Positions 1 through 64,000 of a DNA stretch of 64,000 nt are shown piece by piece. The DNA comes from Alkalihalobacillus pseudalcaliphilus. Its GTDB lineage: Bacteria; Bacillota; Bacilli; Bacillales; Bacillaceae_D. The stretch lies in assembly GCA_001038565.1 (NCBI GenBank), contig LFJO01000005.1, positions 612,766 through 676,765 of the forward strand. Reading direction: 5' to 3'. The notes beneath the pieces were generated by a model. That model did not search any database, had not been told where the DNA came from, and saw only the letters and a list, made by a program, of their open reading frames with translations. Each line of letters opens with the position of its first letter. The stretch's first letter is position 1. The position numbers and the translations under genes were made by a program.

Positions 1-476
1 ATTCACTTTGTTTTTTTGTTAATGGATCTTATTTGTACTTGAGAATCAGCAGTACCCAGCGGACGAAAACATGCGGAGACTCCCATGGGACGTAGTGGCA
101 GAGCTGAGATCCACCGGTGAAGCCAGTTAGCTCAGCGCCACCCCATAGGACTCGGATCATGATTTTCGGTAGCGGCAATTAACGCTCCGCACTTGAGCTT
201 TAGTCCACTTTCATACAAAAGCAACTACAATTTGAGAGTAGCTTCACATTAGGGCTACTTGAGCATGATAGTTTAGCGGGATCGGTGTAGAGTGTGTGTA
301 GATTGCTCCAAGAGGATAAGGATTAATTATTGTGTTAACGCTACTATTGAAGAAGTTACATTCCCTGTTTTGCTATTGAGATTGGTTTTGGATGAATTTT
401 TGCTGTGTCTAGAGAATAACTCTAGATTATGGTAAAATGGAAGAGGTTCGGACAAGTTGAGAGGAAGTGTTCATAG
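1..476. other. Gene-free stretch upstream of deoC
   Basis: This 476-base stretch has no credible gene. Most of it is one copy of the dispersed intergenic repeat (about 43-221), listed separately. The remainder, 222-476, is AT-rich and ends in a GAGGAAG ribosome binding site before deoC. I see no clear sigma-A promoter or terminator in it. Confidence 0.6.
43..221 (+). repeat. Dispersed structured repeat, copy A (family 1)
   Basis: Copy A runs from the CAGCAGTACCCAGCGG region to the terminal ACTTTCATACAAAA. GTGGC (95-99) can pair with GCCAC (137-141), and GCTGAG (103-108) with CTCAGC (131-136), which encloses a small, partly degenerate inner hairpin. A conserved ATGATTTTCGGTAGCGGC block follows. 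It is co-oriented with deoC but ends about 256 bases before it. Related copies lie near 1701, 13801, 14150, 15958, 39140, 40720, 50879, 52777 and (inverted) 63487. Confidence 0.85.
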
Positions 477-1148
477 ATGGATTTAGCACGATATATTGAT
501 CATACGGCATTAAAAGCCAATACGACAGAGGGAGAGATTATGACACTTTGTAACGAGGCAAAGGAATATCGTTTTGCTTCTGTTTGTGTAAACCCTTTTT
601 GGGTTAAGTTTGCTTCAGACAAGTTGAAAGATGTAGCAAATGAAGTGAAGGTATGTACAGTCATTGGTTTTCCATTAGGAGCGACAACAACGGCGACAAA
701 AGCTTTTGAGACAAAAGATGCGATTGAAAATGGGGCAACTGAAGTGGATATGGTCATTAATATCGCGGCTTTAAAGGCCGGCGATACAGCATATGTCCAA
801 GAAGATATTGAAGCGGTTGTTAACGCTGCAAAGGGAAAAGCTCTGGTTAAAGTTATTATTGAGACATGTTTATTAACAGATGAAGAAAAGGTACTAGCGT
901 GCAAACTTGCCGTGGCTGCTCATGCAGATTTTGTCAAAACATCAACAGGCTTTTCTACTGGAGGAGCAACAGTAGCTGACATTCAATTGATGAGAGAAAC
1001 CGTTGGTCCAAATGTAGGAGTTAAAGCTTCAGGTGGTGTACGTGATCTTGACGGGGCAAAAGAAATGATAGAAGCGGGGGCAACAAGAATCGGTGCAAGC
1101 GCTGGCGTTTCTATCGTTAAAGGATTAACAGGAACAAACGATTATTAA
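477..1148 (+). CDS. deoC: Deoxyribose-phosphate aldolase
   Basis: The 223-residue protein is a class I aldolase that splits 2-deoxyribose 5-phosphate into acetaldehyde and glyceraldehyde 3-phosphate in cytosolic deoxynucleoside catabolism. The Schiff-base lysine is K154 in [15 protein letters not shown]. The partner lysine K183 lies in VKASGGVRD and the acid D91 in EVDMVIN, so the DeoC catalytic set is complete. Length is normal for the family. The ATG at 477 follows a GAGGAAG site. It stands alone here, flanked by repeat-rich gaps. It fits the salvage theme of cdd at 14.3 kb, but the two are not linked in one operon. Confidence 0.96.
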
Positions 1149-1329
1149 CAGTTACGTGCACCGGATATACTGACGGTGCACTTTGTTCTATATGTTCATA
1201 GGAAACTTGGTTCAACAGTAAGAAAAGAGCTAACCATGACAGTTACTTGAGGGAAGCAGATGAGTAACGGCGCAAAAAAGAGCCGAACATGACAGCTACA
1301 CGTGGAGAGCATGTGAGTATCTTCACAAA

Positions 1330-1645
1330 GACCATTCTCATGTATAGTGGCGACTGTTCAGACAGTTGGTACGTTTACAGATCGATCACCAGTAGGAGTC
1401 TGCTGAACAAATAGAGAGCACTGTCCTGATAAGGTCATAATCACCAGATGGATGACGAGCTAACATCAAGGTACAGGATATCGCCCATAAGCAACTATCA
1501 TATAAAACCCGTATGACGGAGCAAAAACCGCTCCGCCACCAACAAGAATGAAAGTGACGATTATTCCTATACAACTCAGCTCTTGATGCAATTTGATGTT
1601 TGTCTTCCTAATTGGGGTACCGATATTTTCAAATTGGTTTTGTTC
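1330..1645 (-). repeat. Composite repeat, family 2 (longest copy)
   Basis: Several segments recur elsewhere. On the minus strand the part containing TTAGCTCGTCATCCATCT matches about 63790-63880 (same strand) and 44040-44140 (plus strand). The GTTGGTGGCGGAG...TGCTCCGTCA block matches about 44215-44255. The 1540-1640 part, with TGACGATTA and CAATTTGAT, matches 14005-14095. This is the most complete copy in the window. No open frame or transposase is present. Confidence 0.65.
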
Positions 1646-1700
1646 TTTTTCAATTTGAATGAATGATGTTCGATTGTTTTTCTAGCTTGAAAATTAGTAA

Positions 1701-1772
1701 GCGGAGCATGATTTTCGGTAGTGGCAATCAAAGCTCCGCATATGAGTATCAGCAGTAACTTTCATATAAAAG
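1701..1772 (+). repeat. Family 1 repeat, 3' fragment (copy B)
   Basis: Only the 3' half of the family 1 repeat is present. GCGGAGC (1701-1707) and GCTCCGC (1733-1739) form an exact inverted repeat around the conserved ATGATTTTCGGTAG block, followed by the terminal ACTTTCATATAAAAG. The fragment ends 13 bases before the start codon of the next gene. Confidence 0.75.
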
Positions 1773-1785
1773 AACGGGGGGAATT

Positions 1786-2754
1786 ATGAAAGCCATTATA
1801 GTCGGTATTGTTGCCTCAATTTTTTTCTCCTCTACCTTTATTATTAATCGTTCAATTGATTTGGAAGGGGGGAGTTGGTATTATAGTGCTTCTTTACGTT
1901 ATTTATTTATGATCCCTTTTTTAATTGTATTAGTAGCAATGAAAGGCGGTCTAAAACCCATTATTGTTGAAATAAAAAAAGCACCCCTTCAATGGTTTTT
2001 ATGGAGTTTTATTGGGTTTGTGTTATTTTATGCCCCGATCACATATGCGGCTGCATTTGGGCCAGGTTGGTTAGTAGCAGGAACGTGGCAAATGACGATC
2101 GTCGCTGGTCTACTTTTGTCACCACTGTTTTTTATGGTGAGCCAAAAAGAAGGGCATTTCATAAAAGTAAGACAAAAAATTCCACTAAAGGCATTATGGC
2201 CATCACTCATTATCTTATTTGGGGTTCTACTGATCCAGCTTCAACAAAGTGAATCCGTTTCTGTTTCTTTATTTTTGTTTAGTGTGGTTCCCGTGGCAGT
2301 TGCAGCTATTTGTTATCCTTTAGGGAATCGAAAAATGATGGAACTTTTGCAAGGGCGATTAAATAGCTTTCAAAGGGTATTAGGTATGACACTCGCAAGT
2401 TTACCTTGGTGGTTACTTTTATTTGGGTATGGACTTATTAAAGAAGGACCACCTCCTTCCAATCAAGTCATGCAAACATTCATAGTTGCCTTATTTGCAG
2501 GGGTTATTGCGACGGTACTGTTCTTTTGGGCAACAGACCTTGTGAGGAGCCAGCCGGAGAATTTAGCTGCAGTAGAAGCGACTCAATCAGGAGCTGTTTT
2601 TTTTGCCCTTTTAGGTGAAGTCGTATTATTGTCGATGCCGTTCCCTTCAATTTGGGCATCAAGCGGACTTGTCTGTATTATGGCGGGCATGATTATTCAT
2701 AGTTTTGTTTCTACACGTAGTTCGCCAAAGGTTAAGCCGTTAAAAAAACACTAA
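1786..2754 (+). CDS. EmrE-type multidrug/metabolite permease (DMT superfamily)
   Basis: The 322-residue protein is almost entirely hydrophobic, with about ten membrane segments and short polar loops. Its pattern matches the multidrug resistance efflux transporter family (EmrE-type, Pfam PF13536) of the drug/metabolite transporter superfamily. The substrate cannot be inferred. The C-terminus has a short basic tail (about residues 305-322). The ATG at 1786 follows a purine-rich GGGGGGAATT site, directly after the end of a family 1 repeat fragment. A strong hairpin terminator shared with the convergent yqeW follows, so this is a single-gene transcript. Confidence 0.8.
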   Translation: MKAIIVGIVASIFFSSTFIINRSIDLEGGSWYYSASLRYLFMIPFLIVLVAMKGGLKPIIVEIKKAPLQWFLWSFIGFVLFYAPITYAAAFGPGWLVAGTWQMTIVAGLLLSPLFFMVSQKEGHFIKVRQKIPLKALWPSLIILFGVLLIQLQQSESVSVSLFLFSVVPVAVAAICYPLGNRKMMELLQGRLNSFQRVLGMTLASLPWWLLLFGYGLIKEGPPPSNQVMQTFIVALFAGVIATVLFFWATDLVRSQPENLAAVEATQSGAVFFALLGEVVLLSMPFPSIWASSGLVCIMAGMIIHSFVSTRSSPKVKPLKKH

Positions 2755-2767
2755 TTGTATGAACTAA

Positions 2768-2808
2768 AAGCACTTTAGGATGGATAAACGACTAAAGTGC
2801 TTTTTTGT
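2768..2808. terminator. Bidirectional terminator between the EmrE-type gene and yqeW
   Basis: AAAGCACTTTAG pairs with CTAAAGTGCTTT across a 14-base loop and is followed by a T run on the plus strand. On the minus strand the same stem overlaps the last codons of yqeW. Confidence 0.85.
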
Positions 2809-3724
2809 GCATGAATAAGATAAATCGTGTAAATAAAGGAACAAAGGGCAGCATTAATAGCGAACAAGCTACGTTGAAAATAACGCTAGAGTGAGCAAGT
2901 TGCATCATTGTGTTGGAAGTGAGCATTTCAACAAATTGACTTAAGATCCCAATAAGTGGAATAAAAAGCATAACGCCAAATACATTCAACCAGATGTTGG
3001 CATAGGCAACCATTTTGGCACTTTGTCCGGCTCCAATACTAGCAATATAGGCGGTCATGCATGTACCGATATTTGCACCAAGCATAATAGCAATTCCAGC
3101 AGGTAGAGTCAAAATATGATCCCCGATAAATCCCATAGCAATCGCAATCGTTGCAGTACTTGAATGAATAATGGCTGTTAAAGTGCCGCCAATCAGAATG
3201 CCGAGTAAATGATGGTCATTGGTCGTATTAAAGAAGTTATGCACCCAGCTAATGGAGGCCAGTGGGTGAGCTAATTCTTGTAAACCATTCATAGCAATAA
3301 ATATACAGGAGAGACCAAATGTTAAACAACCAAATGCATAAGCAACTCTTCCTGGAATTAAAAATAATATAAAACCCATAAACAGAAAGGGTGTTATAAA
3401 AGATGTAAATTCGTAGGCGATCAATTCAGTTGTGATCGTAGTTCCTATATTGGCCCCTAAAATGATACCAATTGAATGTTGAAAGGTTAGTAGTCTTGCG
3501 GCAACTAGGGCGATGACAATAACCATAATCGCAGAACTACTTTGAATTAAGGCGGTAATGCATGTTCCGACAAGAAGCCCTTTCCACGTTGAATCGGTCA
3601 TTTTGAGGATGATTACTCGAAGACGTTCCTGACCAATTTGGGCAAAACCATTTCTAAGGACGATCATTCCAAATAAAAAAAGTCCAATAAAGACAGCGAG
3701 TAAGGAAAATACTTCTTTAAACAT
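2792..3724 (-). CDS. yqeW: Na/Pi cotransporter family membrane protein
   Basis: The 310-residue membrane protein of the sodium/phosphate cotransporter family (PF02690) shows the two internal repeats typical of that family. The first half has QSSSA and GANIGT, the second HSSTATIA and again GANIGT. It lacks the C-terminal PhoU-like cytoplasmic domain of longer relatives, as does B. subtilis YqeW. The location next to rpsU matches yqeW. I chose the ATG at 3724 because AGGAGG lies 7 bases upstream. A GTG one codon earlier is too close. Phosphate transport itself is inferred from the family. Confidence 0.88.
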   Translation of the reverse strand: MFKEVFSLLAVFIGLFLFGMIVLRNGFAQIGQERLRVIILKMTDSTWKGLLVGTCITALIQSSSAIMVIVIALVAARLLTFQHSIGIILGANIGTTITTELIAYEFTSFITPFLFMGFILFLIPGRVAYAFGCLTFGLSCIFIAMNGLQELAHPLASISWVHNFFNTTNDHHLLGILIGGTLTAIIHSSTATIAIAMGFIGDHILTLPAGIAIMLGANIGTCMTAYIASIGAGQSAKMVAYANIWLNVFGVMLFIPLIGILSQFVEMLTSNTMMQLAHSSVIFNVACSLLMLPFVPLFTRFILFMHKKAL

Positions 3725-3915
3725 CACACACCTCCTCTAATACTGTATGGGACAAGGTGCCAAAGCATGTCTATTTTTTGAGTGAAAATGAATAAGTGGA
3801 GAGTGTTTCCTCCTTAAAGTAATTTGCTCTGGGAATGGGAGGAGTCTTATCTAATTCCAAACAGACCTATTTTCGTAGTTATTCGTGGAATTGTGTTTAA
3901 ATGTGGTAATTTTAG

Positions 3916-3944
3916 TTGACGCAATCATATTGATATATTATACT
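3916..3944 (+). promoter_or_regulatory. Sigma-A promoter of rpsU
   Basis: TTGACG (3916-3921) and TATACT (3939-3944) are separated by exactly 17 bases, a near-consensus vegetative promoter about 70 bases before the rpsU start. Transcription would start near 3951, just before an inverted repeat. Confidence 0.8.
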
Positions 3945-3952
3945 TTACTGAG

Positions 3953-3980
3953 ACGTGCACACTTTTAATAGTTCGCACGT
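3953..3980 (+). promoter_or_regulatory. 5'-terminal stem-loop in the rpsU leader
   Basis: ACGTGC (3953-3958) and GCACGT (3975-3980) form a 6-bp stem within a few bases of the predicted transcript start. It may stabilise the rpsU message or serve as a site for regulation. No function is shown by sequence alone. Confidence 0.5.
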
Positions 3981-4013
3981 ATGAGTTGGTTGTTTCGGAG
4001 GGAGGGATATATT

Positions 4014-4187
4014 ATGGCAGAAACTCGTGTTCGCAAAAACGAATCGATTGATGCTGCACTTCGTCGCTTCAAGAGATCGCTCTCTAAAGAAGGAACGTTG
4101 GCTGAGGTTAAAAAGCGTAAGCACTATGAAAAGCCTAGTGTGAAACGTAAGAAGAAATCTGAAGCAGCAAGAAAACGTAAGTTCTAA
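4014..4187 (+). CDS. rpsU: 30S ribosomal protein S21
   Basis: The 57-residue, strongly basic protein starts [20 protein letters not shown] and ends in a lysine/arginine-rich tail. Both are typical of bacterial S21, a late-assembling 30S protein that aids initiation. I took the ATG at 4014 because GGAGGGAGG (3998-4006) lies just upstream. An in-frame ATG 33 bases earlier would put that site inside the coding region and add residues unknown in S21. yqeY follows after 19 bases, so the two are probably cotranscribed. Confidence 0.97.
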
Positions 4188-4206
4188 TAGTGAGAGGGTG
4201 GATTCA

Positions 4207-4650
4207 TTGAGTCTTCTTGAACGCTTAAATACTGATATGAAGAATGCGATGAAAAATAAAGATAAGTTAAAGCTCTCTGTTATCCGGATGGTGAAAGCTT
4301 CGCTACAGAACGAGCAAATTAAGCTTGGTCGTGAGTTAACAGAAGACGAAAGCCTGACGGTTTTAAATCGTGAACTTAAGCAGCGCAGAGATTCCCTCCA
4401 TGAGTTTGAACAAGCAAACCGTGAAGACTTAGCTTCTAAAATCCGTGATGAATTTGCGGTTTTAGAGATTTATATGCCAAAACAGCTTACTGAAGATGAG
4501 CTCAATGAAATTGTCACTCAGACCATTTCTCAAGTTGGAGCAACTTCCAAAGCAGATATGGGCAAGGTCATGGGTGCATTGATGCCTAAGGTTAAAGGGA
4601 AAGCTGATGGTGGATTAGTGAATCGACTAGTGCAACAACAATTATCATAA
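4207..4650 (+). CDS. yqeY: GatB/YqeY domain protein
   Basis: The 147-residue cytosolic protein matches YqeY along its length, with MSLLERLN at the start and [21 protein letters not shown] near the C-terminus. The family resembles the tRNA-binding C-terminal part of the GatB amidotransferase subunit. Its cellular role is not established, though a link to tRNA metabolism is suspected. I chose the TTG at 4207. The GTG at 4198 belongs to the GAGAGGGTG ribosome binding site, and family members begin MSLLERL. It probably shares the rpsU promoter, and a strong terminator follows. Confidence 0.92.
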
Positions 4651-4662
4651 TGAATGCGTACA

Positions 4663-4700
4663 AACGCTCTGTTTCTCCTTGGAGAAGCAGAGCGTTTTCT
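4663..4700 (+). terminator. Terminator after rpsU-yqeY
   Basis: AACGCTCTG pairs with CAGAGCGTT, with further TTCTCC/GGAGAA pairing inside and a TTTTCT tail. This gives a long intrinsic terminator before the sigma-W-like promoter of yqeZ. Confidence 0.85.
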
Positions 4701-4740
4701 AGGTTTTTAGCACTAATTATGGTAGAATTTAAATGAGAAG

Positions 4741-4766
4741 TGAAACCTTTTTTGAACGCATTCGTA
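4741..4766 (+). promoter_or_regulatory. Sigma-W-like promoter of yqeZ-floA-yqfB
   Basis: TGAAAC (4741-4746), 16 bases, then CGTA (4763-4766) is an exact match to the ECF sigma-W consensus known from B. subtilis, where the orthologous operon belongs to the sigma-W regulon. It lies 39 bases before the chosen yqeZ start. Confidence 0.8.
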
Positions 4767-4804
4767 TTAAAAAGGAAGACAACGATAGAAAGGAGGAATT
4801 TTAC

Positions 4805-6130
4805 GTGAAAACAATTAGGGTGACTGGTTTTATGCTATGTATCCTCTTTGCCTTCATTCTTCTTCCGTTTTCATCAAGTGGCGAAACGAGAATGCCCAAT
4901 GATCCACTCGTTTATGTCATTCCTGTTGAGCAAACAGTGGAAAGAGGACTATTTAAATTTTTAGAGCGTGGATTTGAAGAGGCGATACAAGAAGGGGCGG
5001 ATCATATTGTCTTAGATATACATACTCCAGGTGGTGCTGTTGATTCTGCTAATGATATTGCTAAGTTAATGGGAAGAACGGATATTCCGATAACTGCCTA
5101 CGTGAATACAGATGCTATATCAGCGGGAGCTTACATCTCCTTAAACGCGGATTATATTGTCATGGCTCCAAATGCTAGGATGGGTTCTGCTGGTATTATT
5201 GATGGAGCAGGGAATGCTGCTGATCAAAAAATGCAACAGTATTGGTTGAGTAGTATGCAAACAGCAGCTGAGCTTAATGACCGAGACCCTAAATATGCAA
5301 TTGCGATGGCAAGTGAATATGACTTGCCTGAATTTGGAACGGGTGAATTCCTAACAATCAATGCTTCACAAGCACTTGAAATTGAGTATTCTGAAGCAAC
5401 GGTGCAAAATTTTGATGAAGTTCTAGCTTTTATTGGACTAGAAGATGCTCATGTAACGAATATGGAAGTTTCTTTCGCTGAGCAGATCGCTCGTTTTGTG
5501 ACGCACCCAGTTGTTATTCCGATTTTATTGTCCATTGGTAGCCTAGGACTAGTGCTTGAATTATACTCGCCAGGATTTGGTGTCCCAGGTATTATGGGGA
5601 TTTCGGCGTTATTATTATTTTTCTTTGGCCATACGATTGCTGGTTTTGCGGGTATGGAAGCGATTTTACTTTTTGTTGTTGGTGTGATATTGATATTAAT
5701 AGAAATATTTATCGCTGGTTTTGGTTTGTTTGGAATATTAGGCATTATATCGATTTTAGCAGGGATGTTGATGGGTGGTTATTCTACAGCACATATGCTC
5801 ATTTCGATTGTTATTGCTATAGTAGTAACGGCGGTTGCGGCGATTATTTTATTTCGTTATTTTGGCGATAAAGGGCCATGGAGAAAGGTTGTTTTGCAAG
5901 CGGCAACAACAGCTGAAGAAGGTTACATTAGTAATGTCACAAGAAATGACTTAATTGGTGGTATAGGTGAAGCCTTAACCCCATTAAGACCTTCTGGAAC
6001 AGCACAAATTGGGGAGGAATTCCTTGACGTTGTGACAGAAGGACGATATATTGAACAGGGGACAAAGGTTCAGGTAGTAAAAACGTCTGGATCACGTATC
6101 GTTGTTCGAGAAAAAAAATCTGAAATTTAA
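4805..6130 (+). CDS. yqeZ: NfeD1b membrane protease (ClpP-class domain plus NfeD)
   Basis: The 441-residue protein has an N-terminal signal/anchor segment (about 5-24). A ClpP/SppA-like serine protease domain follows (about 33-220), with HTPGG at 73-77 and a probable nucleophile S106 in ISAGAY. Several membrane helices (about 245-355) lead to a C-terminal soluble NfeD OB-fold domain. The family partners flotillins at membrane microdomains under envelope stress. I chose GTG 4805 because AGAAAGGAGG lies 8 bases upstream. The longer frame from 4733 would begin upstream of the sigma-W-like promoter and is rejected. floA follows after 15 bases. Confidence 0.92.
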   Translation: MKTIRVTGFMLCILFAFILLPFSSSGETRMPNDPLVYVIPVEQTVERGLFKFLERGFEEAIQEGADHIVLDIHTPGGAVDSANDIAKLMGRTDIPITAYVNTDAISAGAYISLNADYIVMAPNARMGSAGIIDGAGNAADQKMQQYWLSSMQTAAELNDRDPKYAIAMASEYDLPEFGTGEFLTINASQALEIEYSEATVQNFDEVLAFIGLEDAHVTNMEVSFAEQIARFVTHPVVIPILLSIGSLGLVLELYSPGFGVPGIMGISALLLFFFGHTIAGFAGMEAILLFVVGVILILIEIFIAGFGLFGILGIISILAGMLMGGYSTAHMLISIVIAIVVTAVAAIILFRYFGDKGPWRKVVLQAATTAEEGYISNVTRNDLIGGIGEALTPLRPSGTAQIGEEFLDVVTEGRYIEQGTKVQVVKTSGSRIVVREKKSEI

Positions 6131-6145
6131 AGGGAGGCATTTATT

Positions 6146-7150
6146 ATGAATGGAATTGACCCAACTACTATTACGATTTTGATTGCCATTGCTATCATTA
6201 TTGTACTATTGTCAGTCTTATTTACATTCGTACCAGTAATGCTATGGATTTCTGCTTTAGCTGCTGGCGTAAAAATTGGAATCTTTGAGCTTGTTGGGAT
6301 GAGATTACGTCGAGTTATTCCAGCTCGTGTTGTTAATCCACTAATTAAAGCGGTGAAAGCAGGAATAGACTTAGATACATCTCGTCTAGAGGGACACTAT
6401 TTAGCAGGTGGTAATGTAGACCGTGTTGTTAATGCCCTTATTGCTGCTCAACGTGCAAACATTGAATTATCTTTTGAGCGTGCAGCTGCGATTGATTTAG
6501 CAGGTCGTGACGTATTAGAAGCCGTTCAGATGAGTGTAAATCCAAAAGTTATCGAAACACCTTTTATTGCCGGTGTAGCGATGGATGGTATTGAAGTAAA
6601 AGCAAAAGCGAGAATTACTGTTCGTGCTAATATCGACCGTTTAGTCGGGGGTGCTGGTGAAGAAACAGTTATTGCTCGTGTTGGTGAAGGTATCGTTTCA
6701 ACGATTGGTTCTCAAAACGATCATAAAAAAGTACTTGAAAACCCTGATATGATTTCTCAAACTGTACTTTCAAAAGGTTTAGATTCAGGTACGGCATTTG
6801 AAATTCTATCTATTGATATCGCGGATATTGATATCGGTAAAAACATCGGTGCTGAATTACAAACAGACCAAGCGGAAGCAGATAAGAAAATTGCTCAAGC
6901 TAAAGCCGAGGAACGTCGTGCGATGGCCGTAGCACAAGAACAAGAAATGAAAGCTCGTGTTGAAGAAATGCGTGCGAAAGTTGTGGAAGCTGAGGCAGAA
7001 GTTCCAATGGCGTTATCTGAAGCTTTAAGAAAAGGTCATATGGGTGTTATGGACTACATGAATTATCAAAATGTTATGGCTGACACAGATATGAGAGATT
7101 CAATTAGTAAAGCAACAGATGACGAAAAAGGTCATGATAATCAAAAATAA
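6146..7150 (+). CDS. floA: Flotillin-like protein FloA
   Basis: The 334-residue protein has an N-terminal hydrophobic hairpin segment (about 8-45) followed by an SPFH-type domain. An alanine/glutamate/lysine-rich coiled-coil region (about 235-290) contains [11 protein letters not shown] and [13 protein letters not shown]. This is YqfA/FloA, a membrane-microdomain scaffold that affects membrane fluidity and the assembly of signalling and secretion complexes. GGGAGG lies 9 bases before the ATG. It sits between its NfeD partner and yqfB, presumably all under the sigma-W-like promoter. Confidence 0.95.
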
Positions 7151-7193
7151 TAGTAAGTTGAATAGCTGACTCTCTTGAAGGGAGGAATTATGC

Positions 7194-7841
7194 TTGAATA
7201 TATTTGAATTTTTATTAGCTAACCCACTTTTTCTATTTATCGCTATAGGGATTTTGTTTAGTTTATTTAAACGGCCAAAACCAGAAGCGGGCGAAGAGCA
7301 AAATCAAAAGCCGAGGACAGCCTCTGGTCAACAAAGACAACAAAGACCAACAGGTCAAAATGGTCAAGGTCAACCAACTCAAGCAGGGCCTGTGAAAACA
7401 CAGCAACGTGAGATAAAAGATTGGCGTGATTTGTTTTTCGAGCCAGAACCTGAGGTACAATCCGAAGAACCTAGGCAACCGACTAAGATTGAACGTTATC
7501 CTACTTTGGATGAAGAGTTGGTCGTTGATGATCGAAAGACGGATATGGAAAAAGAGAAAGATAGAAGACGTGAACAGCTTAAAAACGTTAATAATGCCGT
7601 TTCGGAGCTAAGTCGAGCTCAAGAAGAAGCTGCTAAAAGGTTTGAGCAGCAGACGGAGCAAGTATCAAATAAGCGAAGCACAACTTCTAATGATTTGGGG
7701 TTACATTTAAATCAATTATCTGGTAAGGAAGCAATGCGTGCTGTGGTCATGGCTGAAGTATTAGGCCCGCCACGTGCTCGGAATCCACGACAAGCATTTG
7801 CACGAAGCAATCAAGAGCAAGCTTCGCAAAGAAAATATTGA
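7194..7841 (+). CDS. Membrane-anchored hydrophilic protein of the floA operon (YqfB position)
   Basis: The 215-residue protein starts with one membrane segment (about 2-22). A glutamine/proline-rich linker (27-65) and a charged, probably coiled-coil stretch (about 115-155) follow. The C-terminal block KEAMRAVVMAEVLGPPRARNP looks like the conserved motif. Position and anchoring correspond to yqfB of the B. subtilis yqeZ-yqfA-yqfB operon, but I cannot confirm homology by eye and no function is known. The start is TTG 7194, preceded by GGGAGG. An overlapping ATG at 7189 hits a stop after five codons. A terminator closes the operon. Confidence 0.75.
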   Translation: MNIFEFLLANPLFLFIAIGILFSLFKRPKPEAGEEQNQKPRTASGQQRQQRPTGQNGQGQPTQAGPVKTQQREIKDWRDLFFEPEPEVQSEEPRQPTKIERYPTLDEELVVDDRKTDMEKEKDRRREQLKNVNNAVSELSRAQEEAAKRFEQQTEQVSNKRSTTSNDLGLHLNQLSGKEAMRAVVMAEVLGPPRARNPRQAFARSNQEQASQRKY

Positions 7842-7845
7842 AGCA

Positions 7846-7885
7846 AAAAAGCACAGTGATGGTATTCATCAACTGTGCTTTTTTA
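7846..7885 (+). terminator. Terminator after the floA operon
   Basis: AAAGCACAGT with inner GATG pairs with CATC and ACTGTGCTTT, followed by TTTT. This is a strong intrinsic terminator just after the stop codon. Confidence 0.85.
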
Positions 7886-8174
7886 CTGATTAAAAAGAAC
7901 CTTTTAAGATATTTAGTTAAATAAACTAGGAGATTTAATATAACTTATAACCATTGTACTTGGAACGAAATGATGCCGACATTATCTGTTCCCTTCCGAT
8001 TAATCATTTTCATTGTCGTTTTAAGGTAACTTCGAAAAAAGGTACCATCCCCCCTAAGTAACTTTCATTTAAATACAACAAATCAGTCATGCATGAATCT
8101 TTCTCTATTTTCATAGGAAATAAAGTGATAACGTTCACTTCGTCTACATAAAAATGAAAAGAAGGAGGGTGTGT
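7886..8174. other. Gene-free stretch before yqfC
   Basis: About 290 AT-rich bases without a credible gene. A sequence resembling a sigma-E promoter (GTGATAA at 8125-8131, CATAAAAAT at 8147-8155) lies just before yqfC. This would suit a sporulation gene, but the implied leader is very short, so the assignment is weak. Confidence 0.35.
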
Positions 8175-8456
8175 ATGAGGAAGCTTAAACAGAAGATGAG
8201 ATCATGGGTCACCACGAAATGGCAACTACCTCCAGATATCTTAATGGATTTACCGAGAATTACGATGGTAGGTCAATTGCATATTTATATAGAAAATCAT
8301 CGCGGAGTATTACGATTCTCAAATCAAGAACTACGATTACGTTTAAAAAAAGGACAGCTAATCATCAAAGGTGATGGATTTGTTATAAAAACGATATTAC
8401 CCGAAGAACTATTGCTAGAAGGGAGAATTGATCAGGTTAGCTTTATCAATGAATAG
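8175..8456 (+). CDS. yqfC: Sporulation protein YqfC
   Basis: The 93-residue protein contains the conserved core DLPRITMVGQLHIYIENHRG followed by KKGQLIIKG and KTILPEELLLEG, diagnostic of YqfC. It resembles the YabP fold family. In B. subtilis, yqfC and yqfD are expressed in the mother cell under sigma-E and are needed for efficient sporulation. I chose ATG 8175. The frame is open from ATG 8154, but AAGGAGGG (8162-8169) would then lie inside the gene. It overlaps nothing and is followed closely by yqfD. Confidence 0.93.
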   Translation: MRKLKQKMRSWVTTKWQLPPDILMDLPRITMVGQLHIYIENHRGVLRFSNQELRLRLKKGQLIIKGDGFVIKTILPEELLLEGRIDQVSFINE

Positions 8457-8479
8457 TGGAAGTAGGAGGAGGAACAGCC

Positions 8480-9667
8480 GTGAAAAATTTCTTTATCAAA
8501 AGAATACAAGGGTATGTGAGGCTATATGTAGATGCCCCCTTTCCTGAACATTTTCTGAATCGATGCTTAGAGGAAGGGATTGAAGTGTGGAAAATTAAAA
8601 AAGTGGGAGAAAAACGAATCTCATTTTATATGGATTTAGAGAATGTGCATCGAATTCGTCCGATTGCCAAAAAGACAGAGTCAAAGGTCCATTTCTCATC
8701 TAGATTTGGACTTCCATTCTTTCTTAAAAGAATGTTAACCCGAAGTGGCTTTGTAGTAGGAATATTGTTATGTTTGATTATGTTATTTGTAGGCTCTAAT
8801 ATGGTTTGGGGTATTGAGGTAAAAGGAGCTTCACCACAAGTCGAGACGCAACTCATAAAACTTATTCATGAAATTGGGTTAAAAAAAGGTAAGTTTCAAT
8901 TTCAGTTGCCTCCAGAAGAGGATATACAGACGTATGTAACCGAACAATTAGATGGTGCAACATGGGTTGGTGTAAAGAAAAAAGGGACGACCTATGAATT
9001 TGAAGTCGTTGAACAAACATTACCTGAACGGGCTGAATTATTAGACCCTCGCCATCTCGTCTCTACACGTAAAGCTATTATTCATGATATTTATGTAGAG
9101 CATGGTCAAGCTCTAGTTAAACCTAATGATTTTGTACAAAAAGGTGACATTTTAATTTCGGGATATATCGGTAAGGAAGGGAATGAGCAAATTGTTCCAG
9201 CGGTTGGCGTTGTACGTGGTGAAATTTGGTACAAGTCTCATGTTGAAACATCGATTGAAAGTCTTTTTACTAATCTAACGGGTGAACATAAGGAAAAACA
9301 TTATCTACAAGTTTTCGGCTTGGATATTCCAATATGGGGGTTTGGTAAAACGGAGTATGAGAATTTTCGTGAGTTTGAGGATGAGAAGCCATTTCAATTT
9401 TTAAAATGGGAGCTACCTCTCGCTTATAAAAAAACAACGATTTCTGAAACAACCCCTTTCCAACGGACGTATAGTAAAGAGGATGCCATAGAAAAAGCGA
9501 AAGAATTTTCAAAAAAAGAATTGATGAAACGTTTGCCTGATAACGCTGAGGTACATGGAGAAAAACTTTTGCACGAAACCCTTGAGAATGGTAAAGTTAT
9601 ACTAGAGATTCATTATGAAGTTATTGAAGATATTATGCAAGTACAACCGATTATTCAAGGAGACTGA
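8480..9667 (+). CDS. yqfD: Sporulation membrane protein YqfD
   Basis: The 395-residue protein has an N-terminal cytosolic domain, one membrane helix (about 85-108) and a large extracytoplasmic domain. This is the layout of the YqfD family (PF06898). It is a mother-cell sporulation protein paired with YqfC, and its exact biochemical role is not established. I chose GTG 8480 because AGGAGGAGG (8463-8471) lies 8 bases upstream. The longer frame from 8456 starts on the stop codon of yqfC. phoH follows after 5 bases, so translation is probably coupled. Confidence 0.9.
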   Translation: MKNFFIKRIQGYVRLYVDAPFPEHFLNRCLEEGIEVWKIKKVGEKRISFYMDLENVHRIRPIAKKTESKVHFSSRFGLPFFLKRMLTRSGFVVGILLCLIMLFVGSNMVWGIEVKGASPQVETQLIKLIHEIGLKKGKFQFQLPPEEDIQTYVTEQLDGATWVGVKKKGTTYEFEVVEQTLPERAELLDPRHLVSTRKAIIHDIYVEHGQALVKPNDFVQKGDILISGYIGKEGNEQIVPAVGVVRGEIWYKSHVETSIESLFTNLTGEHKEKHYLQVFGLDIPIWGFGKTEYENFREFEDEKPFQFLKWELPLAYKKTTISETTPFQRTYSKEDAIEKAKEFSKKELMKRLPDNAEVHGEKLLHETLENGKVILEIHYEVIEDIMQVQPIIQGD

Positions 9668-9672
9668 GGCTA

Positions 9673-10668
9673 TTGTCAGAAATGAAAGTGCTTAAGTTAG
9701 ATGCAGAGAATATGAATGAACCCCAATTATTATTCGGACCGAATGACAGGTTTCTAAAACAAATTGAACGATTACTAAATGTTTCAATTGTAACAAGAGG
9801 GGAAGAAATATCTGTTACAGGTGAACAGAAGTCCATTTTACTGGTAGAAAAAACATTGCATGCACTCATTGCCATTATACGTAAAGGGGTTTCTATTACT
9901 GAAAGAGATGTCGTGTACACCGTACAATTAGCTGAACGTGGCCAATTAAGTGAACTTGACCAACTCTATGATGAGAAAATAACGTCCAATATGAAGGGTA
10001 AATCAATTATCGCCAAAACATTGGGACAACGTCATTATGTAACAGCGATTAAGAAAAAGGATATGGTCTTTGGTATTGGTCCTGCTGGAACAGGAAAAAC
10101 CTATTTAGCTGTTGTGATGGCCGTGGCTGCACTTAAGGAAGGTTATGTAAAAAAAATTGTTTTAACTCGTCCGGCAGTAGAAGCGGGTGAAAGCTTAGGT
10201 TTTCTTCCAGGTGATTTAAAAGAGAAGGTTGATCCTTATTTACGCCCTATTTACGACGCTTTGCATGACGTATTAGGTGTTGAACATACAACGAGGTTAA
10301 TGGAAAGAGGGACGATCGAAGTTGCCCCGTTAGCCTATATGCGTGGTCGGACATTGGAAGACGCTTTTGTCATATTAGACGAGGCTCAAAATACAACAAG
10401 TGAACAAATTAAAATGTTTATTACTCGGTTAGGATTTGGCTCGAAGATGGTGATTAATGGAGATCTAACTCAAATTGATTTGCCACGTGGGAAGAAATCG
10501 GGCTTAAAAACAGCGATCGAAAGGTTATCAAATATACAGGATATTGGTTTTATTTATCTAAACCAAGTGGATGTTGTCAGACATTCTCTCGTACAAAAAA
10601 TTATTCAAGCTTATGACGAAAACGATAAGAGTGAGCAAAACCAAAACAATGGACCATTACTAACATAA
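9673..10668 (+). CDS. phoH: PhoH-family ATPase
   Basis: The 331-residue protein has a small N-terminal domain with a KH-like feel (about 1-90) and a P-loop ATPase core. Walker A is GPAGTGKT, Walker B is FVILDEAQN, and INGDLTQIDLP is the conserved sensor region. This is PhoH/PhoL. It is widely found beside ybeY and pgpH and is thought to act in RNA metabolism, although its biochemical function is uncertain. The start is TTG 9673 with AAGGAG overlapping the end of yqfD. The C-terminal tail is asparagine/glutamine-rich. Confidence 0.93.
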   Translation: MSEMKVLKLDAENMNEPQLLFGPNDRFLKQIERLLNVSIVTRGEEISVTGEQKSILLVEKTLHALIAIIRKGVSITERDVVYTVQLAERGQLSELDQLYDEKITSNMKGKSIIAKTLGQRHYVTAIKKKDMVFGIGPAGTGKTYLAVVMAVAALKEGYVKKIVLTRPAVEAGESLGFLPGDLKEKVDPYLRPIYDALHDVLGVEHTTRLMERGTIEVAPLAYMRGRTLEDAFVILDEAQNTTSEQIKMFITRLGFGSKMVINGDLTQIDLPRGKKSGLKTAIERLSNIQDIGFIYLNQVDVVRHSLVQKIIQAYDENDKSEQNQNNGPLLT

Positions 10669-10685
10669 TAAAAGAAGAGTTAGAG

Positions 10686-10720
10686 TCATGGGTATATACC
10701 CATGATTTTTACTCACTTTT
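10686..10720 (+). terminator. Possible weak terminator or attenuator between phoH and pgpH
   Basis: The perfect palindrome CATGGGTATATACCCATG is followed by ATTTTTACTC, with flanking GAGT/ACTC pairing. The T tract is short, so read-through into pgpH is likely. Confidence 0.4.
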
Positions 10721-10742
10721 TTAATGGGTGAGGTGAAAGGCT

Positions 10743-12965
10743 TTGGGCAAAAGTAAACCAATTGACCAGTACCAATGGTGGAAACGTTTAAGAGAGAGTC
10801 GTTATATTCGTTTTACTCTTCTTGCAATTATGGGGGTCTTATTATACATATTAATGCTGGGTAACATTATACCAGACAAAATTGACATTCAATTATCCCA
10901 AGCAATTGAACAAGATATTCGTTCACCTATAACCGTGGAACACAAAGCAGCGACCGAAGAAAGGCGAAAGGAAGCTGTAGCCGCCATTGGACCTGTTTAT
11001 GATTTGAAACAAGAGTATTCCCAAAATCAAGTAGGAAAAGTTACAGATATCTTTGAACTCATCCGACAAGTTGCGGCTGATTATGAAGCGGAGCAAGAAG
11101 ATTTACGAAAACAGCAGGAAGAGTTGGAAGAGGGAGAAGAGTTAGAAGTTGAGATACCGAGTGAGGAAGAGGTACGTGAAGAACAATTAGCCTACATTCA
11201 TGAAACACTAGCGATAGGAACAAGTAATGATTTAAGTGATGAAACGATTGTTACTTTATTAGAGTCTTCTGATTCGCAACTACAAATTGCCCAAGAAGCA
11301 ACGGCAAATGCTGTGTTTGATATAATGAATGAGCAAATATCAATTCGTGATTTAGGGGAAAAAAAGGACCAAGTTGAAGATTCAATTGACTTACCGACGC
11401 TAAGTAATCGTCTTGTTAATGCTATGAAAGAAATTGCGTCTTTTGCCATCATTCCCAATTATATATATGATGCTGATCAAACTGAACAATTAAGGCAAGC
11501 AACAGCTGAAAGTATAGAACCAGTCTTGATTAGGGAAGGTCAGTTACTGGTGAAGGAAGGCGAGATTGTTAATCATGATGTCTATGAACAGCTTCGTCTT
11601 GTTGGTTTATTAGATGATGAAATTAATTTATATCCATATATTGGATTGGCTATTTTGGTTATATTAATCATGAGTGTGATTGGCTATCATATAAATGAAG
11701 CGAAAACGAGTCTGCAACATAATAACAGTCATTTAGTCATGTTTACGTTAATTTTTGTATTGACTGTCATCTTGTTAAAGGTCTTTAGTTTATTAGAATC
11801 GTTAGCGATTACGGGATTAGGATATGCGGTGCCCGTTTCGGTTGGAGCGATGCTCTTAACGTTATTATTAACGAAACGAGTAGCCGTCTTCATGAGTTTT
11901 ATCTTAGCAATTATTGGGAGTATTTTCTTTAATCAAGAAGCGGCAGGCTCTTTTAATTTCACGTATGGACTATACTTATTTTTTAGTTCTATTTCGGCAG
12001 CTTTTTTCCTCGGAGAGTCCAATCAGGTTTCTAGAATCCTCCGAGCAGGTATGTATGTTTCACTTGTTAATATCCTTACCGTCGTCTCATTACTGTTTAT
12101 GAAAGTAGTTCCGAGTGGTTGGGTAGAAATTGGTATGCATGTTGGATTCGCGTGGTTGTCTGCTTTTATTGCAGCTGTTTTGACTTTAGGTTTACTCCCA
12201 TTTTTTGAAGCTGGTTTTGGAATCATTTCAACAACCAAGTTGATTGAGCTTTCCAATCCGAACCATCCTTTATTACGTAAAATATTGACAGAAGCACCGG
12301 GCACTTACCATCATAGTGTTGTCGTTGGTAATCTTGCCGAATCAGCAAGTGAGGCAATTGGAGAAAATGGGTTGCTGGCAAGGGTTGCCTCGTATTATCA
12401 TGATTTAGGCAAAACGAAACGGCCGCATTTCTTTATTGAAAATCAAATGAAAATGGATAATCCCCATGATAAAATTTCTCCACAGCTTAGTACAACGATT
12501 ATTACTGCCCATCCATATGATGGAGCAGATATGCTGAGAGAACATAAAATGCCTAAAGAAATCATTGATATCGCGGAACAACACCATGGAACAAGTTTGT
12601 TAAAGTTCTTCTATCATAAGGCCAATCAAGATAGTGAGACGCAATTACCTGAAACTCAATTTAGGTATCCTGGCCCAAAATCACAAACCAAGGTTGGATC
12701 TATCGTACAAATTGCTGATAGTGTGGAAGCGGCTGTTCGGTCTATTTCAAAGCCAACTCCTGATAAAATTGTGAATCTTGTCCGCAAGATTATTAAAGAT
12801 AAACTTGAAGATGGTCAATTTGATGAATCTGATTTAACTCTACGTGAACTTGACCAAGTCGCGATTTCAATTTGTGAAACCTTAAAAGGGACATTCCATC
12901 AGCGAATTGAGTATCCCGATGACGAGAAGAAAAAAGGAGATAAGAAAAATGAAAATGACGATTGA
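10743..12965 (+). CDS. pgpH: 7TM-HD cyclic-di-AMP phosphodiesterase PgpH
   Basis: The 740-residue protein begins with one membrane helix (about 20-42). A large extracytoplasmic 7TMR-HDED domain rich in Glu/Gln follows, then seven membrane helices (about 295-495) and a cytosolic HD domain. HD motifs visible are YHHSVVVGNLA, YYHDLGK, ITAHPYDGADML and EQHHGTSLL. The family (YqfF/PgpH) hydrolyses c-di-AMP to pApA, affecting potassium and osmotic control and wall integrity. The start is TTG 10743 after GGTGAGGTGAAAGG. Its 3' end overlaps ybeY by 17 bases. Confidence 0.94.
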   Translation: MGKSKPIDQYQWWKRLRESRYIRFTLLAIMGVLLYILMLGNIIPDKIDIQLSQAIEQDIRSPITVEHKAATEERRKEAVAAIGPVYDLKQEYSQNQVGKVTDIFELIRQVAADYEAEQEDLRKQQEELEEGEELEVEIPSEEEVREEQLAYIHETLAIGTSNDLSDETIVTLLESSDSQLQIAQEATANAVFDIMNEQISIRDLGEKKDQVEDSIDLPTLSNRLVNAMKEIASFAIIPNYIYDADQTEQLRQATAESIEPVLIREGQLLVKEGEIVNHDVYEQLRLVGLLDDEINLYPYIGLAILVILIMSVIGYHINEAKTSLQHNNSHLVMFTLIFVLTVILLKVFSLLESLAITGLGYAVPVSVGAMLLTLLLTKRVAVFMSFILAIIGSIFFNQEAAGSFNFTYGLYLFFSSISAAFFLGESNQVSRILRAGMYVSLVNILTVVSLLFMKVVPSGWVEIGMHVGFAWLSAFIAAVLTLGLLPFFEAGFGIISTTKLIELSNPNHPLLRKILTEAPGTYHHSVVVGNLAESASEAIGENGLLARVASYYHDLGKTKRPHFFIENQMKMDNPHDKISPQLSTTIITAHPYDGADMLREHKMPKEIIDIAEQHHGTSLLKFFYHKANQDSETQLPETQFRYPGPKSQTKVGSIVQIADSVEAAVRSISKPTPDKIVNLVRKIIKDKLEDGQFDESDLTLRELDQVAISICETLKGTFHQRIEYPDDEKKKGDKKNENDD

Positions 12966-13419
12966 TATCGTTGATGAAACAGAAACATTAAATGAAGAGC
13001 AACTACAACTAGTGGATAAGCTAGTAACAAATGCTGGTCATAGTGAGGGATTAACGGGTGACGTGGAATTATCAGTTACTTTTGTAACAGATGAGGAAAT
13101 CCAGGCCATTAATCGTGAGTACCGCGACAAGGACCAACCAACGGATGTCATTTCATTTGCTTTAAATGAACAGGGAGAAGGAGAACAAGAGGTCATCGCA
13201 GAAGGCTTACCCAATGCTCTTGGTGACATTATTATTTCGGTACCACGTATTAAGGAACAAGCTAACGAGTACGGGCATTCATTTGAACGAGAGTTAGGTT
13301 TTCTTGTTGTTCATGGTTTTCTGCATTTACTTGGTTATGACCATATGAGTGAGGTAGAAGAGAAAGCCATGTTTGCTAAACAAGAAAGCATCTTGGATGA
13401 TTATGGCCTTACAAGATAG
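12949..13419 (+). CDS. ybeY: Endoribonuclease YbeY
   Basis: The 156-residue metal-dependent endoribonuclease contains the zinc motif HGFLHLLGYDH (HxxxHxxxxxH). It acts in 16S rRNA 3'-end maturation and 70S quality control. I chose ATG 12949, where AAAAGGAG lies 8 bases upstream. The frame extends to 12907, but that would double the overlap with pgpH and add a basic stretch absent from the family. It is the middle gene of a tightly packed pgpH-ybeY-dgkA run. Confidence 0.95.
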   Translation: MKMTIDIVDETETLNEEQLQLVDKLVTNAGHSEGLTGDVELSVTFVTDEEIQAINREYRDKDQPTDVISFALNEQGEGEQEVIAEGLPNALGDIIISVPRIKEQANEYGHSFERELGFLVVHGFLHLLGYDHMSEVEEKAMFAKQESILDDYGLTR

Positions 13420-13798
13420 GAATAAAAGAGGATTCAGGCGGCTCCTTCGTTCATTTGATTTTGCTTATCAAGGTCTAAAACATGTGATTAAGCACGAACA
13501 AAATATGCAAGTTCACGCGATTGTTGCACTACTGACCGTGGCTATGGCAGCTTGGCTCTCATTTTCTTTAACTTCCTGGATGATTTTATTACTCGTTATT
13601 GCCGGGATGTTTTCGATGGAAATAATGAATACAGCTGTTGAACGTACCGTCGATTTAATCACGAATGATTTTCATCCGTTAGCGAAGAGGGCGAAGGATA
13701 TCGCCGCTTCTGCTGTCTTGGTTTACACACTATTTTCCATTGTGATTGGGGCTTTATTATTTATCCCACCTATATTGGAAAAGTTTCATATACTGTGA
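13403..13798 (+). CDS. dgkA: Undecaprenol/diacylglycerol kinase
   Basis: The 131-residue membrane kinase begins MALQDRNKRGFRRLLRSFDFA, close to B. subtilis DgkA. It has three membrane helices and the conserved HEQNMQ and EIMNTAVERTVDL motifs that hold the catalytic glutamate and Mg-binding site. In Firmicutes this enzyme phosphorylates undecaprenol, recycling the carrier for wall synthesis. I chose ATG 13403 by homology. The frame is open from 13373. It overlaps ybeY by 17 bases and has only a weak GGATGA site, which suggests translational coupling. Confidence 0.92.
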   Translation: MALQDRNKRGFRRLLRSFDFAYQGLKHVIKHEQNMQVHAIVALLTVAMAAWLSFSLTSWMILLLVIAGMFSMEIMNTAVERTVDLITNDFHPLAKRAKDIAASAVLVYTLFSIVIGALLFIPPILEKFHIL

Positions 13799-13800
13799 AA

Positions 13801-13960
13801 AGTCATAACTGGTGGAGACTCCCGCAGGGCGTAGTGGCAAAGCTTGAGATCGGCTGCCTGTGCCGAACAATTCAGCGGCACTCCGCAGGACGAACAGTAT
13901 GATTTTCGGTAGCGGCAAGTAGAATTTTGTTTATCAGCTTGAAGCAACTTGGGTACAAAA
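13801..13960 (+). repeat. Family 1 repeat, copy C
   Basis: This copy contains GGAGACTCCCGCAGGGCGTAG and the conserved ATGATTTTCGGTAGCGGC. The inner hairpin has changed to TCGGC/GCCGA, with GCTTGAG opposite TTCAGC. Pairing is thus kept with different bases, although the outer stem has a mismatch. Confidence 0.8.
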
Positions 13961-14097
13961 TGCTCATAGCGAAGCCAAATTCATTTCGCTACCAATAAAT
14001 TTGGAAGTGACGATTAGTCCTTAACAACTCAGCTTTCAGGCAATTTGATATTTGTCTTCCTGAATGCCGGAACGATATTCTAAGTGTGGTTTTGCTT
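13961..14097 (+). repeat. Family 2 repeat fragment
   Basis: The stretch with AAGTGACGATTAGTCC, CAACTCAGCTTTC, CAATTTGATATTTGTCTTCC and CGATATTC matches 1545-1645 closely over about 100 bases. Its left part, ACAAAATGCTCATAGCGAAG, also resembles 15850-15910. Confidence 0.7.
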
Positions 14098-14149
14098 CAT
14101 TATTTATTGGTTCTTCATTACTTTTATATTGTTTTTTATGAGTAGGGAC

Positions 14150-15657
<1,508 letters not shown>

Positions 15658-15686
15658 AAAAATGGGCTTTTTTATTTTCTCACTTT

Positions 15687-15719
15687 AACAATGGCTGTGC
15701 GAATAGCCATTGTTTTTTG
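15687..15719 (+). terminator. Terminator after cdd-era
   Basis: AACAATGGCT and AGCCATTGTT form a perfect 10-bp stem with an 8-base loop and a T6 tail. Confidence 0.9.
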
Positions 15720-16293
15720 ATCTCACAAACAATTATAATAAATATATGTTGTAAAAAAGAAAGCAATAGTAGTTCTTTACTTTAAGATTTTCCATTGGAA
15801 GTATGTTCATTGATTTTAGCTGCTATTACCTTGTTCAAACCTAAATGTCTTACAAAACGCTCATGGCAGTGCGATCTACTTCGCCAGCAACAAACACGAA
15901 AGTGGCGTTTGCTTTTATCTTGCTGACTCTTCATTCACTTTGTTCTGGTTTTTTAAATATTTGTTGTAAGAATGATTTTATACTTGAGTATCAGCAGTAC
16001 CCAGCGGGCGAGTCATGCGGAGACTCCCATGGGACGTAGTGGCAGAGCCGAAATCCACTAGCGAAGCTAGTTAGTTCGGCGCCACCCCATAGGACGCGGA
16101 GCATGATTTTCGGTAGCGACGAGTAGAACTCCGCATTCCAGCGTTAGCGAAATTCCATACAAAAATCAAAAAAAACGCGTTGTCAAGCAAATTAAATTAG
16201 TAATTATTCCATAACATGAATTGTGCAAACTAGGGTCATGATAGTGATAAGATGTGTTTTAAATGTTATCTTCAAAGAAAGGTGGAATCTGTT
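15720..16293. other. Repeat-bearing gap before yqzL
   Basis: About 570 bases without a supported gene. 15850-15915 resembles family 2, and 15925-16165 is family 1 copy E with its conserved left flank. The frame 15845-16039 crosses both repeats and is not counted as a gene. Confidence 0.6.
15925..16165 (+). repeat. Family 1 repeat, copy E with left flank
   Basis: The core 15958-16165 has outer stem GTGGC/GCCAC, middle stem GCCGAA/TTCGGC and inner stem CTAGC/GCTAG. Both inner stems differ from the GCTGAG/CTCAGC and CTGGC/GCCAG of other copies on both sides at once. The left flank (TTCATTCACTTTGTTCT through TTTGTTGTAAGAATGAT) is shared with copy F and partly with copy A. Confidence 0.85.
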
Positions 16294-16443
16294 GTGCTCG
16301 ATTTTTCTTGGAAAGTTTTTTCGATGACTGGAAATGTTGACATGTATTTGTTAATGAAAGAAATTGAACGAGATTCAGATCAGCAATTCGAACAAGAAAT
16401 AACATTACTTAATGAGGATTTTAACTCACCTCCTAATCATTAA
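16294..16443 (+). CDS. yqzL: YqzL family protein
   Basis: The 49-residue protein starts VLDFSWKVFSMTGNVDMYLLMKEIE, the signature of the small YqzL family found before recO in Bacillus. Its function is unknown. I chose GTG 16294 because AAAGGTGG lies just upstream. The frame runs back to 16252, but the extra 14 residues do not fit the family. recO follows after 40 bases. Confidence 0.88.
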   Translation: MLDFSWKVFSMTGNVDMYLLMKEIERDSDQQFEQEITLLNEDFNSPPNH

Positions 16444-16483
16444 GCTCGTATTTGCACCATGTTGTTTAAAGTGGTGATTGATT

Positions 16484-17245
16484 ATGTTACAAAAAGTAGA
16501 AGGAATTGTTATTCGTTCCTCTGACTATGGAGAAACAAATAAAATTGTTACTTTGTTTACGAAGGAATTAGGAAAGATTGGGGTTATGGCTAGAGGGGCT
16601 AAAAAACCGAAAAGTAGGGTAGCTTCTATATCGCAGCTTTTTATTCATGGTCAATATCTTATACAAAAAAGCCAAGGCTTAAGTACATTAAGTCAAGGTG
16701 AAATTATTAATACGTATAAATCTATTAGGCATGATTTATTCTTAGCAGCATATGGGAGCTATATGATTGAGTTGTTAGATCGACTTACAGATGAAAAAGA
16801 AAAGAACCCGTCGCTATTTAATCTCATTCAACAAATGTTATTTTACTTGGATGAAGGAGTAGATCCAGAAGTATTATTAAGTATTTATGAAATGAAAATG
16901 TTAGACCAAGCAGGGGCAAAACCACAAATAGATGCTTGTACTAGCTGTTCTCAACCTAATATCCCTGTAGCCTTTTCGATAAAAGAAGCAGGTTTTTTAT
17001 GTGAGAAATGCCGTCACCTTGATGAATACGCCTTCATGATAAACGAAAAAACGGCTAAATTATTACGCCTATTTTATTATATGGATATGGAACGATTAGG
17101 GGTTATTTCTTTAAAAGAAACAACAAAAAAAGAAATTAGAACAATTATTTCGACGTATTATGATGAATATGTAGGAATTGCACTAAAATCAAAGAGATTT
17201 TTAAATCAACTCGAAAAATTAGGTCCGCTTTCTCCAGAAAAATAA
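16484..17245 (+). CDS. recO: DNA repair protein RecO
   Basis: The 253-residue protein has an N-terminal OB fold, with EGIVIRSSDYGETNKIV and GARKPKSR-like KKPKSR. A helical C-terminal part follows with a zinc finger CTSC...CEKC. RecO loads RecA on SSB-coated DNA together with RecR. I chose ATG 16484, matching the family start MLxKxEGIV. A TTG two codons earlier is in frame. A terminator shared with the convergent catalase gene follows. Confidence 0.94.
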   Translation: MLQKVEGIVIRSSDYGETNKIVTLFTKELGKIGVMARGAKKPKSRVASISQLFIHGQYLIQKSQGLSTLSQGEIINTYKSIRHDLFLAAYGSYMIELLDRLTDEKEKNPSLFNLIQQMLFYLDEGVDPEVLLSIYEMKMLDQAGAKPQIDACTSCSQPNIPVAFSIKEAGFLCEKCRHLDEYAFMINEKTAKLLRLFYYMDMERLGVISLKETTKKEIRTIISTYYDEYVGIALKSKRFLNQLEKLGPLSPEK

Positions 17246-17276
17246 AGAGCAGAATTAAAATCTGCTCTTTTTTTCT
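17244..17276. terminator. Bidirectional terminator between recO and the Mn catalase gene
   Basis: AAAGAGCAGA and TCTGCTCTTT form a 10-bp stem with an A tract on one side and a T tract on the other, so it can act in both directions. Confidence 0.9.
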
Positions 17277-18166
17277 TATAAATTGGACTTTAAACGTTTA
17301 AGAATCTTTTGATAATCATCTTCGTCTAATCCTGGTACAAACATTTCTGGTTTTGGTTCAAAATCAGGAATAGGTGCGCCTTCGGGTGTTCCATGAATGA
17401 CGCGAAGCTGCTCACCTGTTTCGGGATTTTTACCTTTCCAGATTTGATTAATATCCCGATATTCCGCTTCACCCCAAGTATAAAGGACGTTGTATAAGCC
17501 TTGGTCCATATATTTTCTTGCATGGTCAAAAGAATGATTGTCAGGGCGTGGTACAGGAAGCATCTTCCCTATTTCAACACCGGTCGCTACTTCAATAGCT
17601 TTTGCGTAAGCAATAATATGTGTGCCTCCACGAACGAGAAGGTAGCCGCAGAGCTCTCTTGCTGTTGGATTAGTTGTCATTTCATATACACGCATTTTAT
17701 GAAGTCTTGCTCCGATTTCAAGACAATAATTATGCAATAAGTCTTCTACTAAAGCACCGCTCCCATGCACATAACTACCGTTCCATGGGTTCCCCATGCC
17801 GTCACCAGGAAAAGCAGTCTGTGCTGTAGTCGTAAAATGATAGGAGTACCTTTTATTTTTGCCGATTTGTAGAGGAGCTGAATCAGGTGTACCTGGGTGA
17901 GTATTACCATATGACATGAGATTAATTGTATTTGCGACCAATTCTACATGGCCAAATTCTTCAGCGGTTATACTGGCGATTAGATCATAAAAGGGTTTAT
18001 ATTTCTTTTTTCCGCGAAAATTAAAAGATTGGAACATGTAATTATTTAATGTGGACATTTCGCCAAATTCTCCACCTAATAACTCTTGTACAATAGAGGC
18101 ACCGTCAATATCCCCGTGTTCCGGAACCGGTAAGTCAATCGCGAGTTTATTAATACGTTTCATCAT
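17276..18166 (-). CDS. Manganese catalase
   Basis: The 296-residue ferritin-like enzyme would dismutate hydrogen peroxide with a dimanganese centre. The metal ligands line up with those known from the Lactobacillus enzyme: E36 in GGEFGEMSTL, E70 and H73 in AEEFGHVE, E150 in YCLEIGAR and H183 in RGGTH. The C-terminal extension of about 90 residues is normal for YdbD/YjqC-type Bacillus catalases. The minus-strand start has AAAGGTGG upstream. A small DUF2642-like gene lies 39 bases upstream in the same direction, so the two probably form an operon. Confidence 0.93.
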   Translation of the reverse strand: MMKRINKLAIDLPVPEHGDIDGASIVQELLGGEFGEMSTLNNYMFQSFNFRGKKKYKPFYDLIASITAEEFGHVELVANTINLMSYGNTHPGTPDSAPLQIGKNKRYSYHFTTTAQTAFPGDGMGNPWNGSYVHGSGALVEDLLHNYCLEIGARLHKMRVYEMTTNPTARELCGYLLVRGGTHIIAYAKAIEVATGVEIGKMLPVPRPDNHSFDHARKYMDQGLYNVLYTWGEAEYRDINQIWKGKNPETGEQLRVIHGTPEGAPIPDFEPKPEMFVPGLDEDDYQKILKRLKSNL

Positions 18167-18205
18167 GTTTGTTCAACCACCTTTCTGAACAGATTGATTG
18201 GATGA

Positions 18206-18424
18206 CTATGATTTCTTGACAGGAAAAAACCAAATAATTTCTTGAGTACGGATGTAAAAAGGGGTGTCACCCATCTCTACAATAATATGGTCAGGGTAAA
18301 CATGAGTTAGTTGACCTCTAACTGAACCTTGAGTTGTTTGAACACCAATTGTTGAATTTTCTAGGTTTGATAGGTTTTGATAAACATAAGGATCACTTAA
18401 TCTCCAGTCTAACTCGCTACTCAT
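18206..18424 (-). CDS. Small DUF2642/YuzF-like protein
   Basis: The 72-residue protein contains YQNLSNLENSTIGVQTTQGS and RGQLTHVYPDHIIVEM followed by PFYIRTQEIIWF. It reads like a small all-beta domain of the DUF2642 family that includes YuzF. Function is unknown, and family members are often linked to spore or surface proteins. GGAG lies close before the ATG. It precedes the catalase gene in the same transcription direction. A weak sigma-B-like sequence lies upstream. Confidence 0.75.
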   Translation of the reverse strand: MSSELDWRLSDPYVYQNLSNLENSTIGVQTTQGSVRGQLTHVYPDHIIVEMGDTPFYIRTQEIIWFFPVKKS

Positions 18425-18452
18425 CTTAACAACTCCTTATTTGAATATTTAT

Positions 18453-18476
18453 CATCCCTATAAGTTTATATAAAAC
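18453..18476 (-). promoter_or_regulatory. Possible sigma-B-like promoter of the DUF2642-catalase pair
   Basis: On the minus strand GTTTTA (18476-18471) is followed after 12 bases by GGGATG (18458-18453). This resembles the general-stress sigma-B consensus GTTTAA-N12-15-GGGTAT with mismatches. B. subtilis ydbD, a Mn catalase gene, is reported in the sigma-B regulon, which makes it plausible. The match is weak. Confidence 0.3.
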
Positions 18477-18528
18477 GGCTTTTCCAATATTCTTTGAATA
18501 TCAATTAATTTATTATTGAAGGGTATCA

Positions 18529-18557
18529 TTGACTTTGGAATATTATTTATATAAAAT
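18529..18557 (+). promoter_or_regulatory. Sigma-A promoter of the glyQS T-box transcript
   Basis: TTGACT (18529-18534) and TAAAAT (18552-18557) are spaced by 17 bases. Transcription would start near 18564, directly before the T-box stem I region. Confidence 0.75.
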
Positions 18558-18563
18558 ATATAT

Positions 18564-18782
18564 ACTACGTATGATGCGAAGAAAGAGAAGAGTACTTATT
18601 GTTTATTTATGAAAGCGAACCTAGGATAGTGGAAGCTAGGGCATAAAAGCAATAAGGAAGGCACTCTGGAGCATAACGGAAAAAGTGATTTGCGAAGTGC
18701 TTTCGCAAATAAGTAGGGTGGAACCGCGGGAAACTCTCGTCCCTATGCTGGAAGAATCAGCATAGGGACAAGAGTTTCTTTT
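18564..18782 (+). promoter_or_regulatory. Glycine T-box riboswitch
   Basis: The leader contains the T-box core AGGGTGGAACCGCGGG (18715-18730). The terminator stem ACTCT-GTCCCTATGCTG / CAGCATAGGGAC-AGAGT with its T-rich tail follows (18733-18782). Upstream, AGCGA and GTGGAAGC match stem I conserved blocks. GGC at about 18660-18662, followed by A, is the likely glycine specifier codon. Uncharged glycine tRNA would pair with the specifier and with the GGAACC bulge to form the antiterminator and allow glyQS transcription. Confidence 0.93.
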
Positions 18783-18847
18783 GTGTTTGATGACTTCCAT
18801 TGTTATCCATATTTTCATGTGATGTGAGAACTGAAGGAGGAAAAGCA

Positions 18848-19732
18848 ATGAATGTACAAACGATGATTTTAACATTGCAGGAGTTTTGGTCAAAACAAAA
18901 CTGTATGATTTTACAGGCGTACGACACGGAAAAAGGAGCAGGGACGATGAGTCCTTACACGTTACTGAGGACGATTGGTCCTGAGCCATGGAATGTCGCT
19001 TATGTGGAGCCTTCAAGGAGACCTGCAGACGGGCGCTACGGTGAAAATCCTAACCGCTTATATCAACATCACCAGTTTCAAGTGATTATGAAACCATCGC
19101 CACTTAATATTCAAGAGCTATATTTAGATAGCTTACGTGCACTTGGAATTAATCCACTTGAACATGACATTCGATTTGTTGAAGATAACTGGGAAAATCC
19201 GACTTTAGGCTGTGCGGGACTTGGCTGGGAAGTTTGGTTAGATGGGATGGAAATTACCCAATTTACGTATTTTCAACAAGTAGGGGGTATTGAAGCAAGT
19301 CCTGTATCAGCTGAAATTACATACGGACTAGAACGCTTAGCCTCTTACATCCAAGATAAAGAAAATGTATTTGATCTTGAATGGGTAGAAGGGTTCACGT
19401 ACGGAGATATTTTCAAGCAACCTGAATACGAGCATTCAAAATATACGTTTGAAGTTGCTGATGCAGACATGCTATTTGGACTTTTTAATACGTATGAAGC
19501 CGAAGCGAAACGAGCTCTTGATGAAAACCTCGTGTTCCCAGCTTACGATTATATTTTAAAATGTTCACATGCCTTTAATTTATTGGACGCCCAAGGAGCT
19601 ATATCGGTGACAGAGCGAACGGGCTATATTGGTCGAGTCAGAAATTTAGCGAGAACGGGTGCGAAGTTATACTTTGATGAAAGAGAAAGATTAGGGTTTC
19701 CTATGTTGAAAAAAGAGGAGGCTGAATCATGA
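18848..19732 (+). CDS. glyQ: Glycyl-tRNA synthetase alpha subunit
   Basis: The 294-residue protein is the catalytic alpha subunit of the tetrameric (alpha2beta2) bacterial glycyl-tRNA synthetase. It contains [19 protein letters not shown] and [19 protein letters not shown] (motif 2) and the conserved [20 protein letters not shown] chose ATG 18848, where GGAGGAAAAGC lies just upstream. The frame extends back to 18800, but that part is leader sequence. glyS overlaps by 4 bases (ATGA), consistent with coupled, equimolar synthesis. Confidence 0.97.
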
Positions 19733-21810
19733 CGACACGTGATTTTTTATTAGAAATAGGATTAGAGGAATTACCGGCACGATTTATTACGGATTCTATG
19801 AATCAACTAGAAGAAAAAGTAACGACATGGCTGAAAGAACAGGAATTATCCTTTAATAAAATTGAGTCTTTTTCTACACCGCGTAGGTTGGCTCTTCTGA
19901 TTCACGGTTTAGAAGAAAAACAACCAGATATTGAAAAAGTAGCCAAAGGGCCAGCAAAAAAAATTGCTTTAGACAAAGAAGGGAACTGGTCTAAAGCAGC
20001 ACAAGGGTTTGCAAGAGGGCAAGGTGTTGACGTTTCTGAATTATTTTTCCAAGAGCTTAAGGGTGTAGAATATATTTATGCCAACACAAGAACAATTGGA
20101 AAAGAAACCATTCAATTGCTACAAGAAAACCTTCAAGACTTAATTTTGACCTTGCATTTCCCTAAAAATATGCGCTGGCATACGTATCAGCTACGTTACG
20201 CTAGACCGATTCAATGGTTAGTTGCTATATATGGTCATGAGGTTATTCCGTTCTCTATTGAAGGCGTACAAACCGCTCAAGTAACGAGAGGACACCGTTT
20301 TTTAGGTGAGGAAACGACAATAAATAATCCAAGCTCCTATAAAGAAGCCCTTAGTGCTCAATATGTTCTAGTCGATCCCAAAGAACGTAAGGGAATCATC
20401 GTTAGCCAAATTAACCAAATAGCGAAGCAGCAACAATGGAACATTCCGATTTCTACGGAGCTACTTGAAGAAGTGAATAATTTAGTTGAGTATCCAACGG
20501 CACTATTTGGTCATTTTGATGAAAGCTTTTTACAGTTACCTAAGGAAGTATTGATTACTTCTATGAGAGAGCATCAACGTTATTTCCCCGTTGAAAATGA
20601 ACAAGGTGAACTTCTGCCATATTTTGTGACAGTTAGAAATGGAAATGATGCACATCTTGAAAATGTAGCGAGAGGAAATGAGAAGGTTCTTCGTGCGAGG
20701 TTAGCCGATGCAGTATTCTTTTATGAAGAAGATCAGAAAACACCAATTGAAACTTTCTTACAAAAGCTTAAAAATATCGTCTATCATGAAGAGTTAGGAT
20801 CAATTGCAGATAAAGTCAAAAGGATTGAGAACCTGTCAGAGAAGTTAACAAAAGCTCTCTCTTATGATAAGGACTACACAGAGCGAACATTAAGGGTTGC
20901 AAGCATCGCTAAATTTGATTTGGTTACACAAATGGTCAACGAGTTTACAGAGCTTCAAGGAAAAATGGGTCAGAACTATGCGGAGCTCGCTGGTGAACAA
21001 CAAGCAGTTGCTTTAGCAATCAACGAGCATTATCAGCCAAGGTTTGCTGGAGATCAAACACCAACGACAAAAGAGGGAGTTGTCGTAAGTATTGCCGATA
21101 AAATTGATACGATCGTTTCATGTTTTGCGATTGGATTAATTCCGACAGGCTCACAGGATCCTTATGCATTAAGAAGACAAGCAACGGGAGTTTGTCAAAT
21201 TATTCTAGAGCACGAACTCGCCATCTCATTGGAAGAATTAGTTGAATGGAGCTTAGCGGATATGGAAGCTAAAGGATTATTAAAGCGTCCAAAAGCAGAG
21301 GTTCATGAAGAATTAGTAAGTTTCTTTAGGCAAAGAGTGAAGTTCTTGTTACAAGAAAAAGGTATTCGTTATGATGTCATTGATGCTGTTATTGAAACGT
21401 CAAATTATATCACGATTTTATTAGCGAAAGCCCACGTTATTATGAATCACTTAAAAGAAGAAGATTTTAAGCGTTCGGTAGAAGCGTTAAGTCGTGTAAC
21501 CAATATATCTACGAAGTATCAAGGGGAAGTAAGTATTCAAACGGATAAATTCCAGAAAGAGCAAGAGAAAGCACTTTATGATTGCTATATCGAATTACAA
21601 ACATCTGTTGAAACGGCGATAAAAGCTCAAAAACATGAATCCGTCTATCAGCAGTTAGCGGATACACAAGACGTCATTGATGCTTATTTTGATCATATCA
21701 TGGTTATGGATCAGGATGAAGAAATTAAGCAAAATCGTTTAGCTCAAATGAAAGCATTCGCCAATGTGATTCAATCTTTTGCAGACTTCCAAAAGATCGT
21801 ATTTAATTAA
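19729..21810 (+). CDS. glyS: Glycyl-tRNA synthetase beta subunit
   Basis: The 693-residue beta subunit carries the tRNA-binding, HD-like and anticodon-binding parts. It starts [19 protein letters not shown] and contains [22 protein letters not shown] and [15 protein letters not shown], all characteristic. Length is normal. It overlaps glyQ by 4 bases and is followed by a terminator. In B. subtilis ccpN lies next, and here it is absent. Confidence 0.97.
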
Positions 21811-21821
21811 AGTTTTTTTCT

Positions 21822-21862
21822 GAACAGAAAGGAGTTTGTGCAAACCTTTCTGTTCTCTTTTG
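21822..21862 (+). terminator. Terminator after glyQS
   Basis: GAACAGAAAGG pairs perfectly with CCTTTCTGTTC across a 12-base loop, followed by TCTTTT. Confidence 0.85.
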
Positions 21863-21890
21863 TAATTATTCCAATGATGGTGGTGAAATC

Positions 21891-22718
21891 ATGACCGAGA
21901 AGGGAAAGAAACAATCTGTCGTTTATATTGTCTCTGACTCCGTAGGGGAAACGGCTGAACTAGTTGTTAAAGCAGCGGCAAGTCAATTCCGTGATGCTGG
22001 TTTAGAATTAAGAAGAGTCCCTTATGTGGAAGATAAACAAACCATTGCAGAAATTGTACGATTGGCAGCTGATGCCGATGCGTTGATTGCCTTTACGTTA
22101 GTCGTGCCAGAAATTAAAACATATTTACTTGATGAAGCACAGAAGGTCGGGGTCGAAACGGTAGATATCATTGGTCCTATGCTTAGTCAAATTAGTCATC
22201 TTGTGAAGACGAAGCCAAGATATGAACCTGGCCTTATTTATCGACTAGATGAAGACTATTTCCGAAAAGTTGAAGCGATCGAGTTTGCTGTTAAATATGA
22301 TGACGGTCGTGATGCAAGAGGGGTAGTCAGAGCAGACATTGTTTTAGTAGGGGTTTCAAGAACTTCGAAAACACCGTTATCTCAATATTTGGCTCATAAG
22401 CGTTTAAAAGTGGCCAACGTCCCGTTAGTTCCAGAAGTGAAACCGCCGGATGAACTATTTAAAGTGTCCGCTAGTAAATGCATCGGGCTTACTATTAGTC
22501 CAGAAAAGCTCATAGACATTAGAGCAGAGAGATTAAAGGCTCTTGGTTTACAAGCAGAAGCGGCGTATGCTAATATCGATCGAATAAAAGAAGAGCTGAA
22601 GTATGCAGAAAAAATTATGGAACGGATTGGATGTCCAGTTATTGACGTCTCCAATAAGGCCGTAGAAGAAACTGCTAATCAAATATATAGTATGTTTCAA
22701 AAGAGACGATATAGTTAA
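21891..22718 (+). CDS. yqfL: Pyruvate, phosphate dikinase/PEP synthase regulatory protein
   Basis: The 275-residue protein of the DUF299 family is a bifunctional ADP-dependent kinase and Pi-dependent pyrophosphorylase that controls PPDK or PEP synthase. It begins [16 protein letters not shown] and has the P-loop-like [15 protein letters not shown]. Both are family hallmarks. GGTGGTG precedes the ATG. In B. subtilis yqfL is cotranscribed with ccpN, the gluconeogenic repressor. Here it stands alone, so its control must differ or ccpN lies elsewhere. The target dikinase is not in the window. Confidence 0.92.
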
Positions 22719-23016
22719 TAATTCCAGATGTCTGATAAGTTAATACTTTTTACTAGTCTTTTCTACAATTTATGCGTATAATAAGAAATTGTGTTGCTAT
22801 TTTTTTATGACAATAATCAGGAATATTTTCGAAAAGAACAAATAAATTTAAAAAGTCAAGGTTTTTTATCAAATTTTTGGTAATGATAGTAAAAGAAATA
22901 CGGATTTGACCGTTTATTTTTACTGTTCATGTAGAAGTACTAGACCTTCGACAAAAATCAACGTAATTCTTTTTCGGAATAGCAGGAAAAACGAAGGAGA
23001 TGTTGAATTATTTATT
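22719..23016. other. Gap before yqxD
   Basis: Just under 300 AT-rich bases. TATAAT at 22777-22782 could be a -10 element, but no acceptable -35 lies 16-18 bases before it. The coding frame of yqxD is open back to 22906, but composition and the late start suggest this part is not translated. Confidence 0.4.
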
Positions 23017-23499
23017 ATGGAGAATTTCGACAAGCACATTTATGTTGATGCCGATTCATGTCCCGTTAAAAATGAAGTGATAAGAGTAGCGGAAAAGCTG
23101 GATATACCTGTTGTTTTTGTGTCCTCTTATGCACATGAGCTCACCCTACCATCTTTTGTGAAAAAGGTAACCGTGGACGCTGACAAGGAGGCGGTAGATT
23201 TATACATTATTAACCACATCCATATAGGTGATATTTGTGTAACTCAAGACCACGCATTAGCCTCGTTACTTTTAGCAAAAGGAGTTTTTGCTTTATCTCC
23301 TAAAGGCTATGAATTTAAAGAGGAAATGATTCAGCAGCTTTTAGATTACCGTTTTTTTTCTCAAAAAGTACGAAGAATGGGAGGTAGGACAAAAGGCCCT
23401 AAAGCCTTTACGAAGGCGGATCGACAAAATTTCACGTATTCCTTAGAGAAAATCATAAAAAATAGCAGGAATATAAAAGAAAATAGCGAAAAAATATAA
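23017..23499 (+). CDS. yqxD: YaiI/YqxD family protein (DUF188)
   Basis: The 160-residue PIN-like protein of the DUF188 family is marked by YVDADSCPVKNEV, VTQDHALASLLLAKG and MGGRTKGPKAFTKADRQNF. The acidic residues suggest a metal-dependent nuclease fold, but activity is unproven. ATG 23017 fits the family start. The likely ribosome binding site GAAGGAG (22993-22999) is unusually far (17 bases), so the exact start is less certain. It precedes dnaG as in B. subtilis. Confidence 0.88.
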   Translation: MENFDKHIYVDADSCPVKNEVIRVAEKLDIPVVFVSSYAHELTLPSFVKKVTVDADKEAVDLYIINHIHIGDICVTQDHALASLLLAKGVFALSPKGYEFKEEMIQQLLDYRFFSQKVRRMGGRTKGPKAFTKADRQNFTYSLEKIIKNSRNIKENSEKI

Positions 23500-23524
23500 G
23501 ACTTACAATGAATTGGTGATGACG

Positions 23525-25342
23525 ATGGTCAATGGTCGAATTCCTGAAGAGGTCGTCGAGCAAATTCGACAAAGCTCGGATATAGTTGAGGTCATTAGTG
23601 ATTTTGTTCAATTGAAGAAGCAAGGGAAGCAATACACAGGACTTTGCCCTTTTCATGGAGAGAATACACCATCTTTTTCGGTTTCTCCAGACAAACAGCT
23701 ATACCATTGCTTCGGATGTGGGGCTAGTGGAAATGTTTTCTCTTTCTTAATGAACCATGAGAATTATTCCTTTTTAGAGACTGTACAAAAATTAGCAGAG
23801 CGTTCTAGAATTGAGCTCCCAGAAAATGTTCAGTCAACAGATGTGGTTAAGAATCAGCCTTATCAGGTTATGCTTGATGGACATGAGCTAGCAGCTAAAT
23901 TGTATCATCACATATTACTGCTCACTAAAGAAGGGAAAAAGGGGTTAGAATACGCCACAGATATTCGAGGTTTTACGAAAGAGCAAATTGAGCATTTTCA
24001 GATTGGCGTTGTGCCTGACCGCTGGGATACATTAGTGACCGTTTTTAACAAGCGAAACCTTGCTCTTAACCAAATGGTCATAGGTGGATTGTTAGGTACA
24101 CAAGAATCAAGTGGAGATTATTATGACCGGTTCCGAAATCGATTAATGTTTCCAATATGGAATGCTCAAGGGAAGGTCGTTGGCTTTAATGGAAGAAGTT
24201 TAGGTGAGGATAAGCCCAAATATCTCAATAGCCCAGAGACTCCTATATTCCATAAGGGTCAGACACTATATGCATTTCATCTAGCTAGAAGTGAGATTAG
24301 AAAATCGAATACTGCGATCCTTTTTGAAGGAGCCGTCGATGTAATCGCGGCATGGGGGGCCGGTATTCAACACTCGATTGCTACGCTTGGAACAGCCTTA
24401 TCGCAGGAACAAGCAAAACGTATAAGACGAAATGCTGAAATGGTGACCATTTGTTATGATTCAGATAAAGCTGGAATTGAAGCGGCTTTCAAAGCGTCTC
24501 AAATCCTAGAAGAAGTTGGATGTAACGTAAAAGTCGCTTTAATGCCAAATGGTTTAGATCCCGATGACTACATCAAAAAATTTGGAGCTGAACGCTTTAA
24601 AAATGACGTATTAGGGGCAAGCTTAACAGTAATGGCATTTAAAATGCACTATCTACGAAAAGGTCGGAATTTACAGGATGAGTCCGAACGATTGCAATAT
24701 ATCGATTTGGTTTTATCAGAAATTGCGAACCTCCCACGTGCAATTGAACGCGATCATTATTTAAGGCAAGTGGCAGAAGAGTTTTCTTTATCATTAGATG
24801 CTCTTAAGCAAGAACAATATCGTCTTTACCGTGAAGGCAAAAAACAAACGACTCCAGTCCATGCGAAGACTGAGCAAGGTGTTAAGTTAGAGAAAAGAAA
24901 CTTTGAGCAAAAGAAACTATTCCCTGCTTATCATAATGCCGAACGCCTATTACTTTCTCATATGATTAGAAATGAAGAGATTGCAGAAAAAGTACAAGAG
25001 CGAATTGGTGGGCACTTTAATGTAGATGAACACCACGCGATTGCTGCTTATCTATATGCTTTTTATGGTGAAGGACTTGAACCAAACCCAGGTGCATTTA
25101 TTCAAAAGATAAGTGATGGACGAATTCAACGACTTGCATCCGAAATAGCGATGCTAAAAATCGATGAAGATTGTTCAGAACAAGTAATTGAAGATTATAT
25201 TAAACAGATTGAAAACTATCCAAAATGGGTAGAGATTCATAAAAAGCAACTAGAACTAAAACATGAACAAGACCCACTAGTTTTTGCAAAACTACAAATG
25301 GAAATTATTAAGATGAAAAGAGAGCTACAATCTTCATCTTAA
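23525..25342 (+). CDS. dnaG: DNA primase
   Basis: The 605-residue primase has an N-terminal CHC2 zinc domain with CPFH and CFGC. A TOPRIM core follows, with FEGAVDVIAAWGAG and CYDSDKAG, and then a DnaB-helicase-binding C-terminal domain. It makes RNA primers for replication. I chose ATG 23525 (MVNGRIPEE), with GGTGATG upstream. TTG, GTG and ATG codons four to two positions earlier are in frame. It forms the macromolecular synthesis operon with rpoD 40 bases downstream. Confidence 0.96.
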   Translation: MVNGRIPEEVVEQIRQSSDIVEVISDFVQLKKQGKQYTGLCPFHGENTPSFSVSPDKQLYHCFGCGASGNVFSFLMNHENYSFLETVQKLAERSRIELPENVQSTDVVKNQPYQVMLDGHELAAKLYHHILLLTKEGKKGLEYATDIRGFTKEQIEHFQIGVVPDRWDTLVTVFNKRNLALNQMVIGGLLGTQESSGDYYDRFRNRLMFPIWNAQGKVVGFNGRSLGEDKPKYLNSPETPIFHKGQTLYAFHLARSEIRKSNTAILFEGAVDVIAAWGAGIQHSIATLGTALSQEQAKRIRRNAEMVTICYDSDKAGIEAAFKASQILEEVGCNVKVALMPNGLDPDDYIKKFGAERFKNDVLGASLTVMAFKMHYLRKGRNLQDESERLQYIDLVLSEIANLPRAIERDHYLRQVAEEFSLSLDALKQEQYRLYREGKKQTTPVHAKTEQGVKLEKRNFEQKKLFPAYHNAERLLLSHMIRNEEIAEKVQERIGGHFNVDEHHAIAAYLYAFYGEGLEPNPGAFIQKISDGRIQRLASEIAMLKIDEDCSEQVIEDYIKQIENYPKWVEIHKKQLELKHEQDPLVFAKLQMEIIKMKRELQSSS

Positions 25343-25382
25343 AAAAGAAGCATCGTTTTGAACAATGGAAGGAGGGGATCGA

Positions 25383-26501
25383 ATGGCAGATAAACCATTA
25401 CGTCCGTTAGCGGAGGGTGAGTTGTCGATCGATCAAGTGAAAGAACAATTGGTGGAGCTAGGGAAAAAGAGAGGTTCGCTTAATTATGTAGAAATTACAG
25501 ATAAGTTAGCTAGCTTTGACCAGGATTCTGACCAAATGGATGAATTTTTTGAATACCTTGGAGAGCAAGGCGTTGAAATTATTAATGAAGGTGAAGATGG
25601 ACCTTCCATTCAACAGGTTGCTAAAGAAGATGAAGAGTTTGACCTTAATGACTTAAGCGTGCCACCTGGAATTAAAATAAATGATCCAGTTCGTATGTAT
25701 TTGAAGGAAATTGGTCGTGTACCACTATTATCTGCTGATGAAGAGATAGAGCTTGCTAAACGTATCGAGCAAGGTGATGAAGAAGCGAAGAAACGTCTTG
25801 CAGAAGCAAATCTACGTCTTGTTGTATCCATCGCCAAAAGATATGTTGGCCGTGGTATGTTATTCCTAGACCTCATTCAAGAGGGAAATATGGGTTTAAT
25901 TAAAGCTGTAGAGAAATTCGACTATGATAAAGGTTTCAAATTCAGTACGTATGCAACGTGGTGGATTCGTCAGGCCATCACACGTGCTATTGCTGACCAA
26001 GCCCGTACTATTCGTATACCCGTTCATATGGTTGAAACAATTAATAAGTTAATCCGTGTTCAGCGTCAACTTTTACAAGATTTTGGTCGTGAACCAACTC
26101 CTGAAGAAGTTGCTGAAGAAATGGAATTAACACCAGAAAAGGTACGAGAGATATTAAAAATTGCTCAAGAACCCGTTTCGCTTGAAACACCAATTGGAGA
26201 AGAAGATGACTCTCATTTAGGTGATTTCATTGAAGACCAAGATGCTTTAGCTCCATCTGATGCAGCTGCTTATGAGTTATTAAAGGAACAGCTTGAAGAT
26301 GTATTAGATACACTAACCGACCGTGAAGAAAACGTATTACGTCTTCGTTTTGGATTAGATGACGGCCGTACTCGTACGTTAGAAGAAGTCGGAAAAGTAT
26401 TTGGTGTAACGAGAGAGCGTATCCGCCAAATTGAAGCAAAGGCTCTGAGAAAACTACGTCACCCAAGCCGAAGCAAGCGTTTAAAAGATTTCCTAGAATA
26501 A
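25383..26501 (+). CDS. rpoD: RNA polymerase primary sigma factor SigA
   Basis: The 372-residue vegetative sigma factor has region 1.1 (1-80) and region 1.2 with [11 protein letters not shown]. Region 2 carries [12 protein letters not shown] and [14 protein letters not shown], region 3 follows, and region 4 ends with [21 protein letters not shown]. It directs transcription from the TTGACA/TATAAT promoters seen across this window. I chose ATG 25383, where GGAGGGG lies just upstream. The frame starts 18 bases earlier inside that site. A terminator follows. Confidence 0.98.
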
Positions 26502-26509
26502 TCAAACAG

Positions 26510-26539
26510 GACTTTCTCTTATGAGAAGGTCTTTTTTTT
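26510..26539 (+). terminator. Terminator after dnaG-rpoD
   Basis: GACTTTCTC pairs with GAGAAGGTC around a TTAT loop, followed by T8. Confidence 0.9.
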
Positions 26540-27000
26540 GATATTCCGTTCCTCTTTCCATTTATTTTACTGTTAATTCTTTACTAATGCAAATTAATCT
26601 AGAAGAATTTTTAATAATTTAACAAAAAATTCTGATTTAATCAGAGCAAGTTAAGCAAATTCAAAGCAAAAAAACTTGAAATCAAGCAAAGCACCTCGAA
26701 AGAATTAAGCAGAATAGAAAGGCAATTGAATGGCAAATGCTAGCTGGAGTGGAGATGAGTCTCTAAAAAAGAGCTAGGAAGCCCGAGCAAAGCAACTAGT
26801 AGTATTTTCGATGAAAATTAGGGTATGCTATAAATAATTGTCAATATTCTATTTTTAAAAAGATTGACAAAAAACGCAAATAATAACGAATGGCTTTTCT
26901 TTAATGCTTTTTTCAAGTACAATAAGAGGGGTATTTCTTGGCAATCTACATAAGATGTCAAAATTATGAATGATGTTTATTGGCAAAGGAGGGTGACAAC
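26540..27000. other. Gene-free AT-rich stretch before cccA
   Basis: About 460 bases with no supported gene. 26645-26810 is purine-rich, with many loosely repeated AAGCAA words but no clear period. TTGACA at about 26865 lacks a matching -10 at normal spacing, and TACAAT near 26918 has only a poor -35. No repeat family member is present. Confidence 0.4.
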
Positions 27001-27375
27001 ATGAGAGGAAGACCTTTAATTCCATTCGCGGTTATTGCGATTGTTGGTCTCTTATTGATCACAGTGCTTTCATTCGTTGGTTTAAATCAACGTGATGCAA
27101 TGCAAGAAGACGAAGATGGTAATGGTGGAGAAGAAGTAACTGAATTTGATGATCCAGTAGCTGCTGGAGAAGAAATGGCTCAACAAAGCTGTATCGGCTG
27201 TCACGGTGGTGACTTATCAGGAGCTGGTTCAAATCCTGATTTAACAAACCTAGATTTGACACATGATGAAGTAGTTGATGTTATTTTAAATGGACAAGGT
27301 GCAATGCCATCTATGACAGATAATGAAGTAGAAGCGGACGCTATTGCCCAATATATTATGACCTTAAACGAATAA
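27001..27375 (+). CDS. cccA: Membrane-anchored cytochrome c550
   Basis: The 124-residue protein has an N-terminal membrane anchor (about 8-28) and a short acidic linker (38-55). The small c-type cytochrome domain follows, with heme attachment site CIGCH and probable axial methionine in GAMPSM. It carries electrons on the outer face of the membrane towards the cytochrome c oxidase. The strongly acidic linker suits an alkaliphile, but this is inference. The start is ATG 27001 after AAAGGAGGGTG. A terminator follows. Confidence 0.93.
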   Translation: MRGRPLIPFAVIAIVGLLLITVLSFVGLNQRDAMQEDEDGNGGEEVTEFDDPVAAGEEMAQQSCIGCHGGDLSGAGSNPDLTNLDLTHDEVVDVILNGQGAMPSMTDNEVEADAIAQYIMTLNE

Positions 27376-27380
27376 TGGAA

Positions 27381-27414
27381 AAAACGAGAGTGTTGATAAC
27401 TCTCGTTTTTTTTT
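27381..27414 (+). terminator. Terminator after cccA
   Basis: AACGAGAGT pairs with ACTCTCGTT around a short loop and is followed by a T8 run. Confidence 0.9.
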
Positions 27415-27485
27415 GCTTTTTCTTGCTTGAAATTAGGAGAGTCGGTAAAATGAGAAGAGACTTTAATGAAAGAGTAGGTTAGAAA

Positions 27486-28190
27486 ATGAATGAATATAAA
27501 TTATCTGAACGTTTACTAAAAGTGGCGCAATTTGTCCCAAAAAGCACAAAGGTTGCCGATATAGGCTCCGATCATGCTTATTTACCGAGCTATTTAACAG
27601 TCAGGGATACTACGCTTTTGGCGATTGCAGGTGAGATAAATGAGGGACCTTATCAAAGTGCAAAGAAACAAATAGAGCGCTTAGGACTATCTAATAGAAT
27701 TCAAGTACGCAAAGGAAGCGGACTAGCTGTTATTGAAGATTCTGATCAGGTTGATGTTATTACAATCGCTGGAATGGGAGGTGCTTTAATCACGTCAATC
27801 TTAGAAGAGGGCAAAGGTAAGCTAGGGCATGTAAAAAGATTGATTTTACAACCGAATGTAGGGGCTATATTTATTCGTGATTGGTTATTAGCGAATCACT
27901 GGTCTCTTATCGATGAAGTAATCATAGAAGAAGACGAAAAGATCTATGAAGTGCTAGTGGCTGAAAAAGGACATGACCTTATTTATGACGAAAATCGTGA
28001 TGCGAAGCTATTACTTGGGCCATTCTTAATGAAAGAAGCTTCTTTAACATTTATTAAAAAGTGGACCAATGAGCAAAAGCACTGGACACAAATTTTACAT
28101 CGGTTAGAACAAGCAAATGAGAGTGAAGATAATCAGAAAAAGAAAGCCGAGTTAAAGAAAAAGATTCAAATGGTACAGGAGGTAATCTGA
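27486..28190 (+). CDS. trmK: tRNA (adenine(22)-N1)-methyltransferase
   Basis: The 234-residue class I methyltransferase (YqfN) methylates N1 of A22 in tRNAs using S-adenosylmethionine. Motif I is VADIGSDHAYLPSYL, AGEINEGP is the acidic binding loop and TIAGMGGALI is motif IV. Its length and C-terminal coiled-coil extension fit the family. The last base of its stop codon is the first base of the yqfO start (TGATG), so the two are translationally coupled. Confidence 0.94.
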   Translation: MNEYKLSERLLKVAQFVPKSTKVADIGSDHAYLPSYLTVRDTTLLAIAGEINEGPYQSAKKQIERLGLSNRIQVRKGSGLAVIEDSDQVDVITIAGMGGALITSILEEGKGKLGHVKRLILQPNVGAIFIRDWLLANHWSLIDEVIIEEDEKIYEVLVAEKGHDLIYDENRDAKLLLGPFLMKEASLTFIKKWTNEQKHWTQILHRLEQANESEDNQKKKAELKKKIQMVQEVI

Positions 28191-29311
28191 TGGCTACATA
28201 TATACATGCCGCACATCTTGTGCAATTATTTGAACAATGGGCTCCGAAGTCGATCGCTGTTGAGGGTGACAAAAACGGCTTAATGATTGGTACATTAAAC
28301 AAACGAATTAAAAAGGTAATGGTTACCCTTGATGTATTAGAGAATGTCATGGATGAGGCGATAGCTGAGAACGTTGATTTTATATTTGCCCATCATCCAT
28401 TGTTATTTAGACCGTTAAAAAAGATTGATATTAACACAGCACATGGAAGGATTGTGGAAAAAGCAATCAAGCATGACATAACCATTTATGCTGCACACAC
28501 TAACCTTGACATCGCCGAGGGAGGTGTCAATGATATGATGGCAGAAGCCCTACAACTGAAGGATTTGGAGGTTTTGGCACCTACACAAAGTCACGAACTA
28601 ATAAAAGTAGCTGTCTTCGTTCCGGAATCTCATGCTGACCAGGTACGTAATGCCCTTTCAGATGCAGGAGCAGGTCATATTGGGGCATATAGTCACTGTA
28701 CATTCAATACAAACGGAACAGGAACATTTAAGCCTGAACAAGGTACAAATCCTTACATAGGCAGTATCAATGAATTAGAACGTGTATCTGAAGTGAAGAT
28801 TGAGACGATTCTTCCGGCATCTCTGACAAAAAAAGTCATACAAGCGATTTATCGCTCGCATCCTTATGAAGAACCAGCTTTTGATTTATATCCTCTTAAA
28901 AACAAGGGGAAAGAAATCGGATTAGGCAGAATGGGTGTATTGAAAGAAGAGATGTCTTTAGCCGCTTTTACTGAATATGTGAAGCAAGTATTTGATGTAG
29001 AAGGAGCACGAGTGGTAGGTGACTTACAAGGTCGTGTTAAAAAAGTGGCTGTTCTTGGAGGGGACGGAAATAAATATTTACAGACAGCCTTATTTAAAGG
29101 TGCTGATGTTATAGTGACTGGAGATGTTTATTACCATATGGCTCATGATGTGATGATGGAAGGCTTAAAGATCGTAGATCCAGGCCATAATGTTGAAAAA
29201 GTGATGATTCAAGGTGTTAAAAAGGTATTTGACCAATTCATGAATGAGCAAAAAGTAGATACGGAAGTCATAGCCTCTAAAGAAAGGACAGATCCATTTC
29301 AATTTAGGTAA
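28190..29311 (+). CDS. yqfO: Nif3-like dinuclear metal centre protein
   Basis: The 373-residue protein is of the Nif3/YqfO family: two GTP-cyclohydrolase-I-type-2 halves (DUF34) flank a central PII/CutA-like insert (about 130-235). Metal-site residues appear as FAHHPLLF, AAHTNLDIAEGGVND and, in the C-terminal half, DVYYHMAHD and DPGHNVEK. It forms toroidal hexamers in known structures, and the cellular role is unclear. It overlaps trmK by 1 base. A terminator shared with ispH follows. Confidence 0.92.
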   Translation: MATYIHAAHLVQLFEQWAPKSIAVEGDKNGLMIGTLNKRIKKVMVTLDVLENVMDEAIAENVDFIFAHHPLLFRPLKKIDINTAHGRIVEKAIKHDITIYAAHTNLDIAEGGVNDMMAEALQLKDLEVLAPTQSHELIKVAVFVPESHADQVRNALSDAGAGHIGAYSHCTFNTNGTGTFKPEQGTNPYIGSINELERVSEVKIETILPASLTKKVIQAIYRSHPYEEPAFDLYPLKNKGKEIGLGRMGVLKEEMSLAAFTEYVKQVFDVEGARVVGDLQGRVKKVAVLGGDGNKYLQTALFKGADVIVTGDVYYHMAHDVMMEGLKIVDPGHNVEKVMIQGVKKVFDQFMNEQKVDTEVIASKERTDPFQFR

Positions 29312-29324
29312 AGGCACAAAAATA

Positions 29325-29363
29325 AGAAGCTGGGTCCCTGAGGGGCACAGCTTCTCTTTTTTA
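29325..29363. terminator. Bidirectional terminator between yqfO and ispH
   Basis: AGAAGCTG and CAGCTTCT form the base of a hairpin with inner CCC/GGG pairing. A T tract lies on the plus side and, for the minus strand, TTATTTTTG follows. Confidence 0.85.
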
Positions 29364-30305
29364 TTTCTTAACACGTACTTTAGGTAAAATCTTTTCTAAC
29401 TTGATGGTTGATTCATTTTGCCAAGTAGCCTCATTAGCAGGATCAAAGGCTTCTAAATATTTAATAACTTCACGCGTAATCGGTGTAGGTGTAGAGGCAC
29501 CAGAAGTGACACCGACTGTTTCAACGCCTTCTAACCATTCAACCTTTAACTCGCTTAAATCCCCAATTCGATAAGCACGAGTGCCGGCGATTTGCTCTGA
29601 AACTTGTGCTAAACGGTTGGAGTTATTACTTTTCGGATCGCCAACGACAATGACAAGGTCACACTCTTTAGCTTGCTCAGCTACGGCTTCTTGTCTAACT
29701 TGTGTTGCCATGCAAATTTCATTATGAATTTGGGCGTGAGGATAACGCTTCATCGCTTTTTTCATAATGTCTGAAACATCCCACTGACTCATCGTTGTCT
29801 GATTGGTAATAATTAATTTCTCAGACTGAATGTTAAGTGCGTCGACATCTTCTAAGGATTCAACAAGGTGAACGGCATCAGGAGCAACACCGATAGCTCC
29901 TTCTGGCTCAGGATGACCCTTTTTGCCGACATAAAGAACATGGTAGCCTTCTTTCGTTTTTTCACGAATTAAGTCATGTGTTCTTGTCACATCAGGACAT
30001 GTTGCATCCACAACAGTTAAACCTTTTTCTTGGGCTATCTTTCTAACTTCCGGCGAAACACCATGTGCGGTAAAGATAACGGTTCCTTTCTCAACTTGTT
30101 GCATAATCTCTAGTCGATTCGGTCCGTCTAAAGAAATGATTCCATCTTGCTCAAAAGCATCCGTAACATGCTGATTGTGTACAATCATTCCTAAAATATA
30201 AATAGGTCGTGGTAAATCTAAATTCTGTGCTGCCTGTCGAGCTAGCACCATCGCATCTACAACCCCATAACAATATCCACGGGGAGAAATTTTCAATACA
30301 TTCAT
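29361..30305 (-). CDS. ispH: 4-hydroxy-3-methylbut-2-enyl diphosphate reductase
   Basis: The 314-residue iron-sulfur enzyme performs the last step of the MEP pathway, giving IPP and DMAPP. The three cluster cysteines are visible in [15 protein letters not shown] and NEICMAT. HGVSP and the SNNSNRL region bind diphosphate. I chose the minus-strand ATG at 30305 ([12 protein letters not shown]), where AGGAGG is 7 bases upstream. The frame is open 11 codons further. ispG, the enzyme one step earlier, is at 42.4-43.5 kb in the same window. Confidence 0.96.
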
Positions 30306-30376
30306 GACATGCCTCCTAAAATAAGAGCTCTTGTTCATTGATTTTTGTAGAACAAGATTTGTCTAGTTCGCCCTAT

Positions 30377-30405
30377 ATTATAATAGAGTTTGGTTCATGT
30401 GACAA
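30377..30405 (-). promoter_or_regulatory. Sigma-A promoter of ispH
   Basis: On the minus strand TTGTCA (30405-30400) and TATAAT (30382-30377) are separated by 17 bases. The transcript would begin about 70 bases before the ispH start. Confidence 0.75.
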
Positions 30406-30662
30406 TGAATAAGTCTCATCCTTGAGCAAACAAACCGTCCGAATCCCCTTAAAAAGTGGAAAGGTATCATTCATTCAGTCAGAGTTTTGGAGTTGGGTGT
30501 ATTTTAATCATGTAGGGACGTGTACTAGTTGAAATATGACAAAAAATATTAACATGGTGGAATAGAATCACAAAGCTTGGGGTGTTATACAAAACATAAA
30601 GCTTCCATCACAGATGGACTAAAAATATAACTAAGACTCTAAGTTCAATTAATAGGCAAACA

Positions 30663-30698
30663 AAAAGACACAATCAAAAGATAGTGTCTTCAAAATTT
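30663..30698 (-). terminator. Terminator of the CarD-like gene
   Basis: On the minus strand AAGACAC and GTGTCTT form a stem, followed by TTTGTTT, within 60 bases of the stop codon. Confidence 0.6.
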
Positions 30699-30720
30699 TG
30701 TATAAAAATTTGCCTATTTC

Positions 30721-31212
30721 CTAGAGGCTTTCATCAATTAAAGAACTGTCGATAAACTCATATGCTTGTTCTTCTGTCATATCATTCATCAGAACTAATT
30801 CACTTGCAATCATTTGTTTCGCTTTTTGTAAGTGATTACGATCTTGAATATGAAGACCATTAGAACGTTCGGTTTGTTTCTTAGAAAGAGAAGATATTAA
30901 ATGAGCGGCATCGATAATACTACCCGATTTCAATAAATTTTCTGTGTCACGAGAGAAATGGCTTGTTGATGGAGGGCTATCTGGACCATTTTGTAAGGCT
31001 TCAATTAACTCTTCAAGCTCTGCTTGATCAATAACCTTACGTAACCCCGATTGTTCAATCCTATTTTCTGGTAGCATAAGCTTCACATCAACTAATGGGA
31101 AATGGAGAATAAAATACGAATGAGTTTCACCTAAAACATTCTTTTCTTCAATGTTCTCAATAGTTCCTGCTCCATGATAAGGATAAACAACATGATCACC
31201 GACTTTAAACAT
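30721..31212 (-). CDS. CarD-like transcriptional regulator
   Basis: The 163-residue protein starts MFKVGDHVVYPYHGAGTI, the CarD N-terminal Tudor-like RNA-polymerase-interacting domain (about 1-60). A helical C-terminal domain follows, rich in charged residues and ending near EQAYEFIDSSL. CarD/CdnL proteins bind the RNA polymerase beta subunit and stabilise open promoter complexes, and B. subtilis YdeB is the nearest analogue I recall. I chose ATG 31212, since GGAGGA is 7 bases upstream. The ATG two codons earlier is almost on top of that site. Confidence 0.85.
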   Translation of the reverse strand: MFKVGDHVVYPYHGAGTIENIEEKNVLGETHSYFILHFPLVDVKLMLPENRIEQSGLRKVIDQAELEELIEALQNGPDSPPSTSHFSRDTENLLKSGSIIDAAHLISSLSKKQTERSNGLHIQDRNHLQKAKQMIASELVLMNDMTEEQAYEFIDSSLIDESL

Positions 31213-31320
31213 AGGCATTCCTCCAATTCCTGTAATATTCTTAGTATAACATAAAAAAATACAAAATAAAAATTTTACTATTTTGCTAAAGAAGTGTCAA
31301 CAAAAAAATTACTGGAATTC

Positions 31321-31959
31321 TTATACATATAGCTTTGGTAACGGGATTCCAGCTTTCGTTGTATCACTATAGCGATGGGTGGAATCTGTTAGAACTTCAG
31401 AATTGACCGTATTTGTGTCGGCAGGATCTAGGTCTGACGGTTGCTCTGCAATGGTAGAAGGGACAATTTCTGATTCGGAAAGGGGATTTACTCCGTTGTT
31501 ATCCATATTAAAGGCATTGGGGTCAAATTGATTTGCCATTTGACTTAGATCGTCATCACTTGAACGCATGATGCGCCACATAGTTGGTAAGTTACGAATT
31601 ATCGGTCCGTATTGTCGGACCATGGGCATTACTTGTTGGGTCAAACCTAAAATTCGTTGAGAGTTATCTATTATCGTCGAGAATTTCAGGGAGCTACCTG
31701 CCGCTTTCGTTAACCCTGATGTGCCAACATTACCTCCACCAAGTCCCCCAAATAAGCGGGAGAGCAATCCACCTTGCCGGGCTGCACCTTGAGTCGCTGC
31801 AGCTAAGCCATAAGGTGCAGACCCACCCATAAACGGTGCACCACCCATTGCATTTGGGAGCATCATGGGAGCTTGCATCGGCATTTGCATAAATGGAGAC
31901 ATTGGGAATGCTCCTTGTAAGGGCATAGAGGTTAACGGCGGGCCGAAAAATCTGTCCAT
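31321..31959 (-). CDS. yqfQ: VrrA/YqfQ family protein
   Basis: The 212-residue low-complexity protein has an N-terminus rich in Met, Pro, Gly and Ala, with MQMPMQAPM-type stretches. A conserved middle part reads KFSTIIDNSQRILGLTQQVMPMVRQYGPIIRNLPTMWRI in sequence (about residues 92-130), and the tail is acidic. It matches the YqfQ/VrrA family (PF14181), which lies beside cshB in Bacillus. Function is unknown. I chose ATG 31959, with GAGGTG upstream. The GTG four codons earlier overlaps that site. Confidence 0.82.
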   Translation of the reverse strand: MDRFFGPPLTSMPLQGAFPMSPFMQMPMQAPMMLPNAMGGAPFMGGSAPYGLAAATQGAARQGGLLSRLFGGLGGGNVGTSGLTKAAGSSLKFSTIIDNSQRILGLTQQVMPMVRQYGPIIRNLPTMWRIMRSSDDDLSQMANQFDPNAFNMDNNGVNPLSESEIVPSTIAEQPSDLDPADTNTVNSEVLTDSTHRYSDTTKAGIPLPKLYV

Positions 31960-32147
31960 AAATTTATTCACCTCATTAGTTTATGCGAGTAATTCTATTA
32001 TTATTAGTATGTAATCTACTTTAGATAGGTGCTTATCCAGAAATAGAAGGTAAATGTACCGAATCCAAGAACTTTATTCGCTTTTTAGGTTATAATTATG
32101 ATAAAATAATCTATTGCAAAGCCAAACGGATGAAAGTAGGAAAAATA

Positions 32148-33506
32148 ATGAGTATGAATAATTTTAAAAGGTTCGATTTAAAGCCTTATTTAATGGACGC
32201 TTTAAATGAGCAAAGAATTACAATGCCAACAGAAATTCAGGAGCGCTTAATTCCTGCGATTAGAAATAAACGTGATGTAATGGGACAGTCACAAACGGGA
32301 ACTGGAAAAACATTTGCTTTTCTACTACCGATTCTTGATATGATTGATGAATCAAAGGATGAATTACAAGTCATCCTTACAGCACCAACTAGAGAGTTAG
32401 CGAGTCAATTATTTGAAGAAGTAAAAAAATTGATTGAACATGCCCCGGAGGAGAACGCGGTAAAAGCCAAATTACTTGTTGGAGGGACTGATAAGCTTCG
32501 TGCGATTGAATCTTTAAAGCAAGCTCCTCATATTGTTGTGGGGACACCGGGTCGGATTCGTGATCTTGTAAATGAACAAGCACTTCAAGTGTATACAGCT
32601 ACAACATTAATTGTTGATGAAGCCGATCAAATGTTAGACATGGGCTTTATTGAAGATGTCGATTATGTCGCGGCGAGAATGGCTCCAGAATTACAAATGC
32701 TTGTTTTTTCAGCTACAATTCCTGAGAAGTTAAAACCATTTTTAAATAAATATATGGATAATCCTAAACATGTGCAGGTTGAACCAAAACATGTGACAGC
32801 ATCTACAATTGAGCATCGTCTTGTAGCTTTAAGACACCGCGATAAATTAGATTTTGTCGCAGATTTAGCCTCTTCTCTGAATCCATATTTTGCGATTATT
32901 TTTGCAAGTACAAAGGAGGAAGCGGATGAGGTAACCAAGGCTCTTATCTCTAAGGGCCTCAATGTTGGTTGTTTACATGGCGGCTTAAAGCCAAGAGAGC
33001 GCAAACAAGTCATGCGCCAAGTAATCGAGCTTAAGTTTCAATTTTTAGTGGCTACAGATTTAGCAGCTAGGGGTATTGATATAAAGGGTGTTAGTCATAT
33101 TATCAATTATTCATTACCGAATGATTTAGATTTTTATATCCATCGTGTCGGCAGAACTGGACGAGCTGGTGCAGACGGTATTGCTTATACCATTTATGAT
33201 TTATCTGACCAACAAAAAGTAGAAAAATTAATTCAAAAAGGCATTACCTTCACTTATTATGATTTTAAAAATGGCGATTGGAAGCAATTAGATAAACCAC
33301 CGATTGGTATGCCGGGTAAACGAGTGAACAAACGACAACCGGAAAAAACAAAGACTGAACCAAAAAGAAAGCAAGACGTAGCAAATACGGGCGGTAAAGC
33401 AAAAGCCAAGCCTAAAAAGGTGAAACCTGCTTATAAAAAGAAAGCACGATTTAAACAAGCTAAAGAAGAACAGCGTCAAAGAAGAGTCAAAAATAAAAAG
33501 AAGTAA
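32148..33506 (+). CDS. cshB: DEAD-box RNA helicase CshB
   Basis: The 452-residue helicase has motifs Q (PTEIQ), I (SQTGTGKT), Ia (PTRELA), II (VDEADQM), III (SAT) and VI (HRVGRTGRAG). A Lys/Arg-rich tail of about 70 residues suits RNA binding. CshB (YqfR) helps unwind structured mRNA and assemble ribosomes, especially in the cold. The start could be ATG 32148 or 32154, and the upstream site AAAGTAGG favours 32148. nfo follows after 24 bases in the same direction. Confidence 0.93.
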   Translation: MSMNNFKRFDLKPYLMDALNEQRITMPTEIQERLIPAIRNKRDVMGQSQTGTGKTFAFLLPILDMIDESKDELQVILTAPTRELASQLFEEVKKLIEHAPEENAVKAKLLVGGTDKLRAIESLKQAPHIVVGTPGRIRDLVNEQALQVYTATTLIVDEADQMLDMGFIEDVDYVAARMAPELQMLVFSATIPEKLKPFLNKYMDNPKHVQVEPKHVTASTIEHRLVALRHRDKLDFVADLASSLNPYFAIIFASTKEEADEVTKALISKGLNVGCLHGGLKPRERKQVMRQVIELKFQFLVATDLAARGIDIKGVSHIINYSLPNDLDFYIHRVGRTGRAGADGIAYTIYDLSDQQKVEKLIQKGITFTYYDFKNGDWKQLDKPPIGMPGKRVNKRQPEKTKTEPKRKQDVANTGGKAKAKPKKVKPAYKKKARFKQAKEEQRQRRVKNKKK

Positions 33507-33530
33507 ATGTTGATAAAGGGGAGAGGAACG

Positions 33531-34424
33531 ATGACTTTAAAGTTAGGCTCACATGTTTCCATGAATGGTAAAAAAATGTTACTTGGAGCAAGTGAAGAAG
33601 CGTTATCATATGGAGCAAATACTTTTATGATCTATACAGGGGCTCCTCAAAATACAAGAAGAAAACCGATAGAAGAGTTAAATATTGAAGCCGGTTTTGC
33701 ACATATGAAGGAAAACGGTATGACGGATATTGTTGTCCATGCTCCTTATATTATCAATATAGGTAATTCGGTGAAACCAGAAACGTTTGAGCTCGGTGTC
33801 AATTTTCTTCGTTCTGAAATAGAAAGAACAGAAGCACTAGGATCCAGACAAATTGTTCTACACCCAGGTGCACATGTGCAAGCTGGAACGGACGCAGGAA
33901 TTGCGAAGATTATTGAGGGTTTAAATGAGGTATTAACTGAGGATGGACCTGTTCAAATTGCATTAGAGACAATGGCTGGTAAAGGATCAGAATGTGGGAG
34001 AAGCTTTGAAGAGCTTGCTCGTATATTTGATGGGGTCAAAAGAAATGATCGTTTATCTGTTTGTTTTGATACTTGTCATACACATGATGCTGGGTATGAT
34101 GTTAGAGGAGATTTTGACCAAGTCTTAAATCAATTTGACAAAACAATCGGTATTGATCGCTTGAAAGTGCTGCATATTAATGACAGTAAAAATGTTCAAG
34201 GAGCGGCTAAGGACCGACATGAAAATATTGGTTTTGGTCATATCGGTTTTGAAGCTCTTCATAAAATTGTCCATCATCCACAGTTAACCGAAGTACCGAA
34301 AATCTTAGAAACACCTTTTGTAGGTGAAGATAAGAAAAACAAGCTAGCACCATATAAATTTGAAATCGAGATGTTGCGTAGCGGAACTTTTGATGAAAAC
34401 TTCCGAGAAAAGATGTTCCAATAA
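33531..34424 (+). CDS. nfo: Endonuclease IV
   Basis: The 297-residue TIM-barrel AP endonuclease has three zinc ions and repairs abasic sites. Metal-site motifs visible are [53 protein letters not shown] and ILETPF. In B. subtilis nfo (yqfS) is expressed in the forespore under sigma-G and protects spore DNA. I chose ATG 33531 with GGAGAGG upstream. A further 8 codons are open. A terminator shared with yqfT follows. Confidence 0.96.
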
Positions 34425-34445
34425 AACAGATGGATTATAAACAAA

Positions 34446-34492
34446 TTAAAAGATACCGTTGTCTATCATTGACAGTGGTATCTTTTGATTTG
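34446..34492. terminator. Bidirectional terminator between nfo and yqfT
   Basis: AAAAGATACC and GGTATCTTTT form a 10-bp stem with inner GTC/GAC pairing and T tracts in both directions. Confidence 0.85.
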
Positions 34493-34516
34493 TGGTTTAA
34501 CATATCTTTAGGGTAA

Positions 34517-34780
34517 CTAGAGGTATTTATTAAATTGCTGCATGAGCTGTTGAACAACACTTGCAACATGTGGGTCAACTTCAGTTTGCAAACGATGCAA
34601 AATGCGATGGATTTGCTCTGTATTCGCCACATTTATTTTTTCTGAATGGACAATGTGTAAGACATGTTCAGCCTGTTGTTGGGTAATGGGAATTTGATGC
34701 TGCTGTGCCAATTGAAGTAAATCTGAAGTTGTTAATGAATTAACTTTATGATTAACGAGCTGCTGCATAATCGGATTCAT
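34517..34780 (-). CDS. yqfT: YqfT family protein (DUF2624)
   Basis: The 87-residue protein begins MNPIMQQLVNHKVNSLTTSDLLQLAQQHQIPIT and is rich in Gln and His. It matches in size, character and position the DUF2624 protein YqfT that follows nfo in B. subtilis, but here it faces nfo instead of following it. Function is unknown. I chose the ATG at 34780, where GAGGAGG lies 10 bases upstream. The frame runs on to 34954, but the extra part is a phenylalanine-rich artefact that overlaps the kinase start region. Confidence 0.78.
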   Translation of the reverse strand: MNPIMQQLVNHKVNSLTTSDLLQLAQQHQIPITQQQAEHVLHIVHSEKINVANTEQIHRILHRLQTEVDPHVASVVQQLMQQFNKYL

Positions 34781-34956
34781 GTACAAAAAGCCTCCTCGTT
34801 GAAAAAAGATAATTAAGTATATGCAAATAAATAAAAATAAGAATAAAAAAAGGAAATCATTCCATTTATCGCGAATATCTGAAATGAGTGAAATGAAAAC
34901 AAGAACGGTGTAGGTAGTTAAATCTTGGAGTAGAGATAAAGGGAGAGGCTTCATTT

Positions 34957-36084
34957 ATGGATAACCAAAGGGTGAATAGTCAATTTGTCCCTAAGGACAC
35001 AAGAAGAATGACGATTGAACCAACGAGTGATCAATATCCTTTTCCTCCTGCTGAGCTTTGGGAAATGGACCAAACAAATGATTTGAAATATATCGAAGAA
35101 CTTGAAATTGCTTATATCAAAGTTGATACTCATTATCATGTAAAGAAATGGAACCAGCTTTTTTTAGATATTGTGGATATCACAAAATCTGAACTCATTT
35201 ATGAACGGCTTAACACTTTAGCAGATCAATCTTTTTTAATGGAACGTATGTATGATTTATTAAACCAATCTCTCCAATCAAAGAGGGTGGAAGTCAATCA
35301 CTATGAGGATAAAGAGACCATTCTCCATTTAAGAGCCTTACCAAATGAAGATTTATCGGCCGTATATATATTAGTAGAAGATCGATCTATTCAAAAGCAA
35401 TTTGAGAACTTATTAACCTTTCATCACCAAATGGAAGCTGTTTCCCATATTGCTGCAGGTGTTGCACATGAATTGCGAAACCCATTATCGGTCATTAAAG
35501 GTTTTTTTCAATTAGCTCAATTAACCAATGAATACCAAAAATATTATGATACAATTCTTGCTGAATTAAATCGTATGAATGCCATCATTGAAGATTTTTT
35601 ATCAGTATCACGAAGAAAGATGGAGCGGAAATTACAGTCGCCCGTTGAAATTTTACAATCGCTTGTTGAAATTATGAAGGCTGAATGCCTTTTACACAAT
35701 GTTGAATTTTCAATGCACCTGAAGGAAACGGCTCTACAAATTAATGTGAATGAATCGATCATCAAACAGATTATGCTCAATCTGTTAAGGAATTCGATAG
35801 AAGCGTTTGGTAAATCAAATGATAAAAGAGAATTTGAGGTGAATACAGAAATAAATCGTGATCATTATGTTGTTTTCATTCGTGATAACGGAAAAGGGAT
35901 GCCGAAAGAGGTGCTTCAGCAGTTAGGGAAGCCGTTCTTTACAACAAAAGCGCAAGGCACAGGCATTGGAATTCCTTTGTGTAAAAAGATGATTGAAGAC
36001 CATGGTGGCACGTTTAAAATTGAAAGTACGTTTAACGTAGGAACAACGGTTATTTTGTCGGTTCCGTTATTTGAAGCTAATTGA
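34957..36084 (+). CDS. Cytosolic orphan sensor histidine kinase
   Basis: The 375-residue protein has no membrane segment. An N-terminal PAS-like region (about 45-150) precedes a HisKA domain with H171 in VAHELRNPLSVIKGF. The HATPase domain has an N box (LNLLRNSIEAF), a G1 box (DNGKGMP) and GTGIGIPL. It resembles phosphorelay kinases of the Bacillus sporulation type. No response regulator is adjacent, so it may feed Spo0F or another distant partner. That is inference. GGGAGAGG precedes the ATG. It is divergent from yqfT. Confidence 0.88.
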   Translation: MDNQRVNSQFVPKDTRRMTIEPTSDQYPFPPAELWEMDQTNDLKYIEELEIAYIKVDTHYHVKKWNQLFLDIVDITKSELIYERLNTLADQSFLMERMYDLLNQSLQSKRVEVNHYEDKETILHLRALPNEDLSAVYILVEDRSIQKQFENLLTFHHQMEAVSHIAAGVAHELRNPLSVIKGFFQLAQLTNEYQKYYDTILAELNRMNAIIEDFLSVSRRKMERKLQSPVEILQSLVEIMKAECLLHNVEFSMHLKETALQINVNESIIKQIMLNLLRNSIEAFGKSNDKREFEVNTEINRDHYVVFIRDNGKGMPKEVLQQLGKPFFTTKAQGTGIGIPLCKKMIEDHGGTFKIESTFNVGTTVILSVPLFEAN

Positions 36085-36345
36085 ATAAGCGTCTAGAATT
36101 GGTATATTCGCCTAAAAAATTGTATGATTTATCCAAGTAATATATAAATTTCTAGTGGAATAAGGTAATTATGGAGTATACAAGAGTAAATAAGAGTAAT
36201 TTCAAGAATGAACTTGAATAGAAAGTTATATAAAGCTTTTTTTAGCGAGGTTGGATCAATAACCTTTCATATTAAGGTTGTAGAAAAGCGCTATATTCGT
36301 TAAGCTGTAACAGCTATATTAATGTTCTCTTAACGGAGGGATAAA

Positions 36346-37047
36346 ATGAAAAAGCTCATATGGATTAGTGGCAGTGTGCTAGTGTGCCTATTAGTTGGAA
36401 TTTTTGCTGTGCAAAATAAACAGCTTCAAAATAAATTGGTGGTAGCAGAAGAGAGAAATGAAGAACTTAAAATTGAGCGCGAAATGGCGGAAATGAAAAG
36501 TTATTTTGAAACGAAACCTATTGATTCCGAAATCGTGCTTAATTATGCATCGTGGGTGCAATCTAAGCAATTAGCGGAACAGCTATATAAAGATAGTAAT
36601 GGCTTGTTTCAAAAAGAGTGGGGCCTTTTTCTAGGTGAATTAGCTCAGAAAAAGAATATTGACCCATATATTGTTTATGAACTTCTCAGAACGGAAACTG
36701 GAAATACGTTTGACCCTTCGCTGGTTGGTCCTGAAACAAAATACGGTCATGCTTATGGAATGGCTCAATTTATGAAAAATACGGCACCGTGGATTGCGGA
36801 TATGGCTGGACTTGAATATCAAGATGAACTACTGTTTGATCCGCTTTATTCCATTCAGCTATCAATTGAATATTTAAGTTTTCTTATTGACAGATATGAC
36901 GATTGGGATCATGCTTTAACAGCTTACCATCGAGGGATGTATGGTTTAGAAGCTTACATTGAGGAAAACGGTCATGCGGAGAGTGTCTATGCTGTAGAAA
37001 TTCAAGATAATGCTAACCAATTTGAACAAATCGTTTTTAAAGATTAA
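36346..37047 (+). CDS. Membrane-anchored lytic transglycosylase-like protein
   Basis: The 233-residue protein has an N-terminal membrane anchor (about 4-22) and a coiled-coil stretch (27-55). An SLT-type lysozyme-like domain follows from about residue 95. The putative catalytic glutamate lies in ELLRTETGNTFDPSLVG, followed by YGMAQFMKNTAPWIA and ALTAYHRGMYGLEAYI, the usual SLT motifs. It would cleave peptidoglycan glycan strands outside the membrane. ACGGAGGG precedes the ATG. It is a single gene, with no terminator visible right after it. Confidence 0.8.
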   Translation: MKKLIWISGSVLVCLLVGIFAVQNKQLQNKLVVAEERNEELKIEREMAEMKSYFETKPIDSEIVLNYASWVQSKQLAEQLYKDSNGLFQKEWGLFLGELAQKKNIDPYIVYELLRTETGNTFDPSLVGPETKYGHAYGMAQFMKNTAPWIADMAGLEYQDELLFDPLYSIQLSIEYLSFLIDRYDDWDHALTAYHRGMYGLEAYIEENGHAESVYAVEIQDNANQFEQIVFKD

Positions 37048-37094
37048 TAAATGTTTATGGTCAGTCACGATGAGGGGGAACCTTGTTGTGGCTT

Positions 37095-37165
37095 TTTCTT
37101 TGTGTGAAAGTGTACTTAGGATCGATAGTTTGTGCCTTGAAGTTAGCTGGTTGTTTGTGGGTAGC
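37095..37165 (+). repeat. Family 2 repeat fragment
   Basis: TGTGTGAAAGTGTACTTAGG and TTTGTGCCTTGAAGTTAGCT match 44040-44090 and, inverted, 63835-63880. The fragment lies between the transglycosylase-like gene and the zinc operon promoter. Confidence 0.55.
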
Positions 37166-37189
37166 TAGAAATACGGTGGGAAAAAAACA

Positions 37190-37218
37190 TTGGAATTACA
37201 TGAGATATGCTTTATAAT
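37190..37218 (+). promoter_or_regulatory. Sigma-A promoter of the zinc transporter operon
   Basis: TTGGAA (37190-37195) and TATAAT (37213-37218) have 17-base spacing. A Zur-type operator overlaps the predicted start of transcription. Confidence 0.6.
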
Positions 37219-37231
37219 AGATTCAGCTTAT

Positions 37232-37252
37232 AAATCGTAATGATTCTTAAAT
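37232..37252 (+). promoter_or_regulatory. Zur box
   Basis: AAATCGTAAT-G-ATTCTTAAAT matches the B. subtilis Zur consensus AAATCGTAATNATTACGATTT. The left half is perfect and the right half imperfect. It lies just downstream of the -10, where bound Zur would block transcription when zinc is plentiful. This is direct support for zinc as the substrate of the transporter. Confidence 0.75.
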
Positions 37253-37278
37253 GAAGAGAAGAATTTGGAGGCTGACTT

Positions 37279-38055
37279 ATGTCACAGTTACTAGAAGAAC
37301 ATATTGCTCCGATTGAAGTGGATGGATTGACCTTTCGGTATGGTCATCAAAATGTTCTTGAAAATATATCTATTAAAGTTGAAAAAGGTTCTTTCTTGGG
37401 TTTGGTTGGCCCAAATGGTTCAGGGAAGTCAACTTTAATTAAATTAGTATTAGGATTATTAAAAACAGATGTTGGCACTATTCGTTTGTTTGGGAAAGAT
37501 TTAGTCAAATTTCATGAGTGGGATAAAATTGGATTCGTGTCACAAAAAGCAAATAGTTTTAATAGTGGTTTTCCAGCAACCGTTTTTGAGGTTGTTTCGA
37601 TGGGGCTATTTGGTAAAATTGGCCTGTTTCGTTTCTTTAATAAAAAGCATAAGGAAAAAGTAATTGAAGCGATTAAAAGTGTAGGCATGGAAGATTATAT
37701 GTATAAAAATATCGGGCAGCTTTCAGGTGGTCAGCAACAACGTGTCTTTATTGCTCGTGCGCTTGTAAGTGAGCCTGAGTTATTAATTTTGGATGAGCCT
37801 ACTGTCGGGGTAGATACACAAAGTGTGCAGCAATTTTATTCGATGTTGAAAAAATTGAATAAAGTTAAAGAAATTACCTTGCTACTTGTTACGCATGACA
37901 TTGGTGCAATGACGGATTATGTGACAGATGTAGCGTGTTTAAATAAGACCTTGCACTTCCATGGTCATTCTGATGAATTTATGGCGGATCCAGACCTTTC
38001 GAAAATGTATGGACATGATGTCCACTTGATTACACATAATCACGGAGGGCATTAA
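37279..38055 (+). CDS. znuC: Zinc ABC transporter, ATP-binding protein
   Basis: The 258-residue ATPase has Walker A GPNGSGKS, signature LSGGQQQR, Walker B LLILDEPTVGVD and a switch histidine in VTHDIG. Its C-terminus carries several histidines (HFHGH, HDVHLITHNHGGH), common in zinc transport ATPases. The Zur box upstream and the zur gene downstream make zinc the probable substrate. A permease follows after 3 bases. Names znuC and adcC are used for this family. No substrate-binding protein gene is present here. Confidence 0.88.
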   Translation: MSQLLEEHIAPIEVDGLTFRYGHQNVLENISIKVEKGSFLGLVGPNGSGKSTLIKLVLGLLKTDVGTIRLFGKDLVKFHEWDKIGFVSQKANSFNSGFPATVFEVVSMGLFGKIGLFRFFNKKHKEKVIEAIKSVGMEDYMYKNIGQLSGGQQQRVFIARALVSEPELLILDEPTVGVDTQSVQQFYSMLKKLNKVKEITLLLVTHDIGAMTDYVTDVACLNKTLHFHGHSDEFMADPDLSKMYGHDVHLITHNHGGH

Positions 38056-38058
38056 GGT

Positions 38059-38925
38059 ATGATTGAAGCTTTTTTACGATATGATTTTTTACAAAATGCA
38101 CTATGGGTTGGCATCATGGTTGGTTTCTTAGCACCGATTCTTGGTGTGTTTTTGGTTGTCAGACGCTTATCACTGATAGCGGATGCTTTATCTCATATTA
38201 CCTTATCAGGAATTGCATTTAGCTTGTTGTTAGGGAAATCTATTCCTTTTTTTTCAATGCTTAATCCTTTGTATATAGGGATGGTGTTTTCTGTAGGAGG
38301 AGCATTGTTAATAGAGCGATTAAGAAATTCCTTCCGACATTATCAGGAAGTCGCCATTCCCATTATTTTATCAGGTGGAATAGGTCTTGGTGTTTTATTT
38401 ATTTCGTTAGCTGATGGTTTCAATAATGATTTATTTAATTATCTGTTTGGTAGTGTGATGGCCGTAAGCCGTTCTGATGTTTGGACGATTTTATTCATTA
38501 CTCTAGTAGTTAGCTTTGTTTTAGTTGTGTTTTATAAAGAGTTCTTTTTTCTAAGTTTTGATGAGGAACAAGCTACCGTAAGTGGCTTAAATAGACGTTT
38601 TTTTCATATTCTTTTTATCGTAATGGTCGCCTTAGTAATAGCGGCATCTATGCGTGTGGTAGGGATTTTACTTGTATCATCATTAATGACTCTTCCCGTT
38701 GCAGCAGCGATTCGTTTTGCTCGTGGTTTTAAGCAAATGTTTATCTATTCAGTCCTATTCTCACAAATATCAGTGTTAAGTGGCCTTATGGCGGCTTTTC
38801 AGCTAGATATAGCTCCTGGTGGAACAATTGTACTAATAGCTGTAATCATCTTTATAGGTGCTGTATCATTTGAAAAAATTAAACATGGAAAAGTTGTACA
38901 TCGCTTTATCGGACGAGCTGGTTAA
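38059..38925 (+). CDS. znuB: Zinc ABC transporter permease 1
   Basis: The 288-residue permease has eight to nine membrane helices and is of the ABC-3 (ZnuB/MntC-type) family (PF00950). It shows RRLSLIADALSHITLSGIA and the coupling-region VLVSSLMTLPVAAAIRFA-like segment near residue 220. It starts 3 bases after the ATPase gene, so the two are translated together. A close paralogue is encoded 455 bases further on. Confidence 0.88.
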   Translation: MIEAFLRYDFLQNALWVGIMVGFLAPILGVFLVVRRLSLIADALSHITLSGIAFSLLLGKSIPFFSMLNPLYIGMVFSVGGALLIERLRNSFRHYQEVAIPIILSGGIGLGVLFISLADGFNNDLFNYLFGSVMAVSRSDVWTILFITLVVSFVLVVFYKEFFFLSFDEEQATVSGLNRRFFHILFIVMVALVIAASMRVVGILLVSSLMTLPVAAAIRFARGFKQMFIYSVLFSQISVLSGLMAAFQLDIAPGGTIVLIAVIIFIGAVSFEKIKHGKVVHRFIGRAG

Positions 38926-39379
38926 CAAGTTAGTAGGAGTCTGCACAGGACGACAAGGAGAAGAATCGAACTTTATTCAAAGACGCTAGCATCAAAGCTA
39001 TTTCCGGTGTATCCTCCAAAAAAGAACACATCGATTAGCACAGGCCAAGAGAATGTCTGGGAGCATAAAGATGTATCCTTTAATTGGTGGTTTTTCATTC
39101 ACTTTGTTCTTGTTCTTTTTCATATTTGTTGTAAGAATGATGTTGAACTTGAGAATGAACAGTGACACAGCGGACGAAAATATGAGGAGACTCCCGCGGG
39201 ACGTAGTGGCGGGCTGAGATCCACTGGCGTGTGCCAGTTAGCTCAGCGCCACCCCGCAGGACGCGGAGCATATTTTTCGGTAGCGGCGAGCAACGCACCA
39301 TGTTCGCACTTACTTTCATACAAAAAACTAGGCAAATTAAGAATATATTGTTATGATCAAAAAACTAGGAGTTATTAAA
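38926..39379. other. Repeat-bearing gap inside the zinc operon
   Basis: This 454-base gap splits the two paralogous permease genes. 38926-39080 shows no gene and no clear match to other regions. 39085-39330 is family 1 copy F. The minus-strand frame 39095-39319 is repeat sequence, not a gene. No clear terminator or new Zur box is seen here. Confidence 0.6.
39085..39330 (+). repeat. Family 1 repeat, copy F with left flank
   Basis: Perfect nested stems are present: GTGGC/GCCAC, GCTGAG/CTCAGC and CTGGC/GCCAG with a GTGT loop. The left flank TTCATTCACTTTGTTCT...TTTGTTGTAAGAATGAT is shared with copy E. The terminal ACTTTCATACAAAA lies about 55 bases before the second permease gene, co-oriented with it. 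Confidence 0.88.
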
Positions 39380-40219
39380 ATGGAATGGTTAAATGAATTG
39401 AATTTTATTGAAAGAGGTGTGTTAGCTGGAATTATAATTGCCTTAATCGCACCGATAATTGGTTCGTTTTTACTAGTGAGGCGAGTTTCGATCATTTCAG
39501 AATCACTATCTCATATTACATTAACAGGAATCTCAGCAGGGGTGTTGCTAAGTAGCTTGTCTATTTGGAACCTTGAGGTTAATCCTTTATACATGGGTGT
39601 TGCATTTGCCTTAATTGGTTCACTTTTAATCGAAAAGTTAAGACAAGTGTATCCGCATTTTCAAGAACTAGCCATTCCTATTATTTTGTCTGCAGGTATT
39701 GGTTTAAGTGCGGTATTTATTAGTATTTCTAACAGTAGTACACAAGAATGGTACGCTTATTTATTTGGAAGTATTGTTAGTGTAACGGTAGAGGATTTAC
39801 AATTTATTATGATTGCGGCACTTATCATTATTATAATTGTCATCGTTTTTTATAAAGAATTCATTTCGATCGCTTTTGATATAGAGCATGCCAAAGTTTC
39901 CGGGGTATCTGTGAAGCTTAGCAATTTTGTTTTCTCTTTTTTAGTGGCCTTAGTTATATCTTTATCGATGAAGGTTGTAGGTATCTTACTTGTTGGGGCT
40001 CTTATGGTTATACCAGTGGCAGCCAGTATCCAGCTTTCTAGAAGCTTCAAACATCTGTTATTTTTCAGTGTCGCATTTAGTATGATAGCTGTTTTAGCAG
40101 GTATCTATTTTTCTTATCATTTTCAGCTTGCACCAGGAGGGACTATTGTGGTGGCGGCTTTGTTGATATTATTTGCAGTTCTTTTCACAACGAAGAAATG
40201 GAGTAAGGTAAAAGTCTAA
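39380..40219 (+). CDS. Zinc ABC transporter permease 2
   Basis: The 279-residue ABC-3 family permease is clearly paralogous to the upstream one: LVRRVSIISESLSHITLTGISAG corresponds to LVVRRLSLIADALSHITLSGIA in permease 1. About eight membrane helices are present. I chose ATG 39380 because CTAGGAG lies 8 bases upstream. Nine further codons are open. It may form a heterodimer with permease 1 or be an independently expressed duplicate. The repeat between them leaves its promoter uncertain. zur follows after 33 bases. Confidence 0.87.
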   Translation: MEWLNELNFIERGVLAGIIIALIAPIIGSFLLVRRVSIISESLSHITLTGISAGVLLSSLSIWNLEVNPLYMGVAFALIGSLLIEKLRQVYPHFQELAIPIILSAGIGLSAVFISISNSSTQEWYAYLFGSIVSVTVEDLQFIMIAALIIIIIVIVFYKEFISIAFDIEHAKVSGVSVKLSNFVFSFLVALVISLSMKVVGILLVGALMVIPVAASIQLSRSFKHLLFFSVAFSMIAVLAGIYFSYHFQLAPGGTIVVAALLILFAVLFTTKKWSKVKV

Positions 40220-40252
40220 TGATACATCCATATCGCACGGGAGGAATTTGAA

Positions 40253-40675
40253 ATGGACATCAAAGAAGCAATGATTCGATTAAAGGAAAGTGGTTATAAG
40301 CATACGGGCAAACGTGAAGAAATGTTAAAGCTTTTCTCGGATGAAAAAAGATACATCTCGGCAAAAGAGGTATTAGAAGCAATGAACGATGAATACCCTG
40401 GTTTGAGCTTTGATACGATTTATCGAAATTTATCATTGTTTACGGATTTAGATATTTTAGAAACAACTGAACTTGAAGGGGAGAAGAGGTTTCGTTTTCG
40501 CTGCTCTACCGATCACCATCACCATCATTTAATCTGTCTAGATTGTGGCAAAACGGCCCATATCCAAACGTGTCCTATGGAAGGTTTACAAATTGAATCG
40601 CAAGTGCAGTTTTCAGATTTTGAGGTAACTGGACATAAATTCGAAATATATGGAAAATGTGGCCAGTGTCAATGA
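40253..40675 (+). CDS. zur: Zinc uptake regulator Zur (Fur family)
   Basis: The 140-residue Fur-family repressor has an N-terminal winged helix (about 1-80, with SFDTIYRNLSLF as recognition region). A C-terminal dimerisation domain carries the histidine cluster DHHHHHLICLDCG and a final CGQC that complete the structural zinc site (two CxxC). Linked zinc transporter genes and an upstream Zur box identify it as Zur, not Fur or PerR. GGGAGG precedes the ATG. It is likely transcribed with permease 2. Confidence 0.93.
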   Translation: MDIKEAMIRLKESGYKHTGKREEMLKLFSDEKRYISAKEVLEAMNDEYPGLSFDTIYRNLSLFTDLDILETTELEGEKRFRFRCSTDHHHHHLICLDCGKTAHIQTCPMEGLQIESQVQFSDFEVTGHKFEIYGKCGQCQ

Positions 40676-40719
40676 TGAAAGTAGAATGGACTTTGCTCAT
40701 TATATGTTCTTAAGAGGAG

Positions 40720-40886
40720 CACATAGCTAGCGGGCAAGTCATGGTGGAGACTCCCGTGGGAAATAGTGTAAGAGTTGAGAAGCAGTGGTGTAGTGGATTA
40801 GCTCAGCGCCAAGTGATTGTCTCGGAGCATGATTATCGGTAGTGGGATTAACGCTCCGCAAATGAGCTTTAGTCAATTTTTATAAA
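40720..40886 (+). repeat. Family 1 repeat, degenerate copy G
   Basis: GGAGACTCCCGTGGGA, GATTAGCTCAGCGCCA, GCGATTGTCTCGGAGC-like AGTGATTGTCTCGGAGC and ATGATTATCGGTAG are recognisable, but the inner stems are eroded. GGAGC and GCTCC still pair around the conserved block. It lies between the convergent genes zur and yqfW. Confidence 0.75.
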
Positions 40887-40914
40887 AAAAACCGCTTAGC
40901 TAAGCGGTTTTTTT
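40884..40914. terminator. Bidirectional terminator between zur and yqfW
   Basis: AAACCGCTTAGCTAAGCGGTTT is a perfect palindrome with A and T tracts on either side. Confidence 0.92.
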
Positions 40915-40917
40915 GTC

Positions 40918-41502
40918 TTAAACTTTACTGGTTTCGCGTAACCAATCATTTACCCAAGCCTTGGCTTCCTGCCAATTATACGTTCGAATCACATTTTTTG
41001 GTGCGGCCAGTCTATTGTAAGGTGTATCTAATAAAATGACTGGGATGTCAAACTCTTCAGCTATTGCCACTGCATTGTCATGTTTATCCTCAAAAAAGAT
41101 ATCAATGTTGTGCTTGCGAACAGCCTCAATCTTATCATGTTTTCCAACCATTTCAATCTCATCATAAGGTAGTTTACTATTTGAAAACCATTGTTTTGTC
41201 GCATCAAACAAATGATTTCTCCGAGCGGTAATGTAAATAAGGGTATGATTTTGGGACCATTCATGTATCGTTTCTTCAGCATCAGCAGCCATTTTTGCCT
41301 CAAGGTAAATATTCTGCTCGTTTAGTTCCATCCAATCCCAAAACTCATTCGTAGTAATGTTAAGGACAGAAGTTAAGTCATATTCAGTTAAATCATCTAA
41401 ATGTAATGTTTTATTAAAATCTCGGTTTAAATAAGGAATAAAAGTAGCGGGATCAGTTACTGTTCCATCAATATCTAAGCCAAAGCGTTTTTTTTCTCTC
41501 AT
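40918..41502 (-). CDS. yqfW: Putative nucleotidase YqfW (HAD superfamily)
   Basis: The 194-residue HAD-fold phosphatase starts KRFGLDIDGTVTDPATF (motif I DIDGT). ITARRNH is motif II and FFEDKHDNAV motif IV. It belongs to the 5' deoxynucleotidase-like family (PF06941), and the substrate is not known. The minus-strand ATG at 41502 follows GTGGAGTGA. Position next to zur and yqfX matches B. subtilis. Confidence 0.87.
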   Translation of the reverse strand: MREKKRFGLDIDGTVTDPATFIPYLNRDFNKTLHLDDLTEYDLTSVLNITTNEFWDWMELNEQNIYLEAKMAADAEETIHEWSQNHTLIYITARRNHLFDATKQWFSNSKLPYDEIEMVGKHDKIEAVRKHNIDIFFEDKHDNAVAIAEEFDIPVILLDTPYNRLAAPKNVIRTYNWQEAKAWVNDWLRETSKV

Positions 41503-41717
41503 GGTTTATCACTCCACTTGTATTTTAAAGCATTCCTAATCTCATGTATGAATGAACTCCTAAAAGCCAAATCGTAAAAAATCTCAACAAAACTGTTTGA
41601 GGCAAGTTCTTTCTACTGTTAAAGAGAAGGGGCAAATGCTTCATTAAGTTTTCTCTTCATACCATACATGATTTTTGCTAATAGGTCTAGCTTTTCCTAA
41701 GTATGCAAAGATTGTCT

Positions 41718-41747
41718 GCGATAAATAATTAATTCTGCGTCATACTA
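41718..41747 (+). promoter_or_regulatory. Possible sigma-G promoter of yqfX
   Basis: GCGATA (41718-41723), 17 bases, then CATACTA (41741-41747) resembles the forespore sigma-G consensus, with a perfect -10. The leader would be about 33 bases. Confidence 0.4.
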
Positions 41748-41785
41748 AGAAAGCTCCTCTATTATGAAGAAAGTGAGGGATTTTG

Positions 41786-42304
41786 ATGGATGAAAAAAAA
41801 GAATATCCAACCGATCCGGTACGACTCGTAGATGAAAACGATCCATCGTTAACTTTTTTGAACACAGACGCAGGTGGACGTCGTGACACTAGGTCAATTG
41901 AAAATGAAGAAGAGTCAAGTGAGTATCAGAATAGTGAAATAAATCAAAATCGTCGGGATGGTAGAGATTATAACGAGGAGACTGCAGCGGAGTATGCTGC
42001 ATTAAATGGTATGTCGCCAGGTGGCCGTCCATTTGATGAAAATGAATATGTTGCTCGTGATAGTCGTCAAAACGTCGAATATGATGAAACGCCTGATACA
42101 CCTGTTGGAGGAAGAGGGATGGGTACATTTGCATTTGTTCTGTCCTTCTTATCACTGTTCTTCTTGCCAGTATTGCTTGGAGCAGCTGGTATTGTGCTTG
42201 GTTTTGTGGCTCGACATTATGGAGCAAAGGCACTTGGTAATTGGGCAATTGGGATAGGTGCCGTTTCGATTGTTTTAAGTTTATTTTTCTCCCCATTTTT
42301 CTAA
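41786..42304 (+). CDS. yqfX: YqfX family membrane protein
   Basis: The 172-residue protein has a highly hydrophilic, acidic N-terminal part (1-110). It contains the motif YNEETAAEYAALNGMSPGGRP. A C-terminal two-helix membrane segment follows, FLPVLLGAAGIVLGFVARHYG...ALGNWAIGIGAVSIVLS, characteristic of YqfX. Function is unknown and forespore expression is suspected. I chose ATG 41786, with GTGAGGG upstream. TTG one codon earlier is the alternative. A bidirectional terminator with ispG follows. Confidence 0.85.
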   Translation: MDEKKEYPTDPVRLVDENDPSLTFLNTDAGGRRDTRSIENEEESSEYQNSEINQNRRDGRDYNEETAAEYAALNGMSPGGRPFDENEYVARDSRQNVEYDETPDTPVGGRGMGTFAFVLSFLSLFFLPVLLGAAGIVLGFVARHYGAKALGNWAIGIGAVSIVLSLFFSPFF

Positions 42305-42346
42305 ACAGTTAAACATTAGAGGAGCAATTGAGTTTTATGATCCAAA

Positions 42347-42384
42347 AGAAAAAGCATAGGCCCATAGGCTTATGCTTTTTCTAA
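42347..42384. terminator. Bidirectional terminator between yqfX and ispG
   Basis: AAAAAGCATA and TATGCTTTTT form a 10-bp stem, overlapping the last codons of ispG. Confidence 0.85.
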
Positions 42385-43473
42385 TTCACGTTGCTTGGCA
42401 TAATGTTCTTCTGCAAGCTTATCAATTTCTATTTTTAGTTCTTCGACCATGGTTTCTTCCGGTACTTTACGAACTGTTTTACCTTTCATGAATAAAAGGC
42501 CTTCACCTCTCGCACCTGCAATACCGATGTCAGCTTCACGAGCCTCTCCAGGCCCATTCACCGCACAACCTAATACAGCTACTTTAAGTGGTGCTTTAAT
42601 GGTCGAAATGTATTCCTCCACTTCATTGGCGATACTAATTAAATCAATCTCAATTCTCCCGCATGTCGGACAGGAGATTAGAGTTGCCGCGTTCGACGCT
42701 AATCCGAATGTTTTGAGAAGCTCACGTGCAACTTTTACTTCTTCCACAGGATCGGCACTTAGTGAAATACGCATTGTATTACCAATCCCCATGTTTAAAA
42801 TAGCACCTAAACCTGCTGCACTTTTGACGGTTCCAGCAAATAATGTTCCACTCTCTGTAATCCCAAGGTGTAGTGGGTAGTCAAACGCTTTTGCCGCTTT
42901 TTCGTAGGCTTCAATAGCTAAGTGAACATCTGAGGCTTTCATTGATACGATAATATTATGGAAGTCTAAGTCTTCTAAGATTTTAATGTGATGTAAGGCA
43001 CTTTCAACCATTCCATCTGCGGTCGGGTAGCCGTATTTCTCGAGAATTTTCTTTTCAAGAGAACCGGCATTAACGCCAATTCGAATTGGGATCCCTTTTT
43101 CTTTTGCTGCTTTTACAACGGCTTCAACCTTTTCACGACGACCGATGTTACCAGGATTAATTCTAATCTTATCTGCGCCACCTTCAATCGCTTTTAAAGC
43201 TAGCTTATAATCGAAGTGAATATCAACAACTAGAGGGATATTAATACGTGCCTTTATATCAGCAATTGCTTCTGCTGCTCTCATATCAGGACAAGCTACT
43301 CGAACAACTTGGCAACCAGCTTCTTCTAATCGATTGATTTCAGCGACAGTTGCTTCAACATCGTGTGTTTTGGTTGTTGTCATACTTTGAATAATAATTT
43401 CATCGTTTCCACCAATCGTCAAATTACCTACCTTGACGGGGCGTGTGTTTGTACGATGTGTTAGTGTGGTCAT
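42370..43473 (-). CDS. ispG: (E)-4-hydroxy-3-methylbut-2-enyl-diphosphate synthase
   Basis: The 367-residue flavodoxin-dependent iron-sulfur enzyme converts MEcPP to HMBPP, the penultimate MEP pathway step. An N-terminal TIM-barrel part has [15 protein letters not shown] and RINPGNIG. The C-terminal cluster domain carries cysteines in SCPTCGR and [11 protein letters not shown] chose the minus-strand ATG at 43473, with AAAGGAGCG 10 bases upstream. The frame is open 12 codons further. It feeds IspH encoded 12 kb away. Confidence 0.96.
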
Positions 43474-43660
43474 AGACCAATCGCTCCTTTTATACGAGGA
43501 ATATGTCATTCGCTCGATTCAGTTACGATCTTATTTTATCAATGACTTAATTCATTTGGCAAGAAATATCTCACAAGAGCTTTAGTCACGTATCAATTCT
43601 TATTCGATTCGACTGTAAATGGTAAAAAATATAGGTTACCTCAATGATAAGAATATCTCA

Positions 43661-44023
43661 TTACTCTTGATAGAGCGGGAACAAATACGTTTGTCCAATT
43701 TGGATTTTTTCAGCACTAACACCAGGGTTAAGCTCTTGAAAGTCAAAAATCACCTCTTGGATGGATGCGGAAATGGGACCTGTATGTAAATGTTCAACGA
43801 TAGATAAGACGGTATATCCTGGTTCGACGATTACTTCCTGATAGGAAAGTGTGGAAGGTGATTCATGTTCTTTTTTCGGCTCATTTGCGTTATGTGCCAG
43901 TTCGCTTTTTTCAGCTGCTTCTACGGAACTGTTAGACTTAGCAGGTAATGTACCTACCGATAAATCGTAATAAATGCTAGTCAGGGTAATAAATGTTAGG
44001 ATAATAAACAACAGTTTTTTCAA
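43661..44023 (-). CDS. yqfZ: LysM-like sporulation protein YqfZ
   Basis: The 120-residue protein has an N-terminal membrane anchor or signal (about 2-20), a polar linker (26-58) and a LysM-like domain. The domain runs from VEPGYTVLSIVEHLH to QELNPGVSAEKIQIGQTYLFPLY. In B. subtilis yqfZ is a mother-cell, sigma-E dependent LysM protein beside ispG, as here. I chose TTG 44023, where AGGAGG is 8 bases upstream. The ATG two codons earlier is only 2-3 bases from that site. Confidence 0.82.
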   Translation of the reverse strand: MKKLLFIILTFITLTSIYYDLSVGTLPAKSNSSVEAAEKSELAHNANEPKKEHESPSTLSYQEVIVEPGYTVLSIVEHLHTGPISASIQEVIFDFQELNPGVSAEKIQIGQTYLFPLYQE

Positions 44024-44624
44024 TAGCATGTCCTCCTTTTATATAAAAGTGAACTTAGGGGGGAAAGGTTGTGCCTTGAAGTTAGTTGGTCATCCATCTT
44101 CCGATAGATGACTTAACAGGACACTGCTCCCTTTTTATGCGTGCGACTTCTCATGATGATGGAGTTGTAAACGACGAGCCAACTATTTATAAAGTCAGCC
44201 ACTACTTCATCTTTGTTGGTGGCGGAGTGAATGGTGCTCCGTCAGGTGGGTTTTGTAAGACAGATCACATGGTTATAGTATATGTGAAGCGAATAACATT
44301 TATAACATAAATATTTCCAAAAAAATCGACTTCAAATGAGAAATGAAAAGAATAAGTTGTCTAGCTAAGGAGAACAAAGTCGTAATTTCCTTTTTTGCTA
44401 CAGAGTTCCGGATAATAAAAAAGTCATTATTTTATGAATGAGAAAGTAGTAATGTGATGGAAATGATGAATTTGTAGGAATATGTATCTTGTTTAACAAT
44501 TTTACAAATGATTTATCTTTGTAAATAGGTATAAAGACCCTTTTGTTTTGGTCTGGAAACGTGTTTTCTATAGTAGTAGGGTCAAATAAAAAGAGTTTGG
44601 TATTTGAAAAAAGGGGTCGATGGA
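44024..44624. other. Repeat-bearing gap between yqfZ and the DUF1002 gene
   Basis: About 600 bases. 44040-44260 is a family 2 repeat, and the short frame 44086-44310 inside it is not counted. 44261-44600 is AT-rich, and I see no gene or clear promoter there. Confidence 0.55.
44040..44260 (+). repeat. Family 2 repeat copy
   Basis: GTGCCTTGAAGTTAGTTGG, TCATCCATCTT, AGGACACTGCTCC and GTTGGTGGCGGAGTG...GTGCTCCGTCA match the minus strand of 1330-1575 in the same order. Its left end abuts the yqfZ leader. Confidence 0.65.
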
Positions 44625-45509
44625 ATGATAAAGAGATGGAAGACGGCACTGATAAGTGTAATGATTTTTGCCTTATTATGGCCTACATTCGCATTTGCTG
44701 ACGCAGTTCCAGGAGATGTAATTGTTACTTTAGGTCAGGATTTAAGTGCTGAACAAAAACAAAGTGTTTTAAGTGATATGGGCGTCAAAGAAGATGAAGT
44801 AGAAGTTATCTATGTGACTAATGAAGAAGAACATCAATATTTAGGGGAATATGTGAATGCAAGTACGATTGGCTCGCGGACGATTTCATCCTCGAAAATT
44901 ACATTAGCTGATGCAGGAAATGGTATTACGGTAGAAACGAATAATATCTATTGGGTATCAGAGGGTATGTATGCTAATGCCTTAATTACGGCTGGTGTAG
45001 AGGATGCTGATGTCTATGTAACAGCTCCATTTAGTGTGTCGGGTACAGGGGCATTAACGGGATTAATTAAAGCGTATGAAATCGCTACGGATACGGTGAT
45101 ACCTGAGGAACAAAAGCAAGTAGCGAATGAAGAGATTGTAAAAACTTCTGAGCTTGGTGAGTCAATTGGTGTTGAAAAAGCGACAGAGCTGATGAATCGG
45201 ATTAAAGAAGAAATTGCTGATAACCCCGTTCAATCTGAAGATGATTTGCGAGAGTTAATTAGACGGATTGCTGAGGAATTAGGGATTACTTTGTCTGATA
45301 CAGAATTAGATGGATTGGTTTCGTTATTTATGAGAATGAAGGATTTGAATATAAATTGGGATCAAGTGCAGGATCAAATTTCAAAGGTAAGAGACAATCT
45401 TGGTGAGTTTTTGAACCAAGAAAGTACGCAAAATTTTATTGAGAAATTTTTGGGTTTTGTGAGCAGTGTGATTGACAGTATTAGAGATTGGTTTAGTTCT
45501 AGTAACTAG
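44625..45509 (+). CDS. Secreted DUF1002 (YpuA-like) protein
   Basis: The 294-residue protein has a clear Sec signal peptide, with a KRWK-type basic start, a hydrophobic core and AFA-DA near residue 24. A DUF1002 domain follows with VIVTLGQDLSAEQKQSVL and ITAGVEDADVYVTAPF, and then a helical C-terminus. B. subtilis YpuA is the closest named relative. Function is unknown and it is likely surface or secreted. I chose ATG 44625 after AAAAGGGG. A TTG 7 codons earlier overlaps that site. A terminator follows. Confidence 0.82.
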   Translation: MIKRWKTALISVMIFALLWPTFAFADAVPGDVIVTLGQDLSAEQKQSVLSDMGVKEDEVEVIYVTNEEEHQYLGEYVNASTIGSRTISSSKITLADAGNGITVETNNIYWVSEGMYANALITAGVEDADVYVTAPFSVSGTGALTGLIKAYEIATDTVIPEEQKQVANEEIVKTSELGESIGVEKATELMNRIKEEIADNPVQSEDDLRELIRRIAEELGITLSDTELDGLVSLFMRMKDLNINWDQVQDQISKVRDNLGEFLNQESTQNFIEKFLGFVSSVIDSIRDWFSSSN

Positions 45510-45523
45510 GAACAAGCTGAAGC

Positions 45524-45560
45524 AGAATGCAAAGGATTTATCTTTTGCATTCTTTTTTTG
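45524..45560 (+). terminator. Terminator after the DUF1002 gene
   Basis: AGAATGCAAA and TTTGCATTCT form a 10-bp stem followed by T7. Confidence 0.9.
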
Positions 45561-45945
45561 CGAAAAGATTAGAGCTGACGTTCCTTAATATTTGACTCTA
45601 AGGCAAACGGTCAAAAACACTTGGTTCTTAAATGTCGCTCTCTTTTTTTGATTGGGCTATTTGAGCGGTGCACTGATTCTTTTTTTTTTGAAAACTTCTT
45701 TCGAGCTATTTTCCAAAAAAGTGGCGGGGCAACGGCTTAATGTGAGTATCCTCAAAACCGCTGATGGATAAATAGCCACCAGGTAAAACATGAAATGATA
45801 TTTGCTGGAAGCGGAACTTTGAATTTGATGTGTTTGTTCTTGCAAAATGACATTTAGTGATGGAGTTAATAAAGAATAATGTATCTTCTTAGAACTTTGT
45901 GTGTAAAGCTGTTATAATGATGATAAAGATTTTTTACATATGAAG

Positions 45946-45972
45946 TGAAACTTTACTTACATGAATTCCGTA
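45946..45972 (+). promoter_or_regulatory. Sigma-W-like promoter of the second NfeD gene
   Basis: TGAAAC (45946-45951), 17 bases, then CGTA (45969-45972) fits the sigma-W consensus. It lies 24 bases before the gene start and mirrors the promoter of yqeZ. In B. subtilis both NfeD loci (yqeZ and yuaF) are sigma-W dependent. Confidence 0.7.
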
Positions 45973-45996
45973 CATATAGAAAAAGGAGGTCGTGGC

Positions 45997-46644
45997 ATGG
46001 AATGGCTTGATCATGCTGTAGTTGGATTTATTGTTATTTTACTTGGGACGTTATTTTTATTTGGAGAATTACTTGTACGTGCAAAAGGTTTGTTTGCGAT
46101 ATTAGGGACGGCCATAATGGGTACGTACTTTACCTACCATTTAAGCGGTGATATAGGTTATTGGGTTCTTCTTCTATACATTATTGGTTTACTTCTCATT
46201 ATTTTTGATGGAAAGGTTCTTACGGATGGAACCGTTTCTATAATCGGTATTATTTTAATGATTGCTGGTTTAGCGATTCCATCTCCTGATTTAGTTTATG
46301 GATTTTTAGTTTCAATGGCCTTTCTAATTGGTGGATTTAGTTCGTTTTTATTCTTGAAAGTATTCCCATCTCGGAATATGTGGGCTAAGATGACGTTAAA
46401 AGATAAGTTATCGAGTGAAATGGGCTATAATTCCATTAACGAAGGGTATAAAGAGCTTGTAGGAAAACGAGGGAAAACACTCAGTCCTTTTCGCCCGACT
46501 GGTACAGTTGAGATTGATGGTGAAGGGTATAGTGCGACAAGTGGAAGTCAATGGATTCAATCAGGGATTGATGTGAAGGTCGTATCTGTTGATGGAACGA
46601 GAATCCTTATTAAAGAGCTTGATGAAGAGGAAAAAGCTGAATAA
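45997..46644 (+). CDS. Short NfeD-family membrane protein
   Basis: The 215-residue protein has several membrane helices (about 5-130). A C-terminal soluble OB-fold NfeD domain follows, with GKRGKTLSPFRPTGTVEIDGE and VDGTRILIKEL. It lacks the protease domain of YqeZ, so it belongs to the short NfeD class that includes YuaF. Such proteins usually accompany a flotillin, but none lies next to it here. I chose ATG 45997, with AAAGGAGG upstream. The frame open from 45961 begins within the promoter. A terminator follows. Confidence 0.85.
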   Translation: MEWLDHAVVGFIVILLGTLFLFGELLVRAKGLFAILGTAIMGTYFTYHLSGDIGYWVLLLYIIGLLLIIFDGKVLTDGTVSIIGIILMIAGLAIPSPDLVYGFLVSMAFLIGGFSSFLFLKVFPSRNMWAKMTLKDKLSSEMGYNSINEGYKELVGKRGKTLSPFRPTGTVEIDGEGYSATSGSQWIQSGIDVKVVSVDGTRILIKELDEEEKAE

Positions 46645-46649
46645 CGAAA

Positions 46650-46690
46650 GAAACCTCGGTAACTATGAGTTACTTGAGGTTTTTTCTTTG
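46650..46690. terminator. Terminator between the NfeD gene and yqgB
   Basis: AAACCTC...GTAAC pairs with GTTAC...GAGGTTT, with T tracts on both sides. It probably serves both convergent genes. Confidence 0.75.
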
Positions 46691-47479
46691 TTAATGGGGT
46701 TGTTTATTAGGGCGGGTTGGTCGTGGTTTTGGGATTGGAACTTGACGAACGGCACCATATAACATACCTATACAAGCGATGATTAAAAGTAGTGCAGGGA
46801 CTTCTACAAGCACTTCCATCCAACCGAAAAGAATAACAGGTAATGTAATTGAATAAGCACTCATCACCCAGAGATGCTTATATTGTAATTGTTTTCGTTT
46901 ACCTTTCATGAGAAGGCCAACTAACCCTAGAAGAGTAATACCTAGAAATGTAGTACCTAACAAGCTTGCATAATTAAAAAAGCTGATAAGTGTAAGCATG
47001 ATGGGCATAAAACCAGATAAATCGGCTAAGTGCTCGAGAATTTGATCCCGTGACATTTGATCAACGCCTAGTAACGTATAGGAAATCTCTTGACTTTGAC
47101 CATCTGAAAAGGTGATTAAACCGTTTTGTAATAAAGCAACGCCATTCCCATATTCTAATATAGTCTGCTCATCTAATTCGTTTTGTGGGTCAACGATGAA
47201 ATAACCTGTTGTACCTGAATGCTGAACAAAGGGTTCGCTTATTTCACTCACTAATTGATGTGAGGTAATGGAGAAGTCTGGGAGTTCCGATTCGACAAGT
47301 GCTTCAATCTGATTTAATTGATTTTGTAAGGTAACGCTAGAAACAATGATAAATGGTAAGAAAGCAATAAAGGTCATGACGGTTACATGAAAAAGCGATT
47401 TCGTAATTGGCTGTAACCGCGAATATGCTAACGCTTTAAAGTTGTATAAACATTTATAGAAAAACTTAAAAAAATTCAC
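46691..47479 (-). CDS. yqgB: DUF1189 membrane protein (YqgB)
   Basis: The 262-residue protein has one membrane helix near residues 32-52, an extracytoplasmic region (about 55-155) and four further helices. The C-terminal tail is proline-rich. This layout and position (between yqfZ and sodA) match B. subtilis YqgB of the DUF1189 family. Function is unknown. The minus-strand start at 47479 follows AAAGGAGC. Confidence 0.78.
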   Translation of the reverse strand: MNFFKFFYKCLYNFKALAYSRLQPITKSLFHVTVMTFIAFLPFIIVSSVTLQNQLNQIEALVESELPDFSITSHQLVSEISEPFVQHSGTTGYFIVDPQNELDEQTILEYGNGVALLQNGLITFSDGQSQEISYTLLGVDQMSRDQILEHLADLSGFMPIMLTLISFFNYASLLGTTFLGITLLGLVGLLMKGKRKQLQYKHLWVMSAYSITLPVILFGWMEVLVEVPALLLIIACIGMLYGAVRQVPIPKPRPTRPNKQPH

Positions 47480-47584
47480 ATGCTGCTCCTTTCTTTTATT
47501 TCACTTTAAAAGTAATCAAGTAGACCTTATTCATCATACCAAGCATTGTTACGGTTTGGAAGGTGTAGAGCTGGGATTCGCTTT

Positions 47585-48631
47585 TTAGTCACAAATCCGA
47601 TAGTAACCGTTAATTTTTTTCAAGCTATTAGCAGCCAATTGGAGGATGACGGGTTGATGGATGAGTTTTCTTTCTTGTTCGATTTCAAGGATAATGAAGT
47701 GTCGACAAAGCATAATGCCATCTTGGTAAAAAGAATTCATCGGGTCAAATCCGATGATGTGACCGCTCAGTTGGATGAGTGAGCTTTTTTTGTTCCAAAA
47801 CGTTTGGAAAAGCTGTTTTCTTTCTTTGGTATGCTTATCAAAAGCATGTTGGAAAGCTGATTCATTTCGTATAGCGACTTGATTAAGGCTTTGCGGTGCA
47901 TCTTCAAATCGAGATAAGATATTCTCGTTGATATGCAAATTTTGATTATACGTCATATGAAGTTGGTTCATTGCCATGAAAAGTAGGGTCCCGGTATAAT
48001 AAGCTAACTTTCGAACGTGAAAAAAATCTTGGTCATAACGGGTAATCTTAGTTTTATAATCTTTCATTCTCGCTCTAAATTTCTGCTCGTCAAGTTGTTG
48101 TAAGGCTAGTGTACCAACAAATTCAGCACCGCCCTCAATCAGTTCTGTTTTTATTTCCTCATCTAAAAATTCACCAATAACGCTTCTTCGTTTTTGACGT
48201 AATCCAAAGAACGTAGAAAGACTCTCTTTTTTACCCTCTAATACGGAGACTAGCTCTATATTTTCGATCGCTTTCATCCTAAGATTTTCCTCACTTGCTG
48301 GGTATTGTAACAGCAATAACTCGTTGGCATAACGCTTTTCATCTCGTTCTTTTTGAAATGCATGAAACATTTCGTGAACTAAATTAGAGGCTAAAACATC
48401 GTAATCCTCATTTAAACCGACAGAAACGTCCCATATTGCAACTAAGTGATTCTCAAATTCTATGACAGTATTCGCTAAAAAACGTTGGTCTTTCTTATAA
48501 TATTGACCGTTATAGTAGACTTGGTCCTCATTATAAAGAGCAAAAGGGTATTGATGGAAATTGGACCATAATTGTGAAAAATTGATTTTTGCAAGACGAA
48601 TCTCTACTTCTTGATAAAGGATTTCTAACAT
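47585..48631 (-). CDS. Putative HExxH metalloprotease-like protein
   Basis: I do not recognise the family. The 348-residue soluble protein has HEMFH at 86-90 in ASNLVHEMFHAFQKE and ELIEGGAEF around 163-171. Together these suggest a gluzincin-type zinc site (H86, H90 and E166 or E170). There is no signal peptide or membrane segment, so it should act in the cytosol. It overlaps the upstream regulator gene by 7 bases, with GGAGG before its ATG, so the two are coupled. The link recalls other regulator/protease pairs such as ImmR/ImmA, but the regulator type differs. Confidence 0.65.
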   Translation of the reverse strand: MLEILYQEVEIRLAKINFSQLWSNFHQYPFALYNEDQVYYNGQYYKKDQRFLANTVIEFENHLVAIWDVSVGLNEDYDVLASNLVHEMFHAFQKERDEKRYANELLLLQYPASEENLRMKAIENIELVSVLEGKKESLSTFFGLRQKRRSVIGEFLDEEIKTELIEGGAEFVGTLALQQLDEQKFRARMKDYKTKITRYDQDFFHVRKLAYYTGTLLFMAMNQLHMTYNQNLHINENILSRFEDAPQSLNQVAIRNESAFQHAFDKHTKERKQLFQTFWNKKSSLIQLSGHIIGFDPMNSFYQDGIMLCRHFIILEIEQERKLIHQPVILQLAANSLKKINGYYRICD

Positions 48632-49083
48632 GTTTGATCCTCCGCGTCTTGAATGATACTTTGAATAGTAAGAATAAGCTCCTTTTGTCCAGAGAACATG
48701 ACTCGGATGATTTGTTTATTTTCTAAGTATTGATAAGAGAATTGGAATTTACCTTCTTTTGGTAATAATTGCATGACCTTCTTTTGCCAATGTGTCGCGT
48801 GTTGAATAGTTGAGCAGGGAATATCTATGACCGTGCACATTTCAGTCTCTTGTATAGAGGAGTGATTTAGGAATTCAGATATAATTTTATTTTTTTCTTG
48901 TTCGATTTTTACTTCTATATCCGAATTATGAAATAAAGCTTCTAGATTTTCCTCAGTGAAGCGCCATTGGCCTCCAATTTTTGTCCCTTTGAGAAGACCA
49001 TTTTTTAAATAGGTCCTTATAGTGCGAGAGGTTAAGCGTGTCATGGTGGCAATTTCATCAATCGTATAAAATGTTTTATTCAT
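48625..49083 (-). CDS. Excisionase/MerR-type HTH regulator
   Basis: The 152-residue protein starts with a winged-helix-like HTH (TIDEIATMTRLTSRTIRTYLKNGLLKGTKIGGQWRFTEE in sequence, about 7-46). This is the excisionase/MerR-like DNA-binding type used by small regulators. The C-terminal half (55-152) resembles nothing I can name and could sense a ligand or the partner protein. GGAGG precedes the ATG at 49083. The promoter region contains four tandem 10-bp repeats. Its stop codon overlaps the start of the metalloprotease-like gene. Confidence 0.75.
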   Translation of the reverse strand: MNKTFYTIDEIATMTRLTSRTIRTYLKNGLLKGTKIGGQWRFTEENLEALFHNSDIEVKIEQEKNKIISEFLNHSSIQETEMCTVIDIPCSTIQHATHWQKKVMQLLPKEGKFQFSYQYLENKQIIRVMFSGQKELILTIQSIIQDAEDQTC

Positions 49084-49100
49084 ATTGGAACCTCCTATTT

Positions 49101-49140
49101 ATTCATTTATTTTCATTTTATTTCATATAATTTCATATGT
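49101..49140 (-). promoter_or_regulatory. Four tandem 10-bp operator-like repeats
   Basis: TTCAT recurs at exact 10-base intervals: 49102-49106, 49112-49116, 49122-49126 and 49132-49136. On the minus strand this reads as four ATGAAnnnnn units, one per helical turn, directly before the regulator gene and inside its probable promoter. This is a likely binding array for the regulator. Confidence 0.7.
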
Positions 49141-49143
49141 AAA
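49115..49143 (-). promoter_or_regulatory. Probable promoter of the regulator-metalloprotease pair
   Basis: On the minus strand TTTACA (49143-49138) and TAAAAT (49120-49115) are 17 bases apart. The spacer and -10 lie within the 10-bp repeats, so a protein bound there would compete with RNA polymerase. Confidence 0.55.
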
Positions 49144-49263
49144 GAGAGAATTATATGTAAATAAACATAAGCTTCATTGAGGTAAAAAACTCGTACTTGT
49201 CGTATGGGGAAGCTTATGATACATTATAAAAAGAGTTGGAAATAATTAATTTCAAAGAAAGTA

Positions 49264-49292
49264 TTGTCAAATTTTTATTATCGTGATATTAT
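49264..49292 (+). promoter_or_regulatory. Sigma-A promoter of the tRNA cluster
   Basis: TTGTCA (49264-49269) and TATTAT (49287-49292) are spaced by 17 bases. The first tRNA begins 15 bases after the -10. Confidence 0.7.
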
Positions 49293-49307
49293 AGTTCTTG
49301 TCGTTAT

Positions 49308-49382
49308 TCCACAGTAGCTCAGTGGTAGAGCAATCGGCTGTTAACCGATCGGTCGTAGGTTCGAGTCCTACCTGTGGAGCCA
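49308..49382 (+). tRNA. tRNA-Asn (GTT)
   Basis: Acceptor TCCACAG/CTGTGGA, D arm with AGTGGTAGAGC, anticodon loop CTGTTAA (GTT), T loop TTCGAGT. The 3' CCA is encoded. Confidence 0.95.
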
Positions 49383-49387
49383 TATTT

Positions 49388-49461
49388 GGCGGTGTAGCTC
49401 AGCTGGCTAGAGCGTACGGTTCATACCCGTGAGGTCGGGGGTTCGATCCCCTCCGCCGCTA
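49388..49461 (+). tRNA. tRNA-Met (CAT), elongator type
   Basis: Acceptor GGCGGTG/CGCCGCT, anticodon loop TTCATAC, T loop TTCGATC. The anticodon stem TACGG/CCGTG lacks the three G-C pairs of initiator tRNA, so it is an elongator. CCA is not encoded. Assignment as Met over lysidine-modified Ile2 is by resemblance only. Confidence 0.85.
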
Positions 49462-49484
49462 CTTTAATTACATACACATACTTT

Positions 49485-49561
49485 GGACCCTTAGCTCAGT
49501 TGGTTAGAGCACTCGGCTCATAACCGATCGGTCGTAGGTTCGAGTCCTACAGGGTCCACCA
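49485..49561 (+). tRNA. tRNA with CAT anticodon, Ile2 or Met
   Basis: Acceptor GGACCCT/AGGGTCC, anticodon loop CTCATAA, T loop TTCGAGT, encoded CCA. The loop and stem resemble the CAU-reading isoleucine tRNA whose C34 is changed to lysidine. Without the TilS identity elements checked, Met cannot be excluded. Confidence 0.85.
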
Positions 49562-49568
49562 AAGTTAC

Positions 49569-49658
49569 GGAGGAATACCCAAGTCCGGCTGAAGGGATCG
49601 GTCTTGAAAACCGACAGGCGGGTTAAACCGCGCGGGGGTTCGAATCCCTCTTCCTCCG
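49569..49658 (+). tRNA. tRNA-Ser (TGA)
   Basis: Acceptor GGAGGAA/TTCCTCC, long variable arm typical of serine tRNA, anticodon loop TCTTGAAAA (TGA), T loop TTCGAAT, discriminator G. CCA is not encoded. Confidence 0.94.
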
Positions 49659-49664
49659 CTTCGA

Positions 49665-49714
49665 AAAAAGCTATTTACCTCGATTTATATCGATGGTAAG
49701 TAGCTTTTTGTTTT
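49665..49714 (+). terminator. Terminator of the tRNA cluster
   Basis: AAAAAGCTA and TTTACC pair with GGTAA and TAGCTTTTT, with inner CGAT/ATCG pairing. A TTTTTGTTTT tail follows. Confidence 0.85.
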
Positions 49715-50001
49715 ATATCCAATCAGTTGCGCCGAATGTTAAAAGGACAGATTGTAGAATAAATAAGGTGGAGGATGTTTTAATTTAGAGAGACTGGGAA
49801 TAGCTCCTATGGAGGGCATTTGAAAGATGAAACCATAAAGTGTAAAATCAAAAAAACTTTGATGCATAATGATTGCAGAAACGCGGAAACTTTGATAATG
49901 TAATATTTGTAGACTTAATAAACATTTTTGTTTCAAAAGTCGATGCCTATTTTGAAGTTAGACTTCAAAACTATGCTTAAACATTTAAGGAGGAGATTAG
50001 A
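49715..50001. other. sodA upstream region
   Basis: About 290 bases without a gene. The 3' end has overlapping inverted repeats before sodA, listed separately. I cannot assign a firm sigma-A promoter. Confidence 0.4.
49932..49970 (+). promoter_or_regulatory. Overlapping inverted repeats before sodA
   Basis: TTTTGAAGT (49950-49958) and ACTTCAAAA (49962-49970) form a perfect 9-bp inverted repeat with a 3-base centre. TTCAAAA (49932-49938) can pair with the same TTTTGAA instead, so two mutually exclusive hairpins, or three half-sites of one operator, are possible. Confidence 0.5.
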
Positions 50002-50610
50002 ATGGCATACGAATTACCGCAATTACCTTACGCAGCAAACGCATTAGAGCCTCATATTGATGAAACGACAATGAATATTCATCATGGCAAACACCATCAA
50101 ACTTACGTAACGAAGTTAAACGCAGCACTTGAAGGACACGAGGATCTTGCTAGCAAGACGATCGAGGACTTAGTAGCGAACTTAGACGCTGTACCTGAAA
50201 GCATTCGTACAGCTGTAAGAAACAACGGTGGTGGACACGCTAACCATAAGCTATTCTGGGAACTGCTTTCTCCTAATGGTGGTGGAGCACCAAAAGGTGA
50301 AGTAGCAGACGCGATTAATTCTACTTTCGGTAGCTTCGAAGCATTTAAAGAAAAGTTTGCAGATGCAGGTGCTAACCGTTTCGGTTCTGGTTGGGCTTGG
50401 TTAGTTGTTGCTGATGGCAAACTAGAAATCACAAGCACGCCAAACCAAGATTCACCATTAACAGAAGGTAAAACTCCTGTTCTTGGCTTAGACGTTTGGG
50501 AGCATGCTTACTACTTAAATTATCAAAATCGTCGTCCTGACTACATCGGTGCATTCTGGAATGTAGTAAACTGGGACAAGGTAGAAGAATTATATCAAGC
50601 AGCTAAATAA
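50002..50610 (+). CDS. sodA: Manganese superoxide dismutase
   Basis: The 202-residue Mn/Fe-type superoxide dismutase has metal ligands in MNIHHGKHH (His27), NHKLFW (His82) and LDVWEHAYY (Asp and His). GGGHANH and GSGWAWL are the family signatures, and the residue pattern fits the Mn enzyme usual for Bacillus. GGAGGAG lies before the ATG. It is monocistronic, with a terminator. With the Mn catalase it forms a manganese-based defence against oxygen radicals and peroxide. Confidence 0.97.
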
Positions 50611-50627
50611 TTTCATTTAGCCAAATA

Positions 50628-50667
50628 ACTAACCATAGGTCTATGACCTTTATGGTTAGTTTTTTTA
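50628..50667 (+). terminator. Terminator of sodA
   Basis: ACTAACCATA and TATGGTTAGT form a 10-bp stem followed by T6. Confidence 0.9.
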
Positions 50668-51084
50668 TGGTTTTAGGATATTTTCTGGGGACGAGAGCAG
50701 TTAGTAGTGAGTAAAGAAGTTAAAGCGATATGTACTAATTACCTAATTGGCAATTTAAACAGTTCGTTAGGTAATTGAAAAGATAGGAGTATGGCACTCT
50801 ATATGGGCAGTTACTCAAGAGGATTGAAGGAGTAAGTGAAGAAAAATCGTGGAAGGCTCTGGCTTTTAACTGTTGGCTTAACCTAGCGGAAGAATAGACC
50901 TTAGATCCAGTGGCGAAGCCGATTAACTCACCACCGCGCGATTGTCTCGAATCATGATTTTCGGTAGCGACGAGCAACGATCCATGTTCGCACTAATTCA
51001 TATAAAAGGAAAAATGAAGCAACTTTCATCTGAAAGAATATCGTCAGAATCAAATGACACACTATGAGTAGGGTGGTGTTGTCT
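50668..51084. other. Repeat-bearing gap before yqgE
   Basis: About 415 bases. 50668-50878 shows no gene and 50879-51008 is family 1 copy H. The minus-strand frame 50735-50977 overlaps the repeat and is not counted. Confidence 0.55.
50879..51008 (+). repeat. Family 1 repeat, copy H (shortened)
   Basis: ACCTAGCGGAAGAA, GATCCAGTGGCGAAGCCGATTAACTCA in sequence, GCGATTGTCTCG and ATGATTTTCGGTAGCGACGAG are recognisable. The first arm is truncated. It ends in AATTCATATAAAAGG about 75 bases before yqgE, co-oriented. Confidence 0.75.
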
Positions 51085-52380
51085 TTGAGAAAAGCAATCC
51101 TTACAAAAATGATTGGTAACATTGAAGTGACAAAGGATTTAGCGCTCTTACTCTTTATAGGAGGGCTTTATGCCTTAAGTATCGCATTATCGAACACGTT
51201 TGTGAACGTCTACCTCTGGAAGCAATCAGGTGAATTTATTGATTTAGCCTTGTATAACCTAGCTTCAGTTGTCTTTCAGCCGATAACGTTCATCCTCGCC
51301 GGAAGGTGGGCGAAAAAAATTGACCGAATTATCGTCCTAAGATTAGGTGTTATATTTCTGGCGATATTTTTTACGACCGTATTATTACTAGGAGAACAAG
51401 CAAACCGTTATATCCTTTTATTGGGAGCATTAATTGGTATCGGATATGGATTTTATTGGTTAGCGTTTAATGTTTTAACTTTTGAAATCACTGAACCTGA
51501 TACGAGAGATTTTTTTAATGGCTTTTTAGGGTTATTAACATCTTTTGCAGGAATGATTGGACCGATTGTTTCAGGTTTAATTATTACAAAAATGAGTTCT
51601 TTTACAGGGTATACTGTCATTTTCTCGATTTCTTTAGGGTTGTTCGTTGTGTCTGTACTCCTTAGTTTCCTTTTACAAAGGAGGTCAGCAGAAGGGCGTT
51701 ATTACTTTAAAGAAATTTTACAAGAAAGAAAACATAATAAAAATTGGGCTCAAATTCTTTATGCACACTTTTTCCAAGGGTTACGTGAAGGGACATTTAT
51801 GTTTGTGATCACTGTGTGGGTGTATATCGTTACACAGAGTGAATTAGCACTTGGAACATATGGCTTAGTAGCATCTTCTGTCCAGTTTGTAGCTTATTAC
51901 TTAGCAACTAGATTAATCAAACCTGCTTATCGCAAAAAGGCTATTTTAATTGGCGGTTTAATTTTATATGGGGCCATTTTTCTCATACTATTTCAATTAT
52001 CCTTTCCAAAACTAATTACATATGGAGTTATCATTTCACTCGCATATCCCATGTTACTAGTACCTTATTTATCATTAACATACGATGTAATTGGGAAAGC
52101 CAAAAACGCAAAGGAAATGAGGATAGAATACATTGTAGTTAGAGAAGTATTCTTAAATAGTGGAAGGATTATTTCGGTCTTAGCCTTTATAGCTACCATT
52201 AGTTTCTTTCCAGAAAAAACCGGCATTCCGATCTTGTTATTATTCCTCGGAGCAGGACACACATGTATTTATTGGTTTGTCCGTAAAGTTAGGTTTTCAG
52301 GACCAGAAGGAGGAAAGGGTGTGCCATTTTCAACGCAACGTAATGGCGAAAATGGTAGTACTGGGGGAACAACCTTTTAA
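51085..52380 (+). CDS. yqgE: Major facilitator superfamily transporter
   Basis: The 431-residue protein has twelve membrane helices of the major facilitator type. Its position between sodA and pbpA matches B. subtilis yqgE. The substrate is unknown. Loop sequences such as GRWAKKIDRIIVLRLG fit the MFS signature between helices 2 and 3. I chose TTG 51085, which has GGGTGGTG 8 bases upstream. An ATG at 51064 lies before that site and is less likely. The C-terminal tail is hydrophilic and rich in Gly, Asn and Thr. Confidence 0.85.
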   Translation: MRKAILTKMIGNIEVTKDLALLLFIGGLYALSIALSNTFVNVYLWKQSGEFIDLALYNLASVVFQPITFILAGRWAKKIDRIIVLRLGVIFLAIFFTTVLLLGEQANRYILLLGALIGIGYGFYWLAFNVLTFEITEPDTRDFFNGFLGLLTSFAGMIGPIVSGLIITKMSSFTGYTVIFSISLGLFVVSVLLSFLLQRRSAEGRYYFKEILQERKHNKNWAQILYAHFFQGLREGTFMFVITVWVYIVTQSELALGTYGLVASSVQFVAYYLATRLIKPAYRKKAILIGGLILYGAIFLILFQLSFPKLITYGVIISLAYPMLLVPYLSLTYDVIGKAKNAKEMRIEYIVVREVFLNSGRIISVLAFIATISFFPEKTGIPILLLFLGAGHTCIYWFVRKVRFSGPEGGKGVPFSTQRNGENGSTGGTTF

Positions 52381-52424
52381 GAAAAATTGAAACAACATTG
52401 TCAAAAAGGCTATCGCTATTTTTT

Positions 52425-52452
52425 TTGACAGCCTTTAAAGTTATGTTATAAT
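52425..52452 (+). promoter_or_regulatory. Sigma-A promoter of 6S RNA
   Basis: The consensus TTGACA (52425-52430) and TATAAT (52447-52452) are separated by 16 bases, with transcription starting near 52460. Confidence 0.8.
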
Positions 52453-52459
52453 AATTGTA

Positions 52460-52695
52460 CAAGTAAATGAAAAGCCTGCTGTGTTAGTCAGCTTCTATTT
52501 GTTTCGAACCTTGTTTTCATAAAGGGAGCCTCAAATTGAATGTCTGCCAACATGCCAATATATTTGGACGTTGAAGGATCTTCTGCGGGCACCCACCTAC
52601 GAGTGTAGGTTCATGAAACAACTGTAGCAACGGCATTCGCGGGTTTTACGACTTACAAACAATCCAGGCACCTGACATTTAGGTGTCTGTTCTTA
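52460..52695 (+). ncRNA. ssrS: 6S RNA
   Basis: The non-coding stretch follows a consensus promoter. Its 5' part CCTGCTGTGTTAGT and TTCGAACC and its 3' part TGCGGGCACCCACC resemble Bacillus 6S RNA. GCCTG (52474-52478) pairs with CAGGC (52665-52669) to close the long hairpin. A short hairpin CACCT/AGGTG with TGTTCTT then ends it. 6S RNA mimics an open promoter and sequesters sigma-A RNA polymerase in stationary phase. Exact ends are estimated. Confidence 0.82.
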
Positions 52696-52776
52696 TGTAT
52701 ACATAATCACTCTCACGTATTAATCACTTTAATTTAGTCCTTTTTTATTTGTTGAGTTTTGAATTAAAGTATTAGT

Positions 52777-52899
52777 AGACACCTAGCGGAAGAAATGCCA
52801 GTGGGACATAGTGTCATGCGATTGTCTCGGATCATGATTGTCGGTAGCGGTGTTTAATGCTCCGCACATGAGGTTTAGATAACTTATTACATACAAAAT
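52777..52899 (+). repeat. Family 1 repeat, copy I (internal deletion)
   Basis: ACCTAGCGGAAGAAA, CAGTGGGACATAGTG, GCGATTGTCTCGGATCATGATTG-type sequence and GCTCCGCACATGAG are present. The middle stems are deleted. It ends in TTACATACAAAAT about 27 bases before the pbpA start, co-oriented. Confidence 0.75.
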
Positions 52900-52925
52900 A
52901 TTAAATAAAGGCGAGGTGAGAACGG

Positions 52926-54986
52926 GTGAGTCCAAAAGAAAAAACAAAGAAAAAAAGACAAATCCCTTTTCGATTAAATATCTTGTTCTTTGCGGTTTTT
53001 ATCCTATTTTCAATCTTAATATTACGATTAGGATATGTACAAATAGTACAAGGTGAAGAGTACAAAAAAGAATTAGAACGAACAAGTGCTTCAACAGCTA
53101 GAATTGATGCCCCCCGAGGGTTGATGTACGATCGTTACGGTCACATCGTGGTTGATAACGAATTAGTCTTATCACTTACATACACGAACCCTTCACAACA
53201 AACAAGCGCAACTGAAATGTTAAAATTAGCATGGAAATTACGTGAATTCGTTAAAATTGATACTGAGAATGTACGTGATTTCACTATGAGAGAATATCTT
53301 CTCCAGCAAATGAATGCTGATGATATTAAAGCTTTAACAGAAGACATTGAAACAGAGGACATGTCAGCAGGAGAACTTTATCGTACTCAAATTAATGCAA
53401 TTCCAGCTGAAAGATTAGAAGCGTTTTCAGAGCGGGAGCTCGAAGTAATTGCGATCTTTCAAGAAATGTCTGCAGGGTATGCCAATACACCACAGAGAAT
53501 TAAGGTCGATATAACAGAAGAAGAAGCACATATAATTAGTGAGAGATTGGATGAATTACCCAATATTGATATCATTCGAGATTCTGAACGAGCTTACCCA
53601 TATGGAAATAATTATGTTTTTGGTAGAATAAGTTCGATTCCACGTGAAGCGATAAATAGCTATTTAGCTAAAGGATATTCTCGATCTGATCAGGTGGGGA
53701 CAAGTTATTTAGAAAGAGAATATGAAGAGGCTCTACGTGGTGAAAAGGCGTTAGTTGAAAATTATACAACAACTACAGGTAATTTAACCGAAAGTGAAAC
53801 GGTAGAACGATTAGGACAAAGAGGTAATGATTTAGTTTTGTCACTTGATATGGAATATCAGCAGTTACTCGAAGACAGCCTCGAAAAACATGTTAAGGCT
53901 GGAGCAGCTGAATATCGATATCATAAAACGGCTTATGCAATAGTAATGGATCCGTTTACAGGTGAAGTTCTAGCAATGGGAGGTTATGAAGATAATGTAG
54001 GAGGAAATGGTCCTACATTTGCCAATCATGGACCTATATCTAATATGTATGTAATGGGTTCTACAGTAAAGCCAGCTACGGTTTTAGCTGGTTTTGAAAC
54101 AGGAGTAGTACAACGTCAGACGATAATTAACGATCGACCCATTAGAATAGGGGATGAAACATTTAGTTCAGTTAATCCTATGGGAAACATTAACTATGTT
54201 ACCGCAATAGAACGCTCTTCTAATATTTATATGGCAGAAATTGGTCTGAGGCTTGGGAATTATTATCAAAATGGGAATCGTATCATTATGAATAATTTTC
54301 ACTCAGCATTAGATACTTTAAGGTATTATTATAGTCAATTTGGTCTAGGTGTAGATACCGGAATAGATTTACCCGAAAATCAAGTCAATAACGGATTGAT
54401 AGGTGATATGACACAAGGTGGTTCATTATTACACAATACTTTTGGCCAATATGATAATTATACCCCATTACAAATGGTTCAATATGTCTCAACGATTGCT
54501 AACGGTGGTTATCGTGTTCAACCACTCATGGTATCTGAAATTAGACAACCATCTTCAAATAAGCTTGAACTAGGCCCAATTGTGAAAAAGAATGAGATGA
54601 ATATCTTAAACAGAGTAGATATGGATGATAGTATGATTACTGATATGCAAAAAGCTATGGAACAAGTGGTACATGGTAATCGTGGTACGGCAAGAAACGT
54701 TTTTAGAGGTAATTTAATGCATGATATTAGAGCTGCTGGAAAAACAGGAACAGCACAAGCATTTTATTTTGATAATGAAGGTACTATGCGTGAAGCTAAT
54801 AATCAAACTTTTGTTGGTTATGCACCAGCTGACAACCCAGAAATAGCTTTTGCGATAGTGGCTCCTTATGTAAGAGAAACAAACTCGTATAATATGAGTC
54901 AACAAATTGGTGCAGATATTGTAAATAGTTATTTTGATTTAAAAGAAAAACGAAATGGACCTGCGAAAATAGGAACCGATGAATAA
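52926..54986 (+). CDS. pbpA: Class B penicillin-binding protein 2
   Basis: The 686-residue transpeptidase has an N-terminal membrane anchor (about 17-38). A PBP dimerisation domain includes the RIDAPRGLMYDR motif, and the transpeptidase domain has SxxK (STVK in MGSTVKPATVLAG), SxN (RSSNIYM) and KTG (GKTGTAQ). It cross-links peptidoglycan, probably in elongation, like B. subtilis PBP2a (yqgF/pbpA). The start is GTG 52926 after GGCGAGGTGAG. A strong terminator follows. Confidence 0.95.
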   Translation: MSPKEKTKKKRQIPFRLNILFFAVFILFSILILRLGYVQIVQGEEYKKELERTSASTARIDAPRGLMYDRYGHIVVDNELVLSLTYTNPSQQTSATEMLKLAWKLREFVKIDTENVRDFTMREYLLQQMNADDIKALTEDIETEDMSAGELYRTQINAIPAERLEAFSERELEVIAIFQEMSAGYANTPQRIKVDITEEEAHIISERLDELPNIDIIRDSERAYPYGNNYVFGRISSIPREAINSYLAKGYSRSDQVGTSYLEREYEEALRGEKALVENYTTTTGNLTESETVERLGQRGNDLVLSLDMEYQQLLEDSLEKHVKAGAAEYRYHKTAYAIVMDPFTGEVLAMGGYEDNVGGNGPTFANHGPISNMYVMGSTVKPATVLAGFETGVVQRQTIINDRPIRIGDETFSSVNPMGNINYVTAIERSSNIYMAEIGLRLGNYYQNGNRIIMNNFHSALDTLRYYYSQFGLGVDTGIDLPENQVNNGLIGDMTQGGSLLHNTFGQYDNYTPLQMVQYVSTIANGGYRVQPLMVSEIRQPSSNKLELGPIVKKNEMNILNRVDMDDSMITDMQKAMEQVVHGNRGTARNVFRGNLMHDIRAAGKTGTAQAFYFDNEGTMREANNQTFVGYAPADNPEIAFAIVAPYVRETNSYNMSQQIGADIVNSYFDLKEKRNGPAKIGTDE

Positions 54987-54990
54987 ATGG

Positions 54991-55020
54991 AAAAAGCACC
55001 TGTGAAACAGGTGCTTTTTG
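54991..55020. terminator. Bidirectional terminator after pbpA
   Basis: AAAAAGCACCTG and CAGGTGCTTTTT form a 12-bp stem with a TGAAA loop. Confidence 0.92.
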
Positions 55021-55362
55021 TTAGGCTTTTTTGTATTTTGTATGAAGAATGCTAATGACTTCATTTTCAGTTAGCTTCATTTGTACCGCAATTTCTTCCA
55101 CTGTTAAACCTTGTTCTTGGAGGGTTAACACATCTTCTATTAATCGGTCACGAACACTGCCCCGCTTGGGTTTGTCCTGGCTTTGTTCCTTTTCCGTTTC
55201 TAAATGTTGGATTCTTTTGTTTAGTAAATATAATTCCTTTTTTGATGTAATGATCAGTTCATCTAGTTCTTTATGAAGTTGTTCGGTTTGATCCTTTTGA
55301 TAAAAAGATAAAATCATTAATAATATCGCTAAAACGAGCAACGAGCTGAAGACCCATTCCAT
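55021..55362 (-). CDS. Small membrane protein with coiled coil and HTH-like C-terminus
   Basis: The 113-residue protein has one N-terminal membrane helix (about 3-20), a coiled-coil stretch (about 27-60) and a basic linker. Its C-terminal helix-turn-helix-like segment, DVLTLQEQGLTVEEIAVQMKLTENEVISIL, lies at about 80-109. The layout recalls SwrB/DUF6115-type proteins, but I cannot confirm the family by eye. Function is unknown. The minus-strand ATG at 55362 has AAAGGTTG upstream. It converges on pbpA. Confidence 0.7.
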   Translation of the reverse strand: MEWVFSSLLVLAILLMILSFYQKDQTEQLHKELDELIITSKKELYLLNKRIQHLETEKEQSQDKPKRGSVRDRLIEDVLTLQEQGLTVEEIAVQMKLTENEVISILHTKYKKA

Positions 55363-55960
55363 TTAAATCAACCTTTCTACAAGTTAAACTTATCTCTACT
55401 ATGATATCGGAACTTTTAGGTGTAATTCCATACTTTTAATAAAACCTTTTTAATTTTAACATAGTCGAACAAAAAATATAAGAATTTAAATGTAATCGCT
55501 TACTTTGAAGGTGTTTGAAGTATGAGATAAAATCTTACATAAATATACGTTAATATGTAATGAAACATGGCTATAAACTGACAAAATATGATAAAATAAA
55601 TTGTCGAAATATTTTTATTAATTTTGTAACTATTGATTTATAGGGGTTATTATTGTTTTCGACATGTTTCTTCACTTGTCTGTGTTTGTGATGGTATGTA
55701 TGATAAATGTATCGAAAGTAGAGTATCTCATTTAAGTTCTAAGTAAGGAATTATAAAAAATGACCATGTGTATATCTTTAATCAGTCAAGTCTACCCTCA
55801 TATAACAAACTAGAGATTAACCTCCATGATACATAAACGTTTTAAAACCCTCAAGCAAGCAACAGAGACTTAGCCCAAAATAATCATCACATATCAGAGA
55901 AGTAAATGTAATTGGTTATAGATAGCATTATACTTTTATTCTTTTAAGGAGGTGAAAAAA
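55363..55960. other. Long AT-rich leader region before the glucan cluster
   Basis: About 600 bases with no gene. A possible sigma-A promoter lies at 55676-55704 and would give a leader of about 250 bases. I see no known riboswitch and no repeat family member. Confidence 0.45.
55676..55704 (+). promoter_or_regulatory. Possible sigma-A promoter of the glucan cluster
   Basis: TTGTCT (55676-55681) and TATGAT (55699-55704) are 17 bases apart. This is the best promoter-like sequence in the 600 bases before the operon. Confidence 0.45.
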
Positions 55961-56629
55961 TTGATCGATCAAATCGTAGATTTACGAGCAAAGGGATACT
56001 CATTTAAACGAATTGCTGAGCACTTAAATACGACTGTTGGTAAAGTACAATATCGCTATCAAAAATATAAGGCTCAAGCAAACGCAGAAAACCAAGATTT
56101 AAAAAGTACGAAGTCGTTTAATGAGCAAGAGCAGTATGAAAGAAAAAGTGTCCACCATCCAGCTCTTCGTTATAATGTTGATTCTGTTCAATTATTACCG
56201 GTAGACCCATCTCGAATTCATTGCATGTGGGATATTCAAGAGTCAACGGAGAAGATGGCCGAACATTTATTTCGTAAGGAGTGGGCTGACTTTGACAAGA
56301 GTCTCGTTGTATATGATGTTACAGCCATTCATTTTGATGGACATAATGCTCATCAGTCCCAGTGCATTTCATTACCTGAGATGACAAACAATTGGATGCT
56401 TACAAACTTAAAGCCCAATCGAACGTATATCGTTGATATCGGTATATGTAATGAGAATCATCAATTTTTCAGCCTCGTTCGTTCAAATCCAATTGATACA
56501 CCACGTTATAAACAAGGTGAGGTAGGGTTACATCAACAAGCCGTAATGAAATGGCAAAAAGGAGAAAGTACGGAACCAGAATGGTTAGAGCATTTTAGTA
56601 CTTATTCATATTATGAATCGTTGAAATAG
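55961..56629 (+). CDS. DUF4912-type protein with N-terminal HTH
   Basis: The 222-residue protein begins with an HTH-like segment (IVDLRAKGYSFKRIAEHLNTTVGKVQYR in sequence, about 4-31). A linker follows, and then a domain reading RYNVDSVQLLPVDPSRIHCMWDI and NLKPNRTYIVDIGICN. This second domain fits the DUF4912 family, in which a single-stranded-glucan-binding-like beta domain is suspected. I chose TTG 55961, since AAGGAGG lies 8 bases upstream. A GTG at 55952 overlaps that site. The glucan enzyme gene starts 13 bases after it, so they form an operon. Confidence 0.72.
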   Translation: MIDQIVDLRAKGYSFKRIAEHLNTTVGKVQYRYQKYKAQANAENQDLKSTKSFNEQEQYERKSVHHPALRYNVDSVQLLPVDPSRIHCMWDIQESTEKMAEHLFRKEWADFDKSLVVYDVTAIHFDGHNAHQSQCISLPEMTNNWMLTNLKPNRTYIVDIGICNENHQFFSLVRSNPIDTPRYKQGEVGLHQQAVMKWQKGESTEPEWLEHFSTYSYYESLK

Positions 56630-56642
56630 GAGTTGAAATGAA

Positions 56643-59420
56643 ATGAAGGAAGGATATTTTTCTCTTGTTCTCCATGCACATCTCCCGTATGTTCGTCACC
56701 AAGAAGAGAATCGCTTAGAAGAACGGTGGTTGTTTGAAGCTATTACGGAAACTTATATCCCTTTAATTTGGGCGATTGAGGAAGCAGAATTCGAAGAGTC
56801 GCTGACGATTTCTTTCACGCCACCATTAATGGAAATGCTCGCGGATCCTATGCTCCAGGAACGTTATGAACGTTATTTGAAGTTAACAGAAGACCTGTTA
56901 AGTAAAGAATCAGAAACTCAGCATGACGTCGAGGAAAAGAAGCTCATATCTTTTTATAAGAAGCGATACGAACGAATCAGGGGTACGTATGAATCTTGTG
57001 GACGTAATATTCTGAATAGATTTTACAAATTAAAAGAACGAAAACTCATAACACTAATGACATCTGCGGCAACACATGCATTTTTACCATATGTACAAAC
57101 AGAACAAGCAATTCGTAGTCAAATTCGAGAAGGGATCGCTTGTTTTAAAAAGCATTTTGGGGAGTCGCCACTTGGGTTTTGGTTACCTGAATGTGCACTT
57201 GTACAAGGTATAGATCGAATTCTTGTCCAGGAGGGAATTCGTTATACATTTGTCGATGAGCATACATTGCTTGCGGCAGACCCTTATCCAGAAAAACAAA
57301 GTGGAGCACCTATCTATTCTCCACACGGTTTAATATTATTTCCGAGGCATTCTACGTTATCAGCTAAAGTATGGAGTTCCACTTCTGGATATCCTGGTGA
57401 TGTTGATTATCGAGAATTTTATCGAGATATCGGACATGACCGTGAATGGACATATATTCGTAAATATATGCACCCCGAAGGTATACGTATAGATACGGGA
57501 TTAAAGTATAAAAGAATTACTGGTCAAACAGATGATAAAGCAACTTATCAACGAGAATGGGCTGTAGGTAAGGTTCAAAGTCATGTTGAAGATTACCTCA
57601 ATGAGATTGAAAATGAAGTCAATAAATATGGTGAACAATCGTATCCTCCATATCATATGGTTGCACCATTTGATGCAGAATTATTTGGACATTGGTGGTT
57701 TGAAGGTCCAGAATGGATTAGCGCTTTATTAACAAAAGCGAAGGGGAGAGTCTATTTTACTACACCGGAGGAATATATGCATCGCCATTATCGTGATTTT
57801 ACGACTTCTCATATTAGTTTTTCTACGTGGGGAAGAGATGGATATGGTGACGTTTGGTTAAACGAACGTAATGCTTTTTTATATCGACATTATCATCAGA
57901 TGGAGAGAGATTTAACCCAGACATTAGCTCAAATCTCAAGGCAAATAGATATAAACATAAGGGCACAAAAGCAAATGGTCCGGGAATGGATGCTAGCTGT
58001 TAGTAGTGATTGGGCATTTATTATGGATGGGCAAAGTGCTGCTCAATATGCCTATGAGCGCTTTAAAAGTCATTACCAAAGATTCTATTACATTAAAGAA
58101 TTACTAGAAACTGAGCAATTAACAGAAGTGGAGATGAGCCAATTAGAGGCTGATTTCCCTTTCTTAAAAGATGTCGATGAGTCTCTTTTTTTAACCGATC
58201 ATGATAACTATATTCAAACGAAAGACGCACCGCTAATTGCTAGAGATTCAAAGACGATTTTAATGTTAAGTTGGGAATTTCCGCCTATGATGGTCGGTGG
58301 TCTTGCACGTCATGTGTTTGATTTATCCAAAGCATTAGTGAAGAGCGGACACCATATTTATGTAATTACTTCTCATATAGAAGGGTACCCAAGTTACGAA
58401 GAAAATAAGGGTGTTCATGTTTTTCGTGTGAAAGGATTACAACCTAAGACGCATTCATTTTTTGACTGGGTAGGAAGTTTAAATATCGCGATGACTCAAA
58501 TGGCCACTCAATTATCAAGACGTATTTCTTTTGATATCATACATGGTCATGATTGGTTAGTAAGTGTCGCCGGCAAAGCATTAAAGCAAATATTAAAGCG
58601 GCCATTATTAGTAACGATTCATGCCACTGAACACGGACGAAACCATGGAATCCATAACGAATTACAATTTGAGATTAACCAAAAAGAATGGGAATTAATG
58701 TATGAGGCAGACCGCATCATTGTATGCAGCCAATATATGAAACATGAACTCCAAACGGTTTTCTCCATTCCAGAAGATAAACTAGCCATGATCCCTAATG
58801 GTGTCGAAATTACACAAGTGAAACAACATGCAAACAATATGGTCAATAAGGATCAGAGATTTACGATTTTTTCAGTAGGTCGAGTAGTGAAGGAGAAAGG
58901 TTTTGAGACGCTCATTTATGTTGCCGAAAGATTAAGAGGACGTGGGATGGATGTTCGTTTTGTCATTGCTGGTAAAGGGCCTATGTTAAATCAGTATCGT
59001 GAGCTTGTGCATGCACGTGGGATGGGTGGCGTCGTCGAGTTTATTGGCTTTATTTCAGATGATGAAAGAAATGCCTGGTTAACCGAGTCTGACGTCGTTG
59101 TTTTTCCAAGCCTTTACGAACCGTTTGGCATTGTAGCATTAGAAGGCATGGCGGCAGAAAAGCCTACGATTGTTTCTGATACGGGAGGTTTAGCCGATAT
59201 TATTAAACACGGCGTCAACGGTCTGAAGATGATACCAGGACATGTTGATAGTTTAGTTGATCAGATATTGACTCTTTACTATCACCCTATTAAGCGTGCT
59301 GAGTTGGCACGTGCAGGATATTTAGATGTTCAAACGAACTACCAATGGGAAAAAATTGCTTCTCAAACGATGCTTGAAATCAATCAGTGTTTGTCTAAAC
59401 AGATTAAGGTTCTACATTAA
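56643..59420 (+). CDS. GH57 branching enzyme-GT4 glycosyltransferase fusion
   Basis: The 925-residue protein is a fusion. Residues 1-520 are a GH57/DUF1957 1,4-alpha-glucan branching enzyme-like domain, with HAHLP (11-15), nucleophile E183 in WLPECA and acid D344 in PFDAELFGHWWFEG. From about 538 a GT4/GT5-type glycosyltransferase begins, with SWEFPPMMVGGLARH, FSVGRVVKEKG and the E-x7-E pair E826/E834 in YEPFGIVALEG. It should both extend and branch an alpha-glucan. No frameshift is seen at the junction. A nucleotidyltransferase gene follows after 15 bases, so sugar activation and polymer synthesis are co-encoded. Confidence 0.88.
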   Translation: MKEGYFSLVLHAHLPYVRHQEENRLEERWLFEAITETYIPLIWAIEEAEFEESLTISFTPPLMEMLADPMLQERYERYLKLTEDLLSKESETQHDVEEKKLISFYKKRYERIRGTYESCGRNILNRFYKLKERKLITLMTSAATHAFLPYVQTEQAIRSQIREGIACFKKHFGESPLGFWLPECALVQGIDRILVQEGIRYTFVDEHTLLAADPYPEKQSGAPIYSPHGLILFPRHSTLSAKVWSSTSGYPGDVDYREFYRDIGHDREWTYIRKYMHPEGIRIDTGLKYKRITGQTDDKATYQREWAVGKVQSHVEDYLNEIENEVNKYGEQSYPPYHMVAPFDAELFGHWWFEGPEWISALLTKAKGRVYFTTPEEYMHRHYRDFTTSHISFSTWGRDGYGDVWLNERNAFLYRHYHQMERDLTQTLAQISRQIDINIRAQKQMVREWMLAVSSDWAFIMDGQSAAQYAYERFKSHYQRFYYIKELLETEQLTEVEMSQLEADFPFLKDVDESLFLTDHDNYIQTKDAPLIARDSKTILMLSWEFPPMMVGGLARHVFDLSKALVKSGHHIYVITSHIEGYPSYEENKGVHVFRVKGLQPKTHSFFDWVGSLNIAMTQMATQLSRRISFDIIHGHDWLVSVAGKALKQILKRPLLVTIHATEHGRNHGIHNELQFEINQKEWELMYEADRIIVCSQYMKHELQTVFSIPEDKLAMIPNGVEITQVKQHANNMVNKDQRFTIFSVGRVVKEKGFETLIYVAERLRGRGMDVRFVIAGKGPMLNQYRELVHARGMGGVVEFIGFISDDERNAWLTESDVVVFPSLYEPFGIVALEGMAAEKPTIVSDTGGLADIIKHGVNGLKMIPGHVDSLVDQILTLYYHPIKRAELARAGYLDVQTNYQWEKIASQTMLEINQCLSKQIKVLH

Positions 59421-59435
59421 AAAGGAGGCGGTATT

Positions 59436-60593
59436 GTGAAAGGTGTCATTATGGCTGGAGGAAAAGGAACAAGATTAAGACCATTAACATGTAATCGTCC
59501 AAAACCGATGGTTCCACTCGTCCAAAAACCTGTTATGCAATATAGTATCGAGTGGTTACGTGAACATGGGATTACCGACATAGCCGTAACCGTTCAGTAT
59601 TTGCCAGATGTCATTAAGAACTATTTTGGAGATGGTTCAAAGTTTGGCGTGAGCTTAACCTATTTTGAAGAAACGACACCTTTAGGGACCGCAGGAAGTG
59701 TAAAACAAGCAGAAGACTTTTTAGATGAACCATTTGTTGTAGTAAGTGGAGATGCTTTAACCGATCTTAATCTATATGAGGGAATTTCCTTTCATTATCA
59801 GAGAGGGAGTTTAGTTACGATATTTATGAAGCATGTGGATGACCCGACTGAATTTGGTGTCATCACGACAGATGAACAAAAGAAAATCGTGCGCTTTTAT
59901 GAAAAGCCAAGCTGGGATCAGGTGTTTAGTCATACGGTGAATACGGGGATTTATGTAATGGATCCAAAAGTATTCGGCTATATTGAGGCTGAGAAAATGG
60001 TTGATTTTAGTAAAGAAGTATTTCCGAGGCTATTAGAAGAGAATGTCGGATTGTTTGGTTTTCAAGCTGATGGATACTGGTCAGATATTGGCAATATTCA
60101 ACAGTATCGTCAAGCCCAATTTGATCTATTAGATGGGAAAGTAGTAGCTTCATTAGCAGGTGACGAATTTGCTCCGAACATTTGGATGGATGGGCATGCG
60201 ATTATTGAAGACGGAGCGGAGATTACAGGGCCCGTTTCGATCGGGGCAGGCGTTCGTATTAGGAAAGGAGCAAAAATAGGTCCCTACTCAATTATTGGTT
60301 CCCAGTCTTTGATAGATAAGTATGCGACGCTCCAACAGTCGGTATTGTGGGAGCAAACATCTATTGGTGAAGCTAGTGAATTAAAAGGGTTAACAGTTTG
60401 TGACCACGTAAAGATAGCACCATACGTTCAAGCCAATGAACAAGCGATTATTGGTTCAAACACGACTATCCTTGAGCATGTCCATATCCAAGCAAAGGTG
60501 AAGATTTGGCCATCGAAGAAAGTGTTGGCCAACCAAATTATATCTGAGTCCGTGCTTCGGAGTAAAGGAGATATTGTGAAAACACCGTCTTAA
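59436..60593 (+). CDS. Sugar-phosphate nucleotidyltransferase
   Basis: The 385-residue protein has an N-terminal nucleotidyltransferase domain with GGKGTRLRPLTCNRPKPMVP, SGDALTDL, VNTGIYVMD and YWSDIGNIQQY. A left-handed beta-helix C-terminal domain (about 255-375) has hexapeptide repeats such as GPVSIGAGVRIRKGAKIGPYSIIGS in sequence. It is of the GDP-mannose/glucose-1-phosphate pyrophosphorylase type, and nucleotide and sugar are not certain. The phosphomutase domain often fused to such proteins is absent. The start is GTG 59436, with AAAGGAGG upstream. It probably supplies the donor to the adjacent glycosyltransferase. Confidence 0.86.
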   Translation: MKGVIMAGGKGTRLRPLTCNRPKPMVPLVQKPVMQYSIEWLREHGITDIAVTVQYLPDVIKNYFGDGSKFGVSLTYFEETTPLGTAGSVKQAEDFLDEPFVVVSGDALTDLNLYEGISFHYQRGSLVTIFMKHVDDPTEFGVITTDEQKKIVRFYEKPSWDQVFSHTVNTGIYVMDPKVFGYIEAEKMVDFSKEVFPRLLEENVGLFGFQADGYWSDIGNIQQYRQAQFDLLDGKVVASLAGDEFAPNIWMDGHAIIEDGAEITGPVSIGAGVRIRKGAKIGPYSIIGSQSLIDKYATLQQSVLWEQTSIGEASELKGLTVCDHVKIAPYVQANEQAIIGSNTTILEHVHIQAKVKIWPSKKVLANQIISESVLRSKGDIVKTPS

Positions 60594-60702
60594 ATGAGTC
60601 TGAAAGATTCAGATTTATTAAAAAACATCGAGGCTAAAGAGGTAGAGAAGAAATAAGTCATCATTTTTTTACGAATAGTTATAAGCTGTAAAGAAAAAAT
60701 AC

Positions 60703-60731
60703 TTGATCGTCTTAATCAGTTTTGCTAATAT
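60703..60731 (+). promoter_or_regulatory. Sigma-A promoter of rpmG
   Basis: TTGATC (60703-60708) and TAATAT (60726-60731) are spaced by 17 bases. I see no Zur box overlapping it. Confidence 0.6.
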
Positions 60732-60770
60732 AGAAAAGTATGAAGTAAGCACAGTTTGGAGGGATAACAG

Positions 60771-60920
60771 ATGCGTGTACAAGTCACTCTTGCTTGCACT
60801 GAGACAGGCGATCGTAATTATATTACAACTAAAAATAAACGTACGAATCCTGAGCGTATTGAATTAAAGAAATACAGCCCAAGATTAAAACGTCATACGC
60901 TTCACCGTGAAACAAAATAA
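60771..60920 (+). CDS. rpmG: 50S ribosomal protein L33, type with reduced zinc cysteines
   Basis: The 49-residue protein [19 protein letters not shown]... ends LHRETK, the L33 signature. Only one cysteine remains (C9). The other three positions of the zinc ribbon read T12, S36 and L39-like residues, so it should not bind zinc (the C-minus form). It sits between the glucan cluster and yqgN, the place of an L33 gene in B. subtilis. GGAGGG precedes the ATG. Two hairpins follow. Confidence 0.93.
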
Positions 60921-60950
60921 GCAGTTGGTTTCCAGCCTGCTTATTTTATT
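60914..60950 (+). terminator. Terminator after rpmG
   Basis: AAAATAAGCAG and CTGCTTATTTT form a stem beginning at the stop codon. Confidence 0.75.
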
Positions 60951-60971
60951 TCGATAAGAGAGTTGGTATGG

Positions 60972-61007
60972 ATGCCCCCATGTTATAATAACGTGGGGGC
61001 ATTTTCA
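60972..61007. terminator. 31-base near-perfect palindrome, probable second terminator
   Basis: ATGCCCCCATGTTAT (60972-60986) and ATAACGTGGGGGCAT (60988-61002) are inverted copies with one G-T pair and a single central base, followed by TTTTC. It could be a backup terminator of rpmG or a protein-binding site. Confidence 0.55.
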
Positions 61008-61081
61008 ATAGAAATCAACGGATGAATTTTATTATTCTAGGACAAGTTTCATGATAATATGTTGGAAATGGGAGGTTGATG

Positions 61082-61642
61082 ATGAATAAAATAACGATGC
61101 GTGAAGAGGTTAAGGAGAAAAGGTTGGCTTTATACTCAGAGTTGTATCATCAATATTCACATCAAATTCAAGAGCTTTTTTTTTCTATTGAAGCTTTTAA
61201 GGAAGCGAGAACAATTGCTTTAACCGTCTCTATACAAAATGAAGTTGATACATATGAGCTAATCAAGAAATGCTGGGAGCTAGGTAAAGTCGTTGTTTTG
61301 CCAAGAAGTGATTTTAAGACGAAACGGTTAACTTTTTTTCAAGTACAAACTTTTGAGCAATTAGAAGAAACAAAATGGGGCTTAAAAGAACCAAAAAATG
61401 AAGACAAATGGAAGGTATCAAAAGAACAAATTGACTTGGTCGTTGTGCCTGGATTGGCATTTAATCGATTAGGGGCACGACTAGGCTATGGAGGCGGCTT
61501 TTATGATCGGTTTTTAGAAAATGAGAACTTCGTAAAAGTCGCATTAGCTTTTTCATTTCAAGTGTTAACATCGATTCCCACTGAGGAGCATGATCAAATG
61601 GTGGATATTGTTATTACTGAAAAAGAAGTGATTTATACATGA
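61082..61642 (+). CDS. yqgN: 5-formyltetrahydrofolate cyclo-ligase
   Basis: The 186-residue enzyme converts 5-formyl-THF to 5,10-methenyl-THF with ATP. VVVPGLAFNRLGARLGYGGGFYDRFL is the family signature (in sequence, about residues 119-144). RSDFKTKRLTFF and the N-terminal LRxxxKxxR-like MREEVKEKR also fit. I chose ATG 61082, with GGAGG 6-7 bases upstream. TTG and ATG one and two codons earlier are in frame. It overlaps the following DUF92 gene by 4 bases. Confidence 0.92.
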   Translation: MNKITMREEVKEKRLALYSELYHQYSHQIQELFFSIEAFKEARTIALTVSIQNEVDTYELIKKCWELGKVVVLPRSDFKTKRLTFFQVQTFEQLEETKWGLKEPKNEDKWKVSKEQIDLVVVPGLAFNRLGARLGYGGGFYDRFLENENFVKVALAFSFQVLTSIPTEEHDQMVDIVITEKEVIYT

Positions 61643-62418
61643 TCCTTGAATCGATCGGTGTCTTTTTTTTAGCAGCTCTTTCCTATTGGCTGAGAAAGCT
61701 TAGCCTGTCTGGTGCTCTTTGTGCCATTTTAGTTGGTGTATCAATCGCTTATGGTACTGGTTTGCCTGGTTTGCTTTTACTGGCAGGCTTTTTCATCAGT
61801 TCCGTCGTATGGAGCATGTTATTAAAGAGTAAAAAAGAAAACGATATTGATTTAAAAGATGGAGCGAGAGATGGTTCGCAAGTTTTAGCGAATGGCGGTG
61901 TTGCCGCTATTTTAGCTGTTTTATCAGGAGTTACTGGTGAGAAGTTATTCTTTTTGGGATTTGTTGTGGCTTTAGCTGCTGCAACCTCAGATACATGGGC
62001 TTCTGAGCTCGGTCGTTTAAGCCGAGGAAAACCAATAGATGTTATCCGTTTCCAACGGGTTAAAACCGGGACTTCAGGGGCAGTATCTTTACTTGGAACG
62101 ATAGCTGCCTTAATGGGGAGCTTTTTCATTGTTGGTTTAGCTTATGTCATAGAGGGAGCAACATATTCTTTATCCTTATTTTTGGGGATGGTGTTAGCTG
62201 GCTTTATCGGGAATTTAGTAGACACGTATGTTGGAGCTACAGTGCAAGTGAAATACCGTTGTCAAGATTGTCAAACCGTTACAGAGAAAATAGAGCACTG
62301 TGGAAATGTAACAATCAAAGATCGTGGATATCGCATATTTAATAATGAGTCGGTGAATCTGTTGTGTACAGTCGTAGCTCCGCTGTTCTTCTTTGCGCTT
62401 TATGGCATCTTTCGTTAA
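61639..62418 (+). CDS. DUF92 membrane protein
   Basis: The 259-residue protein has six to seven membrane helices and the conserved motifs DGARDGSQVLANGGVAA, AAATSDTWASELG and GFIGNLVDTYVGATVQVKY, characteristic of the DUF92 family. That family includes the plant phytyl-phosphate kinase VTE6, and the bacterial function is unproven. A small CQDC motif with a second cysteine near residue 219 lies in a loop. ATG 61639 overlaps the stop of yqgN, so they are coupled. Confidence 0.85.
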   Translation: MILESIGVFFLAALSYWLRKLSLSGALCAILVGVSIAYGTGLPGLLLLAGFFISSVVWSMLLKSKKENDIDLKDGARDGSQVLANGGVAAILAVLSGVTGEKLFFLGFVVALAAATSDTWASELGRLSRGKPIDVIRFQRVKTGTSGAVSLLGTIAALMGSFFIVGLAYVIEGATYSLSLFLGMVLAGFIGNLVDTYVGATVQVKYRCQDCQTVTEKIEHCGNVTIKDRGYRIFNNESVNLLCTVVAPLFFFALYGIFR

Positions 62419-62446
62419 ACTAGTTGAGTAAGGAAGGGGAGTATGG

Positions 62447-63466
62447 ATGAAAGAGTTATATGAACGTTATTCTAGACAAATGTTATTTCCTGGAATTGGA
62501 GAGCGAGGGCAGGAAAAACTATTACAAGCTCGTGTGTTAATTGTTGGTGTCGGAGCACTAGGTACGGTTTTAGCTAATCACTTAGTTCGTTCTGGTGTCG
62601 GCTTTGTGCGAATCGTTGATCGTGATTATGTCGAAAAAAGTAATTTGCAACGACAAATGCTTTTTGATGAAGAGGATGTCGCAAAAGCTACACCGAAAGC
62701 GATTGCTGCCAAATATAAATTAGAAAAGATAAATTCAGATGTTGATATAGAAGCGATCGTTGAAGATGTTAATGTGACAAATATTGAATCATTAACAGAA
62801 GATATCGATCTCGTCTTTGATGGAACAGATAATTTCTCGACTAGATTTTTAATCAATGATTGTTGTTTCAAAAAAGGAATTCCCTTCGCCTATGGAGGGG
62901 CAGTAAGCTCGCGTGGGATGTCAGCCCTCTTTATTCCAAGCATGACACCTTGCCTACGCTGTTTTATTCAACCAGGAGAGGGCAACGGTCAGACGTGTGA
63001 TACTATTGGAGTCATTAGTCCAGTTGTTGATATTGTTGCTTCCTACCAGGTGGTGGAAGGCTTGAAATATTTAGTTGGTGCTTCTGATAAGCTTAGACCA
63101 ACGCTCAAAACATTTGACCTTTGGAATAATCATCAATACGAAATGAAATTGTCGCAAAAAAAATCGACGTGCCCAGTTTGCCAGGACGGAGAGTTCCCTG
63201 CATTACATACAGAGAATGAGCAATTAGTGACGACTTTATGTGGGCGGGAGACGGTCCAAATCAAACGTCCACATCCGATGATTTTAAAGGATTGGGTCAT
63301 GCGTTTATCCTCTGTCGCCAAAGTAAAAGAGACACCGTTCTTATTACAAGTTGCTTTGGATGAAGGGGAAAGGTTGGTTATTTTCCCAGATGGCCGTGTA
63401 CTTGTTCAAGGCACAGAAGATTTGAATCGTGCGAAGAGTTTATATAGTAAATACATTGGAGATTAG
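62447..63466 (+). CDS. ThiF/MoeB family adenylyltransferase
   Basis: The 339-residue E1-like enzyme has nucleotide motif VGVGALGTVLANHLVRSG, DRDYVEKSNLQRQ and DGTDNFSTRFLIND. Zinc cysteines are CLRC and CPVC. It adenylates the C-terminal glycine of a ThiS- or MoaD-like partner for sulfur transfer in thiamine or molybdopterin synthesis. No ThiS, MoaD or other thi/moe gene lies beside it, so which pathway it serves is open. The C-terminal 80 residues extend beyond minimal ThiF and may be a degenerate rhodanese-like part. GGAAGGGGAG precedes the ATG. Confidence 0.87.
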   Translation: MKELYERYSRQMLFPGIGERGQEKLLQARVLIVGVGALGTVLANHLVRSGVGFVRIVDRDYVEKSNLQRQMLFDEEDVAKATPKAIAAKYKLEKINSDVDIEAIVEDVNVTNIESLTEDIDLVFDGTDNFSTRFLINDCCFKKGIPFAYGGAVSSRGMSALFIPSMTPCLRCFIQPGEGNGQTCDTIGVISPVVDIVASYQVVEGLKYLVGASDKLRPTLKTFDLWNNHQYEMKLSQKKSTCPVCQDGEFPALHTENEQLVTTLCGRETVQIKRPHPMILKDWVMRLSSVAKVKETPFLLQVALDEGERLVIFPDGRVLVQGTEDLNRAKSLYSKYIGD

Positions 63467-63486
63467 CTGTTGCGGCTAGTCTTTTT

Positions 63487-63655
63487 TGTATGAAAGTTAA
63501 GGCTAATACTCAAATGCGGAGCTCTAATTATCGCTACCGAAAATCATGCTCCTTGACAATCGCGTGTCGCTGAGCTAATTGGCTAAGCCGCTGGAACTCA
63601 GCTCTGCCACTATGTCCCACGGGAGCCTCCGCATGTTTTCGTTCACTAGGTTACA
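63487..63655 (-). repeat. Family 1 repeat, copy J (inverted)
   Basis: On the minus strand this copy has GCGGAGGCTCCCGTGGGA, GTGGCAGAGCTGAG, CTCAGCGACAC, GCGATTGTCAAGGAGCATGATTTTCGG-type sequence and GAGCTCCGC. It ends in ACTTTCATACAAAA. It is the only inverted copy in the window and points into the 3' end of the ThiF/MoeB gene. Confidence 0.85.
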
Positions 63656-63789
63656 GTAATTCTTTAGTTCAAAAAAACAATCCAACACTATTCTTTTAAA
63701 ATGAAAAAGAATAAAATCAAAGTGATTTTGAGGATTCTCATATTTTGCTGTAACCCCGCCTCTTTTTAGGAAGGAGCTCGAAAGCGCTG

Positions 63790-63880
63790 TCCTACTAAGG
63801 TCCTTGAACGCGAGATGGATGACGAGCTAACTTCACGGCACAAACTATTGCCCATAAGTAGCTTTCATACAAAATTAATA
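63790..63880 (-). repeat. Family 2 repeat fragment
   Basis: GTCCTACTAAGGTCCTTGA, GATGGATGACGAGCTAAC and CCCATAAGTAGCTTTCATAC match 1418-1515 in the same orientation with few differences. Confidence 0.7.
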
Positions 63881-64000
63881 ATTACGACTATTTGAAAATG
63901 AATTGACGCATATAGATATGTCCGTTATGATAATTTTTATTACTTCGAGTGCTTTAATGCAAAAAAGCACAAAAGCATAAAAGTGATAAAGCGGATCTGA

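Follow-up and report, generated by a model that had tools for sequence, protein, structure and literature searches.

A predicted self-controlled operon pairing a BldC-like decamer-repeat regulator with a gluzincin-like protein in Alkalihalobacillus pseudalcaliphilus

In Alkalihalobacillus pseudalcaliphilus, a short regulator gene whose own promoter carries 10-base direct repeats overlaps the gene for an HExxH protein, and repeats of the same period recur in the promoters of related regulators that adjoin quite different genes. The pair lies in a 64,000-nucleotide stretch of DNA, here called the window (contig LFJO01000005.1, positions 612,766 to 676,765). We explain it as, probably, a self-controlled and horizontally acquired two-gene operon, in which the regulator would bind the decamers head to tail and carry an added domain for sensing or assembly, and the second gene would encode a separate gluzincin. 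The repeats, their conservation and promoter register, the fold matches, the partner genes and an empty site in a congener were all computed here. The sites of this regulator family are regular enough to be read from sequence, both the decamers and the neighbouring partner genes vary from clade to clade, and a further, sensor-like domain is joined to the DNA-binding one.

The gene pair and its chromosomal setting

Both genes lie on the minus strand. The regulator gene (positions 48625–49083; 152 residues), defined by its open reading frame and a domain search, comes first and overlaps by 7 bases the HExxH gene (47585–48631; 348 residues), an open reading frame with a predicted gluzincin-like fold. 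An AGGAGG sequence resembling a ribosome-binding site, found by inspection, is located 7 bases before the regulator ATG (49091–49096, minus strand). The first-pass annotation had reported an HTH gene overlapping a 348-residue protein with HEMFH and ELIEGGAEF motifs, and this was confirmed: the motifs occupy residues 86–90 (with the glutamate at E87) and 163–171, respectively. The G+C content of the pair (35.6%) is close to that of the window (37.8%).

Gene-order comparison placed the pair in an interval of about 1.8 kb between a DUF1189 gene and tRNA-Asn (47480–49307). A congener (G001) has the same order of DUF1002, NfeD, DUF1189, tRNA-Asn-Met-Met-Ser and sodA, with a gap of about 0.2 kb between DUF1189 and tRNA-Asn and no pair in it. 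Two further genomes (G005 and G006) likewise lack the pair in the matching stretches, where other genes sit. At E 1e-15, the long-form regulator was found in 4 of 328 genomes of the window's order, one copy being broken by stops. A quick tree of the HExxH family placed the window protein on a long branch in the Clostridia/Mollicutes half, split from most Bacilli with an SH-aLRT support of 100. The pair was likely transferred as a two-gene unit. A phage origin was rejected, as the operator pattern had no match in viral contigs and none of the 17 HExxH pattern matches there was a relative; among 72,556 plasmid records, two distant HExxH relatives were found.

Decamer repeats in the window and across the regulator family

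ATGAA recurs four times in exact 10-base steps (49102–49136, minus strand), as described earlier, and these repeats, located by pattern counts and proposed as the operator, overlay the regulator's own promoter. The promoter elements, a −35-like TTTACA (49138–49143, minus strand) and, after 17 bases, a −10-like TAAAAT (49115–49120, minus strand), were assigned by consensus match only. The decamer reads ATGAAATTAT. The exact four-fold array has a single match in the window, which is also the only one in the 4.49-Mb genome. With 3 mismatches allowed, the window contains 2 overlapping matches versus 0.06 expected from 100 shuffles; with up to 2 mismatches, the genome contains four, comprising the exact array, its own overlap at a 10-base offset and two sites elsewhere with 2 mismatches.

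Relatives were collected by scanning genome contigs for the HExxH family (best 80 of 206 loci) and by profile searches with the regulator. Six of them have a promoter like that of the window: L191/L115 and L192/L119 from Defluviitaleaceae, L193/L128 from Clostridium sp. Cult3, and L227, L229 and L232 from three genomes of the same order as the Cult3 genome. In these six look-alikes the first unit lies one base past the −35 and a unit runs through the −10, and in all seven promoters of the window type the spacer is 17 bases, with the direct repeats in register. Counted from the −35 on, (A/G)TGAA units number four in the window, L229 and L232, three in L192, five in L193 and six in L227; L191 has two, plus a variant first unit. 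Every step between units of these seven promoters is 10 bases, except for a single 9-base step in each of L193 and L227. The HExxH gene is directly next to the regulator in L119, L128, L227 and L229; in L115 an ACT-domain gene (2310–2675) sits between the two, and L232 has only a 63-codon HExxH fragment within the fetched stretch. The L115 regulator also has a second ATGAA cluster farther upstream.

The period was quantified with a lag test, in which the best 20-base self-match at each lag was compared with 1000 dinucleotide shuffles. The sample comprised 45 non-redundant regulator upstream regions (48 long enough, minus the near-copies L197, L220 and L224). Fragments or other proteins (L205, L221, L222 and L223), a repeat of L193 (L228) and a locus with too short an upstream region (L226) had been excluded before the count, and loci L242–L264, which are broken or repeat genomes already counted, were left out. 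Controls were A+T-rich upstream regions of other genes at the same loci, of which 962 were reduced to 621 by dropping repeats and regions below 55% A+T, and 450 were used. Lag 10 had a mean z of 1.87 and was the best lag in 21 of the 45 family promoters, with 13 at p ≤ 0.01 and 22 at p ≤ 0.05, versus 5 and 19 of the 450 controls, respectively. Lag 20, the harmonic, was reached by 6 and 12 of 45 at these thresholds, and all other lags from 5 to 19 by 0 or 1 and by at most 5 (the maximum, at lag 15). At least 15 of 20 bases matched at lag 10 in 15/45 family promoters versus 1/450 controls (Fisher p 3e-16), although the family rows are related and these p-values therefore overstate their independence. 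The decamer wording varies among members (CAATAAAATA in L234, GGACAATCAT in L216, TTACCTATAA in L240), so a single inherited sequence does not account for the lag-10 signal. Judged by the shuffles and the 450 control promoters, neither chance nor a high A+T content accounts for the repeats.

The other 23 of the 45 promoters fell short of p ≤ 0.05 at lag 10, ten of them HExxH-linked. Five HExxH-linked members (L195, L198, L201, L202 and L203) have a free upstream region that is clearly without the signal. In four others (L194, L196, L199 and L218) an earlier reading frame on the same strand contains the upstream region or ends directly before it, and the real promoter may therefore be elsewhere. 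The L232 repeats follow four exact 10-base steps, yet its lag-10 p is 0.094; L077 has a weaker signal with different wording (p 0.037). Pairs of a short HTH gene with an HExxH gene gave no lag-10 signal in any of ten promoters. An operator common to HExxH genes without an adjacent regulator was likewise rejected, with 2 of 76 upstream regions at p ≤ 0.01 and none with 15 of 20 bases matched. The decamer repeats go with the regulator, not with the HExxH gene. Conservation of the repeats upstream of relatives, which the first-pass annotation had named beforehand as decisive, is thus found in part: the repeats are present in the six look-alikes and absent upstream of others. The comparison does support its idea of one repeat per helical turn, as the spacing recurs in family promoters and the DNA-binding domain matches BldC.

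Other arrangements were seen as well. Several ATPase- and DUF4180-linked members have repeats that end just upstream of the −35. The upstream regions of L201 and L203 both contain AAACCTGCCAAAACATGCAA, in which TGC occurs twice at a distance of 10 bases, too short a match for the lag test. In a sister group without decamers (L199, L206, L207 and L208), a common TTTCAA(A/G)TTG element, extended to CAA(A/G)TTGAAA in L206 and L207, lies about 75–91 bases before the start and is possibly a different operator type.

Predicted structures of the two proteins

The first ~50 residues of the regulator match HTH_17 (E 1.6e-11), MerR_1 (E 4.7e-8) and an excisionase model. A structure model based on a 34-sequence alignment (pLDDT 86.8, pTM 0.61) predicts an HTH_17 winged helix (residues ~5–51), a helical linker and a C-terminal beta-alpha-beta-beta-alpha domain (81–151). 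This last domain has no Pfam family, which bears out its earlier description as unrecognised, and its VIA-align matches are generic ferredoxin-like folds (Z up to 8.4) that are uninformative. A link to defence was dropped, as the MAD1 model match is confined to residues 1–50.

In a Foldseek search against the PDB, the regulator model had no match at E ≤ 0.001; the BldC–DNA complex 6ama was matched with probability 1.00 and an rmsd of 2.1 over 52 columns at 31% identity (E 0.029). VIA-align matched the BldC–whiI complex 6amk with Z 7.3 and an rmsd of 1.5 over 50 residues. By profile against solved structures, the Pukovnik Xis 4j2n was best (E 2.9e-7) and BldC reached E 0.007, with the window HTH domain alone finding BldC at E 0.27. 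The NCBIfam model HTH_BldC (NF033787) scored the window regulator at E 0.035 and 13.9 bits, below its cut-off of 77, and matched 3 of 34 relatives at E ≤ 0.001 (best 2e-5). The BldC interface residues F21, W31 and L43 correspond to T15, Y25 and I36 in the window regulator. Among 49 relatives, the W31 equivalent is Y or F in 46, the L43 equivalent V, I, L or M in 43 and the F21 equivalent L, I, F or V in 31; this last position is threonine in the window and in 14 of 18 HExxH-linked regulators. In these 18, wing residue 39, which aligns with BldC H46, is glutamine in 7/7 members with ATGAA decamers and in 0/11 others, a covariation that hints at a joint change of wing and operator type.

Searches with the HExxH protein gave no NCBIfam match and, at E ≤ 1, a single one in Pfam, to C2_nem (E 0.069). 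It was aligned in a set of 97 sequences covering 74 of the best 80 (of 206) loci, from which short, long and truncated frames were excluded; a weak match, G388, was left out of the fetched set. Ten residues are invariant in 97/97 sequences: H86, E87, H90, Q93, E123, E159, E163, E166, G167 and R207. The model built from the 97 sequences (pLDDT 94.6, pTM 0.92) has a putative gluzincin-like fold at residues 1–246 and a C-terminal beta domain at 281–348. It places HEMFH in a helix (77–95) and E159, E163 and E166 in a later one (154–180); the first-pass annotation had staked its reading in advance on HEMFH lying inside a helix, and this confident model, with its gluzincin-like arrangement, confirms it. 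NEGFA is a motif of M1 peptidases, and by the resemblance of EGxA to it E166 would be the third zinc ligand.

Foldseek gave no PDB match for the HExxH model at E ≤ 0.001 (best E 0.22, to unrelated chains), and the family profile recovered no peptidase by sequence among solved structures. The first VIA-align rows were the M1 enzymes IRAP (Z 8.9, rmsd 4.2, 172 aligned) and LTA4H (Z 8.7, rmsd 3.9, 165 aligned), followed by a putative lipoprotein, yeast TFIID, ERAP2, clostridial collagenases, an M61 aminopeptidase and MATCAP; Z values of 7–9 for this model are middling. Because most of the leading rows come from one superfamily and the motif agrees, the modelled protein is likely a gluzincin, and it would then bind zinc and act as a peptidase. 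Its metallopeptidase-like family is widespread among Firmicutes and is represented in neither Pfam nor NCBIfam.

Partner genes, mode of action and known systems

Four kinds of partner gene lie downstream of long-form regulators: HExxH genes, HMA-domain P-type ATPases (for heavy metals, probably copper), Abhydrolase_1 alpha/beta-hydrolases and DUF4180 genes (Pfam was run for one of the ATPases, four of the hydrolases and two of the DUF4180 proteins). An HExxH gene is present in the fetched stretch for 18 of 49 regulators and for none of the other 31; because HExxH loci had led to 13 of these regulators in the first place, the true HExxH-linked share is lower. Conversely, the best 80 of 206 HExxH loci have a long-form regulator immediately upstream in 11 cases and nearby in two, and a short HTH in two, with some contigs ending close by. 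Each gene therefore often occurs without the other. The long-form regulators upstream of HExxH genes come from Clostridia and Bacilli. Across 40 HExxH loci of the window's order, the long form is found in the window and L077 and a 76-residue HTH in ten. This 76-residue HTH_17 protein, encoded directly upstream of the HExxH gene in one genus (L069, L070, L071, L074, L075, L076, L080, L085, L098 and L101), forms a separate pairing.

In a quick tree of the 49 regulators, an ATPase group of eight falls on one side of a branch (SH-aLRT 97), and the HExxH label changes five times. The ATPase-linked regulators L210, L213, L214, L215, L216, L224, L225 and L226 have 3–5 cysteines each, including a pair with a constant spacing of 17 residues where the C-terminal domain begins; ATPase-linked regulators are possibly an undescribed copper-regulator type. 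Three members (L106, L231 and L234) have a DUF4180 gene after the regulator and decamers just upstream of the −35 (L106 and L234 were in the Pfam run), and L106 has an alpha/beta-hydrolase gene in addition. Gene order is reversed in L218, in which the HExxH gene comes first and overlaps the regulator.

For this system, binding, repression, sensing and transfer are what we infer. Copies of the regulator would line up head to tail on one face of the DNA, each occupying a single 10-base repeat. Such a coat would span the −35 and −10 and exclude RNA polymerase, and the operon would repress itself. At smeA–sffA, BldC protects four tracts one helical turn apart; its binding is cooperative, and it has been proposed to restrict RNA polymerase by coating the DNA (PMC5859096, partial text). 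Since the window repeats lie over the core promoter, a BldC-like binding mode would give autorepression, which by this analogy fits their position. The C-terminal ferredoxin-like domain would likely be a sensor or assembly module; being common to sister clades with different partners and outputs, it is a natural sensor candidate. The second gene would provide a cytosolic gluzincin-type zinc peptidase with a substrate of its own.

Two alternatives concern how the regulator uses its promoter. A classical MerR-type regulator would sit as a symmetric dimer on a promoter palindrome, a reading suggested by the MerR_1 and MerR domain matches, by a short CATATG palindrome across the junction of the −35 and the first repeat and by an imperfect 17-base inverted pair near the repeats; by its sequence the window promoter may thus hold a symmetric site, and these inverted repeats make the head-to-tail model slightly less favoured and the dimer slightly more. 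However, the direct repeats dominate and stay in register, the spacer is 17 bases in all seven window-type promoters, whereas classical MerR promoters have spacers of 19–20 bases (PMC5859096, partial text), and the model has no long dimerisation helix, so that we regard a MerR dimer as very unlikely. It is also quite unlikely that the regulator activates from the decamers: in several members linked to ATPase or DUF4180 genes the repeats stop shortly before the −35, a position permitting activation, but in the window and the six look-alikes they cover the spacer between −35 and −10 and the start region.

The other alternatives concern the HExxH protein. In a switch resembling ImmR/ImmA it would cleave the regulator, perhaps in the C-terminal domain, and lift repression, as ImmA cleaves ImmR (PMC10233336, partial text). 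The overlapping genes and the strong active-site signature favour this, as does a long-form regulator immediately upstream in those 11 loci and near in two more. Against it, no such regulator lies beside most of the best 80 of 206 HExxH loci, the protein has no ImmA/IrrE family match, and other regulators that share the C-terminal domain and carry decamers adjoin heavy-metal ATPases, hydrolases and DUF4180 genes instead. We hold this switch to be unlikely. The earlier reading had combined an operator with a protease-like partner relieving repression or acting on the regulator; comparison strengthened the operator half and left the protease half without support, given a long-form regulator at 13 of those 80 loci and an HExxH gene near 18/49 regulators. 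A protease role may nonetheless exist within HExxH-linked members, where a related scenario, improbable to much the same degree, has the gluzincin cutting the C-terminal domain or free protomers so that the decamer filament collapses, with the same chassis refitted in sister clades. If true, this would be a protease–filament switch unrelated to ImmA/IrrE, on a filament chassis that also serves heavy-metal, hydrolase and other outputs. A toxin–antitoxin-like module with the HExxH protein as toxin seems extremely unlikely: a small DNA-binding protein does come first with the second gene overlapping, and a zinc metalloproteinase/HTH-Xre pair has reportedly been studied as a toxin–antitoxin system (PMC10538038), but most surveyed HExxH relatives have no regulator, which is unexpected for a toxin that depends on an antitoxin.

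The self-repressing operon with a separate gluzincin can be set beside four known systems; the literature matches listed, from a search covering few subscription journals, contained no description of the regulator–HExxH pairing or of these decamers. With gluzincins (M1, M9 and M61), the leading VIA-align matches, the window protein shares the HExxH helix and conserved glutamates in a later helix, but it belongs to no Pfam or NCBIfam family and its family profile reaches no solved peptidase. ImmR/ImmA of ICEBs1 and TnSmu1 has the same order of an HTH gene followed by a gene for an HExxH protein (PMC10233336, partial text), whereas the window regulator matches HTH_17 and MerR models best, with no HTH_3 at E ≤ 1, its partner has no ImmA/IrrE match and its sister regulators have other partners. 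Phage and ICE excisionases such as the Pukovnik Xis (4j2n) and RdfS share the HTH_17 domain, and RdfS assembles into head-to-tail filaments and is a repressor of its own promoter (PMC11963761, partial text); unlike theirs, the neighbours of the window pair are ordinary chromosomal genes and tRNAs. BldC of Streptomyces shares the winged helix, with an aromatic residue at W31 and a hydrophobic one at L43 or their equivalents, and direct repeats that are rich in A+T, vary in number and are spaced by about one helical turn. It has 68 residues and no effector domain, 9-base sites and many targets (PMC5859096, partial text), whereas the window regulator has 152 residues with the C-terminal domain (81–151) added, and 10-base repeats whose exact array is single-copy at its own promoter. 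What is new here is thus a predicted BldC-like mode of decamer binding, joined to an added domain and serving different partners.
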